Below are positions 1-64,000 of a DNA stretch of 64,000 nucleotides, one piece after another. The notes beneath the pieces are model-generated. The model searched no databases and had not been told where the DNA came from. It saw only the letters and a program-made list of their open reading frames with translations. The stretch covers positions 1-64,000 of the forward strand of contig JAAYVE010000053.1 of the NCBI GenBank assembly GCA_012517315.1. The letters run 5' to 3'. Position 1 is the first letter of the stretch, and each line of letters opens with the position of its first letter. The position numbers and the translations under genes were made by a program. The DNA is from Deltaproteobacteria bacterium (lineage in GTDB: Bacteria; Desulfobacterota; Syntrophobacteria; Syntrophobacterales; Syntrophobacteraceae).

Positions 1-383
1 AGAAACCGCCTTCTCGTGATGCCCTGCATGGTTTCACGTTTCTACCGGGGGAAACCCGGACCTCGTGGTTTGGGTTGAAGGAGAACGCTAAGGGTTTCAG
101 TGATGAGCCTTTCCGATCGCGCTCCGGTGCTCTTTGGCGAGTTCAAGAGAAGGGCGTAAAGAGAACGCCTGCGTTCGGCGGGCGCTGTTCAGAAAATTGT
201 TGCTGCAGGAGGTTTCCGAAGCGATTGCATGATCCGCAAAGAACCAGCGAAGGCTTTCGATTCACGAAAGCCCTGGTAGACAAGGACTGCGATCTGGAAA
301 GACAGGGTGTCGCGAAAAATTCTATTCTTGAGGGAGGACCTGTCAAATAAGTTATGGGAATAAAGCTATAAAAAAAGCTTATG
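1..383. other. left edge, no confident gene
   Basis: I see no recognisable gene here. An open frame on the plus strand (75-350) encodes an arginine-rich protein without family features, and I treat it as chance. A weak A/T-rich hairpin (AAGCT...AGCTT, about 364-380) just beyond the end of the leftward LysR gene has a T run when read on the minus strand and might end that transcript. The hairpin is weak, so this is a guess. Confidence 0.3.
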
Positions 384-1283
384 CTAACCCAGTTTCTCTG
401 TGAGGATCTCGATGAAGGAGCGTTCGCGAGCGGACTGTGCGTCATTTCTGCGATAGACGACGTAAAAGCCCTGACTCACTTCACCCTCGGTGAGTTCGAT
501 CTTTGCAAGATCGCCCCTTTGGAGATCCTCTGCAACCACAAAAGCAGGCAAAACGGAAAAGCCGCTCCCTTCCCTCACCAAGTGCTTGATGGCCTGATTG
601 CTTTCCGATACGGAAATGACATGAAACTGCCTGAGGCTTGCGCCGTGCTTTCGCAGGAACTTCTGGAACTCCAGCCGGGTACCGGCCCCTTCCTCCCGAA
701 TGAAGAGGGGAATTTTGAGAAGATCCTTAAGGGTGAGCAACTCCCGGGACGGGAGGTTCCTTCCTGCGGTGAACAGGACGAGGGGAACCCGCAGCAGTTC
801 CCGTTTGAACAGGGCCCGCCCAGGAGGGGCGAAGCCGGTCACTCCCACGTCCAGAGATCCTGAAAGAAGCCCCTCAAACACCTTTGCACACCTCAGCACA
901 TTCATCATGACGCCCGTTTCCGGATGCCTCTCCGAGAAAGTCTTGAGGACGGGAGGGAGCAGATGTGCCCCGGCGATACAACAGGTTCCCAGACGAATTC
1001 GCTGCTGTCCCCGGCCGGAGGTGCATTCCATCGTTTTGACAAGTTCCCGGTGGAGGTCGGCGAACTTCCGGGCGTACTCTTTCAGGTTCGCACCGCTCTC
1101 GGTGAGTTCCAAGTTGCCCCCATGGTTGCGGACCACAAGGGTGGTACAAAAGTAGTTCTCCAGTTTCTGGATCTGCATGCTCACCGCAGGCTGGGAGAGG
1201 AGCAAAGATTCTGCGGCCCTGGAAAAGCTGCGCTTTTCCGCCACTTCCAGGAAGACCCTCAGGGAAAACAGACTCAATTCCAT
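384..1283 (-). CDS. LysR family transcriptional regulator
   Basis: A 299-residue protein of usual LysR length. The N-terminal winged helix-turn-helix is at about residues 1-65 (FLEVAEKRSFSRAAESL, then SQPAVSMQIQKLE). The rest is a periplasmic-binding-like effector domain (about 90-299) with typical strands such as RIRLGTCCIAGAHLLP and LDVGVTG. Such regulators bind a small molecule and usually control a nearby or divergent operon. No divergent partner is visible; it follows the GlpC-like gene on the same strand after about 220 bases. Its closest look is to CysB/CbbR-type regulators, but the effector cannot be read from sequence. Confidence 0.9.
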   Translation of the reverse strand: MELSLFSLRVFLEVAEKRSFSRAAESLLLSQPAVSMQIQKLENYFCTTLVVRNHGGNLELTESGANLKEYARKFADLHRELVKTMECTSGRGQQRIRLGTCCIAGAHLLPPVLKTFSERHPETGVMMNVLRCAKVFEGLLSGSLDVGVTGFAPPGRALFKRELLRVPLVLFTAGRNLPSRELLTLKDLLKIPLFIREEGAGTRLEFQKFLRKHGASLRQFHVISVSESNQAIKHLVREGSGFSVLPAFVVAEDLQRGDLAKIELTEGEVSQGFYVVYRRNDAQSARERSFIEILTEKLG

Positions 1284-1382
1284 AGCGATCCCGAGTGCTT
1301 GATTCTCATCTGCCCCCTGGCATCAAAGAGGAGAGAAAAAGGACCTGTTGTCCTCCCTCATACCCGCAATGCTTGGGAAGCA

Positions 1383-1401
1383 CCAGACGATCTCCGTCTG
1401 G
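1383..1401. other. perfect 7-bp stem-loop
   Basis: CCAGACG, a five-base loop, then CGTCTGG lies between the LysR gene and the GlpC-like gene. There is no T run on either side, so it is not a standard intrinsic terminator. It could be an operator for the LysR protein or an mRNA-processing hairpin; neither is shown. Confidence 0.3.
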
Positions 1402-1504
1402 ATGCATTCATGATCAGTGGTAGGAAGAGAGCCTGCCGCAGACAGGGATGAGTCAGCTCCAGGGCAATGAGGCCTTCACTGGATCAGATTGCCTGCACTT
1501 GTTT

Positions 1505-2887
1505 TCAGGCCTTGCGCAGGGCATAGGATCGGGCAAGGATTTCGACCGGATGCACCACTTTGACGGGGATGCACTGGTTGAACTGGATGCGGCAACTCAA
1601 GCAGTCCGTGGCCAGTTCCTCGGGGTGAACCGACCGGATGGTTTCCATCTAACGGCTTCCTATCTTCACAGACTCGTGGTGGAAACTCTCCTTGAATCCC
1701 ATGATTCCGGCAATGCCGCAGCAGAGGAAGGCCCCGTCGATCCGCTCCAAGGTGATTCCGGGCACCAGGTTCAGCAGATCCACGTAAGGTTCTCCGATTT
1801 TCTGTTCCCAAAGGTGGCACGGGGGGTAATAGGCCACACGGACCTGGATTCGCCCCAAGTTGCTCTTGAATTCAACGGCCCGCTGGAGGTTCATGAGATA
1901 CTCTCCCAGGTCGAAGGTGCTCTTTGCCACTCTGATCCGCTTCAAAGGGTTCAAAGAGGCGAAAATGCCCTCGTCCTTGAACAGTCCGTCCATGATGGAG
2001 GCACGGAAAGATCCGGTAGTGTTCCCGATTTCTTTTGGGCCCATGTCACGTTCGTTGGGTTCCCTTCCCCGAGCGGCGTCGGCTTGGCGGTTCGCATCTG
2101 AATAATGCGCCCCTTCCACAAGAAAGTGCTTGAGCATGAAACCGCAGGTGGGGCAGGAGCAGACAATGTCATAGCCGGAATCCACGGCATCGCTCAGGCT
2201 CTCCAGGTTCTTGGAGACGCACTCCAGGGTGAGTTGCGCGTCCCCTTCCAGGAGTGAGGGCATGCCGCAGCAACTCTGCTCCGGCCAGTAGATTTCCACC
2301 CCGTTTTCTCGCAGGACCTGCACCGCGGCTTGGGGCACCCCTGGAAACAGATACTGTCCCGTGCAGCCGGCGAAATAAGCGACCTTGCTTCCTCCCCCTC
2401 GTCCTTTGACATGAAGGCCTTGCTCCACGGCCCAGGCGGGGAAGCCTGCACGGGGAAACACAGGAACCCTTCGATCGGGATGGATGCCTGCCAGCCTCTT
2501 GAGGATTCTCCCCGTCGCCCCTTTATCCAGGAGCATGTTCGTCAGCCGTGGATATGCCCCGCACACTCTCGCCAACCGCTCCACATCCTCCAGGAGTCGG
2601 ATGCCGGGCTTGAGACCGTCCCGGGCGACAAACGCCTCCTTGGCCTTCATGATGTCGGCCCGGATATTGGGGCAGGGACACAGGGCGCAAAAGTTGCACA
2701 ACTCCACGAGCTTTTTCAGTTCCTCAGGGGAAACGCTGTCCTCCCCCTCCCATTCCCTGTCGAAGAGTTCATATAGCCTTGGAAAGAAGAGGCACGGCGT
2801 ATCTGCCATGAGATGCCTGCAGATATCGCAATCGGCACAGGCTTCCATGACACTGCGGGCCAGGATCTCGGGGGGCGTGTCCTGCAT
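1505..2887 (-). pseudogene. GlpC/HdrD-like Fe-S oxidoreductase with in-frame TAG
   Basis: The frame reads 412 codons from 2887 to a TAG at 1649-1651, then continues in the same frame for 47 more codons to a TGA at 1505. The N-terminus has two [4Fe-4S] ferredoxin motifs (CADCDICRHLMADTPC and CNFCALCPCP). The remainder carries two CCG cysteine-rich domains (EQSCCGMP; AFLCCGIAGIMG), as in GlpC, LutA and heterodisulfide reductase HdrD. These proteins pass electrons between quinone or disulfide partners and soluble dehydrogenases. The part after the TAG contains the normal C-terminal end of the second CCG domain (ATDCLSCRIQF), so the stop removes conserved cysteines. It follows the rhodanese gene after four bases, last in the arsenic operon. 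It could be a true nonsense mutation or a sequence error. The residue replaced is not a cysteine, so recoding is unlikely. Confidence 0.8.
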
Positions 2888-2891
2888 TGTT

Positions 2892-3410
2892 TCAGTTCTG
2901 TTCTCGAAAGGGCGACCCGATTTCCGTGGGGAGCCCCCTTTCCTGCCACACCGTCCAGCCGTTGACCAGGACTCGAGCGTTCCTGTATCCCCTCTCCAGC
3001 AGGGCCAGGGCTAGTTCCTTGCTCAGATTGCAGGTTTCTCCGTCGCAGTAGGTGATGATCATCGACTCGGGGGGGATCTCGGCCAAGAAGGTATCGAGGC
3101 CCTTTTCCAGTTCCTCCGGCGGAAGGTTGAGTGCCCCCTGGATGTGTCCTTCCGCGAATAGATCCGGGGAGCGGGCGTCAAGGATCACCGCGGTTTGCGA
3201 AAAGAAGAGGGCCTCTGCTTCCTCCGGCGAGACGGCCAAGGTCTCCCCGTCGCTCAACTGCAGTCTCGCCTCGGTGGACCAGTCTGCAACGAGGGGCAGC
3301 CGTCCCGGGCGCAGTTGATTGACACCTAAGGCAAGGACCACCGCCATCAAGAGGATTGACCCGGCCTGCCAGATTGCCTTGACCATCCTGTGTTCCCCGT
3401 ACTTCACCAT
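2892..3410 (-). CDS. membrane-anchored rhodanese-like protein
   Basis: About 172 residues. The chosen start (MVKYGEHR) has a GAGGGA ribosome site upstream; an earlier ATG at 3491 would overlap the preceding gene. One N-terminal membrane helix (AGSILLMAVVLALGV) is followed by a single rhodanese domain with the active-site loop CDGETC and the AVILDARSPDLFAEGHIQGA signature. Such proteins hold a persulfide sulfur or act in sulfur or arsenate-linked redox chemistry on the outer face of the membrane. It sits between a corrinoid-protein-like Fe-S gene and the GlpC-like gene in the arsenic operon. The substrate is unknown. Confidence 0.8.
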   Translation of the reverse strand: MVKYGEHRMVKAIWQAGSILLMAVVLALGVNQLRPGRLPLVADWSTEARLQLSDGETLAVSPEEAEALFFSQTAVILDARSPDLFAEGHIQGALNLPPEELEKGLDTFLAEIPPESMIITYCDGETCNLSKELALALLERGYRNARVLVNGWTVWQERGLPTEIGSPFREQN

Positions 3411-3474
3411 GGAACGCCGCTTCCCTCTTTCATGGAGTTCGCAGAAAACCTCACATCTCCTCATGCTTCCCGTA

Positions 3475-4107
3475 TTATCGAAAGGCATCACGATTTCCCA
3501 AAAGGAAAAGGGGAACGAGAAAGCCCGAAACAGGCCCCACCATGACTTCCCAGCCCGTCATCTGCCGAATGGCGTTCCGTTCTTTTTCCGCCAGTCCAGG
3601 AATGATCATCACGTTCCGCCCGGCCTTCGCCTCCACGGCGTTCTCCTTGAGCCCCTTCCAGACTTCCGTCGCCTTGAACATGCGCTCGTGAACCGCGTTG
3701 TCCACGGAATATCCATGGGTGAAAACAGGTAGAAGAAATGCCGAAGTCGAGGTCTCCTGGAGGATTCCTTTCATGATTCGCACCGTTTCCCGGAAGTTGC
3801 TGGTGATGAGAACGGGGGAACCGGTCACGGGATTGTTGATTTCGAGAAGGGTGCAGGGTTCCTGCTCCATCATGACGTTGTATGGAATGGGGTCCTTATC
3901 CAGGGCAAGAATGGATGCGAGGGTGCCGACCCACTCTTGGTCCAGTTCGGGGCATTTGGAAGGGACCGTCCGTCCCGTGATCAGCGCTTCTGCGAAGGCA
4001 AGGCAGTCTGCAAAGCCGCATTGGCCGCAATCGGTCTCGGGCAGGTACTGGGAGAGTTCCTCGGCGTCAGGTGGGTAGATCTGAGCCATTTCCTGTTCAA
4101 CTGCCAT
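3475..4107 (-). CDS. Fe-S protein, acetyl-CoA synthase gamma subunit-like
   Basis: About 210 residues. I chose the ATG at 4107 because AAAGGAGG lies two to three bases upstream; an alternative ATG at 4152 overlaps the arsC stop as ATGA. An N-terminal [4Fe-4S] domain (DCGQCGFADCLAFAEALITG, then KCPEL) matches the N-terminus of the corrinoid/Fe-S protein large subunit (AcsC/CdhE). The C-terminal half (ITSNFRETVRIMKGI ... VMVGPVSGFLVPLFL) resembles the C-terminal part of the same family. The corrinoid-binding core is missing, so it is not a working AcsC. It recurs here in an arsenic context together with a second Fe-S protein at 13964-14485. I infer an electron-transfer or methyl-transfer accessory role; the actual role is unknown. 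Confidence 0.7.
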   Translation of the reverse strand: MAVEQEMAQIYPPDAEELSQYLPETDCGQCGFADCLAFAEALITGRTVPSKCPELDQEWVGTLASILALDKDPIPYNVMMEQEPCTLLEINNPVTGSPVLITSNFRETVRIMKGILQETSTSAFLLPVFTHGYSVDNAVHERMFKATEVWKGLKENAVEAKAGRNVMIIPGLAEKERNAIRQMTGWEVMVGPVSGFLVPLFLLGNRDAFR

Positions 4108-4148
4108 TTCTCCTCCTTTCTCTTGATGCGGCGTCGGGCCAAGAACGC

Positions 4149-4634
4149 TCATCGGCCTTCGCGCTCACCTGTCAACGCTTGGGGGAGACGCTCCACAAAA
4201 GCCCTGATCGCGTCGCGCACCCGGCGATAAGGAGCCATGGCTTCCTCGTCGGTCTTGGCGTCCGCCGCCAACTTGGGAGGGTCATCGAATCCCACGTGCA
4301 GAACGCGGGTCCTGGCGGGAAAGACCGGGCACGACTTCTGGGCGTTGCCGCACAGCGTGATGACATAGTCGAACTCCATCTCGTCGAGGGTGTCCACATG
4401 CTTGGACACCTGCCCGGAGATGTCGGCCCCCGCTTCCGCCATGGCTCGAACAGCCCTGGGATCCACACCCTGGGGGTCCACTCCGGCTGATCGGGCCTCG
4501 ATGATCTCCCCTTTCAGTTTCCGCGTCCATCCCTCCGCCATCTGGCTGCGGCAGGCGTTCCCCGTGCAAAGATAAAGGATTTTCAGCTTCTCAGGTTGTT
4601 CAGCCAATGTCCTGTCCCACTCTCCTTGGCTCAT
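4149..4634 (-). CDS. arsC: arsenate reductase, thioredoxin-coupled
   Basis: 161 residues, low-molecular-weight phosphatase fold. The P-loop CTGNACRS (Cys23, Cys28, Arg29) carries the nucleophile, and LCGNAQKSCP supplies the two resolving cysteines of the thioredoxin-type ArsC family. It reduces arsenate to arsenite in the cytoplasm and is recycled by thioredoxin; candidate partners are the small thioredoxins at 14970-15203 and 16987-17508. It has about 16 residues more at the N-terminus than usual, so translation may start later. Its stop overlaps the possible upstream start of the next gene. Confidence 0.93.
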   Translation of the reverse strand: MSQGEWDRTLAEQPEKLKILYLCTGNACRSQMAEGWTRKLKGEIIEARSAGVDPQGVDPRAVRAMAEAGADISGQVSKHVDTLDEMEFDYVITLCGNAQKSCPVFPARTRVLHVGFDDPPKLAADAKTDEEAMAPYRRVRDAIRAFVERLPQALTGEREGR

Positions 4635-4789
4635 GGCAAGCGCTTACATTCAAGTGCAATACGGGTCACCCTCGTCTCGAACCCACCAGTATCATCCTTT
4701 CCGAGGTTCGGACGACTCCCCATTTCTTTACACATTTGAGCAAGCAGTTTAAATGAAGATTACTGTAAAACTCGGAAAAATTCCAGGAT

Positions 4790-4812
4790 CAGGGTGGGAA
4801 ATGCCCACCCTG
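4790..4812. other. 9-bp perfect hairpin between arsR and arsC
   Basis: CAGGGTGGG, loop AAATG, CCCACCCTG. It lies between the leftward arsR and arsC genes. On the minus strand it is followed after a few bases by a short T run (GAATTTTT). It could be a weak terminator or processing site that separates arsR from the genes after it. Confidence 0.45.
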
Positions 4813-4881
4813 CACCCCTCTGCGATCCAGCCGAAATGATACCAGAGACAATGGGACAAGATGGCGATGAATGCCGGGAAA

Positions 4882-5235
4882 TCATGCGGCTGTTTTCCTG
4901 CAGATGTTTTCACGGTTGATGGATGGGAGGGTTTCCATTAGGGATACAATCGCGGGATCCGTTTGGAGCCAGTGCCTGAGGTTCCCGAGGAGGGTTGCGG
5001 CATACGGGGAGTCGGTCCCGTCCGCAAGGCTGTAATTGACCCAGAGACCGCACTTGCGGGAGATGACCAGTCCTGCATCCTCAAGGATTTTGAGATGTTT
5101 GGAGATTGTGGGCTGAGCCAAGCCAAGGGCCGCCTGGATTTCGCACACGCAAAGGGTCTTGAACTGGAGGGCCTTGAGGATTTTGACCCGTGTCGGGTCG
5201 GAAAGGGCTTTCATCACGCGGGTGAAGTCCTTCAT
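4882..5235 (-). CDS. arsR: ArsR family repressor (copy 1)
   Basis: 117 residues from the start MKDFTRVM; an earlier ATG at 5268 is possible. A winged helix-turn-helix (LGLAQPTISKHLKILEDAGL) and the metalloid-sensing CVCEIQ motif (equivalent to ELCVCDL) identify an arsenite-responsive ArsR. The chosen start places it 45 bases from the shared sequence at 5280, almost the same as for the paralog at 17545-17889 (46 bases), which supports both starts. The two copies share most residues along their length. It should repress the arsC cluster and perhaps arsM until arsenite binds. Confidence 0.92.
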   Translation of the reverse strand: MKDFTRVMKALSDPTRVKILKALQFKTLCVCEIQAALGLAQPTISKHLKILEDAGLVISRKCGLWVNYSLADGTDSPYAATLLGNLRHWLQTDPAIVSLMETLPSINRENICRKTAA

Positions 5236-5279
5236 GGCTTCGCGTCCTTCAGGTTCCATGGTGAACACCTGGATGCAGG

Positions 5280-5297
5280 GCGATTGAAGAATACATA
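5280..5297 (-). promoter_or_regulatory. candidate ArsR operator (copy 1)
   Basis: GCGATTGAAGAATACATA (written on the plus strand) matches GCGATTAAAGAATATAAA upstream of the second arsR at 15 of 18 positions, at the same distance from the start codon. The good -35/-10 hexamers found at the second copy are not conserved here, so the shared bases are better explained as a protein-binding site than as promoter boxes. Confidence 0.5.
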
Positions 5298-5525
5298 CCC
5301 AATGAATCGATCTCCATTGAGACCGGCTTTGCTCCAGGGCCGCCCATGGGGCGACGACCCTTCACCCGGAGCCGGCAGACCCATCGGAATCTTCCGGTCT
5401 CACAATGCAAAGGGGGGACTGGATGCTTCCATATCGCTCAAAGGGATCCTCCGGTCTTTGCACGCTCCTGTTTTCAAGAGGTTTGGCCCTGGGCATCACC
5501 CCGTGGCCCTGAAGCCAAAAGGGGA

Positions 5526-6356
5526 TCATGTTGATTTTACCGCAGAAACCTTGATGCTGGCAACCGATGAGGAGAGATCTTCGGCCATCGTCTCTGAAAG
5601 GCTCAAAGGAGCGTTTGCTTCCGCTGCACCATTTTCCGCGACCGTGAGATATACGGGGAAGACGTTCTCTTCCAGAACCTGGATCTCCCGGAAACCTGCC
5701 TTCTCCACTGCGCCAAGGTATTCCTCCTTCATGACGGCCCCTGCGACGCAGCCCACATAAGCCTCAGCAGACCGTCGAACGGCTTCAGGCAGTTCCTTCA
5801 AGAGAACCAGATCGGACACCATGAGGCGACCACCGGGTTTCAATACGCGATGAGCTTCCCGGAAAACCTGCTCCTTGTCAGGGGAGAGATTGATCACGCA
5901 GTTGGAGATCACAACATCCACCTCGTTTGCGTCAACCGGAATCTTTTCGATTTCCCCCAGACGAAACTCGACATTGTCGAAATGGCCCGCCTTGGCGTTC
6001 TGCCTGGCTTTTTCCAGCATTTCCGGGGTCATGTCCACCCCGATGACTTTTCCCTGAGCTCCTACCCTGGAGGCGGCGAGGAAGCAGTCAAAACCCGCCC
6101 CCGAGCCAAGGTCCAACACCACGTCCCCTTTTCTCAGAGAAACAAAGGCCAGGGGGTTGCCGCAACCCAGGCCGAGGTTTGCCCCTTCGGGCACGGCGGC
6201 CAGTTCTTCATGACTGTAGCCGATCTTCCTGCCGATCTCTTCCGCAGGGTCCGAACCTCGGCAGCAGCCACTGCCCGCCCCGCAACACGGCACATTTTGC
6301 AGGGCCACTTTGGCATAGCCTGACTGGAGGGTTTTCTTGATCTCTTCGCGATTCAT
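5526..6356 (-). CDS. arsM: arsenite S-adenosylmethionine methyltransferase
   Basis: 276 residues, the usual ArsM length. The SAM-binding motif LDLGSGAGFDCFLAA and the ArsM signature VISNCVINLSPDK are present. Conserved cysteines lie at NVPCC (24-25), GCCRG (32-33), in the SNC motif and in YVGCVAGAV, as needed for arsenite binding. It methylates arsenite to mono- and dimethyl forms in the cytoplasm. It lies directly after the remnant AbrB-type gene, whose ancestral stop probably overlapped this ATG, and before arsR on the same strand. Confidence 0.93.
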   Translation of the reverse strand: MNREEIKKTLQSGYAKVALQNVPCCGAGSGCCRGSDPAEEIGRKIGYSHEELAAVPEGANLGLGCGNPLAFVSLRKGDVVLDLGSGAGFDCFLAASRVGAQGKVIGVDMTPEMLEKARQNAKAGHFDNVEFRLGEIEKIPVDANEVDVVISNCVINLSPDKEQVFREAHRVLKPGGRLMVSDLVLLKELPEAVRRSAEAYVGCVAGAVMKEEYLGAVEKAGFREIQVLEENVFPVYLTVAENGAAEANAPLSLSETMAEDLSSSVASIKVSAVKST

Positions 6357-6669
6357 TTCCCCATTCTCCTCCCATGTGCCACATCATCTCACGCCTTGCC
6401 ATTGCCTCCATCAAGGGAGTGAGGTCATCCTTCACGTGCTCCGCCAGAGAATCGGCCTTGATGAGGGTGAATCAACACAACTCCCCGTCCTTCTGCCGGC
6501 TGATAAGGACCAGCTTGTCTCCCGCCTTGAGGTTTGCCCTTTCGCGCAGATCTATCGTCAGCGCCATCGATCACCGTTCATCAATGGAAATCAGTGACTC
6601 GGTCCGGCAGCAATCTCTCTGTGCCGCTTCGGAAGTGAGGCACGGAGCATCTCTGCCTCTCCTTGTCAT
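6357..6669 (-). pseudogene. AbrB-type (HgcAB-associated-like) gene, two in-frame TGA
   Basis: Reading left from an ATG at 6669, the frame gives a CC-containing N-terminus, then ESLISIDER, a TGA, SMALTIDLRERANLKAGDKL, VLISRQKDGELC, a second TGA, and FTLIKADSLAEHVKDDL. This is the SpoVT/AbrB fold of the short HgcAB-associated regulators that often sit by arsM or hgcAB. By family knowledge the first TGA replaces Gly of the DERGQM motif and the second replaces the second Cys of a CC pair. A one-base shift near 6365 would restore a stop overlapping the arsM ATG. Because a Gly position is also hit, decay is more likely than selenocysteine, although the Cys-position TGA deserves a check. Confidence 0.6.
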
Positions 6670-7114
6670 CCGCCTGTCCCCTCGTGTACACATGGAACAT
6701 ATTCAAATGATTCGGTAAGATCTGAATGCGCTGAATCATACCAGAGTCAATCCCCGAGTCAAGGAGTGGAAGTCGGCCTTGGAAAGGCTGGGCTCAAGCA
6801 TTGAGATCCAAGGGGGGTGTCGTGAAGAGGAGGTGGTGAACTTGGCCGGGTTCAGGATGAAGCGTGACCGGTTTTTGTGCTGCACGGCCGTTTTTGAGGA
6901 GGAGCCAATGAAAAAGGTCCGTGGGGGGACACCCGAGGATCCGAAGTCCGCAACTGTCGGGGACCCTTCCACTCGCTTGGGGATACAGGGCACCGTCTCG
7001 TCGCTCCGACAAATGCCGTTTCAGGAATGTTCAGGCCATAACCGGCTGCATGGAGAATGGCGGCACTTCGTCGGGACTTCTGCATCGGCAGGACGCTGGG
7101 TCCTTCCCTGGTGC
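6670..7114. other. gene debris, no confident gene
   Basis: About 445 bases upstream of the AbrB remnant. Several open frames on both strands overlap each other and none has family features. An A/T-richer patch at 6690-6740 may hold the promoter of the arsM cluster; ATTCAAATGAT on the plus strand resembles half of common ArsR operators. I see nothing else. Confidence 0.35.
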
Positions 7115-7300
7115 TCACCGGAGCGTCACTTTTCGCACCTCCGAATGGACGGGATAAACGTCACCGGGGCGTGGTTGATAGCTCACATTCACGGTCACGC
7201 TCACTTCCCCGGTTCCGCCCGCAACGGGGATCTCGAAGGTCTCCTCTTGTGGAGCGAAAGGCTGGATGCCGTTGTCTCTGAAGGGAAATCCCGCTCGGCA
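7115..7300 (-). pseudogene. possible multiheme cytochrome C-terminal remnant
   Basis: On the minus strand, FPFRDNGIQPFAPQEETFEI continues into PVAGGTGEVSVTVNVSYQPR. This resembles the C-terminal beta-sandwich of large multiheme c-type cytochromes in Desulfobacterota (pattern DxRIPPFGxxEETYxFxIP...). Its upstream end runs into the start of the IS4-type transposase near 7290, as if the insertion had cut it. No heme motif survives. The identification is tentative. Confidence 0.3.
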
Positions 7301-8454
7301 TCTGGCAACGCTTGCCGGTCTGATCACGGGAATTGTCATGATCCAAAAGGTCCAACTTCCAAAACTCGCCGCCAGAATTCCCGACTCGGTGAAGGAGACA
7401 AGCACGGAAAAGCGACTCTACCGCTGGATCAAAAATGGGAGAATCTCTCACGAGACCCACTTCCTCCCCTCCATTCAGCCGCTGCTGTCGGCGGTGGCCA
7501 ACACTCCCCTTATGCTGGTGATCGATGGAAGCACTGTGGGTCGCAACTGCCTGGCCCTCATGGTGTGTCTTGTTTCCAAGCAGCGTGCACTTCCCATCGC
7601 CTGGACTGTGACCAAAGGCAAGAAGGGGCACATCCCCGAGCCAATGCACGTCCAGCTCGTCCAAGAGGTCCAGAAGCTCTTCCCGGAAAATGCCCGTGTC
7701 GTCCTTCTCGAGGACGGGGAATTCGACGGCACCAACCTTCGGACTACTCTCGCAAAAGCAGGCCGGCGCTACTTCTTGCGAACTTACAAGAGTCCCCTGC
7801 TCATTTGGCAAGGCCATGAGTTCTCCTTTAACGATGTCACGGATTGTGTCGCGCAAGGAGACCGCTTCTACAGACCCAATGCCTTATTCACTCGGAAGCG
7901 ATGTGAACCCATTCAGGCCACTACGTGGTGGCGGCAAGACTGCCAAGAGCCCATTCATCCGGTCGCCAATCTCTCTTCTATTGATGACGCCTGCCGGTAC
8001 TACACTCAACGGTTCAAAATTGAGACCTTCTTCTCCGACCAAAAGGGTCGCGGATTCCATTTTCACAAAAGCCACATCTCCGACCCCAAAAGGATCTCTC
8101 GGCTCCTGATCGCTGCCTGCCTGGCCTACCACTGGGTCGTGCACCTGGGAGTCCCTGCGATCAAAAATCAAAAAAGGATGCCATCGCTTCATTCATCGCA
8201 CGGAACGTTGTGACCTCAGCCTCTTTCAACTCGGTTTGCACCTCTTCAGTTACCTTCTCAAGATTGGACGCTGCGTTCCTGTGCCTCTCATGCTCATTGA
8301 GGAGGAAACTCCAAAAGTGTCCGGTGGAGAGACAAAGGCAGGAACCCGGTGCATGACCGCAGGAGATTCAAGACATCGGCGGAGGCAAACGGAAGGATTC
8401 GGGGGGCGATCCGTGGTCGTGTCCATATCGGCCTTCAGCCGAGATGTGATTTGA
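7266..8454 (+). pseudogene. IS4 family transposase, frameshifted
   Basis: The first frame (7266-8213) carries the N-terminal HLATLAGLITGIV and DLSSIDDACRYYTQRFKIE-like regions of IS4 transposases: the first Asp in VIDGSTVG, the second in VVLLEDGEFD and the Y-2-R-3-E signature as YTQRFKIE. The homologous tail (GCHRFIHRTERCDLSLFQLG) lies in another frame, so one extra A in the run at 8163-8167 breaks the gene. A minus-1 slip would not reach the tail frame, which argues against standard programmed frameshifting. The N-terminus also looks 20-30 residues short, with a cytochrome-like remnant at the junction. Terminal inverted repeats were not found by eye. The insertion sequence is probably dead. 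Confidence 0.8.
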
Positions 8455-8584
8455 GGGCCTTGTTCTTCTGTTGCTCTATGCGCTTGAGAAACTCTTTGAG
8501 AAGAGCCAATGCTCCCCCTTCATCTCTGTCCATCACAATCATTTTCATCTGCACGAACTCTTGTTCCGTGATGGTCAAAACCAT
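8435..8584 (-). CDS. small conserved-looking protein, unknown function
   Basis: 49 residues starting MVLTITEQEF and ending NKALKSHLG. It is rich in acidic and basic residues with a helical heptad-like pattern (LALLKEFLKRIEQQ), and has no membrane segment. Codon use looks like real coding. I do not recognise a family. It lies alone just downstream of the transposase, on the opposite strand. Confidence 0.45.
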   Translation of the reverse strand: MVLTITEQEFVQMKMIVMDRDEGGALALLKEFLKRIEQQKNKALKSHLG

Positions 8585-8977
8585 GGCATTCTTCTCCTGT
8601 GTTGCAGAGAAAGGAACGGGTAAGGCACCCTTCACCCACGTGCGAGACCCCTCCAGAACTTATCCATTACGTCTCCATTGCGTCGATGCACCTTGCCGTT
8701 ACAACAGAGCGCCGGGTGAAACACCCGGGACAGAGTCCCGCTTCACCGTCTTTTTCTTCTGATTTGTCCCTCCACTTTCTCAAAATCCCAAACCCGTTCC
8801 AACGAAACGCCATTGAAAGGGCAACTGACTCACCACAGCTTCCCAGAGTGGAGGCCCATGGTCGTGACGTCATTCCCGCGAGAACGGGAATCCAGGTGCC
8901 TGGGAACGATTGGAACCCGGCAAAGAGCATACAGGGATGACGAGAAGGATTCGGACAGCCTATCGTGCGGCGGTGTG
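8585..8977. other. intergenic region with two palindromic elements
   Basis: About 390 bases with no credible gene between the small protein and the VKOR-DsbA gene. It holds a perfect 7-bp stem-loop (CCGGGTG, AAA, CACCCGG at 8712-8728) and a REP-like palindrome at 8869-8895. Both would act on leftward transcripts entering or leaving this gap; no clear T run follows either. Confidence 0.4.
8869..8895. repeat. REP-like intergenic palindrome
   Basis: The core TTCCCG ... CGGGAA sits inside the widely seen intergenic repeat type that begins GTCATTCCCGCG and ends GGGAATCCAG. Such copies are scattered through many proteobacterial genomes. Only one copy is visible in this window. Confidence 0.5.
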
Positions 8978-10411
8978 CTAACTCTTGGAGGGAGTCTTCT
9001 TGAGCTCTCGGTCGATCAACGCCTTGAATCCCTCGAGGGAGGGAGCACCCGGATGGAACCTCCCATTGATGACGAATGTGGGTGTTGCGTTGACCCCCAA
9101 TTTCTTGGCCGTCTCGGCGGCTCTTGTGACTTCCTGTTCGAATTTGCCGCTCTCGAAGCAGGTATCGAAGCGCTCTGGGTTCAACCCCGTCTCTCTCGCC
9201 AAGAGTTTCAACTGTGCCACGTCGAGTTCCCGGTCGCTTCCGAAGAGAGCGTCCTGGTATTCCCAATACTTGCCCTGCTCTTCGGCGCATCGGGAGGCTT
9301 CCGCGGCCTTGCGCGCCCAACGGTGCATGCTGAGAGGAAAGTCCTTGAAAACCCAGCGGATCTTTCCCGCATATGCCTCCTTGACCGTCTTGATGGTGCC
9401 GTGGGTCCTTCGGCAGACGGGACATTCATAATCGGAGAATTCATAGACGGTGACAGGGGCATCGGCAGGTCCCCAGGAGGGGTCGCCGTCACCGCTCACC
9501 TCCATCAAGGGCAGTTCCGGTTTTTGAAGGGAAATGACCACATCGCCCTTGCCCGCGAAAGATAGGCTGGCCTGTGCCACCTTCTGATGGTACTTCTCCT
9601 GCGCAGCCGATGCCCGGACACTGGCCCACAGTTGCTCCATCGACCCTTTCCAGCCCGCCCATCTGCCCCGGTTGTCCTCGAAATGACGTTCAACCTCCTG
9701 GTCGCTCACCTCCACATCATTGGGACGGACCAACTCATCGACCAACTGCTGCACGGTGATGCCCCTGCGCCCGGCTTCATCCTCCAGCAGGATCTCGGCG
9801 ATCAAGTTGTCGAGGCGATGCTTCTTCTTGCGGTAAATCTGCTGCTCCAGTTCTCGGAGTTCCGTGGCAATGGGGAAAATCAACTCATTTTCGGTGATCA
9901 CACGCCCCTTGACCGTCGCGGCAACAGTAGGCTCTCCTTTGCCCCCGGGAGCAAGCGATGGGTTCTCATGCGGGATTCCGAGGGCGGCCAAAAGGCATAC
10001 CATGCTGCTCACCGCCATGGTTTGCCAGAGGAAACGCTTATCCAGGGAGGCGATCAGGATGAAGAGGACCACGATGAAGTTGATCAGGCAGAAAACGCAG
10101 CGCACTCCCATGGAAAACATGATCCACATGAGCGTGATTTCGATCCCGAAAGCGGCCGCCACCCATGCCGTCACGAGTTGTCGTCTGAAGAACAGCAGCG
10201 CCAACAGGGCGATGTAGAATGCAACCCCCCATGCCCAGATGGGAAAGCCCAAGAAGGTGAAGCGGGCCGTCTCCGTGCACCCCTTGAAAATCCCTCCGCA
10301 AATGGATGCAAGCCAGTTGACGTGCTCCGCCAATCCTGCCGCCACAGCGACGATCGTCCCAATGATGCTGAGAACGCCAATGATTTTGGTTCGAACGGGA
10401 CTCAGGAACAT
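8978..10411 (-). CDS. VKOR / PPIase-like linker / DsbA fusion
   Basis: 477 residues. Residues 1-150 form a vitamin K epoxide reductase domain with four to five membrane helices, a loop cysteine (KGCTE) and the quinone-side RCVFCLINF CxxC. Residues about 160-300 resemble the N-terminal chaperone part of SurA/peptidyl-prolyl isomerases (LIFPIATELRELEQQ). Residues about 305-470 are a DsbA-like thioredoxin domain with DYECPVCRRTH and cis-proline VNATPTFVING. The predicted role is disulfide formation in exported proteins, with electrons passed to quinone. The start ATG follows a GGGAGAACC sequence. It stands alone, about 290 bases from the DUF4405 gene. Confidence 0.9.
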   Translation of the reverse strand: MFLSPVRTKIIGVLSIIGTIVAVAAGLAEHVNWLASICGGIFKGCTETARFTFLGFPIWAWGVAFYIALLALLFFRRQLVTAWVAAAFGIEITLMWIMFSMGVRCVFCLINFIVVLFILIASLDKRFLWQTMAVSSMVCLLAALGIPHENPSLAPGGKGEPTVAATVKGRVITENELIFPIATELRELEQQIYRKKKHRLDNLIAEILLEDEAGRRGITVQQLVDELVRPNDVEVSDQEVERHFEDNRGRWAGWKGSMEQLWASVRASAAQEKYHQKVAQASLSFAGKGDVVISLQKPELPLMEVSGDGDPSWGPADAPVTVYEFSDYECPVCRRTHGTIKTVKEAYAGKIRWVFKDFPLSMHRWARKAAEASRCAEEQGKYWEYQDALFGSDRELDVAQLKLLARETGLNPERFDTCFESGKFEQEVTRAAETAKKLGVNATPTFVINGRFHPGAPSLEGFKALIDRELKKTPSKS

Positions 10412-10705
10412 TTCGGGTGGTTCTCCCTAGTAACAAACGGTTTCACATGAAGCTTTTCCCGTTGAGCCTAGAGCAGAAATCGGGCCAACGACCGACCCTC
10501 ATCCTCGGACAAGTTTGGAAGTGATGGATGGAAAACCATGGACATATCGGCAGCCCGCCCCGCCCTCATGCATTGAGAGCGTGGGGGATGGGAGGACTTG
10601 CAACGGACTTCTCTCCTTGGCGATTCTTGACCCATATCCCGCCGTCAGGATCCCGGCAAGGGGCTCGGCCCACGGCGCCATATTCCCAACAGGGATCACC
10701 TGGGA

Positions 10706-11050
10706 TCATAAGCGGACCATCGCCCACGCCAGGAGGAGCACCACCAGCCACGCACCGGAGAGGGTCCAAAGGGCCTTCTTCCAACGCTCACCAAAATAGG
10801 CCCTGGTGGTACCGACCACCCAGGACCAGTTGAGCCAGATGTGGAGGATCAGCAGCACGAGAAGGAAAAGGGACAGGTAAAGGTGAATGTCTCCCCAATC
10901 GTGCCGGTGGAGCCCCAGGAAGTACTTGGGCACGGCTGTTCCGCCTCCGAATGGAATGACGAAGGCGAGGAGCAGGCCGATAGCCGCGATGGAGCACAGG
11001 TCCACAAACAGTAGGGCATCGATGACAAACTTCCAGTCGTTCCTTTTCAT
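10706..11050 (-). CDS. DUF4405 membrane protein
   Basis: 114 residues with three predicted helices: FVIDALLFVDLCSIAAIGLL, YLSLFLLVLLILHIWLNWSW and LSGAWLVVLLLAWAMV. Histidines in HDWGDIHLYL and LILHIWLNW are placed as in b-type cytochrome-like DUF4405 proteins, so heme binding is possible. It is 40 bases downstream of the CDF-MauE gene on the same strand. Function is unknown; a quinone or electron-transfer role beside the thiol-redox genes is inference. Confidence 0.75.
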   Translation of the reverse strand: MKRNDWKFVIDALLFVDLCSIAAIGLLLAFVIPFGGGTAVPKYFLGLHRHDWGDIHLYLSLFLLVLLILHIWLNWSWVVGTTRAYFGERWKKALWTLSGAWLVVLLLAWAMVRL

Positions 11051-11090
11051 GTTACCTCCAAAGGCACCCGAAAGTGATCGTTTCCATCGC

Positions 11091-12599
11091 TCAGGCGGAG
11101 TGGGGCTTCAATGCGTGTGACGACCGGCCAGGGTCTCCGCCACTGCCGCCCATGATCTCCCTGTAGAACACGTAGGCGCCCATGAGGAGAAAGATGCCGT
11201 CCCGGAGAAGGTACCAGGTTGTTGCGGGGCTGCCCTCTGTGCTGGTGGTGAAGCACCCGCAATGGATATCCAGCCCACGGGCCACGTTGTAAACGGCGGC
11301 ACCGCAAAAAGCGATCAGGAAAGCATTGGTCAAGGTAAGAGCACCAGGGAGCCACCATCCTGCGATGAGCAGGACCCCCAGGACAACCTCCAACCACGGA
11401 AGGACAAGGGCGGTGATATTGATGAGGGAATCGGGCAGGATCTGGTAGTTGAATACAGCCTGGGCGAAAGCGGCAGGGTGTAGGATTTTGTCCACGCTTG
11501 CCGCAAGAAAGATGACGCCGAGAGTCACCCTCACCCAGAAATGAAGGGGTTTCCTGAGCAACGATGCCCTCCGGCGTTTTTCCGCGAGCGTGCCGGGCTC
11601 CGTGCCCACGGCGCCTCCTGTGCTGCACGAGACCCGGCACAACAGACTTCCCTCTCCGCAGGGCTTCGTTTCGAACTGAAGGACCGGGTGGTCGATGCCG
11701 AAACGATGGCGCAACTGGTGGCGGATTCTTTCGGCGAGAGCGTCGATGTCGCTCAGTTGTTGGTCTGGGACCACGACGTGGCATGAGAAGGCGACGCTTG
11801 AGGAGCACAGGTTCCACGCGTGGAGGTAGTGAACCCCGCTGATGCCCGGAATCTGTTCCAGGAATGTCTTGATTCGCGCGATATCGAGGCCGCTCGGTGT
11901 CGCGTTCATGAGAATCCGTGTGGCCTCTTTGAGGATCGCCCAGCAGTTCTTCAGGATGAACAGGGCGATGAGCACGGACAGAATGGGATCCAGCCAGTAC
12001 CACGGCTTGAACATGAGAACGAGGCCGTTCAGGACGACAACCACCGAGGTGAGCAGGTCGCCCAGCATGTGGAGGAAGGCCCCCCGCACGTTGAGATTGT
12101 GGCCGGCGTCCCGGTGAAGGAGGAGGGCTGAAAGGCCGTTTCCGAGAATGCCGACGCTTCCGATGAGCACCACCAGACCTCCGGACACGGCCTCGGTATG
12201 CCGCAGCCGATCCATGGCTTCATAAACGATATAGGCCGCGGCCCCCACCAGGAGGGCCACGTTCACGATGGCTGCCAGGATCTCGGCCCGCCGGTACCCG
12301 AAGGTGTTCTCGGCCGATGCGCCTTTCCTGCCGATGCGGTTTGCAAGGTAAGCAATGAGGACCGCCGTAAAATCACTGAAATTGTGAGCTGCATCGGAAA
12401 TGAGGGCCATGCTGCGGGCCTGGATGCCTCCCGCGATCTGCACGGCCGGAATGAGTAGATTCAGGCCGAGGGTCATGAGGAGCCTCGCACCCGTGGAATC
12501 ATTCACATTCCCATGGTGATGCGCATGCCCACGAGCCTGTCCCCCCTGAGACACTTCGCTGCAACCGCAGTTGAAAAAGTCACCGTTTGCGCGTTCCAC
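11091..12599 (-). CDS. CDF cation efflux protein fused to MauE/DoxX domain
   Basis: 502 residues. Residues 1-325 are a cation diffusion facilitator: a His-rich N-terminus (HAHHHGNVND), six helices, the metal-site motifs SDAAHNFSDF and HMLGDLLTS, and a cytoplasmic C-terminal domain. Residues about 340-490 are a separate four-helix MauE/DoxX-like domain (VRVTLGVIFLAASVDKILHP ... HCGCFTTSTEGSP) whose CGC cysteines are typical of the DoxX-like proteins that partner with rhodanese or thiol proteins. No stop or shift lies between the halves. The fusion suggests zinc or cadmium export coupled to a membrane redox unit. The order of the halves and the intact frame make this a genuine fusion in this sequence. 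Confidence 0.88.
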   Translation of the reverse strand: MERANGDFFNCGCSEVSQGGQARGHAHHHGNVNDSTGARLLMTLGLNLLIPAVQIAGGIQARSMALISDAAHNFSDFTAVLIAYLANRIGRKGASAENTFGYRRAEILAAIVNVALLVGAAAYIVYEAMDRLRHTEAVSGGLVVLIGSVGILGNGLSALLLHRDAGHNLNVRGAFLHMLGDLLTSVVVVLNGLVLMFKPWYWLDPILSVLIALFILKNCWAILKEATRILMNATPSGLDIARIKTFLEQIPGISGVHYLHAWNLCSSSVAFSCHVVVPDQQLSDIDALAERIRHQLRHRFGIDHPVLQFETKPCGEGSLLCRVSCSTGGAVGTEPGTLAEKRRRASLLRKPLHFWVRVTLGVIFLAASVDKILHPAAFAQAVFNYQILPDSLINITALVLPWLEVVLGVLLIAGWWLPGALTLTNAFLIAFCGAAVYNVARGLDIHCGCFTTSTEGSPATTWYLLRDGIFLLMGAYVFYREIMGGSGGDPGRSSHALKPHSA

Positions 12600-12824
12600 C
12601 TCTTACCCTCACTCCATATGGATTCCCTGCTTTCACCCGTTATTTGGAAGGCCCCAAAGGCACCATGACCACTGCCCACCCCTGGGAGTCCTGTTCCAAC
12701 ACGCGGCGGTGACAACTTCTCTTACCGCCACCGAGTTTCATGTTAGATCGTCTGCCGTCAATTCTCAACAATCGGGATTCGGCTTCGGAGACTTCAATGT
12801 GTGAAATCCAGCGCCGTTCCGGCG

Positions 12825-13916
12825 TCACTGCAGAGGCAAACGTGACGGGCCCGCCCCACAGGTTGCGCAAACCGTTGGTGTGAAAAACCTGAGCTTGATC
12901 CGTAGGGCGACGTTCACGAGGCTGATGAGGACGGGGACCTCCACCAAGGGGCCGATGACCGCTGCAAAGGCCTGACCCGAATTCACCCCGAAGACGGCCA
13001 CGGCCACCGCGATGGCCAGTTCGAAATTGTTGGATGCTGCCGTAAAGCTGAGTGTAGTGGCCTGTCCGTAGGTGGCGTTGAATTTCTTGGACATGTAAAA
13101 GGAAATGAAGAACATGACCAAGAAGTAGATGCAAAGGGGAACAGCGACCCGAAGGACGTCCAGGGGGAGCTGGACGATGTACTCGCCCTTGAGAGAAAAC
13201 ATGACCAGGATGGTGAACAGAAGGGCAATGAGAGTGACGGGGCTGATCCTGGGAATGAATCGGGTTTCGTACCACTGCCGTCCCTTGGTCTTTAGCCCGA
13301 TGAGGCGAGAGAGCATCCCGGCGATGAAGGGGATTCCGAGGTAAATGAAGACACTCTCGGCGATCTGCCCCATGGAGATGTCCACTACGGCCCCGGTCAT
13401 TCCGATCCAGCGGGGGACCATCGTGATGAACACATAGGCGTACACGGAGAAAAAGAGCACCTGGAAAATGGAATTGAAGGCGACAAGACCCGCGCAATAC
13501 TCTGTGTCACCTCCCGCAAGGTCGTTCCAGACGATGACCATGGCGATGCAGCGGGCAAGACCGATGAGGATGAGACCCACCATATAATCATGATACCCTG
13601 AAAGAAAGGTGACGGCGAGGAGGAACATGAGGATCGGCCCCACGACCCAGTTCTGGACGAGGGAAAGGAGGAGCACCCGGACGTTGCGGAAGACCTGCCC
13701 TAATTGCTCATACTTCACCTTGGCCAGGGGAGGGTACATCATGAGGATGAGGCCGACGGCGATGGGAATGTTGGTCGTCTCCACCTGAAAGAGGTTGATG
13801 ATCCCCTTGATTTGGGGAAAGAAATAACCGCCGCTCACCCCGATGGCCATGGCGAGAAAGATCCATAGGGTCAAATAGCGGTCCAGAAACGAAAGGCGCT
13901 TGCTCACTGATTCCAT
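12825..13916 (-). CDS. acr3: arsenite efflux permease ACR3
   Basis: 363 residues with about ten helices. The ACR3 family regions are clear: [32 protein letters not shown] with the essential cysteine, and [16 protein letters not shown] followed by [15 protein letters not shown]. It exports arsenite using the membrane potential. It begins the third position of the second arsenic cluster and follows the Fe-S gene by about 50 bases. The short C-terminal tail carries CATCG, which is unusual for ACR3 and may bind metalloid. Confidence 0.95.
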
Positions 13917-13963
13917 TTCCCGTCTCCCTGCTCACGCTTGCAGGCGGCTTCTCACGCCAGGAA

Positions 13964-14485
13964 TCAATCGAACCGAAACTGGCTGAGATACGCGTCGAGC
14001 TTCTTTCTGTTTTCTTCGCTGAGGGGCGGACAGCCCTCAGGGCCCCTGCCTCCCTCGGCCACCTGAGTGGCGAACACCATGCAGGTCGGTTGCCCGCACT
14101 CTTTGCAGTTGGTCTTGGGGAGGAGCTTCAGGATTTCGATCACCCTCGGCTTGGGAGCGCCTTCGAAACTCGGCTGGATCTCGGCGCGGCGCTCCCACGC
14201 ACTGTTGATCTCCCCTTTGAGCCATTCCAGAATCTTGTCCCCTTCGGTTTCATCCTTGAGAGCGTTGACGCAGATCTTGTCGGGATGGACAGCGATGAGT
14301 TTCCCCTGGACTTTTAACGACACCGAAGGGGGTTCCCTCGTGTATTGAAATCCTCCCAGCACCGCGTTGAGGTACGGGAGCACCTCGGCAATGTCCTGGT
14401 CGAGGTGGGCGATGCAGTGGAGGGATTCCGCCTCCCGCCTGCACTCAGGCCTCACGATTTCCTTCCGGTACCCTTGGAGCAACAT
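13964..14485 (-). CDS. Fe-S cluster protein, (4Fe-4S) domain
   Basis: 173 residues. The N-terminal two thirds have no motif I can name (DKICVNALKDETEGDKILEW). The C-terminal part is a [4Fe-4S] domain of the type at the N-terminus of the corrinoid/Fe-S protein: LLPKTNCKECGQPTCMVFAT then GCPPL. It sits between acr3 and a DGC protein, mirroring the Fe-S protein in the first arsenic cluster (3475-4107), where the domain is at the opposite end. I infer an electron-transfer role in arsenic or sulfur redox; direct evidence is lacking. Confidence 0.75.
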   Translation of the reverse strand: MLLQGYRKEIVRPECRREAESLHCIAHLDQDIAEVLPYLNAVLGGFQYTREPPSVSLKVQGKLIAVHPDKICVNALKDETEGDKILEWLKGEINSAWERRAEIQPSFEGAPKPRVIEILKLLPKTNCKECGQPTCMVFATQVAEGGRGPEGCPPLSEENRKKLDAYLSQFRFD

Positions 14486-14557
14486 GGGACACCCCCTTCC
14501 AATTCCTTCAACCCCCGGCCAACCGGATGTTGTGCTCTCCCCTTCCGCCGAAGGTCT

Positions 14558-14935
14558 TCATGGATTTCCGCAGGCCGACCTGACAGCCTCCTTGACCCGG
14601 TCGATTTCGTCCCTTTTGAGGTCGAAATCCTTGTTCTTCTCAATCTCCAGGTCCGTCAGGACGAGATAATTCCTCAAGGGTACCTGGGCCTGTTCCAGGC
14701 ACGCCTTGGCGCAACCCACGGAGCATCCGTCGATGACCACCATTTCTTCAACGTCCCTGGCCGACTGCACAAATCCGCTCAACTGTCCGCCGATTCCTGC
14801 CAGACAAAACATCTTCCCGAACCCTTCCCGGGTCAGTTCCACCGCCGCCTGGTTGGAGAGCTGTCCCACGTTGGAGGCTCCCGAGCAGGCCAGGATCATG
14901 ATGTTTCTACCCGGAGTACAGCACTCCTCAGCCAT
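14558..14935 (-). CDS. putative zinc-binding DGC domain protein
   Basis: 125 residues with the DGC-family signatures ILACSGASNVGQLSNQAA and VVIDGCSVGCAKACLEQA, whose cysteines are predicted to bind zinc or another metal. The family is common next to thioredoxin-like proteins and ArsP-type permeases. It lies between the Fe-S gene and the small thioredoxin gene, and a GGAGGAAA ribosome site precedes the ATG. Biochemical role is not known. Confidence 0.8.
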   Translation of the reverse strand: MAEECCTPGRNIMILACSGASNVGQLSNQAAVELTREGFGKMFCLAGIGGQLSGFVQSARDVEEMVVIDGCSVGCAKACLEQAQVPLRNYLVLTDLEIEKNKDFDLKRDEIDRVKEAVRSACGNP

Positions 14936-14969
14936 TTTTCTTTCCTCCTTTCTCCTTGATCATGGCTCG

Positions 14970-15203
14970 TCACTTCTTGATCCACTTGATGACCTCTTCC
15001 TTGCTGGGTATTTTACCCACCGACTTCACTTCCCCATCGACAACGACGGCAGGTGTTCCGAAAACGCCGTACTGACCGATGTCCAGGATGTTCGTCACCT
15101 TCTCCACCCTGGCGTCCACTCCGCTTTCCGCAACGGCGTCCTTGACCACTTTCTCCGTCTGCTGGCACTTGGGGCATCCGGGACCGAGCACTTTGATTTC
15201 CAT
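14970..15203 (-). CDS. small thioredoxin (MTH895/TM0996 type)
   Basis: 77 residues, the full length of this glutaredoxin-like family. The active site is GCPKCQQTEKVV and the cis-proline motif is FGTPAVVVDGEV. AAAGGAGA precedes the start. It probably reduces ArsC or other thiol partners of this cluster; the related domain in 16987-17508 may do the same. Confidence 0.88.
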   Translation of the reverse strand: MEIKVLGPGCPKCQQTEKVVKDAVAESGVDARVEKVTNILDIGQYGVFGTPAVVVDGEVKSVGKIPSKEEVIKWIKK

Positions 15204-15388
15204 GAAATTCTCCTTTCAGGTTTCGTGTCTTGCGCGCCGATTGCGGCGCCGGTACATCACCGCACGTGCAGTGCCTCTTCCACAAGCCACCCTGTCAAAA
15301 CGGCAGTGTGGACTGTTGCACCCCGATACTCACAGATGGAGTGGAGTAAGGGTTGCCACGTCATGGGGCCATGCCCGCCTGTCACCAA

Positions 15389-16771
15389 CTACGGAAAAAA
15401 GTGACCGAAAACCATCCCGCAGACCGTGGACATGACCACCACCAGGGTCACGTACACGACCGTTTTCTGAGTTCCCATGACGCTTCGGATGACCAGCATG
15501 CTGGGGAGCGACAGGGCCGGGCCTGCGAGCAGGAGGGCCAGCGCCGGGCCGCTGCCCATCCCCGAACCGATGAGCCCTTGCAGGATGGGGACTTCCGTCA
15601 GGGTCGCGAAGTACATGAAGGCCCCAACGACGGCGGAAAAAAAATTGGCGGCAAGGGAGTTGCCACCCACCAAGGCGCTCACCCAGTGGGAAGGGATGAT
15701 CCCCTCCGTGCCCGGCTGTCCCAGGAGCAGTCCCGCCGCCAGGATTCCGCCGATGAGAAGGGGCGTGATCTGCTTCGTGAACCCCCAGGTGGACAAAAAC
15801 CACACCTCGGCCTCCCCCCGTGTGGTGGTGAGGAGGACGGTCACGGCGACGATCCCCGCCGAAAAGGCGATGAGAGGTTCGTGGGGGAAGCCGAACGCCA
15901 GGGCCGCCACAATGACTGCGGCGATGGCCACTTTAACGGCCTTCACCCGGAACCAGACGATGAATTCCACACCGAGCACCGCTGCGAAAGCCCCCGTCAG
16001 CCACCACTTGATGCTGTACACGGCGTTCCAGAAGCCCACGGGATCGGACGGCTTCCCCCACGTGGCGGAGATGAGGAGGCCGACCATGGTGGCAAAGAAG
16101 ACGACGTTCACCCACAGCGGCCGATCCACCTCTGAGGCGGGAAGATGCAGGGCCGTCTGCGCTTTTTCCTGTTCTTCCTTGAGGAAGAAAAAGTGCATGA
16201 GTAGTCCGATGAGGATGCTGAAGAGGACCGCCCCCACCGCCCTGGCGATCCCCAGGGGTAGGCCGAGAATGCGTGCGGTGAGCACGATAGCCAGGATGTT
16301 GATGGCTGGCCCGGAGTACAGGAACGCGATGGCGGGCCCCAATCCTGCCCCCCGCTTCCAGATCCCTGCGAAGAGCGGCAGCACCGTGCAGGAACAGACC
16401 GCCAGGATGCTCCCGGAAACGGATGACACCCCGTAGGCCAGGACTTTGTTGGCCGCCGGTCCCAGGTACCGCATCACGGCGGCCTGCGAAATGAAGCAGG
16501 ATATGGCCCCCGCAATGAAGAACGCCGGGACCAGGCAAAGGAGCACATGCTCCCTGGCGTACCACTTGGCCAGGGCAAGGGATTCCAGTATGGCGTTGGT
16601 GAAACGCTTGCTCTCCAACGGGAGGTAAAATGCCAAGAGGAACAGCCCCACGATGACCGTCATGGGGACCCAGATGGTTTTCCATTCGATCATGCTGGGT
16701 TGTCTTTCCTCTCGTTCTTCCACCACGTCCTCCTTTGCCAGTTCTTTCCTTGCGACACCAATGTGACTCAT
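15389..16771 (-). CDS. ArsP/DUF318-type permease
   Basis: About 460 residues from the start MSHIGVARKELA; an upstream ATG at 16828 is less likely. About ten to twelve membrane helices in two halves, with the family motifs VSGSILAVCSCTVLPLFAGI and FLYSGPAINILAIVL, and in the second half ATLTEVPILQGLIGSGMGSG. The paired cysteines in CSC are the metalloid-binding candidates. Members such as ArsP export methylarsenite or roxarsone-type compounds; others have unknown substrates. Export of the products of ArsM would fit the context, but this is inference. Confidence 0.85.
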   Translation of the reverse strand: MSHIGVARKELAKEDVVEEREERQPSMIEWKTIWVPMTVIVGLFLLAFYLPLESKRFTNAILESLALAKWYAREHVLLCLVPAFFIAGAISCFISQAAVMRYLGPAANKVLAYGVSSVSGSILAVCSCTVLPLFAGIWKRGAGLGPAIAFLYSGPAINILAIVLTARILGLPLGIARAVGAVLFSILIGLLMHFFFLKEEQEKAQTALHLPASEVDRPLWVNVVFFATMVGLLISATWGKPSDPVGFWNAVYSIKWWLTGAFAAVLGVEFIVWFRVKAVKVAIAAVIVAALAFGFPHEPLIAFSAGIVAVTVLLTTTRGEAEVWFLSTWGFTKQITPLLIGGILAAGLLLGQPGTEGIIPSHWVSALVGGNSLAANFFSAVVGAFMYFATLTEVPILQGLIGSGMGSGPALALLLAGPALSLPSMLVIRSVMGTQKTVVYVTLVVVMSTVCGMVFGHFFP

Positions 16772-16986
16772 GACAGACTCCCTGTTGAATGGAACAAGAG
16801 ACAAGACCCGGCAAACCCCGAGGTTCAAGCCCGGTCTTCACACATGGAAAAACTTAGTTTTCTTCTCCTCCACTCCAGCCCAATGGGATGGCTCTGGTAC
16901 GCTGCGTGGACGCGACTCCGGATCCGCGATCATGGGGCCGTCCGCGGGAGCGGGCACTTACCTCACCACGGCGCCATGCCGATCCC

Positions 16987-17508
16987 TTAACCCTTCCCAG
17001 TGGCGGCCGCTGCCGAACCCGCCGCCAAGAGCCATGCCCGGATCTTGTCCCTGGGCGGCACCCTGCCCACATCCACCACTTTGCCGTTGATGACCAGCGC
17101 CGGTGACCCCATCACGTTGTAAGAAACGATGGCGTTGATGTCCGTCACGTGTTCCACGGTGGCGGGCATCTCCAGTTCCGTCAAGACCTCCATGACGATT
17201 CGGGTCAGGCTGTGGCACTGGGCGCATCCCGTCCCCAGGACCTTGACTTCCAGTTGCCCCGAAGCCTCCTCGGCATATGGCTCCCCCAAAAACTTGCGGA
17301 ATTCCCGCACGAAAGCCCTTCCATACTCTTCCCTGGCGCTTCGGGGGATGTAGTTTTCCTTTTCGAGGCGCTCAAGGAGGGCGCTTCCAACCTCTTCGTC
17401 CGACTTGTTCTTGTGGGTGGACGCCATGGCATCCATAGCGCTCCTCAGTCCCACGATGCTGATGGGAAATTGGCCCACCCGAATCTGCGTGATATCCTTC
17501 TCACCCAT
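16987..17508 (-). CDS. thioredoxin-fold protein with extra N-terminal domain
   Basis: 173 residues. Residues 1-90 form a helical domain (GQFPISIVGLRSAMDAMA ... ALLERLEKENYIP) of a type found in arsenic and thiol clusters of anaerobes. Residues about 90-160 are an MTH895-like thioredoxin with GTGCAQCHSLTRIV and VMGSPALVINGKV. It follows arsR copy 2 by 36 bases and precedes the permease. The N-terminal region may bind a partner protein; role unknown. Confidence 0.8.
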   Translation of the reverse strand: MGEKDITQIRVGQFPISIVGLRSAMDAMASTHKNKSDEEVGSALLERLEKENYIPRSAREEYGRAFVREFRKFLGEPYAEEASGQLEVKVLGTGCAQCHSLTRIVMEVLTELEMPATVEHVTDINAIVSYNVMGSPALVINGKVVDVGRVPPRDKIRAWLLAAGSAAAATGKG

Positions 17509-17544
17509 TCCATTGCTCCATGTGCGTCAAAGCATTCTCCCGTC

Positions 17545-17889
17545 TCACTTTCTGCAGTTCCTCTCCCGGTTGATGGATGGCAGGACACCCACAAGTGCGA
17601 CGATTTCCGGGTCGTTCTGGAGCCAGTGCTTGAGGTTTCCGATGAGGGCGGCCGCGTAAGGGCTTTCCACCCCGTCGGCAAGGCTGTAGTTCATCCACAA
17701 ACCGCACTTGCGGGAAACGACAAGACCTGCCTCCTCCAGAACCCTGAGATGGTTGGAGATGGTGGGCTGGGCCAGGCCGATAGCCGCCTGAATTTCGCAG
17801 ACGCAGAGCGTTCTCACCTGCAGGGCCTTGATGATCTTAACCCTCGTGGCATCTGAAAGGGCTTTCATGACGCGGATGAACTCTTTCAT
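17545..17889 (-). CDS. arsR: ArsR family repressor (copy 2)
   Basis: 114 residues from MKEFIRVM; an ATG three codons earlier (17898) is possible. It is a close paralog of the repressor at 4882-5235, with CVCEIQ and LGLAQPTISNHLRVLEEAGL-like helix-turn-helix (here IGLAQ). It is the first gene of the 17.9-12.8 kb arsenic operon and probably represses its own promoter at 17929-17957. The paralogs could cross-regulate both clusters. Confidence 0.92.
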   Translation of the reverse strand: MKEFIRVMKALSDATRVKIIKALQVRTLCVCEIQAAIGLAQPTISNHLRVLEEAGLVVSRKCGLWMNYSLADGVESPYAAALIGNLKHWLQNDPEIVALVGVLPSINRERNCRK

Positions 17890-17898
17890 GACCACCAT

Positions 17899-18363
17899 TC
17901 CTATTTGAACGATCAGGTTGTCCAGTGTTATATAGCGATTAAAGAATATAAAGTCAACAGGTGATCGCGGGGGCCGTGAGAGGTCATAGTGGCTCTTTAT
18001 TGAATTTTAACATATGGATAATTAGAGCATTAATGTTCGTTTTGGGGGTAGGATGTCAGACAGTAGCATGGGAGGAAACAAATAAAAAAATATTGTTGTA
18101 TGCAAATATAATACTGGCTCTCTCCAGGGAAGCAGTCCACGGCGATCCCGATGATCCACCTTTTTCAGAACTGAGGGGAAAATTCCGTGGAGAAAGTTTT
18201 CCTTAATCCAAGAAGTGGAATCAAAGGGGGGAGAGGATCTCGGCTCCTTCATCGTTCCTTGAAGAATAGCATGGAGGCGGGTACCATGGTACCGAACGAC
18301 TCAGGGGCGACAGGGATCGTCGCGGAGGGGGAAAGGACCTGACGAGTCTCACGAGAAAGCCTC
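17899..18363. other. A/T-rich divergent intergenic region
   Basis: About 465 bases between leftward arsR copy 2 and the rightward sigma-54 activator. It holds the arsR promoter at its left end. The middle (17990-18110) is clearly A/T-richer than the surroundings and probably contains further promoter sequences for the activator. No convincing gene is seen. Confidence 0.45.
17929..17957 (-). promoter_or_regulatory. sigma-70 promoter with candidate ArsR operator (copy 2)
   Basis: On the minus strand TTGACT, a 17-base spacer and TATATA form a good sigma-70 promoter 40 bases before arsR copy 2. The spacer consists of the sequence shared with the arsR copy 1 upstream region (GCGATTAAAGAATATA on the plus strand). 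A repressor bound there would block RNA polymerase directly. Confidence 0.65.
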
Positions 18364-19767
18364 ATGCAGATGTTTCCGAAGAACCAGCCATCTCTTGAAA
18401 GTATCAAGGAAAATTCTGATTTCTGCCGCATTTCGGATCTGCTCCGATCCCCTTGCTGCACGATCCTGGAGAGCATCAGCGACGGGGTTTTCACCCTGGA
18501 TCTCGGCAAGCGTATCACCTTCTTCAACGAAGCCGCGGAGCGCATCACAGGATTCAAAAAAGAAGAGGCCATCGGGCAGTTCTGCTTCGACGTCTTCCGA
18601 GCGGACATTTGCCAAAAGCGATGCGCCATTGATGAAACACTCTGCAGCGGGAAATCCCAGACGCAGCGCTCCGGCCGCATCATTTCTAAGACGGGCGAAG
18701 AAATACCCATCAGCATTAGCACCGCCATCCTGCGGGATGCCTCACAGCGGATCATTGGAGCGGTGGAAATCTTCAGGGACCTCTCCGAACTGGAAGCGCT
18801 ACGGCGGGAGGTCTGCCGGGGTTTCGGGATGGAAGACATCGTGGGAAGGCATCCCACGATGAGGGAGATCATCGCTTTTCTCCCGGACATCGCCGAAAGC
18901 GACAGCTCCGTTCTCATTGAGGGCCCCACAGGATCCGGCAAGGAGCTCATCGCCAGGACGATCCATCAACTGAGCCCCCGCAGAGAGAAACCCTTTGTCG
19001 CCGTCAATTGTGCCGCGCTTCCCGACACTCTGCTGGAATCGGAGTTGTTCGGCTACATGAGGGGAGCGTTCACGGGGGCCAACCGGGACAAGCCCGGAAG
19101 GTTTCTCTTGGCCGACAGGGGCACCCTGTTCCTGGACGAGATCTCCAACACGTCAACCCTCTTCCAGGCGGACCTCCTGCGGGTGCTCCAGGAGGGGGAA
19201 TTTGTACCTCTTGGGGGGACACACACCGTCAAGGTCGATGTCAGGCTCATCACTGCGAGCAATGTGCCTCTGAGTAAAATGGTCCAGGAGAAGAGCTTCC
19301 GGGAGGATCTCTACTATCGTCTGAACGTTGTCAGGATCACCCTGCCCCCCCTGAACCGTCGAAAGGAGGATATCCCCCTTCTGACGGAGCATTTCATCCG
19401 GCGCTTGAACCTCAGGAGAGAAAGAGACGTCCAGGGCGTCAGCCAGGAGGTGCTCGATTTCTTCTTCAACTACCCCTTTCCGGGCAATATCCGCGAACTG
19501 CACAACATCCTCGAATTCGCCTTCATCACCTGCAAAGGTCCCGTCATTGAAATGAAGCACTTGCCCAAGGACCTTGCCTCGGAAGGGGCCCGAATACCGC
19601 GTCATCTTTCGGAGCGGGAGCTTCTGGAAATGGAGAGGATCCGGGCAGCCCTTGAGAGTCAAGGGTTTCGCCGCCCCGAAACCGCTCGAGCGCTGGGGTT
19701 GAGCCGCACCACCCTGTGGCGGAAGATGAAGAAGTACGGGATTTCGGAAGAGAATATTGAAACATGA
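18364..19767 (+). CDS. PAS-containing sigma-54-dependent transcriptional activator
   Basis: 467 residues. A PAS sensor domain (about 30-145; TILESISDGVFTLDL) with several cysteines (PCC, FCFD, ADICQKRC) is followed by the AAA+ domain (about 165-395) with Walker A GPTGSGKE, the sigma-54-contacting GAFTGA loop, Walker B GTLFLDEI, and arginine finger region FREDLYYRLNVV. The C-terminus is a Fis-type helix-turn-helix (RPETARALGLSRTTLWRKMK). It lacks a receiver domain, so the PAS domain probably senses redox or a ligand. A consensus sigma-54 promoter lies 115 bases after its stop, with a palindrome suited to be its binding site in between. Confidence 0.95.
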   Translation: MQMFPKNQPSLESIKENSDFCRISDLLRSPCCTILESISDGVFTLDLGKRITFFNEAAERITGFKKEEAIGQFCFDVFRADICQKRCAIDETLCSGKSQTQRSGRIISKTGEEIPISISTAILRDASQRIIGAVEIFRDLSELEALRREVCRGFGMEDIVGRHPTMREIIAFLPDIAESDSSVLIEGPTGSGKELIARTIHQLSPRREKPFVAVNCAALPDTLLESELFGYMRGAFTGANRDKPGRFLLADRGTLFLDEISNTSTLFQADLLRVLQEGEFVPLGGTHTVKVDVRLITASNVPLSKMVQEKSFREDLYYRLNVVRITLPPLNRRKEDIPLLTEHFIRRLNLRRERDVQGVSQEVLDFFFNYPFPGNIRELHNILEFAFITCKGPVIEMKHLPKDLASEGARIPRHLSERELLEMERIRAALESQGFRRPETARALGLSRTTLWRKMKKYGISEENIET

Positions 19768-19769
19768 AA

Positions 19770-19782
19770 TGAAACCGTTTCA
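19770..19782. promoter_or_regulatory. candidate upstream activator site
   Basis: TGAAAC, one base, GTTTCA: a perfect 6-1-6 palindrome about 100 bases upstream of the sigma-54 promoter, the normal distance for an enhancer-binding protein site. It starts three bases after the activator gene stop. A second, weaker dyad (TTGA...TCAA, near 19836-19849) lies closer to the promoter. Confidence 0.5.
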
Positions 19783-19881
19783 CTATATGGAACACATTCC
19801 GCCCTCCCCCCATTTTTCGAATACCGATGAACAAATTGATATTTTTCAAATAACATGAGCATCGCTCCTGGTGTCGTCCCC

Positions 19882-19898
19882 TGGCACTCCGGTTGCTT
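19882..19898 (+). promoter_or_regulatory. sigma-54 (-24/-12) promoter
   Basis: TGGCAC, TCCGG, TTGCTT matches the sigma-54 consensus TGGCAC-N5-TTGCW completely, including the invariant GG and GC with correct spacing. It points at the NifX-like gene starting at 20051 and is the only such match I noticed in the intergenic regions. Confidence 0.85.
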
Positions 19899-20050
19899 CA
19901 CCACCGGCTCAGATGCATGCATCGAGCCTTGGGAGACTCATGCTCTCTTGGCCCGACGGGTTTGAACGGACGGTACCGCTGCTGCAACATTTGGAACGAG
20001 GGGAGATTGGTCCATGGCGGCAGAAATGCGTTGCGGGGAGTGGGGGCCAC

Positions 20051-20371
20051 ATGAAGATAGCGGTTCCTCTGTTCAATGAGAGAATATCGCCTCATTTCGG
20101 GAGGTCGTCGAGAGTGTTGGTGGTGGAGGTTGAGGACGGGGTCATCTCCAGGAGGGCGGTTGTGAACGTAGGGGGGGAGAAGCCCTTCGTGATTGCGAGG
20201 CGACTTGTGGAACTGGGCGTGGACAGGCTCCTTTGCGGCGGCATCCAGGCTTGCTGCAAGGAGTGGCTGTTTCGCCAAGGGGTGTCGGTGGTGGACAACC
20301 AGATGGGTGTGGCGGATGAGGTCTTGTGCCGCATGTTAGAAGCTCAAAGTGAGCGGACGGAAGGAAGATGA
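20051..20371 (+). CDS. NifX/NifB-type dinitrogenase cofactor-binding domain protein
   Basis: 106 residues, matching the small single-domain family (MKIAVPLFNERISPHFGRSS; VDRLLCGGIQACCKEWLFRQG). Members bind Fe-Mo or Fe-S cluster precursors, and many in anaerobes are not linked to nitrogenase. No nif gene is in the window. It is the first gene after the sigma-54 promoter. Function here is unknown; a redox or metal-cluster carrier is a fair guess. Confidence 0.82.
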   Translation: MKIAVPLFNERISPHFGRSSRVLVVEVEDGVISRRAVVNVGGEKPFVIARRLVELGVDRLLCGGIQACCKEWLFRQGVSVVDNQMGVADEVLCRMLEAQSERTEGR

Positions 20372-20599
20372 ATCCCTCGAGTCCTCGGCGTCCCTTGGAT
20401 CGACGGCTTGACCGGGCATTCATCAGGTCTCCCCCAACGGTCCTGGTATCGGGTGTGGGGATTCGAGCGGTGGTATTTGAAGGGGGCAACCCCGGGAAGC
20501 AAGGGATCCCGGTTGCCACAGCGTGCGGCCGAAGGAATAGGCCGGCGGTGCGCCCAGGGTGTGGCGGACCGCAATCGGAATGACAGGAGGGAGACGGTC

Positions 20600-21430
20600 A
20601 TGGAAATGCAGGCTCTACAAGTTGTCGCTCTGCTCCTCACGGGAATGGGGGTGGGTTTCGCATCGGGGCTTCTCGGTGTCGGCGGCTGTTTCATCATGGT
20701 CCCCGTCCAGTTCTGGGCTCTCAAGTCTATCGGGGTGGACCCGACCCTTGCCATTCGCATCGCGTTTGGCACCAATCTGCTGGTGGTGCTCCCCACGGCG
20801 TTGAGTGGGGCCATGACGCACCACAAAAAGGGAGCGGTGTTGTGGAAGGCCGGCGTGACGTTTGGCATCGCCGGGGCCATAGGGGCCTTTGTGGGGGCAT
20901 TCATTGCTTCTCAGTTGCCGGGGAAGATCCTCACCACCGTCTTCGGCGCGGCCGTCCTTTTGGGGGGTATCCGCATGCTCACGGCAAAGCCCCCCAAGAT
21001 TGTCGAGGAGCCTTCCACCAGCCTCACGGCCTTCATCCTGTGGGGCATCCCCCTGGGGATCTTCTCGGGGATCATCGGCATCGGGGGAGGGGTTCTCATG
21101 ATCCCCATCATGGTTTTTGCCCTCAAGTTCCGGATGCACCAAGCAGTGGGCACGTCGACGGCCCTCATGATCTTCACGGCGTTCGGAGGGGCCCTGTCGT
21201 ACATGATCAACGGTTGGGGAATAGAGGGACTGCCCCAGTATTCCACCGGTTATCTCAACTGGTACCAGTGGATCATCCTTGCGGGGGTGAGCATTCCCTG
21301 GGCGGTGGTGGGAGCGAGCACCGCCCACCTTCTTCCCGCCAAGCAACTCAAGTACCTCTTCATTTTGGTCATGTTCTACATGGGACTAAAAATGATCGGC
21401 GTATTTGCCTACTTGAAGCTGCCGGTGTGA
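20600..21430 (+). CDS. TauE/SafE family anion exporter
   Basis: 276 residues from the ATG preceded by GGAGGGAG. Eight helices in two repeats, each with the family glycine motif (GFASGLLGVGGCFIMVPV and GIFSGIIGIGGGVLMIPIM). The family exports sulfite, sulfoacetate or related anions. It lies between a NifX-like gene and a UspA gene; the 228 bases before it hold only a doubtful short frame (20368-20583). Substrate cannot be told from sequence. Confidence 0.9.
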   Translation: MEMQALQVVALLLTGMGVGFASGLLGVGGCFIMVPVQFWALKSIGVDPTLAIRIAFGTNLLVVLPTALSGAMTHHKKGAVLWKAGVTFGIAGAIGAFVGAFIASQLPGKILTTVFGAAVLLGGIRMLTAKPPKIVEEPSTSLTAFILWGIPLGIFSGIIGIGGGVLMIPIMVFALKFRMHQAVGTSTALMIFTAFGGALSYMINGWGIEGLPQYSTGYLNWYQWIILAGVSIPWAVVGASTAHLLPAKQLKYLFILVMFYMGLKMIGVFAYLKLPV

Positions 21431-21481
21431 GGCGGCATGTGTGCCGTTTCGCGAGGGAGGGGACACTCCAGGGAGGGGCAC

Positions 21482-21943
21482 ATGTTTCAGAAAATACTCT
21501 ATCCCAATGATTTTTCAGACGTGGCGGCCAAGGCATTGGGATACCTGAAGGGCCTTCGGTGTGCCGGGGCGGAAGAGGTCGTGGTGTTGCGCGTAATCAG
21601 CGACAAGACGCTGGAGTGCATCGAGAGGGGCATCGCCTTGGCAGGGGGGCGGGATGTTTCTCAGTTCCTGAAGGAGGTCCACCGGTCCCTTCAGGAGGAA
21701 ACCTCCCGGCAGATGCAGCGGGTGGAAGAGGAACTCAAGGAAGCGGGTTACTCGGTCAAGTTGCGGGTGGAGCAGGGTGTTCCGCAGGCCAGGATTCTTG
21801 AGGTGGCCGAGGAGGAGCATGTGTCCGTCATCGTGCTCGGGTCTCATGGTCGGAGCAACCTCGCTTCCGTGCTCCTGGGATCCGTTTCGGATCACGTCAT
21901 CCGCCATTGCAAGCAGCCGGTGATTGTCATCAAAAGAGAGTAG
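21482..21943 (+). CDS. universal stress protein (UspA)
   Basis: 154 residues with the UspA fold (KILYPNDFSDVAAKAL) and the ATP-binding motif VLGSHGRSNLASVLLGSVSD (G-2-G-9-G-S). ATG is preceded by GGGAGGGG. It precedes the V-ATPase operon, and a second UspA gene closes it (30589-31047). This symmetrical placement suggests joint regulation in energy stress. Confidence 0.92.
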   Translation: MFQKILYPNDFSDVAAKALGYLKGLRCAGAEEVVVLRVISDKTLECIERGIALAGGRDVSQFLKEVHRSLQEETSRQMQRVEEELKEAGYSVKLRVEQGVPQARILEVAEEEHVSVIVLGSHGRSNLASVLLGSVSDHVIRHCKQPVIVIKRE

Positions 21944-22104
21944 GTCCCCATGCGGGGATTCATGAGGCGGGCGGGCTGGCGTCTGGCCATGTCCGGATGC
22001 AGCAGCCTGGAAATGCCGCTCACCGGTGAGGGCCATGACGAGGCGCTGGTACCGCCCCCGGCGACCATCAGCAGAGGGTGTTCCCCGGATGTGAAGGTGC
22101 TGCC

Positions 22105-22422
22105 ATGTCGATTCGCATGGAATTGGAAAAGATCTTCGAAACCGACGAGGATGCACCGCGAAAGCTGGAAGCGGCCAAGGAAGAGGCGGAGGCCATTGCA
22201 TGCCGTGCGAGCCGGCAGGCTGCGGAGATCCTGGAGGAGATGGAACGTTCCCTCGCCTCCTCGCTTGAGGAGGAAAGGGAACGGATCCTTGGAGAAGCAA
22301 AATCCAGGTCCGACGAACTTCTATCGGAAGCCGACGGCTGCATCCAACGACTGCGCACTCGGAAGGAAGCCCTGATGGATGTCTTGGTGGAACGTTTTTT
22401 CAGGAAGTTGACATCCCCTTGA
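22105..22422 (+). CDS. V/A-type ATPase subunit H (G) peripheral stalk
   Basis: 105 residues, almost entirely a charged coiled coil (APRKLEAAKEEAEAIACRAS ... SLEEERERILGEAKSRSDEL). This matches the small stalk subunit called H or G that pairs with subunit E. Its stop overlaps a TTG start of subunit C. The frame is intact. Confidence 0.75.
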   Translation: MSIRMELEKIFETDEDAPRKLEAAKEEAEAIACRASRQAAEILEEMERSLASSLEEERERILGEAKSRSDELLSEADGCIQRLRTRKEALMDVLVERFFRKLTSP

Positions 22423-23369
22423 TTGCGGGCGTTCTCCAATTCTCTTATGCCCAGGCGCGAACCCGGGCCATGAGGGGCAGGCTCCTCGCCCCCGAGGATT
22501 GACGCGTCCTGGTGAGGTTGAAGAAGTGCGACGAGGTGGTGCGCTACCTGAGGGGCACGGACTATGGCGGTAGGCTGAAAGACATCCCCGTTGGGCAAGG
22601 CCGGACAACGACAGTGGTCCTCTCTCTCTATGACGCCCTTTTCTCGGATTATGGAACGGTGATGAAATCCCTTCCCGGGAGGGCGTCGCAACTCATTGAA
22701 AGGCTTCTGCTGCGTTTTGACGCGGAGAATCTCAAGACCCTCCTCAGGGGGATATGGCATGGGCTATCCCCTTCGGAAGTGAGACCCCTGTTGTATCGGC
22801 TGGACGGGCTTTCTCAGCTTCCTGTGGAAAAGCTCCTGGAGGCCCGGGAAGTCAACGGTGCCGTCGAACTTCTCACATCGACCGCGTTTCACACTCCTTT
22901 GAAACAGGCCTTGGGGCAGTTCAACCGCCAGAAAAGGCTTTTTCCCCTGGAGATCGCTGCAGACATGGCCGCCGTGGAGCATGTCGCGGCTTTCCTTCGC
23001 GAGGGGCGAGGGTTTGATGGGAAAAGAGCAAGGCATCTCCTCGGCCGGTGGATCGACGGGATCAATTTGTGCTGGATGGTGAGGTTCCGGCATTTTTACG
23101 GTTTTTCCCCTGAAGAGGCCATCCATTACACGGTTTCAGGCGGCGTTCGTCTCGACGTCCCTCGACTGGGGACGCTGGCCAGGGCGAGGGATCTGCCGGA
23201 GTTCGTGAATGCCTTGCCGTCTCCTTATGGGGAGGTGCTCCGCAATGCGGCCGACTGGCACCAAATCACCCCTCTTTTTCAGTGGTGGCTGGTTGCGCGA
23301 CTGCACGCGTCGTTTCTCGAAAACCCTTTTCAGGTGGGACTCCAAATCTCTTATCTTCTCTTGAAGTAG
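22419..23369 (+). pseudogene. V/A-type ATPase subunit C with in-frame TGA
   Basis: About 316 codons from TTG at 22419, overlapping the previous stop. The frame reads GVLQFSYAQARTRAMRGRLL, APED, then a TGA at 22500-22502, then RVLVRLKKCDEVVRYLRGTD and the rest of the protein. By family alignment the TGA most likely replaces Trp or another bulky residue after ED. The downstream part (22512-23369) is intact: it is the three-repeat funnel protein that links the central stalk to the c-ring (FYGFSPEEAIHYTV). A second start at 22512 would give a truncated protein without the N-terminal helix. Confidence 0.7.
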
Positions 23370-23466
23370 ATGGAAGTCAAATCCCTTGAGCGGCTCCTGT
23401 CAACCCTCGAGGCGGGTGTATCCCCCCTTGAGATGATGGACGGGATCGCCGTGCCGGTGAAAGGGG

Positions 23467-25466
23467 ATGCAGGTGTTCCAGGCTGAAAGACTCGTCAGGA
23501 TCACGATTCGAGTCCCGGAAAGCTTCATCTCCGAGGCGACGGCGGTGCTTGCCCGCTTCAAGCTGCTCCATCTGATCCGCATCGATGAGACACACCTGGG
23601 ACGGTTAGGATACACCACTGAAACCGACGGGGAACTCCTCGAGGAATACGAGAAGCTTTCGAGGGATACGGGGATTCTCATGGATCTGCTGCACCTCAGA
23701 GCCTTGGCCGTGCCGGTGGAACGAGACGTCATCCCTGAAAAGGATGTGTTCAGACTGAAGCAACTCCTGGGGGAGATACACGATGCGGTGGATTCGGCCT
23801 TGAGCGATCTTTTCCAGGTAGAGCGTGATCTCGCGGAGATCCGTGCCCGCATGAAAACACTTGCTGTCCTCCCGGATGACCTTGATCTCTCCCGCCTTTT
23901 TCAATGCCGCGTCATCCGGTGGGCGATCGGTATGATCCCTGCCGGTGGTATGGAAAAACTGGAAGAGAGTCTATCCGGAGTCCATCATTATCTGAAGGAA
24001 CTTGGGCCCTTGGAGGATCGCTCCGCAATGGTCTTGTTCGCCCTTGCCAGGGATTGGCCTGTCGTGGGGCGGGCCTTGAAAGGGGCTCTTTGGGAGCCCA
24101 TCGACATTCCCTCGGGGCTTTCGGGCACATCCGGGGAGATCGCTGCCGCTCTCCAGGCAAAGGTCCAGGAACTTGATGAGAAGAGAAAGAATCTACTCGA
24201 TTGTAGAGATGCCTTTCAGAAGCGATTCGGTGAGGAGATTCTCCGGGCCAAAGAAAGGATTGTCGCCGCGCGTCAGATCTTGTCGGCGCGCCGTTGCTTC
24301 GGGAAGATCGACAAGAGCTATCTCATTTCGGGTTGGGTTCCGGAGAGACGATTTGAGGTGCTGGAAGACGAACTGCAGGGGGTCACGCAAGGCGGAGGTC
24401 GCAGTGGAAAAGGTCGCCCCGGAAGAGCTGAGGGAGGTGAGGGAGGGGATCGTGAAGATCCCTATTCTCTTCAACAATCCCTTGCTGGTCAGTCCATTCG
24501 AGCGGTTGACAACCCTTTATGGAATCCCAAGATACAGGGAGGTGGAACCCACGGTTTTTTTCGCGATCAGCTTCCTCGTCATGTTCGGGATGATGTTCGG
24601 CGATGTAGGTCAGGGAGCGATTCTCGCCTTCGCCGGCTACCTGACATTTCGCCACTCGTACAGGTATATGGATTACGGCATCATTCTCATGGAGTGCGGG
24701 GTTTTTTCCGTTTTCTTCGGCCTTTGCTACGGCAGCGTTTTCGGGCTGGAGAATGTGATCCCCGCCCTCTGGTTCAGACCCATGGAGAACATCACGGGTT
24801 TCATCAAGACGGCTCTGATCCTTGGCATTTCACTGGTGAGCCTCGGCCTGGTGCTGAATGTGGTCAATGCCTTCCGGCTGAAGGAGCTGGAGGGGCTGTT
24901 CAGCGGAAGCGGCCTTGCGGGGGCGCTTCTCTACTGGATGGGCACCGGTCTGACCCTGAAGTATCTGCTCACAGGCCGGGTGGCTCAGGAGGAAATGAGT
25001 CTGTTCGGGTGGGCGACCGCAGGGCTTGTCACCATGATGATCCTTCATCGTCCCCTTTACAGGTTCATCGTCAGGCGGGAACGTCCGGGTCAGATCCTCC
25101 GGCGGGCGGGTTTGATCACAGAGCTCGTGGAGTCCGTTGTGGAAGTGTTTGACGACCTCCTGCGCTTTGTGGCGAACACCGTTTCCTCTCTCCGCGTTGC
25201 GGCGTTTGCTCTTTCCCACGCAGCCCTTTTCCCGGCTGTCTTTTCCATCGCCGATGCCGTCTCCCATGAAAAGGGCACGAGACTTTCCTACTGGTTTGTT
25301 GTGGCCGTGGGCAACGTGATCATCATTTTGCTGAAAGGACTGGTCGTTTCCATTCAGGTGGTCCGGCTGGAGTATTATGAGTTTCTGGGCAGGTTTTTCA
25401 GAAGCGGGGAGAGAACGATTCCAGGCCTTCGGGGGCGATGTCGGTTCCAAATCGCCGAAGTCTTGA
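23467..25466 (+). pseudogene. V/A-type ATPase subunit I, two frameshifts
   Basis: About 665 codons if repaired. The N-terminal cytoplasmic arm (coiled coils, about 1-310) is in the first frame. One extra G in the G5 run near 24379-24383 moves the rest into another frame, where the C-terminal membrane part is clear: FGMMFGDVGQGAILAFAGYL, the six to seven helices, and VSSLRVAAFALSHAALFPAV with the essential arginine. A second insertion near 25418 displaces the normal end (YYEFLGRFFRSGERTFQAFG then stop at 25464). Subunit I forms the stator half-channels for proton or sodium flow, so the gene is inactive as written. Confidence 0.82.
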
Positions 25467-26162
<696 letters not shown>

Positions 26163-26179
<17 letters not shown>

Positions 26180-26786
26180 ACTGGAGCTGTTTTGCAGGGC
26201 GATTCGGGAAGAGGTGGAAAGGGAGGTTCGGGACATCCGTGAACGGGCTGAATCCGAGGCGCTGAGGACTGTCTCGGAAGCGAAACGGCGAGCGGATCAG
26301 CGACGGGAAACGCAAACCCTTGCCCTGAGGAGCAAGGCCCATGACGAAGCGAGAAGGTTGCTGGGCGGGGCGGAACTAGAGGCAAAACGGCGTATCATGG
26401 CATTCCGGGAGGAGGTCGTCCGCGAAGTGCTTGGGGAGCTGGAGAGGAAGCTGCGCAGCTTCCACGGAAGTCCAGGTGTGGTGGATTTTCTGGTGAAAGG
26501 GATCCAGGAGGCGCTCGGGCATCTGCCCGGGAACACATTCGTCGTGGAAATGACCGAGGACGATTGCCGATTGATGAAGGATCGCATGGGTGAACTGTCA
26601 CAGGAACGGAACGTCCAACTGGAAATGCGAGCGTCAAGTTCCATCGAGGGAGGTGTCAGGGTCTATACCGGAGATGGGCGGCAGCTATACGACAACAGCG
26701 TCGCGGCCAGGCTGAAGATGCACGAGAGGGAAATCCGGCAGGAGATTTGGAGAGAGCTTTTTGGAACGGACAAAGGGGACATCTGA
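26163..26786 (+). CDS. V/A-type ATPase subunit E
   Basis: 207 residues from GTG (VPIWSELELFCRAI). The N-terminal half is a charged coiled coil (VRDIRERAESEALRTVSEAK); the C-terminal globular part (GVVDFLVKGIQEALGHLP; SIEGGVRVYTGDGRQLYDNS) binds the catalytic head. It forms the peripheral stalk with H. The end overlaps the TTG start of subunit A by 26 bases. Confidence 0.85.
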
Positions 26787-28538
26787 GACAGCGATCGTGA
26801 CGGCCGTCAATGGACCGGTCATTCGGGTCAGGAGGGCTGCGGGCCTTTCCATGAACGAGATGGTCATCATCAGCAGGGAGCAGGTCATTGGGGAGGTGGT
26901 GAAGTTCCATGGGGACACGGCGACGATTCAGGTGTACGAAAACACGACGGGGCTGCGGGTGGGAGCCGAGGTCGAGGGGCAAGGGATGCCCCTATTTGTA
27001 GAGTTGGGTCCGGGGCTTGTGAGCCACGTTTTCGACGGGACCCAGAGATCCCTCTCCGTTCTATTCGAGCATACCGGGCCGTGGGTGAGGAGGGGAAAGA
27101 CAGCTCATGCCCTTGACCGCGAAAGGCCCTGGGCTTTTTCACCCAATGTCAGGACGGGCGAGCGGGTCACGCCGGGTCAGGTCTTGGGTGAGGTGGTGGA
27201 AACGCCCTGCGTCGCTCATCGGGTCATGGTGCCGCCGGGCTGCGGCGGGGGAACGGTCGTGGAGATCGCCCCGCAGGGCGCCTACACCCTTGATGAAAGG
27301 ATTGTTCTCACGGAGGATGCCAGGGGGACACGTCATCCGGTCCACTTGTATCATCGATGGCCGGTGAGAAGAATGCGTCCCTGTCTCCGCCGTATTCCCC
27401 CTGCCGATCCCCTCTTTACGGGGCAGCGTGTGGTCGATTTCTTTTTTCCCCTGGTCAAGGGGGGCACCGCCGCCATGCCCGGGGGCCTCGGAACAGGGAA
27501 GACCATCACGTAGCATCAGCTTTCCAAGTGGGCGGATGCAGAAGTAATTGTCTACATCGGGTGTGGTGAAAGGGGAAACGAGATGGCAGGGGTCTTGGAG
27601 GACTTCCCCAAGCTTCTGGACCCCCGAAGCGGAAGACCCCTTATCGAGCGGACGGTGCTCATCGCCAACACTTCCGACATGCCCGTTGTCGCACGAGAAG
27701 CGAGCATCTACACGGGGATCACCATCGCCGAGTACTACCGTGACATGGGCTATCACGTGGCTCTCATGGCCGATTCGACCAGTCGGTGGGCCGAGGCCCT
27801 GAGAGAGATCTCGGGGAGGCTCGAGGAGATTCCCGCGGAGGAGGGCTTTCCGGCGTAACTCGCATCCCGCCTGGCCGAGTTCTACGAGAGAGCCGGCTTT
27901 GTTGAAACACTTGGTGGATAAAGGGGCTCCGTCTCCATCATCGGGGCGGTTTCTTCTCCGGGGGGGATTTTTCGGAACCGGTGACACAACACACGAAGCG
28001 CTTTGTCACCACTTTCTGGGCACTGGACAAGGAACTGGCCAGCGCCCGCTATTTCCCGGCCATCAATTACCTCAACAGCTACAGCGGCTATGTGGATTCC
28101 GTCGCCCCCTGGTGGCAAGAGAAGGCAGGGGTAGACTGGTCGGATTTGAAGGACCGTGCCCTGTCCATCCTGAAAGAAGATGCCAGGCTGCAAAACATCG
28201 TCAAGCTCATCGGGGAGGATGCCCTCCCCGATGAGCAAAAAGCCGTCACCTGCGGCGCGAAACTCATTAAGGAGGATTTCCTGCAGCAAAGTGCCTTCGA
28301 CCCTGTAGACACCTACTCACCGCCGGTCAAGCAGGCCCTTAGGCTTCAGGTGATCCTGGAGTTCATCGAAAACATGAAGGAAGCGGTCAGCCAGCGCATT
28401 CCCGTCTATCTGGCCATGGAGCTTCCCGTAACGGATGAACTCCACCGCATGAAAGTCCTTTACAGGGGAGACGATCCAGCGCCCTTCCAGGCCATCAGGG
28501 AAAGAATCCGGTGGGAATTCGCGGCTCTGCTGAGGTAA
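26761..28538 (+). pseudogene. V/A-type ATPase catalytic subunit A, three stops and a frameshift
   Basis: About 592 codons if repaired, starting at TTG 26761. All domains are recognisable: beta-barrel (GTSETAIVTAVNGPVIRVRR), the A-type non-homologous insert, P-loop [10 protein letters not shown], Walker B region [20 protein letters not shown], and C-terminal helical domain. Lesions: TAG at 27511-27513 just after the P-loop (normally Gln before HQL), TAA at 27856-27858 (normally Tyr in GFPAYLASRL), TAA at 27919-27921 (normally acidic, in TLGGxxGS), and one G missing from the G7 run at 27960-27966 before DFSEPVTQ. The different residues replaced rule out one recoded stop. The ATPase cannot work as written. 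Confidence 0.88.
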
Positions 28539-28546
28539 AGGGGGTG

Positions 28547-29998
28547 ATGGAGCTGGTGTTGCCCGTGGAGACACGGACCGCCGTGGAATACGTTGGTCTC
28601 TCCCGCGTTCAAGGGCCCCTGGTTTTTGTGAGCGGTGCGACGGATGTGGGCTACCTGGAACTGGCGGAGGTGGTTGCGGGGGATGGAGATTCGCGCATGG
28701 GGAGAGTCCTGGGTGTTTCTGAAAGGACGACCGTGGTGGAAGTCTTCGAAGGCACTGTCGGGCTCCAGGCATCCAGATGCCGGATGCGATTTCTGGGGGG
28801 CCCTTTTACATATCATGTTTCGGCGGAAGAAGTGCTGGGACGCGTCTTTGACGGACTCGGGAGGCTCCTGAACGGCGGGCCCGCCCCGATGGCGGGAGAA
28901 GCGAGGTATATCAATGGACTGCCCATCAGCCCCGTGGCCAGAGTATATCCGCAGGACTTCATCCAGACGGGAATCTCGGCGATCGACGGCATGAATTCCC
29001 TCGTGAGGGGACAGAAGCTCCCCATATTCTCGGGGAGCGGCTTTCCACACGCCCAGATCGCCGCCCAGATCGGGAGGCAGGCGAGGTTGCTGGAGAAAGA
29101 GGAAAGGTTTGCCCTCGTTTTTGCCGCCATGGGGATCAAGTACGAGGAGGCGCAGTTTTTCCGGAAAGATTTGGAAGAGAGCGGGAGCTTGAAGAATGCC
29201 GCCCTCTTCCTGAATCTGGCCGATTCCCCATCCATCAAGCGGCTCATCACTCCCCGCATCGCCCTCACAGTTGCCGAGCACCTGGCCTTTTCCGAAGGCA
29301 TGCATGTCCTGGTGATCCTCACGGACATGACGAACTACTGCGAAGCGCTGCGGGAAGTCGCGACGTCCAAGGGGGAGGTTCCCAGCCGCAAGGGCTACCC
29401 CGGATATCTTTACAGCGATCTGGCCTCCATATATGAATGAGCTGGCCGGATCGCCACGGCCGAGGGTTCCGTCACGCAAATCCCCATTCTGACCATGCCC
29501 GACGATGACATCACCCATCCGATCCCGGACTTGACCGGATACATCACGGAAGGGCAGATTGTCTTGGACCGTGGGCTCTCCCAAAGGGGCATCTATCCTC
29601 CCATCAATATCCTCCCGTCTCTCTCCCGCCTCATGAGCGACGGCATCGGACCCGGGAGGACACGGGAAGACCATCCCAACCTGGCCAACCAGATCTATGC
29701 CCTGTATGCACAGGCGAAGCGGGTGGAAACCCTGACTTCCATCATTGGGGAAGAAGACCTTTCAACCCGTGACCGTCTCTATCTTAAGTTTTCCCTTGAA
29801 CTGGAGAGGCGCTTTATCCAGCAGGACCGACGGCAAAACAGGGAGATCCTCGAGACCCTCGATCTTGCTTGGGAACTTGCCGGGATCTTTCCCGTAAGAG
29901 AGTTGACGCGGCTCAAGCCTGAACAGATTCGTCAGTACGGAACAAGGAGAAGGCCAACGGAACGTGCCAAGACTGACCCTTTCGGCAAACAGGAGTAA
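28547..29998 (+). pseudogene. V/A-type ATPase subunit B with in-frame TGA
   Basis: 483 codons if read through. The start ATG follows TAAAGGGGG. Non-catalytic nucleotide-binding subunit, with [17 protein letters not shown] (the degenerate P-loop typical of B), [15 protein letters not shown], and the C-terminal [24 protein letters not shown] at 29438-29440 replaces the Arg of the IYERAGR motif (CGA to TGA). This single lesion sits two thirds along the gene; the frame is otherwise clean. Confidence 0.88.
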
Positions 29999-30602
29999 TC
30001 TTTTGCGTCTCAGGGAGGACCTGGCGTTCGCAAGACAGGGACTCGAACTTCTGGACAGGAAGAAGGACTCCCTCATGGTGCGCATCTACTCCCTTTCCAG
30101 CAAGGCGGAACGGTTGAGATGCCGCATGAACGCCTCCCTGGAGGGGGCTTACGGCCACTTTCGGAGGACTCTCGCCGCTCATGGCCGCCTAGCCTGTGAA
30201 AGGGTATCCCTGGGGAATGAAGCGGGGGTGACCGTTCAGGTCCAGGAAAAAAGCTTCATGGGGGTCTCCCTCCCCGTCGTCCGGATCGTCGTTGCCCCTC
30301 TCATGCCGCCGTATGGGTTTCTCGAGACCGGCCTGTCCATGGACGCACTGGCCGCTTCCCTTCGCCACAGCCTGGCCATCGTCGCGGAACTTGCGGAAGT
30401 GGAGATAGGGTTGTTTCGACTGGTGATGGAGATGAGGAAGACGATCAAACGGATCAATGCGCTGGAAAACATTCTCATTCCTCTCTACGAAGGGACCGTC
30501 AAGCACATGGAAGAGAGCTTGGAGGAAAAGGAGCGGGAGTCGGTTTTCCAGTTGAAGCGGCGGAGGAACCGTAGAGAAGAGGAAGGGGATGAGGGTCTTT
30601 GA
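29964..30602 (+). CDS. V/A-type ATPase subunit D
   Basis: 212 residues from GTG, overlapping the end of B by 35 bases. The N- and C-terminal coiled coils of the rotating central shaft are clear ([40 protein letters not shown]). Frame intact. It ends inside the next UspA gene (overlap 14 bases). Confidence 0.9.
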
Positions 30603-31047
30603 GAGGATACTGGTTCCCGTGGACGGATCCCGGCACTCCCTGAAGGCCGTCTGTCTCGCTGCAAGGCTGACGAAGATTCACGGAGCGGAGCTGAAGGTCT
30701 TTCACGTCATCGACGAGTCCGTGCTCCACCATCTGGCCAGGTTCTGTGAAAAAACCCGCGAGGCTTTGCGAGAAGACCGCCGACGCACTGCCCAGGCATT
30801 CCTTAATCAGATGCGTTGTGAAGCAGGGGCGGAAATCGTGGACACCTCCGAGGTCATCGTGAGGGAGGGAATTCCCCATGAAATCATCCTTGAGGAGGCG
30901 TCTGTCTGGAACGCCGATCCCATCGTCATGGGCAAGCGCGGCGAGCGGGGGGTGGGTCACATCCTTGTCGGATCCGTCGCCGAGAGGGTCATCGAATTCT
31001 CCGAGGTTCCCGTCCTCGTGGTGACGGAGCACGAGGGAGAGCCCTGA
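30589..31047 (+). CDS. universal stress protein (UspA)
   Basis: 152 residues; [20 protein letters not shown] at the start and the nucleotide-binding signature MGKRGERGVGHILVGSVAER at the end. It is translationally coupled to subunit D by overlap and closes the sigma-54 to V-ATPase gene run. It differs clearly from the first UspA of the run, so the two are not a recent duplication. Confidence 0.9.
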   Translation: MRVFERILVPVDGSRHSLKAVCLAARLTKIHGAELKVFHVIDESVLHHLARFCEKTREALREDRRRTAQAFLNQMRCEAGAEIVDTSEVIVREGIPHEIILEEASVWNADPIVMGKRGERGVGHILVGSVAERVIEFSEVPVLVVTEHEGEP

Positions 31048-31118
31048 CCACCACCGGGACCTCCGCACCCGGTTTCATGAGGGAGCCGGGTGCCCCGGGG
31101 ACACAATCTTGAAGGAGA

Positions 31119-31147
31119 TTGACATACGGCGACGTGTGGTGTAGAAG
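31119..31147 (+). promoter_or_regulatory. possible sigma-70 promoter
   Basis: TTGACA, 17 bases, TAGAAG. The -35 box is perfect and the -10 box matches four of six consensus bases. It would start a transcript with a leader of about 370 bases before the TonB receptor. Confidence 0.4.
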
Positions 31148-31279
31148 GGGAGAACCGAATGGCGGTAGGAGCCGCCGGTTCCTTCCAGGCTGTCGTTGAT
31201 GAAGTCTGCAGGGTCCGTGAGTGCAGGGGGGAGGATCACTTCAGGCTTCCAAAACGGCCGCGCTCCAATAAACCATCAG

Positions 31280-31330
31280 GCCACGAAGGCCGTTCAGCCC
31301 CGCAAGGGCCGGGCCTTTGTGGCTTTTTTT
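31280..31330 (+). terminator. intrinsic terminator
   Basis: GCCACGAAGGCC pairs with GGCCTTTGTGGC (one G-U pair), followed by seven T. The loop is 20 bases and contains a smaller GCCC...GGGC pairing. It either ends the V-ATPase/UspA transcript, 230 bases after its last stop, or acts as an attenuator in front of the TonB receptor. Confidence 0.8.
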
Positions 31331-31527
31331 GTCCTCTTGGCGGTGTCGGCCTGGGGTGAGGGGCTCCAGACCATCGGGCATGGCATCAGAGGGGCCACCG
31401 GGGTGAAGTGGGATCTCTTCAGCCGAAGCGGGATGTCTGGAAGACGGGATTTGGGGCTTTCTCGCGGGTGTCCTAATCTGACGATGAGAACAATCACCGG
31501 CGGAAAAGGGAATTTCGACATGGAGAG

Positions 31528-33594
31528 ATGAAGAAGGGCAGGTTTTGTTCTTGCGGCCGTTGCTTTTGCGATGGTTCTTGGCGCTGAACCCGGGTCCGAG
31601 GCGGCCCAACAGGAACCGGAGATCCAGCAATTGGGTGAAGTGGTTGTCTCGGCCACCCGCACGGAAGCGAGGGTCTTCAATGTGCCCCAGGACGTCACGG
31701 TGCTCAGCAGCGAAGCGATCATGGCATCGCCGTTCGAGGGGGTCGAGGACATCGTGCGCAGTGTGGTTGGCATCGACAACTTTAGGCACTACGGGTTGCA
31801 GACCAATGGGATCGTCAGTCCCGTCATCATGCGGGGAGTCGGAAGCAACCGGGTGCTTCTGCTAGTTGACGGGGTGCCTCAAAACGACAATTTCAACAAT
31901 GCCATCGCCTGGGTGGGGTGGGGCTACATCCCCAAGGAGACCATCGAGCGCATCGAGATCGTTCGAGGCCCCACCTCCACCCTCTACGGGTCGGAGGGGC
32001 TGGGGGGATGATCCACATCATCACCAAGAAACCGAGAGACAAGCGGGAGACTTCCATCCGGGCCGAAGGCGGAACGGCTTACACTTGGGGGGGCCCTTTT
32101 CCACAGCCAGAAGATCGGCGATTTCGGGTTCATGGCGGCCGGGGGATATGAGGAGAGCGACGGCTATTACATGGTGGACGAGAGGCAGGATTACGACATC
32201 AAGCGATACCGGGAGGTGGGAAAAGCCCTTGGAAAGGCGACCTACGATTTGGGTCCCCGCCCCGATTTGAGCCTGGCGAGTTTGTTTTACACGCACGACA
32301 TGGGGCAGGGGACGGAATTCTTTCACAGTGATCTCCAAATGGATCAGTACTGGTTGAACTACTCCCTCCAGTGTGACGGATTCGGGGTGAAGGGGTTGGC
32401 CTACCTCAACAGAGCGGACAAGACCGCATTTCAGGACAATGCCAATGACAATTACACGTCAGCGTTTAGGGACGAAAAATTCCCGAACACCTATACCTTG
32501 GGTGTCGATCTACAAGGGACCCTCTTTGCCTGGAGCCCCCTCCAGTTGACTGTGGGGGCGGCTTTCAAGGAAGCCTCCTGGGATTACGGCGAAGATTAGA
32601 GGCAGAGCGCCCGTGACGGAGGTGCGACGGGGAGACAGCGTTTCGTCTCGCCATTCGCCAACTGGGATGCCGATCTTCTCAACGACCGCCTGGTGCTCAA
32701 CGCCGCTCTGCGCTACGACTGGATCGAGACATCCGATGGAGCGATCTGGGATAGGAGTCCGGGGAGTGGAATCGCTCCCTACGACAACACATATCCCAGC
32801 CAGCGGGAAGAAAGCCTCTCCCCCAAGTTCGGCATCGCCTTCCATCCTGACGACAAGACCACACTGCGTGCTTCCGGCGGGAAAGGCTTTCGATCCCCGA
32901 GCATCTTCGAGCTTTACAAAGTTCACGTGCGGGGGGAGGAACATACTACCGGACGGCCAATCCCGATCTCAAACCCGAGGAGATCTGGTCTTACGACGTG
33001 GGGGCGGAGCGATTCATCCTGCCCTACCTCTGGGGCAAGGTGACATTCTTCCAGTCGTTTGCCAGTGACTACATCGGGGACCGGCTGGTGCGGACAACGA
33101 CATTTGGCAAGCCTGCGAGAACGCGGTTCGAGTACGTTTTGACAACATCAGCGAAGTGGACATCCATGGCGTGGAAGCGGAGCTGCAATGGAAACCCAGG
33201 GAAGATGTGACACTCTTCGGCAACTACACCTACACCTTTTCGGAGATAGGCAAGGACAAGACGAACGCACCACTGGAAGGCAACTTTCTTCCCAATGTCC
33301 CCATCCACAAGTTCCACTTCGGGGTGAACTACAAAAACCCCAAATATGTCAGCGTGACGGCCATCGCCAATTTCTACGCCGACATGTATTACGACAATGA
33401 AAACACCATTCCGCCGGGCGACTACTGGACCGTGGACGTGGCCGTTTCACGGAAGTTCTTGGACCGGTTCACGCTCTATTTCAACGCGGAGAACATTTTC
33501 AAAAAGAAATACGCCCTGTTCCGTTCCCTGTCTACAGGGGACACCATTGCCCCCCGGTGCCATCGTCGTGGGAGGGGTAAAAGTTGAGTTCTGA
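31528..33594 (+). pseudogene. TonB-dependent outer-membrane receptor, heavily disrupted
   Basis: About 688 codons if repaired. Signal peptide MKKGRFVLAAVAFAMVLGAE, TonB box and plug (LGEVVVSATRTEARVFNVPQ; VLLLVDGVPQND; STLYGSEGLGG) and a beta-barrel with a terminal aromatic strand ending VEF. Seven lesions: extra T near 31544 in the signal peptide, missing G at 32002-32007, extra G at 32087-32093, TAG at 32597-32599, missing G at 32931-32936, one missing base near 33105, extra C at 33550-33555. Insertions and deletions balance. It would import a chelated metal or cofactor; the neighbours (Nik/Opp-type importer, FmdE) suggest a metal complex. Confidence 0.85.
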
Positions 33595-33649
33595 AATGAA
33601 ACGTTTTGTGGAGGACCATCGTGATGTGCTGACCTGAGGGAGTCTCGCC

Positions 33650-34258
33650 ATGCTGTTGTCACCCTTCATGCGGGAAGGGATGATGCCCCTCCCCGTGGCT
33701 TTCATCTCTACCATGAGCAGGGACGGGGTGCGTAACATCGCCCCTTGGTCCTGCGTGATGCCCGTCTTGCGTCACCTGGATCTCATAGTGATTGCTTCGG
33801 CCAAGAAAAGGGACACTCTCAGGAATATCCGCGAGACGGGAGAGTTCGTCCTCACCCTGGCGGGAACGGATCTGAAGGACAAAGTCATTCCCACGGCCCG
33901 CTTCAGTCCTCCCGAGGTCGATGAATTCACGGAGGCTGGACTGGATGAGAAGCCCTCCGTCTCTGTCAAGGCGCCGGGAATCGCCGGGTGCTACGCCTGG
34001 ATGGAATGCCGGAGGGTGAGAGAGTATGAGGAGGAACGGTTTGCCCTGGTCCTCGGTCAGGTGCTCAGATTGGAGGTGGACGATCGGGTGCTCAAGGACG
34101 ACGGTTCCTTGGACGTGGAAAGAGCCCGTCCTCTAATGATCATGGGCGGCAGGAAGGGGATGCACTTTTGCACGCTAAAGGATTTGGATGCCTACGAGCC
34201 TTTTGGGGCCATGTTTCCCGACGGAAAGGACCCGCTGGAGAGACTGTACCAAAGGTGA
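33650..34258 (+). CDS. flavin reductase family protein
   Basis: 202 residues with the FMN-binding split-barrel fold of the flavoredoxin/flavin reductase family: PLPVAFISTMSRDGVRNIAP and KRDTLRNIRETGEFVLTLAG. Such proteins bind FMN and transfer electrons or reduce ferric or other metal chelates. Intact, between the broken receptor and the ABC importer. A metal-release role after import is plausible but unproven. Confidence 0.88.
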   Translation: MLLSPFMREGMMPLPVAFISTMSRDGVRNIAPWSCVMPVLRHLDLIVIASAKKRDTLRNIRETGEFVLTLAGTDLKDKVIPTARFSPPEVDEFTEAGLDEKPSVSVKAPGIAGCYAWMECRRVREYEEERFALVLGQVLRLEVDDRVLKDDGSLDVERARPLMIMGGRKGMHFCTLKDLDAYEPFGAMFPDGKDPLERLYQR

Positions 34259-34299
34259 CCGGCGCTAATGGTGAAGTGGGGATTGTTCTCGTGGAACGG

Positions 34300-35914
34300 A
34301 TGCGATGGGGAGGCACCTTTAAAGCTCGGTCCCGCTGGTGGCTGCTCCCTCTTCTGGCCGCTTTGGGTCTCGCTGCCTTTCCCGGTTCCTCAGAGGTCTC
34401 GAGTCTTCAGAAAGTTCGCATTGGGGACAGTACGTGCGACTGGGGGTTTCCCAATCCCTACCGCTATTATCCCCGTGGGCCGAGCTACGTGCGGATGATG
34501 TGGGTTTTCGACACCCTCGTCTGGAAGGACGACAAGGGGACTGTCCCCGGCCTGGCCGACTCATGGTCCTATGACCCTGGGCGGACGGCATTCTCCTTTC
34601 AGTTGAATCCCAGGGCGAAATGGCACGACGGCCATCCCGTGACGGCGGAAGACGTCGTATATACCTTTCAATACTTAAAGAAGCGTCCCTACCGCTGGAT
34701 CACTCTGGAACACGTGGACCACGTCTTGGCAGAGACTCCCCACACCGTGGTCATCACCCTTTCCAGGCCTTATGCTCCCTTTCTTTCCGAAATCGGCGGG
34801 ACCATCCCCATCCTTCCCAGGCATGTCTGGGAGAAAGTGGACCGGCCGGAAACCTATAATCTATAATGCCCCTCAGGCCTTTGTGGGGAGCGGCCCCTAT
34901 GTCTGCCGGGACTTCGACAAGACCCAGGGAACCTACCTCTACGAGGCATTCCCCGATTACTACCGTGGCAAGCCGAAGGCGGATCGGCTCATCTACATCC
35001 GGTCGAGCAAACCCATGGTTTCCCTCCTTACGGGCCAGGCGGGTCTGGCCAACATTGAGGCCGACATGGCGCAAATCCTTTTGGAGAAAGGACTGGTGGT
35101 CATCAAGGACGAAAGGGGGTGGAACAGGAAGCTCATGATCAATCACAGAAAACCGCCTTTTGACGACAAGCGCGTGCGCCAGGCAATCGCCCATGCCATC
35201 GACCGGCGGGAACTCATTGAGAAGGACCACAGAGGTTTCGGCTCCCCGGCCTCCTACGGACTGCTTTCCATGGATCATGACATGTACAATCCCGACACGC
35301 CCACCTATTCGTTTGACCCTAACCGGGCTCGTCGGCTCCTGCAGTCCGTCGGTTTTCAGCAGGGAAGGGATGGATTCTACGAGAAGGATGCCAGCCCCCT
35401 CAAGGTGGAACTGCTCTCGTCGGCCATCAGTGCGGGGGGCGAATCCACAGCCGACCGGGATGGCGAAATCATCAAGAAGCATTTGGAACGGGCAGGCATC
35501 GAAGTGGATCTTGTGCACCAGGAGCAGACCACGACCGACAGCCGCATCAACAACTGGGATTTCGACTTGGCGGTCTTGGGCTACGGGGGAATCAGTGGAG
35601 ACCCCAAGATCTTGAATAAACTCATTTCGTCCCGATATGGAGCGGGCTCTGTAAACAGTGCCCGTTTCGACGGAAACGAGCAGCTCAACAGTCTCCTGGA
35701 AGAGCAGATGCTGGAAATGGATGAGGTGAAAAGAAGGGAAATCGTGTATAAAATCCAGGAGATCTATGCCGATGAACTACCGGCTATTTCCCTCTATTAT
35801 CCGGATTCCATGGCGGCGTATGACCCGCGAAAGGGAATCATCTGGTTCTACACGAGGCGTGGGCTGGCCAAAGGGATTCCCATACCTCAGAACAAGATTT
35901 CACTCCTCAGATGA
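34300..35914 (+). pseudogene. ABC importer substrate-binding protein, 7-bp duplication frameshift
   Basis: About 535 codons if repaired. N-terminal signal peptide (WWLLPLLAALGLAAFPGSSE), then the SBP family 5 fold of NikA/OppA/DppA (LVWKDDKGTVPGLADSWSYD; HDGHPVTAEDVVYTFQYLKK; FDDKRVRQAIAHAIDRREL). The first frame stops at 34866. A perfect tandem copy of CTATAAT at 34854-34867 adds seven bases; removing one copy joins ETYN directly to APQAFVGSGPYV, a conserved motif. This is a replication-slippage lesion rather than a homopolymer error. Its end overlaps the first permease by ATGA. Confidence 0.88.
34854..34867 (+). repeat. 7-bp tandem duplication (CTATAAT x2)
   Basis: Two adjacent identical copies inside the substrate-binding protein gene. 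Deleting either restores the reading frame across the break. Compare the 9-bp tandem duplication in the integrase remnant at 47770-47787. Confidence 0.85.
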
Positions 35915-36873
35915 CACGTGCATTCCTCCGTATGCTGCCGGCTTATCTTCTGGCGGGGCTGACCCTCATCGCTCTCAGCCATGCCCTCCCCAGGTTCATG
36001 CCCGGTGATTTCGTCACTGCCATGTGCTCGGGCTCCCACGTGGTTCTGAACGGTGAGGAAGACGCGGAACTCAGACGCCGCTACGCCCATGAGGAGGGAT
36101 GCTTTCAATACCTTGCTCGGCTTTGCAGGCTGGACTGGGGCTATTCTCAAGCCTTCATGACACCCGTCTCCCGCCTGATTCTCGACGCCCTTCCCTGGAC
36201 CCTGCTGCTCATGGGGACCGCACACCTCATCTCTACGGCTCTGGGGTTTGCCGCAGGAGTGGAAGCGGCGTGGCGTCGGGGTCAGGCGGCGCAGAAGATT
36301 AGTGTCGAGGTCATGACGATTCTGGAGGGGGTTCCCGAGATCGCCACCGGTGTCCTTCTCCTTCTGGTTTTCGCCCTCAAGCTTGGATGGTCGCCTGCGG
36401 CGGGGGCCGAAACGGCTTATGCCCAGCACGGCACGTGGCAGAGGGTCCTGGACGTTGCGAATCATCTGGTGCTGCCGTTGAGCACCTTGGTCGTCGCCTA
36501 TCTGCCGGGTAACTTTCTTCTCGCCAGGTGGAGCATGCTCCTTGTTCTCAAGGCTCCTTTCATGGAGACTGCTCGGGCCAAGGGACTGCCTCCACTGCGG
36601 GTCCGATACGCCCACGGAGCCTGCAATGCCCTCCTGCCCCTCGTGACCCGTTTGGGTCTGCGTATTGCCTTCATGGTCACAGGGGCCGTGGTGGTGGAAA
36701 CGATCCACTCCTACCCGGGACTCGGCACCTTGCTCTTCAACGCCATCGCCCGGCGGGACATTCCCCTCGTCCAGGGGATCGTGCTCTTTTCTTCGATAAC
36801 GTTCCTTGCAGTCAATATGGGCCTCGAGTTGTTTTACGGATGGCTGGATCCGAGGCTGAAACATGCATCGTGA
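35911..36873 (+). CDS. ABC importer permease (NikB/DppB-like)
   Basis: 320 residues with six helices and the permease EAA-type loop (METARAKGLPPLRVRYAHGA). ATGA overlap with the binding protein and an 11-base overlap with the next permease show an operon. The N-terminal FMPGDFVTAM matches the PGDP region of the family. Substrate class (nickel, peptide or metal chelate) cannot be told from the permease alone. Confidence 0.9.
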   Translation: MTRAFLRMLPAYLLAGLTLIALSHALPRFMPGDFVTAMCSGSHVVLNGEEDAELRRRYAHEEGCFQYLARLCRLDWGYSQAFMTPVSRLILDALPWTLLLMGTAHLISTALGFAAGVEAAWRRGQAAQKISVEVMTILEGVPEIATGVLLLLVFALKLGWSPAAGAETAYAQHGTWQRVLDVANHLVLPLSTLVVAYLPGNFLLARWSMLLVLKAPFMETARAKGLPPLRVRYAHGACNALLPLVTRLGLRIAFMVTGAVVVETIHSYPGLGTLLFNAIARRDIPLVQGIVLFSSITFLAVNMGLELFYGWLDPRLKHAS

Positions 36874-37705
36874 CTCGTGGCGGGAATTGAAGCAGGATCA
36901 ATGGTTCATCGCCGGAAGCGCAACGGCGCTCCTTTGCCTTTTTCTGGTCGTCGCTGGGCCGTGGTTCGCTTCCCACGATCCCAACGACATCTCCTTTTCC
37001 CCTCTGAGCGCGCCGTCGACGGAGCATTGGCTGGGCGTAAACGACGGTGCGATGGACATCCTTGCCGAGTTGCTCCATGGGATGAGAAAAACGGCGGGCT
37101 TTGGCCTTCTGAGCGGCTCGGCGGGATTGGGTCTGGGGATTTTCATCGGCTTGGCGGCTGCCTGCTTCGGGGGAATGGCGGAGAGATTCCTCATGGGCCT
37201 CGGGGAAATCCTTTTGGCCATCCTGGCGGTCATGATCCTCATCCTCGCCGCCATGTTTTTTCGCCCCGCCCCCGTGGTCCTCGCGTTCCTCCTGGCATTC
37301 CTCTCGTGGCCCACCACCGCCAAGGCCATCCGGGCGCAGGCGCTCCTCCGCAAAGAGTCTCTCCATGTTCGGCCGGCCCGGCAAATGGGGGCTTCCAGCG
37401 CCTACATCCTTCTCAGACACCTGTTGCCCGAACTCTACCTCCTCTATCTTATGGGCTTTGCGGGCAAGGTCCGCAGTGCCGTGCTCATGGAAGCTTCCCT
37501 GGCTTTCCTGGGGCTCCTCGATCCCAATCGCAAGTCTCTGGGGATCATCATCAAGTACGCCCTCAAGTACTACTACCTCGATGTGCGGTTCAACTGGCTC
37601 CTGCCCCCCATCGCATGCCTCACCCTCCTGGTGATGAGCCTCACCTGTCTGGTGATCAGCCTGGAAAAACTGTTTGATCCCCGCTTGAGGGAGTGGTGGT
37701 GGTGA
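36863..37705 (+). CDS. ABC importer permease (NikC/DppC-like)
   Basis: 280 residues. FASHDPNDISFSPLSAPSTE followed by HWLGVNDGAMDILAELLHGM is the NikC/DppC N-terminal signature (normally HWLGTDxxGRDxLSR; here changed to NDGAMD). EAA loop at VRPARQMGASSAYILLRHLL. Intact; its stop overlaps the next ATG as TGATG. Confidence 0.9.
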   Translation: MHRDSWRELKQDQWFIAGSATALLCLFLVVAGPWFASHDPNDISFSPLSAPSTEHWLGVNDGAMDILAELLHGMRKTAGFGLLSGSAGLGLGIFIGLAAACFGGMAERFLMGLGEILLAILAVMILILAAMFFRPAPVVLAFLLAFLSWPTTAKAIRAQALLRKESLHVRPARQMGASSAYILLRHLLPELYLLYLMGFAGKVRSAVLMEASLAFLGLLDPNRKSLGIIIKYALKYYYLDVRFNWLLPPIACLTLLVMSLTCLVISLEKLFDPRLREWWW

Positions 37706-39747
37706 TGAAGGTGGAGGGACTGAGCGTGGGGTTTCGAGAGGGCGGCCAGGTTCTTGTGGCCCTGGATCGCGTGAACCTGGAGCTTGAAGGTGGGCGGGTT
37801 GTCGGTCTTGTGGGGGAGTCTGGCTCCGGCAAAACCACGCTGGGCAAATCCCTCATGGGTCTTCTGGCTCCCAATGCCCTCGTGGAAGGGAGTATTCGAC
37901 TGGACGAACGGGAGCTTGTAGGGCTGGATGAAACATCTTTGAACGCCCTTCGCTGGTCCAGGGTGGCCATGGTCTCTCAGGCCGGGGGGGGGACCTTGAA
38001 CCCTGTCCACCGGGTTGTCGACCAAGTGGCTGAGCCGTTGGTGCAGCACCGTAGGTTGAGGGCAGGTGAGGCTCGAAACGAAGCTCTTGCGGCATTGGGG
38101 GAAATGGGGCTTTCGGCGGCCCATGGCGACCTTTTTCCTCATCAGTTAAGCGGCGGCCAGGTTCAGCGGGTTCTGCTCGCCATGGCGACGATTCTGGATC
38201 CGGCGGTGCTCGTTCTGGACGAGCCGACTGCAGCCCTCGACGTCATGAGCAAGGGGTTGATGGCGGAGGTCGTCCGGAATTTGAGGGACAGGGGCAAGGC
38301 CATTCTCCTCATCACTCACGACCTGGATCTGGCCCGAAGTCTCGCAGACCAGGTGCTGATCCTTTACCTGGGTCAGATCATGGAGACCATGCCTGCCCTG
38401 GACCTCCTGGTTCGGCCCTGCCATCCCTATACGCTGGCCTTGGGACGGTCATACCCGGGCATGGGAACACTTCGGGACCTAGGGGGAATCCGGGGGGAGA
38501 CTCACGGTCGCCGATTGGATTTGAAACAGTGGCAGGCCCGGGCCGGCGGAATTGTCCCGCCTCACCAACCCCCCATCCGGGAGAGAGCAGTGGAGACAGG
38601 CAGGATTGAGTTTGAGGAGGGATGCCTGTTCAGGCACCGGTGCACCCAGTCGATCGATGAATGCGGCCGAAGGGCCGTTTCCCTGGTGTCGGCCGGCCGG
38701 CACCAGGTTCGTTGTGTCCTTGGCGGAATTGCCGAACTCCTGAGGTTGGAAAAGGTGGAGAAGCGCTACGGCCGGATCCACGCCCTTGCATCCACAGACT
38801 TGGCTCTTCGTGCGGGAGAACTTTTCTGCCTGTTGGGCGAGACGGGTTCCGGGAAAACCACCCTGGCAATGATTGCCGCTGGTGTGGTGACCATGGATAG
38901 GGGGACCCGGTTCTTCGCCGGGCGAAACATGGATGCTTGGTCCAAGGAGGATTACCGCTCCCTCGCCCGAGAAATCGGGGTGGTTTACCAAAACCCCGCA
39001 GAAGCGGTCAGTCATCGCTTGAAAGTCTTTGACATCGTGGCGGAACCACTCCGGGTGCAGCACCGCCGCAGGGATTCCGCAGAAGTGCGCACTAGGGTTA
39101 TGGAGGTTCTCTCCGATGTGCGCCTGTCCACCGGCCCGGAGATCCTGGATCGGTATCCTCACGAACTCAACATGGGGGCTGTCCAGCGGGTCTACATTGC
39201 AAGGGCTCTGGTGACTGGTCCGAGGTTCGTCGTGGCCGACGAACCGACGAGTGCCTTGGATCCCGGTGTCCAGGCCAAAGTCATCAAGACGCTGCTGGAT
39301 TTGCAGATCGAAAAAGGCCTCACCCTCTTGTTCGTCACCCACGATGTGGGACTTGCCCGGAAGATCGCCGACCGCGTGGGGGTCATGCTTGCAGGAAGGG
39401 TGGTGGAAATGGGATCGGCGGCCGAAGTGATGCAGCGCCCTCGGCACCCCTATACCCGGCTTCTCATGGAGGGGGCCCGCCATTCCCCGGGGTTCCACAG
39501 ACGGACTCACGAAACGAAGAGACTCTCTGCCGAAAGGGGCGGCTGCGTTTTTGCCGACCGCTGCGGTTGGGCGACGGACGGCTGCACCCTGGAATCCCCT
39601 CCACTTCTCAACGTGAACACGAGCGACCATTGGGTGTCGTGTTTTCGAATGGACGGTTTGAAGTCTTCGGATCACGTGTGGAAGCCGGAAACTGACGAGG
39701 AGTTCTCCAGACGCAGCAAGAACAAGAGTGCAGGCTGTTCACTCTGA
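37705..39747 (+). CDS. fused double ATPase of Nik/Opp-type ABC importer
   Basis: 680 residues from ATG 37705 (a GTG at 37693 is possible). Two complete ABC domains in one chain, equal to NikD plus NikE. Domain 1: Walker A GESGSGKTT, signature LSGGQVQRVLLAMA, Walker B AVLVLDEPTAALD, plus the oligopeptide C-terminal Cys motif. Domain 2 (from about residue 345): Walker A GETGSGKTT, Walker B FVVADEPTSALD, but the signature reads ELNMGAVQRV instead of LSGGQ. One canonical and one altered signature in a heterodimeric importer means one of the two ATP sites may hydrolyse poorly. Frame intact over 2 kb despite the broken binding protein upstream. Confidence 0.92.
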   Translation: MKVEGLSVGFREGGQVLVALDRVNLELEGGRVVGLVGESGSGKTTLGKSLMGLLAPNALVEGSIRLDERELVGLDETSLNALRWSRVAMVSQAGGGTLNPVHRVVDQVAEPLVQHRRLRAGEARNEALAALGEMGLSAAHGDLFPHQLSGGQVQRVLLAMATILDPAVLVLDEPTAALDVMSKGLMAEVVRNLRDRGKAILLITHDLDLARSLADQVLILYLGQIMETMPALDLLVRPCHPYTLALGRSYPGMGTLRDLGGIRGETHGRRLDLKQWQARAGGIVPPHQPPIRERAVETGRIEFEEGCLFRHRCTQSIDECGRRAVSLVSAGRHQVRCVLGGIAELLRLEKVEKRYGRIHALASTDLALRAGELFCLLGETGSGKTTLAMIAAGVVTMDRGTRFFAGRNMDAWSKEDYRSLAREIGVVYQNPAEAVSHRLKVFDIVAEPLRVQHRRRDSAEVRTRVMEVLSDVRLSTGPEILDRYPHELNMGAVQRVYIARALVTGPRFVVADEPTSALDPGVQAKVIKTLLDLQIEKGLTLLFVTHDVGLARKIADRVGVMLAGRVVEMGSAAEVMQRPRHPYTRLLMEGARHSPGFHRRTHETKRLSAERGGCVFADRCGWATDGCTLESPPLLNVNTSDHWVSCFRMDGLKSSDHVWKPETDEEFSRRSKNKSAGCSL

Positions 39748-39897
39748 TTGAGGTGGTATAGCGGTTGAGGATATTTCGGGTTGCGTGGTCCAGTTTGGTA
39801 CGCAGGGAGGGGTCTGTCCACCGAAAAGCCCCGAGAAGTGGGAGTCGACGGCCGCGTCTTTCAACGACCCAAGAATATCCTAGTGAAGGAGGACTGA

Positions 39898-40509
39898 ATG
39901 AGTGAAGCGAGGATGAGTACCAAATGCATCCAGGAAACCACTGCATTCCACGGGCACTGGTGTCCGGGATTGGCCTTGGGCATTCGCGTTGCCGAGTGGG
40001 CTGTGAACGAGATGGGCAAGTCCCCTGACGAGGAGATCGTGGCGGTGGTGGAAACGGACATGTGCGGTGTCGACGCCATCCAGTTTCTCACGGGCTGCAC
40101 CTTCGGCAAAGGGAACCTGATTCACAGGGATTACGGAAAGAACGCCTTTTCCTTCTACCGGCGAAGGGATGGAAAAGCAATGCGCCTTGTGGCCAAGCCG
40201 GACCTCTTCGGGGAGAAGGGGCGCCTCCTCGGGAGACTGCATCGGAAGAAGCTCCGGGAAGGTTTGAACGAGGAAGAAGCAAGACGGCTGGAAAGGACAC
40301 GGGAGGAAATATCGACGCACATCATGGAGGCGCCGCTCCAAGAACTGTTTGAAATGAAGAAACCCATAGAACCGGTCCCCAGAAAAGCCCGCATCCTGAC
40401 AAGCCTCACTTGCGAATCCTGCGGTGAGCAGATGATGGAGAGCCGCTCGCGGCGCTTCCAAGAGCAAATCCTGTGCATCCCCTGCTTCGAAGCCCTTGAG
40501 CGGCGTTGA
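39898..40509 (+). CDS. FmdE family protein
   Basis: 203 residues; AAGGAGGAC precedes the ATG. N-terminal FmdE domain with FHGHWCPGLALGIRVAEWAV and VVETDMCGVDAIQFLTGCTF GKGN, whose His and Cys residues bind metal. The C-terminus adds a zinc ribbon (CESCGEQMMESRS ... CIPCFE). FmdE is named from molybdenum formylmethanofuran dehydrogenase operons, but its role is unsettled. Placement 150 bases after a Nik-type importer supports handling of the imported metal or its cofactor. Confidence 0.9.
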   Translation: MSEARMSTKCIQETTAFHGHWCPGLALGIRVAEWAVNEMGKSPDEEIVAVVETDMCGVDAIQFLTGCTFGKGNLIHRDYGKNAFSFYRRRDGKAMRLVAKPDLFGEKGRLLGRLHRKKLREGLNEEEARRLERTREEISTHIMEAPLQELFEMKKPIEPVPRKARILTSLTCESCGEQMMESRSRRFQEQILCIPCFEALERR

Positions 40510-40596
40510 TGCAGAGGGGCGCATCATTGGGTGGTTCCCGGTTCAGTGGGGTTGCGGCTGAGCTGAAGACGGCCTTCCCTCCGGATGGGCCTTTCC

Positions 40597-41655
40597 CTAA
40601 GGGGAGGATGTCCCCGCATGGATGAGGATGACCTTCACTTCAAGCCTCTCATCGGCGGGTGGCTCCGTTTCAATGGAGAGGACGGTTTCCTCTTTCGTTC
40701 CCTGAGGAAGGTTTTCCATGAGCGGTTTCAGTTCCAGAAGGAAGCCGTTTTGGCCTGGAAGAGGTTGCTGACCGACCTGCATCGTCTTCATATCGTGAAC
40801 GAGTCTGGCAATCCGGATGGGTTCGTTCAGGTGACTCACGACCTTCACCTTGGCCGTCCGCAGAGGTTGTTGAAAGGACGGCCTTCCGATGAGAACGGTC
40901 TTGGGGGTGACCCCGATCCTTCCCTCCAGCACCCCTGTCACCCGAACGAGGATTTCCCCCTTTGCCGGCAGATCCGTCAGTAACTTGACGTGCCCGATAT
41001 ACTCACCCCGCTCCACCAGGTTGGTGACTCGCAATCGATAGTGACGGCCTTCCTCCACCGTCTCCAGCCGATAGGACACGCTGCCCTCCAGATTGGACTC
41101 GGTACCAGTCACCCGAAAGGGCTGCGCAAGACCCTTCAGTTCGATGACCTGTTCGCTCTGCTGCTGCGCCATGCCCCGAAAAGAAATGTGGCTGGCCGGG
41201 CTCACTTCGATCAGAGTCCTCACTTTGCCCCGCATGATGAGGGAACCCCGGGGACTGGCGGGGTCGTTGGAATAAACCGTGGTGACCTTCTGAACGTTTC
41301 CTTTGTATCCCGTAAGGTTGAGGTTCAGGATGACCTTTCCCTCACCACCAGGGAGAACGGCAGGGTCGAAACTGGCGAGGGTGCAGCCGCAGTCGGGGCT
41401 GACCTTGTGGATCTGCAAGGGCGACTTGCCCGTGTTTCTGACAGTGAATTCATGGGTCACGACACTCCCCTCGTCCGCCTCTCCGAAATCGAACACGGTC
41501 TCGGGGATGATCATGCGCGGGGAATCCTGCGACGCTCCCCGTAAAGGACCGGCCTGAGCCGTTAAAGTGCCCTGGGCCAGGGCCGGGATCGGCCCATATA
41601 ACGGCGCAAGGAGAATCAGCACAATCCACAACCATTTCAACGAACTTCCGGACAT
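40597..41655 (-). CDS. DUF1573 secreted protein
   Basis: 352 residues from the ATG after GAGGGGGG. Signal peptide (LKWLWIVLILLAPLYGPIPA) then a DUF1573 immunoglobulin-like domain (VFDFGEADEGSVVTHEFTVR; SPDCGCTLASFDPAVLPGG) and a second, more distant beta domain. Such proteins are periplasmic; the CGC cysteines may form a disulfide. It is convergent with FmdE and followed upstream by ccdA and a thioredoxin lipoprotein on the same strand, suggesting a thiol-redox link. Confidence 0.85.
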   Translation of the reverse strand: MSGSSLKWLWIVLILLAPLYGPIPALAQGTLTAQAGPLRGASQDSPRMIIPETVFDFGEADEGSVVTHEFTVRNTGKSPLQIHKVSPDCGCTLASFDPAVLPGGEGKVILNLNLTGYKGNVQKVTTVYSNDPASPRGSLIMRGKVRTLIEVSPASHISFRGMAQQQSEQVIELKGLAQPFRVTGTESNLEGSVSYRLETVEEGRHYRLRVTNLVERGEYIGHVKLLTDLPAKGEILVRVTGVLEGRIGVTPKTVLIGRPSFQQPLRTAKVKVVSHLNEPIRIARLVHDMKTMQVGQQPLPGQNGFLLELKPLMENLPQGTKEETVLSIETEPPADERLEVKVILIHAGTSSP

Positions 41656-41998
41656 CACGACCCCCCTCTGCCAGAAAAGGAAGAACCTCCTCCTCATTGG
41701 AGAAATGGGCTTCGACCACAGACTTCGCATTAGTGGAACCGCAGTTGAGGGATTATTATCTCATTGGAAACCGGTGCACAAGTCGTTATCTCGCGCCGGA
41801 AAAAGGTCTCTGTTCCAGACACGCCGGTGAGAATCGGGGATCGCCTTGAACGGAAGACATCTGTGGACACGCACGCAACCCACCTTAATGACTCGAAAAG
41901 AGCCATGCTTCCCTTCAGGGCGGGCGGGTTGTGGAAAGATGTGGGAGCGTCCGTGGGAATGATCCCGCATTCCAGCGACGGGATGCTGGATCAGGGTA

Positions 41999-42709
41999 TC
42001 ACGATATCCCGATGAACGGACGGATCACAAAATAAAAGCCGAGAACGGCGATGGCCGCACCGGCAGCCTTTCGGAACCACTGTCCCCCGGCATGGAAGGA
42101 ACTGCTCTCCAGGACGCGTTTGACCGTCGCGGTGGAACTGCCTGCGATGGCAATGGGAATGCAGTGCCCGATACCGAACAGTATGATGTAGACGGTTCCG
42201 GTCATGATTTTCTGCTGAATGGTGATGATGGCCAGGATGGGCGCGATGAAACCGAAGGTGCACGACCCCGAAAGGATCCCATAGGCCAGTCCCAGCACAA
42301 AGGCACCGGGAAGCCCCTTGAGCTTGATCTGCCCGAGTAAGCTTCCGGACATGGAGCACTTGGCCACTCCCAGCATGTCCAGGGCCACCCAGATCAGGAT
42401 GGCTCCCACCAGGATGGTCCAGTACGGGCCCACTTCACCCAGCATGCGGCCGAGAACGGCGCAGATGATCCCGACGAGGGCGATGGTGATGAAAAGACCG
42501 ATGCTGAATGCGACGGCGTAGTACACGGCGTCCTTGGCCCTGAGGGCCCGCTCCTGCCCTGCAACGTAGCTGACGATCAGGGGTATGGATGCCATGTGGC
42601 AGGGGCTGAAGACGATGCTCACCATGCCCCAGAAAAGACAGCCCAGAGCGGCAATGATCAGGCCGCCCATCATCCACGAGTTGATGGTCAAAAACACTTG
42701 GTCGAACAT
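41999..42709 (-). CDS. ccdA: CcdA-type thiol-disulfide membrane transporter
   Basis: 236 residues from MFDQVFLTINSW; an earlier ATG at 42745 is possible. Six helices with the two redox cysteines in VFSPCHMASIPLIVSYV and GILSGSCTFGFIAPILA, the CcdA/DsbD-beta pattern. It passes electrons from cytoplasmic thioredoxin to the outside. It lies 50 bases after the thioredoxin lipoprotein, its likely acceptor. Confidence 0.9.
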   Translation of the reverse strand: MFDQVFLTINSWMMGGLIIAALGCLFWGMVSIVFSPCHMASIPLIVSYVAGQERALRAKDAVYYAVAFSIGLFITIALVGIICAVLGRMLGEVGPYWTILVGAILIWVALDMLGVAKCSMSGSLLGQIKLKGLPGAFVLGLAYGILSGSCTFGFIAPILAIITIQQKIMTGTVYIILFGIGHCIPIAIAGSSTATVKRVLESSSFHAGGQWFRKAAGAAIAVLGFYFVIRPFIGIS

Positions 42710-42760
42710 GTCGAATCCCCCTATTCTCGGAACATCCGTTCGCAACCGTTCAAATGAGGT

Positions 42761-43165
42761 TCACTTCTGCACGCCCAACTTTTCCAGCATGGCCACGATG
42801 GCCCTCTTGTCCATGAAGCCCTCGTGACGGAACACCTCTTTCCCCTCCTTGTCGAAAAAAATCTGGGTGGGAATGGCCCGGATGCCGTGCTTGGGCGCCT
42901 CTTCCCGGTGTTCCCAGACATCGATGAACACGATGGCGGCTTTCCCTGCGTACTCCTTCTCCAACTCCGCCATGATGGGAGCCATCATCTTGCAGGGAAT
43001 GCATTCCGTCGCCCCCAGGTCCACCATCGTCACCATCCCCTTCACGGGGACTTCCGGAACGGCGGAGCCAGGCTTTCCCGCATTGCAGGAAGAAGCCAGC
43101 ATGACACAGAGAAGCAGCGGCAAAAAAACGCCCGTAGTCGTCAAAATTCCCACTCTTTTCTTCAT
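42761..43165 (-). CDS. thioredoxin family lipoprotein
   Basis: 134 residues. Signal peptide with lipobox (LLLCVMLASSCNAG), thioredoxin active site ATECIPCKMMAPIMAELEKE and cis-proline IRAIPTQIFFDKEGKEV. Anchored on the periplasmic side, it would receive electrons from CcdA and reduce exported thiols. A good AGGAGT ribosome site precedes the ATG. Confidence 0.92.
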   Translation of the reverse strand: MKKRVGILTTTGVFLPLLLCVMLASSCNAGKPGSAVPEVPVKGMVTMVDLGATECIPCKMMAPIMAELEKEYAGKAAIVFIDVWEHREEAPKHGIRAIPTQIFFDKEGKEVFRHEGFMDKRAIVAMLEKLGVQK

Positions 43166-44125
43166 GCAAAACTCCTGTTCATGGGTTACTCATCGCCTTT
43201 GCTCGTCGGTGTCTGTGCAAAGACTTCGGGAGCAAAAACGCAAAATCCAAACCAAGCTGACTGTGGGCCTTGGATCGGCCCGGGCGCCATCCTCAATGAC
43301 CCGCTACAGGCGTCGTTCATGCGGGGGGCATGAGGCATGGCGCATCTTTCGCCGTCCGAACCCGGTTAGCTCACACATCGACTCAAGCAGACTATATGCC
43401 ATAATGGGAATTTCATTGTCTAGTGAATTAGTATCTTTCTTCGCCCAGGACGGGAGGAATATCAGGAAAGGAGGGATATGGCCTGGTTTGAGCGAGGGCT
43501 TGAATATTCGGTCGTTGTTTTGGTGGAGTGCGGGAATGTGCAATGAAGGTTTCGGGGCAAAGGGCGTGAAAAGTGGCCCGCTTGCGGGGTGCCTTGCCGG
43601 GCGGAGTGGCTTCGCATGCCGGAATGCAACTGATGGCGGGTCAACCCCTTTCCTGAAGATGCTCTCAGGCGGGTGGATTCTCCAGGAAACACTCGGTAAC
43701 CGAAGGGAAAATAGCCCTTGTCGATGGAAGCCTCTTCGAGTGTTGCTAATACCAATTTGATAACCAGTTAAAGTGTTTATAGAAGGAAAATCTCATGTTC
43801 GGTTTTCTTTTTTGAGGGTACGGGTAGAGCACAATACTCATTGCAGTCAGAGGGAACAGGGGCAGTTCGATGCCCGCTTCGAAGCAGATGGAGTGGGATC
43901 GCCCCTTTGGCCCGCGTAAGGGAAGAGCGCATTGACATGAAGCATGCAATGAATCATGGGAGGAATCCCATCGGTCGAGATTGGGGAGGCTCGTGAGAAA
44001 GCCCCGGGGCGGAACCTTTCGGCGCAAGATCCTTCAGTTCAATGAATGGAAAAGGTCCTGGTGCGGGGACTGGGAAACTAGCTTGCCGTCGAGAGATTCA
44101 GGCCGGTTGGGAAGAGGGTCAAGAC
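43166..44125. other. 960-base gap with no credible intact gene
   Basis: No gene is recognisable on either strand. A strong ribosome site (AAAGGAGG) precedes an ATG at 43478 that opens a 22-codon frame (MAWFERGLEYSVVVLVECGN...), which then runs through several stops in the same frame; this may be the start of a dead gene. An A/T-richer patch (43380-43440) is promoter-like. No Pho-box pair (CTGTCAT) was seen before pstS. Confidence 0.4.
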
Positions 44126-44995
44126 ATGAACAGAGAGAGGAGAAGGGTGATGACCTTGGCAAGAGGAATGGTTCGTGGCTGTGGTCGCCTGCTTGTTGCA
44201 CTGATGCTGTCCCTGCCGGCCGTCGCGTCAGGGGGATTCCTTGAGCAATTTTCGGGTCTTGATGGGAAAATAGACATCGCGGGGGGGACCGCCCATATCC
44301 CGGTGATGAACGATGCAGCGAAGAACATCATGAGTGCGAATCCCAAGATCCGGATCACAGTGGCCGGCGGCGGTTCGGGCATCGGGGTGCAGAAGGTCGG
44401 AGAAGGATTGGTGGACATCGGAAACACCGGCCGTGCCCTCTTACAAGAAGAAATGGACAAATACGGACTCAGGTCCTTACCCTTTGCCGTGGACGGCGTG
44501 GCTGTGATCGTCCACCCCGAAAACCCCGTCAAGGAACTCTCTTCTCAGCAGGTACGGGATATCTTTGCAGGAACGATCAAGAACTGGAGAGAGGTCGGTG
44601 GCAATGACGCCGGGATCAACCTCTTCACAAGGGATGAGGCCAGCGGGACCCGTGAGGTTTTCTAGGAGAAATGTTTGAAGAAGGGCAGTACTGCAAACAC
44701 TGCGAATGTCGTCCCATCCAACGGAGCCATGAAGGTGGCCGTGGCCCAGGACAAGAACGCCATAGGGTATGCGGGAATCGGTCATGTGGATGCGACCGTC
44801 AAGGCGATGGTTCTCGACGGTGTCGCTCCGACACAGGAAAATGCCATGAACGGGAGTTATTCCGTGGTCCGAAAGCTTTACATGAACACCAAGGGGGAAC
44901 CTTCCAAACTGGTTCGCACTTTCATCGACTACATCCTGAGTCCCGAAGGGGCTGAGATTACCAGGAAGCACGGATACATCCCCATATCCAGGTGA
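44126..44995 (+). pseudogene. pstS: phosphate-binding protein PstS with in-frame TAG
   Basis: 289 codons if read through. Signal peptide (LLVALMLSLPAVASG), then phosphate-binding motifs RITVAGGGSGIGVQKVGEGL, DIGNTGR and FTRDEASGTREVF. A TAG at 44663-44665 follows REVF; the family has Trp here (TGG to TAG). The rest stays in frame to SPEGAEITRKHGYIPISR. The stop removes the C-terminal lobe and the binding protein cannot fold. Its end overlaps pstC. Confidence 0.88.
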
Positions 44996-45915
44996 TGCCT
45001 TGCCGCGACCGAGCTGAGGAGATATGGGTTTTGTTTCGTGCTTCAGAAAAGTCTGAAAGCTGGATTGAATGGGGTCTGCTGATCGCCACGTGCATTTCCG
45101 CCGTGGCGATCTTTGCAATTCTGGCCTTGCTTGTCGCTTTCTGTATGCCTCTCTTCACCTTGGGAAGGATCGGAGAGGTCCTCTCTTTCCATTGGCAGCC
45201 CACAGGCGGATATTTCGGGATCCTGCCCATGTGCGCCGGTTCACTGGCCCTGTCACTCTTGGCCCTCTCAATGGCATTTCCGGCAGCCATGGGAATCTGT
45301 ACCCTCCTTCACGTTCTCGCCAGGGGATTCTTCGCCCGTTTTCTTCTCTCCCTGGTCCGTTTCATGACCGCCATTCCCACTGTGGTCTACGGGTTCGTCT
45401 CGGTCTTTCTGCTCGTTCCACGAATGCGCGAGTGGCTGGGGGCGGGAACGGGCTTTTCCCTGCTGACTGCTGCACTGACATTGAGCCTGCTCATCCTGCC
45501 CACCATCGTGCTGGTCCTTCATGCCAGGTTGGAGCAGATCGATCCTGTCCTTCGACTGGCGTCCGAGGCGTTGGGATTGACTCCGATCCAGCAGATGCGG
45601 CATGTTCTTTTTCCGGTGGCATCCCGTGGGATCGTCGTTGCCGCCGTTCTTGGTATGGGACGCGCTGTCGGCGACACCTTGATCTCCCTGATGGTTGCCG
45701 GCAACGCCCCTCAGTTTCCGTCGTCCCATCACCATTCCATCTGTACACTCACCGCTCACGTTGCCCTGGTTGTCGCGACCGACAGCCACAGCATGGCCTA
45801 CCAGTCCCTTTTTGTAGCAGGGCTGGGTCTATTTCTCGCCACCGGGTTGATCACCCTGTTCATCCGGAAATCAGGGCGGGGAGGCAGGGAGGTGCGCCGT
45901 GAAAAGGCTTTCTGA
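44995..45915 (+). CDS. pstC: phosphate ABC transporter permease PstC
   Basis: 306 residues with six helices; the permease loop GLTPIQQMRHVLFPVASRGI and the PstC pattern FMTAIPTVVYGFVSVFLLVP are present. It is intact although pstS and pstA beside it are broken. Start ATG overlaps the pstS stop; a GTG one codon earlier is possible. Confidence 0.9.
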   Translation: MPCRDRAEEIWVLFRASEKSESWIEWGLLIATCISAVAIFAILALLVAFCMPLFTLGRIGEVLSFHWQPTGGYFGILPMCAGSLALSLLALSMAFPAAMGICTLLHVLARGFFARFLLSLVRFMTAIPTVVYGFVSVFLLVPRMREWLGAGTGFSLLTAALTLSLLILPTIVLVLHARLEQIDPVLRLASEALGLTPIQQMRHVLFPVASRGIVVAAVLGMGRAVGDTLISLMVAGNAPQFPSSHHHSICTLTAHVALVVATDSHSMAYQSLFVAGLGLFLATGLITLFIRKSGRGGREVRREKAF

Positions 45916-46778
45916 GCGGGCCGCGACAGGTGTGGCCTGGCTCTCCGGCGGGGGATTGGTGCTGGCTTTGGCGGTGGTGATCGGTTTTCTTATCCTCCGT
46001 GGATATGAGAACCTGAATCTGGCGCTTTTTTTTGGGGACACTCCGTGGAAGGCGGCGATCAGGGGGGGATAAACCGGTTTTCGGAGGCATCTGGCCAGCC
46101 CTCATGGGCACCTTTTACCTGGTCGTGTTGTCGTCTGCCATGGCAATTCCCATTGGAATCGCGAGCGGGATCTATCTCGCGGAGTATGCGTCCCGTCGCC
46201 TGAGGTCATTCCTCGGATTCTTTGTGGACGTCCTCGCGGGAACACCATCCATTGTCATGGGGCTATTCGGGTTCACCGCAATCCTCTTTCTTAGAAAGAC
46301 CCTGCTCCCGGCAGCCCAGACCTGCCTCCTCCTTGCGGCCGCCTGCATCGCTTTGCTGGTGTTGCCCTATGTGATCCTCATCACCGAGACGTCCATTGGA
46401 GCCATACCCGAACCGCTTCGCCTGCTGGGGACCAGTGTCGGTTTCACCAGGTGGCGGAATCTCCGCAGTGTGCTGCTTCCCCTCGCCAGCCGGGGGATGC
46501 TGAGCGGAGCCATTCTGGCTGTTGGGCGCGCCTCGGAGGATACTGCGGTCATTCTCCTCACGGGTGTCGTTGCCCATGCCGGTGTCCCTGGGAGTATGTT
46601 CGACAAATTCGAAGCCCTGCCTTTCCGCATCTACTATCTGGCAGCCGAATACCGGAATCCCGGGGAACTGGACCAGGGATTCGCAACATCCCTTGTCCTG
46701 TTGGGCATATCGGGAGCCCTTTTTCCCACGGCCGTTGCCCTCCAGAAGAGCGCGGAGATGCGATGGAAAAAACGGTAG
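45899..46778 (+). pseudogene. pstA: phosphate permease PstA, one-base frameshift
   Basis: 292 codons if repaired. GTG start overlaps pstC. The first frame (VKRLSERAATGVAWLSGGGL, first helix) runs to a TAA at 46070-46072. One extra G in the G7 run at 46062-46068 causes this; with six G the frame reads IRGDKPVFGGIWPALMGTFY and stays open to 46778, with AGTPSIVMGLFGFTAILFLR and the EAA loop SVGFTRWRNLRSVLLPLASR. A second start inside the gene could give a protein lacking the first helix, so partial function is possible. Confidence 0.87.
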
Positions 46779-47542
46779 GGACAATCAAGGGACCGATCCT
46801 TTTTATTGAAAACCTTTCGGTGTATTTCTCGGACAACCCCGTTCTTCAGGATGTCTCCCTTTCCTTGAGGCCGGGGGAGATTACCGTCATCGTGGGTCCC
46901 TCCGGGTCTGGAAAATCGACTTTGCTCAGGGCCGTCAACCGGCTTAATGAATTCTATCCCCACTGTAGGACCTCAGGGTCCGTGCACCTCAGTATCCATG
47001 GCAAAATCGGGGATGTGTACAAGGGGTTTTTGTCACTGCCCGAACTGCGGCAACGGGTGGGCATGGTTTTTCAGACCCCCGCCGTTTTTCCCTTTTCCAT
47101 CCGGAAGAACCTCACACTGCCCCTGCAGGTGAACCTCGGAGTCAACGGATCGGCTTTGACCGCGCGCGTGGAGCAGGTGCTGCGGGATGTGGGGTTGTGG
47201 GATGAGGTCAAGGATCGACTTCGAGACGATGCGACAACCCTCTCCGGCGGACAGCAGCAGCGTCTGTGCATCGCCAGGATGCTCGCGTTGGAACCGGCGA
47301 TTCTCCTTCTCGACGAGCCTACCGCTTCCCTGGATTTCAAAAGCGCCGCCCGCATCGAGGAACTCCTCCTGAACCTGAGAGAGAAATACGGTATTCTGGC
47401 GGTCTCTCACAGCCTGGCGCAGATGCGCCGCATTGCGGACAGGCTCTGCGTCCTCCGGGATGGTCGGATCGTTCAGGAACTGGACCAGGAGCACTTGAGA
47501 GATCCCGATGCATTTCAGACCTTCATCAATGTGGCCTTTTGA
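46763..47542 (+). CDS. pstB: phosphate ABC transporter ATPase PstB
   Basis: 259 residues from ATG 46763, overlapping pstA by 16 bases. Walker A GPSGSGKST, Q-loop MVFQTPAVFPFSI, signature LSGGQQQRLCIARML, Walker B ILLLDEPTASLD, H-loop AVSHS. VNRLNEFYPHCRTSGSVHL is the PstB region. No phoU gene follows, which is unusual for this operon. Confidence 0.92.
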   Translation: MEKTVGTIKGPILFIENLSVYFSDNPVLQDVSLSLRPGEITVIVGPSGSGKSTLLRAVNRLNEFYPHCRTSGSVHLSIHGKIGDVYKGFLSLPELRQRVGMVFQTPAVFPFSIRKNLTLPLQVNLGVNGSALTARVEQVLRDVGLWDEVKDRLRDDATTLSGGQQQRLCIARMLALEPAILLLDEPTASLDFKSAARIEELLLNLREKYGILAVSHSLAQMRRIADRLCVLRDGRIVQELDQEHLRDPDAFQTFINVAF

Positions 47543-47679
47543 CTGAGAGAGGGAAGACGCTAGCCGGGACAATGGGATCAGATCAACCCTGAAGATGAAC
47601 GGATCCTGATTCCGTTCCCGTCCGGGAGCCTCTCATAAGAGATGTCGAGGCGTGGGGGCGGGGCCAAATCACAAGTGCT

Positions 47680-47871
47680 CAGGCACACCCGCGACACATC
47701 GCGATCACACGTCTCACCGAGGCAGGGATCAATTTGCCGACGCTGAAGGAAATGAACGGGCGCACGACCTTGGCCATGTTGGCCATGATTGAACGGTATT
47801 CAGATGCCAACGGTGCGCACTCTCTACCGCAGGGGACCGGCTGGATGCTCGCCCGGGGGCAACGCCATTGA
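47680..47871 (+). pseudogene. tyrosine recombinase (integrase) C-terminal remnant
   Basis: One frame reads HPRHIAITRLTEAGINLPTL, then KEMNGRTTLAMLAMIERYSD. This matches the end of phage-type integrases (LRHTAITHLVQAGVDLPTVxxISGHxTLAMVERYSH) up to the region of the catalytic Tyr. The insertion LAM comes from a perfect 9-bp tandem duplication (TTGGCCATG at 47770-47778 and 47779-47787). The catalytic HxxR survives only as PRH, and no upstream part is present. It lies 115 bases from the 3' end of tRNA-Phe, so it is probably the scar of an element integrated there. Confidence 0.65.
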
Positions 47872-47930
47872 TTCAAGGTCTTTTTGGGGACGCCATTACA
47901 CAGGCATGGCACAAGACCTCAAAAACAAAA

Positions 47931-47953
47931 GCCCGCTTGTGGCGGGCTTTTTT
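47931..47953. terminator. bidirectional intrinsic terminator
   Basis: GCCCGC, loop TTGTG, GCGGGC, then six T on the plus strand; the A-rich sequence before it gives a T run on the minus strand as well. It serves the leftward tRNA-Phe and any rightward transcript from the pst/integrase side. Confidence 0.85.
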
Positions 47954-47985
47954 GGTTGAATTGGCTTGGTAAGCCGCGATACAAA

Positions 47986-48061
47986 TGGTGGCGGGGCCCA
48001 GAATCGAACTGGGGACACGAGGATTTTCAGTCCACTGCTCTACCGACTGAGCTACCCCGCC
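47986..48061 (-). tRNA. tRNA-Phe (GAA)
   Basis: 76 nt with encoded CCA. Acceptor GGCGGGG/CCCCGCC, D-arm GCTC...GAGC, anticodon loop CTGAAAA (anticodon GAA), T-arm CCCAG-TTCGATT-CTGGG. The anticodon stem GTGGA/TCCTC has one T-T mismatch (second pair), where most proteobacterial tRNA-Phe have A-T. Terminated by the hairpin at 47931-47953. Confidence 0.97.
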
Positions 48062-48190
48062 GCAAAAGCGAAGCGCATGTTACTGAATTCCTCATGATCC
48101 GTCAACTTGTTTTTGGGGTCTGTTCTACAGGGTTCCAAGACCGCCCCGTCTCCCGATTTCTGGGTGTGGCCGAAGCGCTGAGCGTCAGAA

Positions 48191-48931
48191 TCATTTCCCC
48201 CCGGTACCATCCAGATCCGCGATGAGGGAGTGGAGATCATCGTCTGAGAGGTCCATAACGGCCCCTCCGGCTTCACCGGGAAGGGCGGAAAGTTCCAGAG
48301 GTTCCCCCTCCATGGAAAGGCCCGCTTCCGGTTCCAATTGAGCCAGATCCTCGTCCGTCAGTTCAAGGTCTGCCGTATCCAGTTCGGTCATGTTCAATGA
48401 AAGTGTCTCGGAGGCGGTTTTTCCATTGCCGTTCCGTGGATGTGCAGCGGAGGGGATCCCATCGCTCAGGGCGGCGGAGCCGTCTTCAAGAAGAAAATCC
48501 AGGTCGAGTTCGAGTTCCGGTTCCGCGGGTTGCTTGCCCACTAGCTGATTCAGTTCTTCGTCGGACAAGTCGATCGTCAAACCCTCTTCCGAGTGCAGGC
48601 CAGCCTGGTCGAAAACCTGTAATTCCGCAACCGGTTCACTGGCAGCGGTGGAGACAGATTCAGCCACAGGGTGTTCTCCTGCGATTTCGATTTCATCGCC
48701 GAATTCGATTTCCGGAATCTCGGAAACGGCTGGTTCCAGGCGCTGCGGTTTCCCGGTATTGAGAGGAGTGCCTTGGTCCAGGTTGCTGAGGAGCGCGGCC
48801 AGAAAGCAGGGGACGCTCGGTTTGGCCGCCGTGAACCCCAGCTTGTCCCTGACGGCCGAAAGGTCAGTACCGCACTTGCTGCACTGGGACAGATGATCGA
48901 ATCCGATGAAACCACAGGCATGGCATTTCAT
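48191..48931 (-). CDS. acidic protein with N-terminal zinc ribbon, unknown function
   Basis: 246 residues. The N-terminus has a four-cysteine zinc ribbon (KCHACGFIGFDHLSQCSKCG). The rest is low-complexity and strongly acidic, with a repeated short motif DLSDEELNQLV, LTDEDLAQLE and DLSDDDLHSLIADL that looks like a set of helical docking peptides. No membrane helix. It precedes rsmE by about 15 bases downstream-wise on the same strand. I do not recognise a family; a scaffold or regulatory protein is possible. Confidence 0.75.
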   Translation of the reverse strand: MKCHACGFIGFDHLSQCSKCGTDLSAVRDKLGFTAAKPSVPCFLAALLSNLDQGTPLNTGKPQRLEPAVSEIPEIEFGDEIEIAGEHPVAESVSTAASEPVAELQVFDQAGLHSEEGLTIDLSDEELNQLVGKQPAEPELELDLDFLLEDGSAALSDGIPSAAHPRNGNGKTASETLSLNMTELDTADLELTDEDLAQLEPEAGLSMEGEPLELSALPGEAGGAVMDLSDDDLHSLIADLDGTGGK

Positions 48932-48946
48932 AGAACTGGTCCTTCC

Positions 48947-49720
48947 TTAAACTGTTTGTCCAAAGTCTCCCCACAGGGTTTGAACCGATGTGAGGAGGAC
49001 GGTCGCAGCCGTTTCAAAGCGAAGGATTCTCGGGCCGAGACGGACGGGTTGAAATCCCGATGACAAGAAAGCTTCCACCTCAGCGGCCGTCCACCCGCCT
49101 TCAGGGCCTACCACGGCCAATACCTGCCTATAGATCGGACATGCCTGCCAAACAGATAAGATATTTCCTCTGCTTTCATTTTCAGATGCGAAGATGCGCA
49201 GAACCTGAGACTCTTCGTTCAACAACCGACCTGACTGCCGGAGAAAACCCGAGAAATCCCCGCAAACGTGAACCTCAGGCGAGAACATGCGCCCGCACTG
49301 GCACATGGCTTCCCTCGCGATCTTGAGCCAGCGATCCCTTCGCCGCCCTTGCTGGGAGGTAGAGAGTCCGTAGGAACTCCTTGTCGCCGGGAAGACCATG
49401 AAGCGGGTCACCCCGATCTCCGTAGCCTGCCTCACAACCAGATCCATGCGGTCCCCTCGGGCGAGAGCCATTCCCAAAGTGACCTCCAGGAACGATTCGG
49501 CCGCAGGGTGAAGAGATGCCATAAGGCGAACGCGAACTCCCTTTTCGGACATCTCGTCGATGACGCCACTCCATCCATTCCCCAAACCGTCGAGTACCTC
49601 GACCGAATCTCCCGGTTTCAGACGCAGGACGTTCTTTGCGTGGTGCGCCGTCTGATCTGTCAGAAGAGCTTGTTTCCCAGCAGGATCCACCTGCTCGACA
49701 AAAAAGCGCCGGTGTGTCAT
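48947..49720 (-). CDS. rsmE: 16S rRNA m3U1498 methyltransferase
   Basis: 257 residues from MTHRRFFVEQ; an ATG ten codons earlier is also in frame. N-terminal PUA-like domain (HHAKNVLRLKPGDSVEVLDG) and SPOUT domain with VRQATEIGVTRFMVFPATRS, LAVVGPEGGWTAAEVEAF and VRLGPRILRFETAATVLL, the SAM-binding knot. It methylates N3 of U1498 in 16S rRNA. It lies in the pilD-rsmE-zinc ribbon run. Confidence 0.93.
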   Translation of the reverse strand: MTHRRFFVEQVDPAGKQALLTDQTAHHAKNVLRLKPGDSVEVLDGLGNGWSGVIDEMSEKGVRVRLMASLHPAAESFLEVTLGMALARGDRMDLVVRQATEIGVTRFMVFPATRSSYGLSTSQQGRRRDRWLKIAREAMCQCGRMFSPEVHVCGDFSGFLRQSGRLLNEESQVLRIFASENESRGNILSVWQACPIYRQVLAVVGPEGGWTAAEVEAFLSSGFQPVRLGPRILRFETAATVLLTSVQTLWGDFGQTV

Positions 49721-49746
49721 GAGGCAAGCCTTGGGAATGGAGGGTC

Positions 49747-50535
49747 TCATGCAAAGAATTCAGTGACGTACCAGTGGATGAAGTCTTGTCCCCAAAGGAG
49801 GTAACAAACGGCGCCGAGGGAGAGGAAGGGGCCGAAGGGGACCATGGCGGTCAATCCGGTCCGTCTGCGTTTCATGACAGCGATTCCCGCGAGGGCGCCG
49901 GCCACGGAGGCGACCATGACGGTGAAAAGGACACCCGCAGCGCCGAGAAAAGCTCCGATCATTGCAAGCAACTTGATATCGCCACCTCCCATCCCTTCCT
50001 GACGCCTGAGGAAATGGTAGGCCACTGCGATGGCATAAAGAAAACCGCCACCCAGGAGAACGCCCACCAGGGAATCCTGCCAGGACAGGCGGGGGGTGAA
50101 GAAGGAAAAAGCGAGCCCTGCAGCGATTCCCGGCAGGGAGAGAACGTTGGGGATGGTGAAGGTGTCGAGGTCGATGAAGGCGATGAGGGTGAGTAGGGAT
50201 ACAAAGAGAAATTCTCCGAAAAACTGGGGAGAAAACCCATACTCTCGGAAGAGATAGAGAGCCGCCCCTCCGGTGATGGCTTCTACCAGGGGATATCGCG
50301 GGGAGATGGGGGTCTTGCAGTGGCGACACCTGCCCATGAGAACCACGTAACTGAGGATGGGGATGTTGTCGTAAAAGGCGATGGGGTTGCCGCACCGGGG
50401 GCAGCGGGATGCCGGATGCACGATGGAGAGTTTGGCGGGCAGGCGGTGGATCACCACGTTGAAGAAACTGCCCAGGCAAGACCCCAGGGCGAAGACGAAG
50501 CATTGTTGGATCCATTCCGGCAGGACAGCAGTCAT
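49747..50535 (-). CDS. pilD: prepilin peptidase / N-methyltransferase
   Basis: 262 residues, full length. Cytoplasmic N-terminal zinc site with two CxxC (SRCPRCGNPIAF and GRCRHCKTPISP), then about seven helices with the aspartic protease pair in AFIDLDTFTIPNVLSLPG and GMGGGDIKLLAMIG. It cleaves and methylates type IV pilin and type II secretion pseudopilins. No pilin gene is in the window. Overlaps rsmE region only by its upstream start option. Confidence 0.93.
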   Translation of the reverse strand: MTAVLPEWIQQCFVFALGSCLGSFFNVVIHRLPAKLSIVHPASRCPRCGNPIAFYDNIPILSYVVLMGRCRHCKTPISPRYPLVEAITGGAALYLFREYGFSPQFFGEFLFVSLLTLIAFIDLDTFTIPNVLSLPGIAAGLAFSFFTPRLSWQDSLVGVLLGGGFLYAIAVAYHFLRRQEGMGGGDIKLLAMIGAFLGAAGVLFTVMVASVAGALAGIAVMKRRRTGLTAMVPFGPFLSLGAVCYLLWGQDFIHWYVTEFFA

Positions 50536-50538
50536 GTT

Positions 50539-52998
50539 CTAACTCCCAATTGCCCCCTGGGTTTCCGACGAAGGGTGTTCCGCCTCATGTCCGCAGGCAG
50601 GGTTGGGGCACAAAAGCCTGGCGCCCTTTTTCTTGTCCTGCTTTTCCAGCATGGAGGGAAAGCCGCAGTGGGGACACGGTTCCTGGACGAACGTTCCCCT
50701 GAAGGAGATGGTGCACTGGGGGTAGCGGCTGCAACCATAAAAGCGGCGGCCGGACATTCCCCGCCGCTCAACCAGTTGCCCGTCGCAACCCTCCTGGGGG
50801 CATGGAATCCCTGTGGCGACGGGGCGCGTGTTCTTGCAACCCGGATACCCGCTGCAGGCGAGAAAAGCCCCGAACCGCCCCTGCTTCATGACCATGGGCC
50901 TTCCGCACTTGTCGCATGTCTCCCCCGGGTCACCAATGGCCGCAGAGGTATTCTCCCCAGCTTTCACGGCTTTGGTGTGCTTGCACTTGGGGTAGTTGCT
51001 ACAAGCAAGAAAAGTGCCGTATCGTCCCTTCTTGACGACCATGGGACTGCCGCATTTTTCGCAGTTTTCGCCTTCAACTGTCTCCCGCTCCAGAACTCGG
51101 ATACGTCCCTTCTCATCCCGCTCATAGTCTGCGGTGAACGTGCAGCGGGGGTGATCGCTGCAGGCAAGAAAGGGCCCGTTCCTGCTGAGCCGGATGTGGA
51201 GGGGATGCTTGCACAAAGGGCACTGGAGATCCGTAGGCAGGCCCTTGGCCTTCACGTTGAGCATGTTGGTCTTGGCCGACTCCAGGGTCCTTGCGAATTG
51301 ATCGTAGAACTCTTCCAGCAGCTTGAGGTAAGGGTATTGGCCTTCTTCCACCCCGTCCAAGCTCTTTTCGAGCTGAGCGGTGAATTCCACATCCACGATC
51401 CCCGGGAAGCTTTCCACCAGAAGCGTGTTGATGATCCTTCCCAGTTCTGTGGGCGTCAGGCGCTGCTTCTCCGAGGCCACATATCCTCGTTCCACGATAG
51501 TGGACAGAATCGTGGCGTAAGTGCTGGGCCTGCCGATGCCCAGTTCCTCCAGTTCCCTGATGAGGCTCGCTTCGGAAAAGCGGGGAGGCGGCTGGGTGAA
51601 ATGCTGCTTGGGAATGATTTCCAGAAGGGAGAGGTCCTGTCCTTCGGTGAGTTCCGGGAGCCACTTTTCCCCCGCTTCCCCATTTTCCCCGTTTTCCCGG
51701 CTTTCAACATAGAGTTTCATGTATCCATGGAAGTTCACCACAGAGCCCGTGGCCCGGAAGGAATAACCACCGGCCCCGATATCCACGGTGGTTTGGGAGA
51801 TGCGCGCAGGGGCCATCTGACAGGCCACGAAGCGCTTCCAAATGAGGGAATAAAGGGCGAGCTGGTCTTTGGTCAGATGAGGTGCGACGGTTTCCGGCGT
51901 GCGATTCACGTCGGTGGGGCGAATGGCTTCATGGGCCCCTTGCGCGCTGGCCTTGGATTTGTAGAAAACGGCCTTGGGAGGCAGATAGTCTTTGCCCCAG
52001 GTTTCCAGGATATAGTCTCTTGCGGCATCTACGGCCTCGGTGGAAAGGCGCGTCGAATCGGTCCGCATGTAGGTGATGAGGCCGACCGCTCCCTCGTTTC
52101 CAACTTCCAAGCCCTCGTAGAGCTTCTGGGCGAGGCTCATGGTCTTCTTTGCGGAAAAGCGCAGCCTTCGAGCCGATTCTTGCTGAAGAGTGCTGGTGAT
52201 GAATGGTGGTGAGGGATTCTTGTTCTTTTGCTTGCGCTCAACCTTTTCCACCTTATAGGGGAGGTATCGCAACCTTTCCACCAGTCCTCGGGCTTCCTCC
52301 TCACGGGAGACCTTGCACTTCTTCTTCATGTACCGCTGGAGGATGGCCGTGAACGCTCTCTCGCCAAGATTTTCCGAAGAATCGGTTTCCATTGTTTCAG
52401 AGGGCGTCAACCGGGCTTCGATGGTCCAATACTCTTCAGGGTTGAATTGCTGGATTGCGTCCTCTCTTTCACAAACCAGACGAAGCGCTACGGACTGAAC
52501 CCTGCCTGCGCTCAGGCCTGGCTTCACCTTCTGCCACAGGATGGGGGAAATAAGGTATCCCACCAGGCGATCCAGGATCCTCCTGGCCTGCTGGGCTTCA
52601 TAGAGTCCCCTGTTGAGCTCGGAAGGACGCTTCAGCGCCTCTTTAACCGCCTTGTGCGTCAGTTCGTAGAAAAGGACCCGGTGAAAAGGCTTTTCATCTC
52701 TTCGGATCTCCTCGGCGATGTGCCAGGCAATGGCTTCCCCTTCCCTGTCCGGGTCCGGTCCGAGGTAAACGGCATCGGCTTTGGCCGCGGCTGCACTCAG
52801 CTCGGAGAGCACCTTCTTCTTTCCGCTCATCACCTGGTAGGCAGCCTGAAATCCCTTTTCGATGTCGATGCCCAGGCGGTTCTTGGGCAGATCCTTCACG
52901 TGTCCGACAGATGCCTTGACTACGAAATCCCTGCCGAGGTAACGTCCGAGTGTTTTGGCTTTCGTGGGCGATTCCACTACGAGTAGAGACTTGGCCAT
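50539..52998 (-). CDS. topA: DNA topoisomerase I
   Basis: 819 residues. TOPRIM domain at the N-terminus (MAKSLLVVESPTKAKTLGRY; DPDREGEAIAWHI), the central domains with catalytic tyrosine in GLITYMRTDSTRLS (about residue 315), then five C-terminal four-cysteine zinc fingers such as CPLCKHPL ... CSDHPRC and CEKCGSPMVVKKG ... CSNYPKC. It relaxes negative supercoils. It ends four bases before pilD starts. Large, essential and free of lesions, so it serves as an internal control for sequence quality. Confidence 0.97.
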   Translation of the reverse strand: MAKSLLVVESPTKAKTLGRYLGRDFVVKASVGHVKDLPKNRLGIDIEKGFQAAYQVMSGKKKVLSELSAAAAKADAVYLGPDPDREGEAIAWHIAEEIRRDEKPFHRVLFYELTHKAVKEALKRPSELNRGLYEAQQARRILDRLVGYLISPILWQKVKPGLSAGRVQSVALRLVCEREDAIQQFNPEEYWTIEARLTPSETMETDSSENLGERAFTAILQRYMKKKCKVSREEEARGLVERLRYLPYKVEKVERKQKNKNPSPPFITSTLQQESARRLRFSAKKTMSLAQKLYEGLEVGNEGAVGLITYMRTDSTRLSTEAVDAARDYILETWGKDYLPPKAVFYKSKASAQGAHEAIRPTDVNRTPETVAPHLTKDQLALYSLIWKRFVACQMAPARISQTTVDIGAGGYSFRATGSVVNFHGYMKLYVESRENGENGEAGEKWLPELTEGQDLSLLEIIPKQHFTQPPPRFSEASLIRELEELGIGRPSTYATILSTIVERGYVASEKQRLTPTELGRIINTLLVESFPGIVDVEFTAQLEKSLDGVEEGQYPYLKLLEEFYDQFARTLESAKTNMLNVKAKGLPTDLQCPLCKHPLHIRLSRNGPFLACSDHPRCTFTADYERDEKGRIRVLERETVEGENCEKCGSPMVVKKGRYGTFLACSNYPKCKHTKAVKAGENTSAAIGDPGETCDKCGRPMVMKQGRFGAFLACSGYPGCKNTRPVATGIPCPQEGCDGQLVERRGMSGRRFYGCSRYPQCTISFRGTFVQEPCPHCGFPSMLEKQDKKKGARLLCPNPACGHEAEHPSSETQGAIGS

Positions 52999-53361
52999 TA
53001 AGCTGTGACCTCTTGTAACCTTAGACGTTCATCGTTCCCTGCTCAGGAAGCATCTCGAGACAGGGCGATGGGAAAATCAACGGGTGCGGCAAAGCAATTT
53101 ACACAACCTTCGTGAGCCGGGCACAAGCGGACATGTGCAAGAGAAGCCACCGTGCAACCCTTTCAGCGAGACAATAATCATCCCGAGTCCGAAGAGGTAA
53201 CGGATCTCGGCTCAAAACTCAATGGCATATGTAAAATCGGGTATACAACCACCCCCTCCCGAAAATGGCCCACAGCGTGTTTTTCGCTCTTCTCCCCCGC
53301 GACAGTGCGAAGGGATCCACCTGGCAAAAACCGGCGGTGGCCAACAGTCCCATCCTGCTTT
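52999..53361. other. gap between dprA and topA
   Basis: About 360 bases between the end of dprA and the topA start, both leftward. No credible gene. It should hold the topA promoter; I could not pick boxes with confidence. Confidence 0.4.
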
Positions 53362-54498
53362 TCAGGAACCTCCGGAGACGATGAAATGTTTGCCCGGGAG
53401 CTGCCGGACCAACCCTTTGAGTTCCAGGGAGAGGAGTGCGGCCATGACCTGGGCGGCGGGCCACCGTAGAGATCGGCAGATGAGATCCATGTGTTGAGGG
53501 TTTTGGTCCAGTTGCTTCAATACCTCGGCCTCCTGTGGCGTCACTGGGGGTGGAGGGGCGGACGGTACCACCTGCAGTGCGAAGCCACTCGATGGGCGAA
53601 TCAAGGGCCGGATTTCCTCCACGATGTCCTCAGCGGTCTCCACGAGTTTCGCCCCCTCCCTCAGCAACCTGTGGGGTCCCACGCTGCGATGATGTCCGGC
53701 CGTGCCAGGAACGGCAAAGACCTCGCGACCCTGTTCCAGGGCGAGACGGGCAGTGATGAGGGAGCCGCTCCGCTGGGCGGCCTCCACGATGACCACACCG
53801 AGAGACAGTCCGCTGATGATCCGGTTGCGCATGGGGAAGTGCCCCGGTGCAGGGGGCGTTCCCAGTGGGAATTCGGTCATGACGGCACCGGATTCGGCAA
53901 TAGTCTCCTTGAGCCTGTTGCTCCCCCGGGGGTACTCCACGTCCAGTCCGCATCCGAGCACTGCCAGTGTTCTTCCTTTGCCTCGGAGGGTTCCCCGATG
54001 TGCGGCACTGTCGATTCCCACCGCAAACCCACTGACCACTGTAACTCCATAGCCGGCAAGCTCGGCGCAGAGCTTTTCCGTGAAGGCCATGCCCATGGGC
54101 GATGCCGCCCTTGACCCCACAACCGCTATGGATACCAGGTCGCGGGGTTGGATGCTCCCGCGCACGAAAAGAACGGCGGGAGGATCTGGGATTGCTGCCA
54201 AGTTGGCGGGATAATCCGGATCGTTGAGGCACACGAGGAAAATGGATTGCTCGCGAAGAGCTTGCCATTCTCTTTCAGGGGGGCGCAGGGTGGACTTCCT
54301 GTCAACGGCGTCTCGAACCCTCTCTCCAATGGACGGGACTGCGGCCAGATCCTGCCTGCCTGCACGAAGAATGGCCGATGGAGAACCAAAATACTTGAGC
54401 AGGCGAAGCAAAGACCTGTTTCCCAGCTCGGGAATCAGCTTCAATGTGAGCCATTCCAGGCGTTCCAACTCAATTCCCTCATTTTCCTTGATTTCCAT
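53362..54498 (-). CDS. dprA: DNA-processing protein DprA
   Basis: 378 residues. An N-terminal helix-hairpin-helix-like part (LKYFGSPSAILRA ... LAAVPSIGERV), the Rossmann domain with VAVVGSRAASPMGMAFTEKL, VSGFAVGIDSAAHRGTL and the FPMRNRIISGLS motif, and a C-terminal winged helix (ILKQLDQ-like; EVLKQLDQNPQHMDLICRSL). It loads RecA on single-stranded DNA in transformation. Usually it precedes topA, as here. Confidence 0.95.
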   Translation of the reverse strand: MEIKENEGIELERLEWLTLKLIPELGNRSLLRLLKYFGSPSAILRAGRQDLAAVPSIGERVRDAVDRKSTLRPPEREWQALREQSIFLVCLNDPDYPANLAAIPDPPAVLFVRGSIQPRDLVSIAVVGSRAASPMGMAFTEKLCAELAGYGVTVVSGFAVGIDSAAHRGTLRGKGRTLAVLGCGLDVEYPRGSNRLKETIAESGAVMTEFPLGTPPAPGHFPMRNRIISGLSLGVVIVEAAQRSGSLITARLALEQGREVFAVPGTAGHHRSVGPHRLLREGAKLVETAEDIVEEIRPLIRPSSGFALQVVPSAPPPPVTPQEAEVLKQLDQNPQHMDLICRSLRWPAAQVMAALLSLELKGLVRQLPGKHFIVSGGS

Positions 54499-54671
54499 GT
54501 CCCATCAACTCGACGGAGGGGTGTGAAAGCCCCAGGGCGCTGCAGACGTGGTCGTTGTCCATCACGACTGGGATGTGATAAGTATAGCCCCTCAATCCCT
54601 TTGTCAAATCATGGTTTTGCTTGGCGGGAGCCATCGGTTGCCAGGAAATGACCTCGAGGGTACCAAACACC

Positions 54672-55961
54672 ATGCCAAGATCCGATGCCTTTAACCTTGG
54701 GGAAAAGAGGAAACCGGAACTCCTGGCCCCGGGAGGGAGCCTGGAAAAATGCCGCGTCGCGTTTCTCTACGGTGCGGATGCGGTTTATGTGGGGGGCAGG
54801 CGTTTCAGCCTGAGGGCCCAAGCGAAAAACCTCGATGGGGAAGAACTGGCGGCGGCGGTTTTCCTCGCGCACGGCCTCGGCAGGAAACTCTACGTGGCGG
54901 TGAACGCCTTTGCGAGAGAGGCTGACCTTGAGGCACTGCCCCCATACCTGGAATACCTCAATGAAATACGGGTGGACGGCTTGATCGTGAGTGATCCCGG
55001 TGTCCTGCTTCTCGCCCGACGGCATGCGGCAGATACCCCCATTCACCTCAGCACCCAATCGAACTCCATGAACTCCCTCAGTGCCCTCTTTTGGGCTGGT
55101 CAAGGCGTTCGACGGATCAACATGGCCAGGGAGACGACCTTCCAGGAACTGAAAACCGTTCGTGCTCGCACCTCCGTGGAGATCGAACTGTTTGTGCATG
55201 GAGCCATGTGCGTTTCCTACTCGGGTCGTTGCCTTCTCAGCGCCCTTCTCAGCGATCGCAGTGCCAACCAGGGAATGTGCGCCCAACCTTGCCGCTGGTC
55301 ATACAGCCTGGTTGAGGAAAAAAGGCCGGGCCAGTATTTCCCCCTCCGCGAAGACGAACGGGGCTCATACGTTTTCAATTCCAAAGATCTTTGTCTCATC
55401 GGGGAGGTGGGGAGACTCATGGATATCGGTATCGATGCGTTCAAGATCGAAGGGCGCATGAAGGGGGCCCTCTACCTCGCGTCCACCGTGAGAGCCTACC
55501 GCCAGGCCATTGACCGCCATTGGGGCGGACTGGGGGAAGGGGTGCCGGAATGGGAGTGGATGTCCGACCTCCGCTGTGTGAGCCATCGTCCCTACACCAG
55601 GGGGTTCCTCTTCTCGGAAGCCGATGGGCCGGCGGAACAGATGGATCTGGACGCTGCGTATCTTCAAACGCATACCCTTGCTGGAATCGTGAGGAATGGG
55701 CCGGGAGGCCGAGGAGAAGAGGAGTTTTTTCACGGGAAGCGGCAGGGCAGAATATGGGTGGAGGTGCGAACTCGGCTCGAGCACGGTTCCGTACTCGGAT
55801 TTCTTCAGCCGGACGGTTCCACCAGCACTCACCGGCTGGAGAGCTTCTACGGGCTTGTAGGAAACCGGCTTTCCGCGGCAAACCCCAATACCTGGATCAC
55901 TTTTCGGGTCCCTTTCGACACCTTCCCCCTGCAAGTGATCCGCACGCCGGTCAGCCACTGA
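54672..55961 (+). CDS. U32 family peptidase (tRNA/rRNA hydroxylation type)
   Basis: About 429 residues; an in-frame ATG at 54621 is possible. The start KPELLAPGGSLEKCRVAFLY GADAVYVGG and the motif ELFVHGAMCVSYSGRCLLSA with SANQGMCAQPCRW, which carries Fe-S cysteines, are diagnostic. Members such as TrhP and RlhA use prephenate-derived chemistry to hydroxylate tRNA or 23S rRNA. The exact target is not evident. Divergent from dprA, convergent with the sensor kinase. Confidence 0.9.
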   Translation: MPRSDAFNLGEKRKPELLAPGGSLEKCRVAFLYGADAVYVGGRRFSLRAQAKNLDGEELAAAVFLAHGLGRKLYVAVNAFAREADLEALPPYLEYLNEIRVDGLIVSDPGVLLLARRHAADTPIHLSTQSNSMNSLSALFWAGQGVRRINMARETTFQELKTVRARTSVEIELFVHGAMCVSYSGRCLLSALLSDRSANQGMCAQPCRWSYSLVEEKRPGQYFPLREDERGSYVFNSKDLCLIGEVGRLMDIGIDAFKIEGRMKGALYLASTVRAYRQAIDRHWGGLGEGVPEWEWMSDLRCVSHRPYTRGFLFSEADGPAEQMDLDAAYLQTHTLAGIVRNGPGGRGEEEFFHGKRQGRIWVEVRTRLEHGSVLGFLQPDGSTSTHRLESFYGLVGNRLSAANPNTWITFRVPFDTFPLQVIRTPVSH

Positions 55962-56007
55962 CCCTTCGTGCGGGTTCCGGCCATTGTCGACGGGCGGCCT
56001 TTGCCGG

Positions 56008-57630
56008 CTAGGGGCTTGCCGTCTGAAGGTTTTCTCCACTGACGTCCTTTTGTAGGGAATCCGCCGGAAGGGTCACGGAGACTCGGCACCCCTCCCCCGG
56101 CCTGCTCCTCACTTCAATGCCGCCGCGGTGGGCCTTGATGATACCGTAGGATACCGCCAAGCCGAGGCCTGTACCCATTTCCTTTGTGGTGAAGAAGGGG
56201 TCGAATAGCTTGTCCAGGTGTTCCGGATCGATGCCCGGTCCATTGTCTTCAAAAGAGACCACAATGCTCGATTTTTCAGAATGCCATTGCGTCCTGATTT
56301 TCAGCGTTCCCCCTCCCGCTCCCATGGCTTCGGCTGCGTTCACGAGAATATTGAGGAAGACCTGCTTGAGCTGGTCTCTGTCTGCCAGCAGGGGGGGGAG
56401 TCCCGAGTCGATTTCCTTGATAATATGAATGTTTTGGAAACACTCCTGGTTCGCGACCATGCTCAGAACTTCCTCGAGAAGAACCGCAGCATCCACCAGC
56501 CGCTTTTCGGGGGAGGTCTGCCTGGCGAACTCCAGCAACCCTCGCACGATTTTCCGGCACCGCATCGTCTCCTGATGGATGACGCGCAGATCCTGATGCT
56601 CGGGACTTTCCGGGGGGAACTGCTCCATGAGCAGCTGGCTGAAGGTGAGGACCCCCGTCAGGGGATTGTTGATCTCGTGGGCGACACCGGCGGCCAGTTT
56701 CCCGAGAGAGGCCAGTTTGGCGCTCCGCACCAGTTGCTGCTGCGCATCCTGGAGGTCGCGGGTTCTCTCTTCAACGAGTTGCTCCAAGCGATTTCCCCAG
56801 TCGGTGATGGCGTCCTTGGCCCGCTTGAGATCCTGGGTCATGGTGTTGAAAGCCTTGGCGAAGACCCCCAGTTCGTCGTCGGACCGCATGGGAATCTGGA
56901 AAGCCAGGTCTCCATGGGCCACCCGGTGTGTCCCCTCGATCAGGTCTCGCACGGGGTTCTTGAGGAAGCGCTTGATGAGAAAATTGATGAGAAAAGAGAG
57001 GGCCGCCACGATGGCGATGCTCATGAGGAGCAGTCTCCACTCCGCGACGACGATGTGTTCGTCCACGGAGTTCAGCGAGACGTCGATGTCGAGAACCCCC
57101 AGGACTTTTTGCTCGGCGGGGTGGACATGGCACTTGGCGTTGTAGCAGTCGGGTTCATTGTAGATGGGATTGATCACCCCCAGGATGCGGTATCCACCGG
57201 GACCCTGAAAGATCCGCGTGCGCTGGGGCGTTGCCAGGCGCTCCAGGGGTTTTTCCGCCGCATGGCAGGCGTAACACTGCTCTGCCCTCTTGTCCACCAG
57301 CAAATTCATTTCCGATTTGTCCGATGAATAGATGATCATGCCGGTGGAATTGAAGATGCGGATCTTTTCCAGGGACGGCTGGGTCCCGATGGTGTCCACG
57401 AGGTGATGGAGGCGCTCAGGGGCATAGAGAAGCATGTCCTCGCGGGTGCTCAGCTTGATGGTGTCACTGAGAAAATTGACACCGCGGATGACCTCGTCAA
57501 TGAGTTGATTCCTCTGATTTTGGATGACGAAATAGGTGTACACCCCCATGAGGAGAACCACGAGTATACTCGAGAGGACGCTGATCTTGGTGCCGATGCG
57601 CTTATACCATTTCAGTTCTCTCAGCAGCAT
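56008..57630 (-). CDS. heme-binding membrane sensor histidine kinase
   Basis: 540 residues from MLLRELKWYKRIG; an upstream ATG at 57822 is less likely. Helix 1 (SVLSSILVVLLMGVYTYF), a periplasmic domain with two heme-c-type motifs (QCYACH, a CxxCH; and CYNAKCH, C-x4-CH), helix 2 (LLLMSIAIVAALSFLINFLI), HAMP, coiled coil, HisKA with LAAGVAHEINNPLTGVLTFS and HATPase (NILVNAAEAMG; DNGPGIDPEHL; GTGLGLAVSYGI). The hemes suggest redox, oxygen or NO sensing outside the membrane. Divergent from a receiver-only response regulator 57795-58223, its probable partner. Confidence 0.9.
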   Translation of the reverse strand: MLLRELKWYKRIGTKISVLSSILVVLLMGVYTYFVIQNQRNQLIDEVIRGVNFLSDTIKLSTREDMLLYAPERLHHLVDTIGTQPSLEKIRIFNSTGMIIYSSDKSEMNLLVDKRAEQCYACHAAEKPLERLATPQRTRIFQGPGGYRILGVINPIYNEPDCYNAKCHVHPAEQKVLGVLDIDVSLNSVDEHIVVAEWRLLLMSIAIVAALSFLINFLIKRFLKNPVRDLIEGTHRVAHGDLAFQIPMRSDDELGVFAKAFNTMTQDLKRAKDAITDWGNRLEQLVEERTRDLQDAQQQLVRSAKLASLGKLAAGVAHEINNPLTGVLTFSQLLMEQFPPESPEHQDLRVIHQETMRCRKIVRGLLEFARQTSPEKRLVDAAVLLEEVLSMVANQECFQNIHIIKEIDSGLPPLLADRDQLKQVFLNILVNAAEAMGAGGGTLKIRTQWHSEKSSIVVSFEDNGPGIDPEHLDKLFDPFFTTKEMGTGLGLAVSYGIIKAHRGGIEVRSRPGEGCRVSVTLPADSLQKDVSGENLQTASP

Positions 57631-57794
57631 GTGAGGACTCTTCAGTGAGGGTTTGACGGGGACATGGGGTTCATAACGTTTCCGGTTGCCTGCATCAAGC
57701 GAATAAATTCGTTGTTGACTCACAAGATAGTTTTCGGTAGAACATCCCGAACTTTGACGATCCGATTTTGCTTTGGAACGTTTCCCGTCATTCG

Positions 57795-58223
57795 ATGTCC
57801 GGAGATGAATCCATGTCCACAAAGGGCAGAGTTCTCATCGTGGATGATGACCCCGACTTCGTGAAGACCGTTAAAATGGTTCTCCTTGCCGACGGATACG
57901 AGGTGTCGGTGGCCAACGAGGGGAGGAAGGGGCTCGAGCTAGTGTTGGAGTACAAGCCGGATCTCATCTTGCTGGACATCATGATGGAGAGCATCTTTGA
58001 GGGTTTCAGTTTCCTGGGCGTGCTCAGGACGGCTCCGGAATACGAGGAGCTGAAATCCACGCCGGTCCTGATGGTATCCAGTGTGAAAGCTGATACGGGT
58101 TCCCGTTTCACATTTGACGATGGAGAAGACATGGGAGACGCGCCTGAGCCTGACGGGTACATGGACAAACCCCTCAAACCCAAAGATCTGCTCGACAGGG
58201 TTGCGGCGCTGATTCGGAGATGA
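57795..58223 (+). CDS. single-domain response regulator
   Basis: 142 residues from MSGDESMSTKG, or 136 from the later ATG at 57813. Receiver domain only: LIVDDDPDF, phospho-acceptor Asp in LILLDIMME, and conserved Lys in GYMDKPLKP. An insert (KADTGSRFTFDDGEDMGDAP) lengthens the loop before the Lys. No output domain, so it probably acts by protein binding. It lies next to two histidine kinases. Confidence 0.9.
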   Translation: MSGDESMSTKGRVLIVDDDPDFVKTVKMVLLADGYEVSVANEGRKGLELVLEYKPDLILLDIMMESIFEGFSFLGVLRTAPEYEELKSTPVLMVSSVKADTGSRFTFDDGEDMGDAPEPDGYMDKPLKPKDLLDRVAALIRR

Positions 58224-58409
58224 TCGGTTCATCTTTCACACTGTCCTATCCTCCGTAGCTCATTTCCTCGCGCACAAGTCTCAGTTGCACTCAGCCGATC
58301 ATTGATTTTCGCTGTTGCCCCTGTTCAGCCAGTTCCAAATCAGCACATTCCCAATCCAAATTTTGAATCCTGAGCCGGGAAACCAGATGGACTGCCGCCG
58401 AGGGCATGC

Positions 58410-59552
58410 GTGGAACCTCCCAAGATACTTGTCATCGATGATGAAGAAATCAGCAGGATTTCATGTGAGCGTATCCTGAGAAGGCTTGGCGTTCGGGTTC
58501 AACTGGCGGCCACCGGAAGGGCCGGTCTTGACATCCTCATGCGGGAGCCGCACGACCTGGTTCTGGTCGACTTCAAGATGCCCGAAATGGACGGCATGGA
58601 AGTGACGCGCCGGATCCGTGAATTCGACCCAGAGATCGTCACGATCGTCATCACGGGGTACGCGACCATTGAGAGTGCCGTCACGGTCATGAAGGAGGGC
58701 GCCTACGATTACCTCCCCAAGCCGTTCACTCCCGATGAATTGCTGATCGTCGTCAAGAGGGGGCTCGAAAAGAGAAGGCTGGACCAGGAGTCGAAAGCCC
58801 TTCGGGAAGAGAAGGAAGCCATGGAGCGCAATTTTGTCACCCTGGTTTCCCACCAGCTCCGTTCTCCCCTTTCGGCAGTATACCAATACATCGAGGTGCT
58901 CCTGTCCTCCATTGCCGGGGAACTCAACGCAGCACAGCAAGAGATGCTGGAGAGGATCCGGGAAAGGCTCGACGGGCTGTTACAGCTCACCAACGACTGG
59001 CTGGACATGAGCCGAATCCAGGCCGGCGAAATCGTCAACCGCCTCAAGGCCGATAGCGTCATGGAATGTGTGAAAAGCGCCCTGTCTGCTCTGGAGTTGG
59101 CAGCCCAGCAAAGGCAGATCAAGATCGACGTCCAGATCCCCGGCGACCTCCCACCTGTCCATCTGGACCGGGACACGCTCAGAGAGGCTCTGAGCAACCT
59201 CATCTCCAACGCCATCAAGTACAACAGGATCGGTGGCGAGGTTCGCATTCGAGCGGAAGAGCGGGACGACTGGGTGGTGGTGGAATGTGAGGACACGGGT
59301 TTTGGGGTCGATGAAAAGGAAATCCCGTTCATCTTCGACCAGTTCTACCGAGGGAAGGCGAGGGAAGTTCGGGAGCAGCAGGGGACGGGCTTGGGGTTGG
59401 CCATCGTCCACAGGATCGTCCGGGCTCACGGAGGAAAAATCGAAGTCAGGAGCCAACCGGGAAAGGGGTCGACCTTTTCCGTCTATTTGAACAGGGCCAA
59501 AGACAATGGTTCATCCGGCCAACCTGAACATGTGGCGATGAAGGCGCTTTGA
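58410..59552 (+). CDS. receiver-histidine kinase hybrid, soluble
   Basis: 380 residues from GTG. N-terminal receiver (ILVIDDEEISRISCERILRR; Asp in LVLVDFKMPEMDG; Lys in YDYLPKPFTPDE), then HisKA with the phospho-His in FVTLVSHQLRSPLSAVYQYI and HATPase (NLISNAIKYNR; EDTGFGVDEKEIPFIFDQFY; GTGLGLAIVHRI). No membrane helix. It probably relays signals from the nearby heme kinase. Nearly overlaps the start region of nuoE. Confidence 0.93.
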   Translation: MEPPKILVIDDEEISRISCERILRRLGVRVQLAATGRAGLDILMREPHDLVLVDFKMPEMDGMEVTRRIREFDPEIVTIVITGYATIESAVTVMKEGAYDYLPKPFTPDELLIVVKRGLEKRRLDQESKALREEKEAMERNFVTLVSHQLRSPLSAVYQYIEVLLSSIAGELNAAQQEMLERIRERLDGLLQLTNDWLDMSRIQAGEIVNRLKADSVMECVKSALSALELAAQQRQIKIDVQIPGDLPPVHLDRDTLREALSNLISNAIKYNRIGGEVRIRAEERDDWVVVECEDTGFGVDEKEIPFIFDQFYRGKAREVREQQGTGLGLAIVHRIVRAHGGKIEVRSQPGKGSTFSVYLNRAKDNGSSGQPEHVAMKAL

Positions 59553-59641
59553 TCACTGCGGCGTCGGCGGAGGGGGGCGCAGCCTGCGAGTTTTGTGACA
59601 GTCTCTTATTGACTGAGAAAGCGTGGATCGGGAGGAACTAC

Positions 59642-60112
59642 ATGGAGTTCAACCTTCAAGATGTCGATTCGATCATTGACCATTGGGGTCCCAAGCCAGC
59701 GTCTCTCCTGCAAATCTTGCTGGACGTCAATCACCAGTACCGCTACCTCCCGCAGGAAGCCATTCAGCGTGTCGCTCAAAGACTGAGCATGCCTGTCAGT
59801 CAAGTCTATAGCGTAGCCAGTTTCTTCAAGGTCTTCAGCCTGAAGCCAAGGGGGCGGGTGATCATGCACGTGTGCACCGGCACGGCGTGCCACGTGAAGG
59901 GGGGCCCTCGCATCATCGAGCGCTTGGAACAGGACCTGAACATGAAGACCGGGGAAACCAGCGAGGATCTCTTTGTCACTCTGGAAACCGTCAACTGCGT
60001 GGGGGCCTGCGCCGCCGCCCCCGTCGTCATGGTGGGGGAAGTGACGTACAGTGAGATGACGCCGAGCAAGACCTCCCTTTTGGTGAAGGAACTCAGGGAA
60101 AAAGAGTCTTAA
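59642..60112 (+). CDS. nuoE: NADH-quinone oxidoreductase subunit E
   Basis: 156 residues; GGGAGGAACT precedes the ATG. Thioredoxin-like [2Fe-2S] protein with HVCTGTACHVKGGPRIIERL and ETVNCVGACAAAPVVMV, the four cysteines of cluster N1a. It carries electrons from NADH with NuoF. First gene of the nuo operon, 10 bases before nuoF. Confidence 0.93.
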   Translation: MEFNLQDVDSIIDHWGPKPASLLQILLDVNHQYRYLPQEAIQRVAQRLSMPVSQVYSVASFFKVFSLKPRGRVIMHVCTGTACHVKGGPRIIERLEQDLNMKTGETSEDLFVTLETVNCVGACAAAPVVMVGEVTYSEMTPSKTSLLVKELREKES

Positions 60113-60122
60113 TGGAGATGCG

Positions 60123-61976
60123 ATGAGTCGGCTCAATAGTGTGCAGGATCTGGAGAGGCTGCGGGAAGAGATCAATCGGAAAAGAGACTCCATCAAGAAA
60201 CGCATCAGGATCTGTGGTGGACCCGGGTGCTATTCGGGCGGCGGGGTGCATCTGGTGCCCGTTTTCGAGGAAAACCTCAGCCAGCGGCAGGTCTCGAGGG
60301 AGTACATGGTGACCCTGACCGGTTGTCACGGTTTTTGCGCCAGGGGGCCCATCGTGGTCATCGAACCGCAAAACATTTTCTACGAACGGGTGCACAAGGA
60401 GCGGGTTGCGGAGATCGTGGAAAAGACGGTCCTGGGAGACGCCCTCGTCGAGGATCTGCTTTACTCGGACCCCTTGACCGGGGAGAAGATCGTCCGGGAG
60501 AGGGACATTCCCTTTTACGCCGGCCAGGAGAGGATCATCTTCAATGATACAGGCCTCAACTGGTCCACAGATATCGATGACTATATCTCCCGGGGGGGGT
60601 ATTCCGCTCTTGCCAAGGTTCTGTCCGGAATGCAGCCGGAACAGGTCATCGAGGAGGTGAAGGTCTCCGGCCTGAGGGGCCGCGGAGGTGGGGGGTTTCC
60701 TGCTGGGGTGAAGTGGGAATCGTGCCGTCGAGCCCGCGGGGAGATCAAGTACGTCATGTGCAACGCAGACGAGGGGGATCCCGGCGCGTACATGGACCGG
60801 GCCCTTTTGGAAGGGAATCCCCATCAGGTCCTCGAGGGAATGATCATCGGCGGATATGCCATCGGGGCGACGGAAGGGTATGTGTATTGCCGATACGAGT
60901 ATCCCCTTGCCGTCAAGAACTGCAACTGGGCCATTCAGCAGGCAAAGTCATACGGCCTCCTGGGGGAAAATATTCTGGGCAGCGGCTTCAGCCTGGATAT
61001 TTTCGTGAACCGGGGGGGGGGCGCCTTTGTCTGCGGGGAATCCACGGCGCTTATGGCTTCCCTGGAGGGCAAGATCGGGGAACCCAGGGGCAAACACATT
61101 CATACCGTGGAGAAGGGTCTCTGGATGCGGCCCAGCAACCTCAACAACGTGGAAACATGGGCCAGTGTCCCGCACATCATCAACCGTTCCGGGAAGTGGT
61201 TCGCTTCCATCGGGACCGAGCGAAGCAAGGGAACCAAGATCTTTTCCGTAGTGGGGAAGATCAACAACAGCGGCCTTGTGGAAGTGGCCATGGGGACCCC
61301 TCTTCGGAAGATCGTGTACGACATTGGAGGGGGCATTCCAGGGGGGAAGCGGTTCAAGGCGGTTCAGACGGGCGGCCCGTCCGGGGGGTGTGTGCCCGAA
61401 AAGCTCATCGACCTTCCCGTAGATTTTGAGAAGCTCAAGCAGGCGGGTTCCATGATGGGTTCGGGGGGCATGATCATCATGGACGAAGACACCTGCATGG
61501 TGGACGTCGCACGCTACTTTCTCACCTTTCTCGCGGAGGAATCTTGCGGAAAGTGTGTGCCGTGTAGGGTGGGTGTCAAGCGCATGCTGGAGATCGTCAC
61601 GCGCATTTGCGGAGGGAAGGGCAAACCTGGCGACATCGAGCAATTGGAGGAGTTGGGTCGCAGCATGAAGGAGGCGGCCCTGTGCGGCCTCGGCAAGAGC
61701 GCACCCAACCCGGTCCTCAGCACCATCCATTATTTCCGGGACGAGTATGAAGCACACGTTTACGAGAGGCGTTGCCCCGCGAAAGTCTGCAAGGCTCTCA
61801 TCACCTACGTCATCGACGTGGACAAATGTACCGGCTGTGGACGGTGCCGCATCAAGTGCCCCGAGGGGGCGATTCTTGGAGCGAAGAAGGAATGCCACGT
61901 CATTGACGAGGACATCTGCGTGCGTTGCGGGATCTGCCTCGAGAGTTGCAAGTTTGGAGCCATCAGCATCGAATAG
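60123..61976 (+). CDS. nuoF: NuoF-type NADH dehydrogenase with N-terminal and C-terminal Fe-S domains
   Basis: 617 residues, longer than classical NuoF (about 430-450). N-terminal thioredoxin-like [2Fe-2S] domain (CGGPGCYSGG; TGCHGFCARGPIVVIEP), the FMN/NADH core (GRGGGGFPAGVKWESC; CNADEGDPGAYMDR), the N3 cluster site (EESCGKCVPCRVGVKRMLE), and a C-terminal two-cluster ferredoxin (CTGCGRCRIKCPEGAI; CVRCGICLESCKFGAIS). This is the layout of HndC/NuoF-like subunits that link NAD(P)H and ferredoxin. Frame is intact through G8 (60592-60599) and G10 (61012-61021) runs. Confidence 0.93.
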   Translation: MSRLNSVQDLERLREEINRKRDSIKKRIRICGGPGCYSGGGVHLVPVFEENLSQRQVSREYMVTLTGCHGFCARGPIVVIEPQNIFYERVHKERVAEIVEKTVLGDALVEDLLYSDPLTGEKIVRERDIPFYAGQERIIFNDTGLNWSTDIDDYISRGGYSALAKVLSGMQPEQVIEEVKVSGLRGRGGGGFPAGVKWESCRRARGEIKYVMCNADEGDPGAYMDRALLEGNPHQVLEGMIIGGYAIGATEGYVYCRYEYPLAVKNCNWAIQQAKSYGLLGENILGSGFSLDIFVNRGGGAFVCGESTALMASLEGKIGEPRGKHIHTVEKGLWMRPSNLNNVETWASVPHIINRSGKWFASIGTERSKGTKIFSVVGKINNSGLVEVAMGTPLRKIVYDIGGGIPGGKRFKAVQTGGPSGGCVPEKLIDLPVDFEKLKQAGSMMGSGGMIIMDEDTCMVDVARYFLTFLAEESCGKCVPCRVGVKRMLEIVTRICGGKGKPGDIEQLEELGRSMKEAALCGLGKSAPNPVLSTIHYFRDEYEAHVYERRCPAKVCKALITYVIDVDKCTGCGRCRIKCPEGAILGAKKECHVIDEDICVRCGICLESCKFGAISIE

Positions 61977-61978
61977 AG

Positions 61979-62371
61979 ATGGAGCAAGGAATGCCGACTC
62001 AGGGACTACTTTTCGACTTTTTGGCGGTTGCCCTCTACCTGCTCGTGGGCGTCGTCTTCGCCGTGGTTCCCCTCATTCTCTCATCGCTCATTGTGAAAAG
62101 GAGCATGGGGGCAAAGCGCGAGGAGACCTATGAAAGCGGGATGCAGACCATCGGGAGCGCCTGGATCCAGTTCACTGTGGCCTATTACATTTATGCCCTC
62201 ATCTTTCTCGCTTTCGATGTGGATGTCCTTTACCTGTTCCCCGTCGCCCTGGTCTACGGAAGCTATCCCATGAGGGACCTGGTGGAGGTGCTGATTTTTG
62301 TGGGCATTCTCTCTCTGGCCATCGTCTATGCGTGGTGCAAAGGAGTGTTCGAGTGGCAACATCAAAAGTAG
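61979..62371 (+). CDS. nuoA: NADH-quinone oxidoreductase subunit A
   Basis: 130 residues with three helices; [20 protein letters not shown] and [20 protein letters not shown] are the NuoA hallmark, including the Glu and Asp of the quinone-side loop. Start two bases after nuoF stop; an ATG at 61991 is also possible. Overlaps nuoB. Confidence 0.93.
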
Positions 62372-62883
62372 CTCCGGGAGAACCGGTCATCAAGTTCGCC
62401 CTGTTGGATGACGTACTCAACCTGGCTCGGGCCAACTCCCTTTGGCCCATGACGTTCGGGCTCGCATGCTGTGCCATTGAAATGATGGCCGCTGGGGCCT
62501 CCAGGTTTGATCTGGACCGCTTCGGAGCAGGCGTTTTTCGTCCGTCGCCAAGGCAGTCGGATCTCATGATCGTGGCAGGGACCATTTCCAGGAAAATGGC
62601 TCCGGCCATTCAGATGTTATGGGACCAGATGCCCAACCCCAAGTGGTGTATCGCCATGGGGAACTGTGCCATTTCGGGAGGTCCGTTTGAATATGACGGG
62701 CAGTACGCCATCGTGCCCGGAGCGGACCTCATCGTGCCCGTGGACATCTACGTGCCCGGTTGCCCCCCCCGCCCGGAAGGTCTCATCCAGGGTTTCCTGG
62801 CATTGGAGGACAAGATCACCAAAGGGGAAAACCGCAATCTGCTTCGGCGGTTCCGTCGCACTGGGAGGAAGAGTGGATCATGA
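62353..62883 (+). CDS. nuoB: NADH-quinone oxidoreductase subunit B
   Basis: 176 residues from GTG 62353, chosen because AAAGGAG lies seven bases upstream. The N2 cluster cysteines are at [22 protein letters not shown] and [12 protein letters not shown]. It passes electrons to quinone. It overlaps nuoA by 19 bases and nuoC by ATGA. Confidence 0.95.
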
Positions 62884-63353
62884 TGAAGAGAGACCTGATT
62901 CTTCAAAAGCTTCGCAAACTGCTTCCCGAGGGCGCGGTGAGTGAGGACGAGGGCTACGAGTCTGGGGTGGCTTTTTCTGCACGGGTTCCTGTGGCCCGGA
63001 TCGTGGAGATCGCTTCAGCATGCGACCATGCAGGAGCTTATCTGGAATCCATGACGGGACTTGATTTCGAGGACACGGCGGAAATTGTCTACCATTTTCA
63101 TACTTATGAACCCAAGTCGAGGTTCTCCCTTCGAGTCCTGTTTCCCCACGAGGAGAAGATCCCGACCCTCAGCGGGATCTTCTCCTCGGCGGTGTGGCTG
63201 GAACGCGAAGTCCGGGAATTTTTCGGGTATGTCTTTGCGGATCATCCGGATCCGCGAAATTTGCTCCTTCCCGAAGATGCGGATTTTCATCCCCTGAGGA
63301 AGACCTTTGGCAAGATTGCAGCCTATCGGAAGAGAGAAGAGATCTATGCCTAA
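62880..63353 (+). CDS. nuoC: NADH-quinone oxidoreductase subunit C
   Basis: 157 residues. The family core [20 protein letters not shown] and [31 protein letters not shown] are clear. ATG overlaps the nuoB stop; its stop overlaps nuoD. A separate nuoC, not fused to nuoD. Confidence 0.93.
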
Positions 63354-64000
63354 ACCGATCACTCCCCCTGCCGTCGATCGCGTCTACACCCTGAACCTTG
63401 GCCCCCAGCATCCCAGCACTCACGGGGTATTGCGCGTGCTCCTCGACCTGGACGGGGAATTCATTGTGAAAGCCGATCCTGTCCTGGGATATGGCCATCG
63501 CGGTCATGAGAAGATGGGGGAGAATCGCACCTACAAACAGTTCATGCCCAACACGAGCCGGATGGACTACCTTTCCGGGTTGCTGTATAATCATGGTTTT
63601 GCCCTCGCCGTGGAGAAATTCGCCGGTATCGAGGTGCCCCTGCGGGCCAAGTACATCCGGACCATCTGTGCCGAGTTGAACCGCATCTCCAGCCATCTCC
63701 TCTGGTTCGGAACATACGTTATGGACCTTGGGGGGTTCACGCCTTTCCTGTATGCCTTCGATGACCGGGAAAACATCCTGGACATTCTGGACCGGGTGAG
63801 CGGTTCGCGCCTGACGTATTCCTACTGCCGCTTTGGAGGCGTGTGCCGGGATGTGGACGACACCTTCCTTGAGATGACCAGGGCTTTCATTGGAAGGCTG
63901 CGAAGCAGGTTTCCCGACTATCACAATCTGGTGACTAAGAACATCATCTTCATCCATCGCACCCGGAACGTGGGCGTGATCCATCCTGAACAGGCGAGGC
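63346..64000 (+). CDS. nuoD: NADH-quinone oxidoreductase subunit D, partial
   Basis: The first 218 codons; the gene runs off the window. YTLNLGPQHPSTHGVLRVLL and GYGHRGHEKMGENRTYKQFM are the N-terminal NuoD signatures. It forms the quinone site with NuoB. ATG overlaps the nuoC stop by eight bases. Confidence 0.95.
   Translation, partial: MPKPITPPAVDRVYTLNLGPQHPSTHGVLRVLLDLDGEFIVKADPVLGYGHRGHEKMGENRTYKQFMPNTSRMDYLSGLLYNHGFALAVEKFAGIEVPLRAKYIRTICAELNRISSHLLWFGTYVMDLGGFTPFLYAFDDRENILDILDRVSGSRLTYSYCRFGGVCRDVDDTFLEMTRAFIGRLRSRFPDYHNLVTKNIIFIHRTRNVGVIHPEQAR

Follow-up and report, generated by a model that had tools for sequence, protein, structure and literature searches.

The 64,000-nt stretch of DNA analysed here (the window) comes from a Deltaproteobacteria bacterium (GCA_012517315.1, contig JAAYVE010000053.1, positions 1 to 64,000 of the forward strand). 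On its minus strand, at 11091..12599, a stop-free open reading frame with a GTG start at 12599 encodes a protein of 502 amino acids in which a cation diffusion facilitator (CDF) is joined to a MauE domain, as assigned from the reading frame, Pfam and NCBIfam profiles and full-length relatives. The Pfam matches were Cation_efflux at residues 43–231 (E 3.5e-42), ZT_dimer at 235–310 (1.5e-14) and MauE at 352–479 (2.1e-27). The CDF half, 11667..12503 (-), consists of six transmembrane helices (residues 33–231) followed by a cytoplasmic ZT_dimer domain (235–311), and it passed the cut-offs of PF01545 (144.9 against 26.6 bits) and of the NCBIfam CDF superfamily TIGR01297 (256.5 against 82.35 bits). 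The nearest NCBIfam family was ZitB, yet the NF002923 cut-off was missed (209.4 against 408 bits). The N-terminus is rich in histidine, and the HDHD site is made up of H72 and D76 on TM2 and H177 and D181 on TM5, all of which are invariant across 16 fused proteins. The MauE half, 11145..11564 (-), has four transmembrane helices and passed PF07291 (96.4 against 27 bits), while narrowly missing the cut-off of DoxX PF07681 (23.5 against 23.6 bits). Its CGCF motif (residues 447–450, C447-G-C449-F) is invariant across the same 16 fused proteins, as are the surrounding MauE residues and an RD pair. The complete CDF and the four-helix MauE domain with a CGC motif described in the original prediction were both confirmed by these data.

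The two halves are joined by a linker of residues 312–345, 11565..11666 (-), which opens with a conserved cysteine tail (C314, C321 and C325, in the pattern CxxxxxxCxxxC) and then becomes variable, of low model confidence and positively charged up to the first MauE helix. Because the unfused relatives of the CDF carry the same cysteine tail, it is a trait of this CDF subfamily rather than a feature of the fusion, and a role as a fusion-specific coupling element was ruled out.

The fusion lies within a co-directional cluster on the minus strand that begins with an ArsR/SmtB regulator (17545..17898) and an ArsE/redox-disulfide-2 type thioredoxin-like protein (16987..17508), both identified by Pfam and NCBIfam. 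These are followed by Pfam matches to an ArsP_1-type permease (15389..16828), a DGC domain protein (14558..14935) and an Fe-S cluster domain protein (13964..14485), and by an ACR3 arsenite exporter (12825..13916; 458.9 against 282.8 bits) that is the next gene upstream of the fusion. The gene 40 nt downstream, 10706..11050 (-), encodes a DUF4405 membrane protein by Pfam; a DUF4405 gene is also found downstream of MauE in several Syntrophobacteraceae, and L031, L032 and L034 show this order. Its pattern of histidines suggests a resemblance to a small cytochrome b, and the protein may link MauE to quinone. Beyond it, 8978..10411 (-) encodes a membrane protein with a VKOR-like N-terminus, so called from its cysteine motif only and with no Pfam VKOR match, and a DsbA-type thioredoxin domain; L023 and L024 likewise keep this gene on the downstream side of the fusion. 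Further minus-strand genes were assigned by profile match to ArsM (5526-6356), a second ArsR (4882-5268) and an ArsC-type phosphatase-fold reductase (4149-4634). A DDE transposase gene, 7266-8213 (+), lies on the opposite strand inside the arsenic cluster, between the DsbA-type gene and arsM. The frame at 3475-4152 (-) encodes a 225-residue protein with an Fe-S domain and a C-terminal CdhD/ACS gamma part, similar to an internally shortened relative of a corrinoid protein. No mau genes were found among the annotated neighbours of the fusion.

The ArsR, ArsP_1, ACR3, DGC, thioredoxin-like and DsbA-type genes around the fusion agree with the arsenic and disulfide-chemistry cluster that had been proposed originally. 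The description was incomplete, however, since it made no mention of a membrane-anchored rhodanese (Pfam Rhodanese) with a CDGETC loop, 2892..3491 (-), in the distal part of the cluster. This gene stands about 7.6 kb from the fusion, beyond the transposase gene, and is displaced rather than a direct neighbour.

In the AlphaFold model of the fusion, six CDF helices and a cytoplasmic alpha/beta domain were followed by a disordered region (about residues 313–340) and then by four MauE helices with one short extra helix. The pTM of the whole model was 0.46, so that it carries no prediction for the mutual placement of the halves. Foldseek searches of the PDB with the CDF half gave ZnT3 (E 1.2e-15), ZnT1 and YiiP as the best matches and phmmer gave ZnT8 at 5e-36, the closest solved relatives being zinc transporters. 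The MauE domain modelled alone had a pLDDT of 88.8; no relative was found in the PDB by sequence, and no significant match was obtained by Foldseek. A second look using VIA-align placed NACHO/TMEM35A first (Z 13.0, 2.6 Å over 119 residues; next unrelated row 9.5), a match between two helical bundles that is suggestive rather than conclusive. No kinship with VKOR is claimed, the VKOR rows (Z 6.5–7.4) falling within the helical-bundle background. The loop charges obey the positive-inside rule and the end of the linker ahead of MauE helix 1 is charged (EKRRRASLLRK), and on these charge counts the CGCF loop should be extracytoplasmic, on the opposite side of the membrane from the C-terminal domain of the CDF.

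The NACHO match raises the question of whether MauE is a folding factor, either forming or protecting disulfides or persulfides in an extracytoplasmic client encoded by the operon or giving a NACHO-like aid to CDF assembly. Such a role would accord with the MauE of the mau cluster, which is a maturation factor of methylamine dehydrogenase, and with a chaperone being the best structural match. A common fold does not show a common function, however, and the CDF has relatives without MauE while MauE occurs mostly without a CDF, and we consider this explanation very improbable.

Full-length relatives of the fusion were sought in sampled genomes of Desulfobacterota. The genome of the window encodes one CDF-MauE protein. 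At the family level full-length fusions were present in 3 of 26 genomes, one of which had two copies, and at the order level matches spanning both halves were obtained in 16 of 39 genomes; families f2 (8 genomes sampled) and f3 (5 genomes) had them without exception. A sample of 395 taken at phylum level brought in three further fusion-bearing families (f36, f60 and f91). In another class of the phylum such matches occurred in about 18 of 291 genomes, which contributed about 15 additional genomes with a full-length fusion, among them the single-contig genome G427. Among the named hosts are Desulfobacter vibrioformis DSM 8776 and Desulfoferrobacter suflitae DRH4, the latter with two copies. The full-length fusions found in these searches were 46–67% identical to the query, and dozens of other Desulfobacterota genomes carry the protein intact over its full length. 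Comparison with L095 gave dN values of 0.18 for the CDF half, 0.25 for the MauE half and 0.64 for the linker, with dS saturated; overall the linker ranged from about 0.64 to 0.90 and the domains from 0.18 to 0.43. Purifying selection acts on both halves, and the linker is free to drift.

The predicted single frame was upheld, its junction being open in many other genomes and the halves and linker retaining a coding signal, which rules out a frame error or a chimeric assembly. Since the full-length fusion is conserved in other genomes, chance and artefact are excluded, and the comparisons show a real and conserved fusion in sulfate-reducing bacteria and their relatives. Carriage by mobile elements was also rejected: no relative of the query is encoded on any viral contig, and plasmid records all fell short of 80% coverage of the query, their matches being to the CDF only.

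Clustering of the genes around 40 relatives revealed that the gene of about 180 residues directly upstream of most fused genes encodes an N-terminally anchored rhodanese. A census was made of the best 80 MauE loci of the whole genome collection. Among these 80, an unfused MauE with a rhodanese immediately upstream was found at 45 loci, a separate CDF gene directly before MauE at 7, and the fusion at 18, of which 14 had the rhodanese immediately upstream and 2 were ended by a contig edge; most MauE genes of the group in this census have no CDF. A CDGxxC loop is present in most of the rhodaneses picked up by a motif search. The operon companions of MauE were ArsR, an ArsP-type permease, small thioredoxins, the DGC protein, a secreted thioredoxin and DsbD/CcdA, together with an Fe-S protein and ACR3, with ArsC and ArsM joining them at some loci.

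The CDF was placed between the rhodanese and MauE, as its own gene in some genomes and joined to MauE in others. In other genomes of the phylum, two loci (L179:712-2151 and L180:406-1881) each encode a single protein in which a transmembrane segment accompanies a cNMP-binding domain, a rhodanese and MauE, as confirmed by Pfam. In the genome of the window itself (contig C51 of G000, about 45292-46160; L002, L176) a second MauE gene lies right behind a cNMP-binding/rhodanese gene and is followed by a gene for a TlpA-like redoxin. Because these single proteins and this gene pair join the two, the rhodanese-MauE partnership exists independently of any CDF. The protein at L184:1142-2581 is similar in sequence to those of L179 and L180, and at L181:1125-2321 a MauE domain and a C-terminal thioredoxin-like domain are found in one protein. 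In the genomes of L002 and L026 the CDF and MauE halves are separate, and L026, L027, L029, L092 and L094 have close relatives of the CDF with no adjoining MauE. In family f3 (L082-L086) the CDF-MauE gene adjoins genes for NAD synthase, GlnB and GlnD. Since this fusion sits outside any ars operon, the fused state does not depend on arsenic.

The history of the fusion was followed in unrooted trees, in which gains and losses are indistinguishable. The CDF tree (47 rows) required 5–6 changes of the fused label, while the MauE tree, which is weakly supported and has 103 rows but few columns, required about 15, of which at least 5 were forced by well-supported branches. At L154:3085-3726, in a metagenome assembly, the His-rich start of a CDF runs in frame straight into the MauE linker, so that the CDF is gone and MauE is kept; comparison of the DNA with L113 gave a gap of about 0.94 kb with clean edges, and an in-frame loss of the CDF from a fused gene is likely. 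This alternation of split and fused states, the retention of MauE after loss of the CDF at L154, the absence of a CDF beside most MauE genes and the unconserved, disordered linker would all be expected of a neutral operon fusion, in which two independently working neighbours became one frame once a stop codon was lost and the tether adds only co-translation. We regard this as possible though rather doubtful, since the fused state goes deep and has stayed stable, being found in every sampled f2 and f3 genome, and f3 retains it away from the operon whose gene adjacency would explain it.

The reading that we favour, at somewhat better than even confidence, is that of a tethered two-module protein of the inner membrane, in which a Zn-type exporter is co-located with an extracytoplasmic rhodanese-MauE thiol/persulfide unit. 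The architecture, its conservation and the operon order were observed directly, and the topology was derived from charge and the model. Through its HDHD site and cytoplasmic dimerisation domain, the CDF half would move a divalent cation of the Zn type out of the cytoplasm (Zn2+ and probably Cd2+ as well), a substrate suggested by its relatives. The MauE half would be the membrane subunit of an extracytoplasmic thiol/persulfide redox unit with the anchored CDGxxC rhodanese as the other subunit, and homology and gene order point to a transfer of electrons or sulfur between the two. This unit could be recharged by the secreted thioredoxin and DsbD/CcdA of the operon or by the VKOR-like/DsbA protein, with a possible quinone link through the DUF4405 protein, and the operon as a whole would serve in arsenic and metal stress. 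The fusion may have arisen because the CDF gene sits between the rhodanese and MauE in the operon. The presumed benefit of the tether would be a fixed 1:1 supply and an exporter exit beside the CGC face, so that the exported soft metal would arrive at a place where sulfur ligands are repaired or provided.

The original prediction linked metal export to a membrane thiol or quinone unit through the fusion, and this is supported as a physical tether and not as an energetic coupling. In a directly coupled protein, the reading nearest to that prediction, the redox state of MauE would gate or drive the CDF, and export would answer the extracytoplasmic thiol or quinone state. The covalent tether is indeed kept across families, and the conserved cysteine tail between the halves could be read in the same way, but that tail is just as present in the unfused CDF relatives and the low pTM leaves the relative position of the halves without a prediction. 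Because the long and variable linker is disordered and split forms are frequent, a tether without coupling is favoured, and direct coupling is quite unlikely. A related proposal, in which the exit side is physically coupled to the persulfide/thiol unit and the rhodanese and MauE make, on site, a sulfur ligand that receives the exported metal, giving an export-and-sulfidise machine of sulfate reducers, also seems unlikely.

The architecture was unfamiliar to the original prediction, and the open-access literature on CDF with MauE, MauE with rhodanese and domain fusions of CDFs yielded no description of the fusion, which is weak evidence of absence. The parts belong to known families and their joining is, as far as this literature was searched, apparently undescribed. 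The fusion is nevertheless no singleton; it is common, recurrent and conserved within Desulfobacterota, although it was not found to have been characterised.

The fold, the His-rich N-terminus and the ZT_dimer domain of the fusion are common to the Zn-type CDFs (ZitB, YiiP/FieF, ZnT1/3/8), and its HDHD site is as in ZitB and the ZnTs, while the cysteine tail and the C-terminal MauE domain are additions and the ZitB cut-off is not reached. The Tso selenoprotein operon contains TsoB, a rhodanese/DsbD fusion with a UxxxxU motif (PMC13188914). The logic of rhodanese with DsbD is shared and this motif matches the spacing of CDGxxC, whereas Tso has no CDF and the TsoB cut-off (NF045694, 805 bits) was not reached by the rhodanese (36.0) or DsbD (52.3) found here. 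The redox genes assigned to arsenate reduction in one cited paper recur around the fusion, whereas neither the rhodanese-MauE nor the CDF-MauE combination is reported there. With the MauE/DoxX superfamily the fusion shares the four-helix membrane domain and the CGCF motif, here located behind a CDF and in arsenic operons with a rhodanese.

MauE/DoxX proteins are widespread and, to our knowledge, few of their partners have been identified. The census supplies members with a clear partner, an anchored CDGxxC rhodanese, in two unrelated settings. Fusion to the CDF would put the rhodanese-MauE unit where a metal exporter releases its substrate, which is a testable proposal for the extracytoplasmic handling of soft metals and arsenic by anaerobes. 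In mycobacteria ctpC encodes a metal-exporting ATPase. Mycobacterial DoxX was identified via its genetic interaction with ctpC, and in the DoxX-SseA-SodA membrane oxidoreductase complex this DoxX-type protein works with a rhodanese-type protein (PMC6930017, PMC7907618). That complex is encoded by separate genes with a distant DoxX family member and has no CDF, and no SodA was seen in the cluster of the window. The pairing of a DoxX-type protein with a rhodanese is shared, by gene order alone in the fusion group, and in mycobacteria DoxX, a rhodanese and a metal-export ATPase are connected in a similar way.
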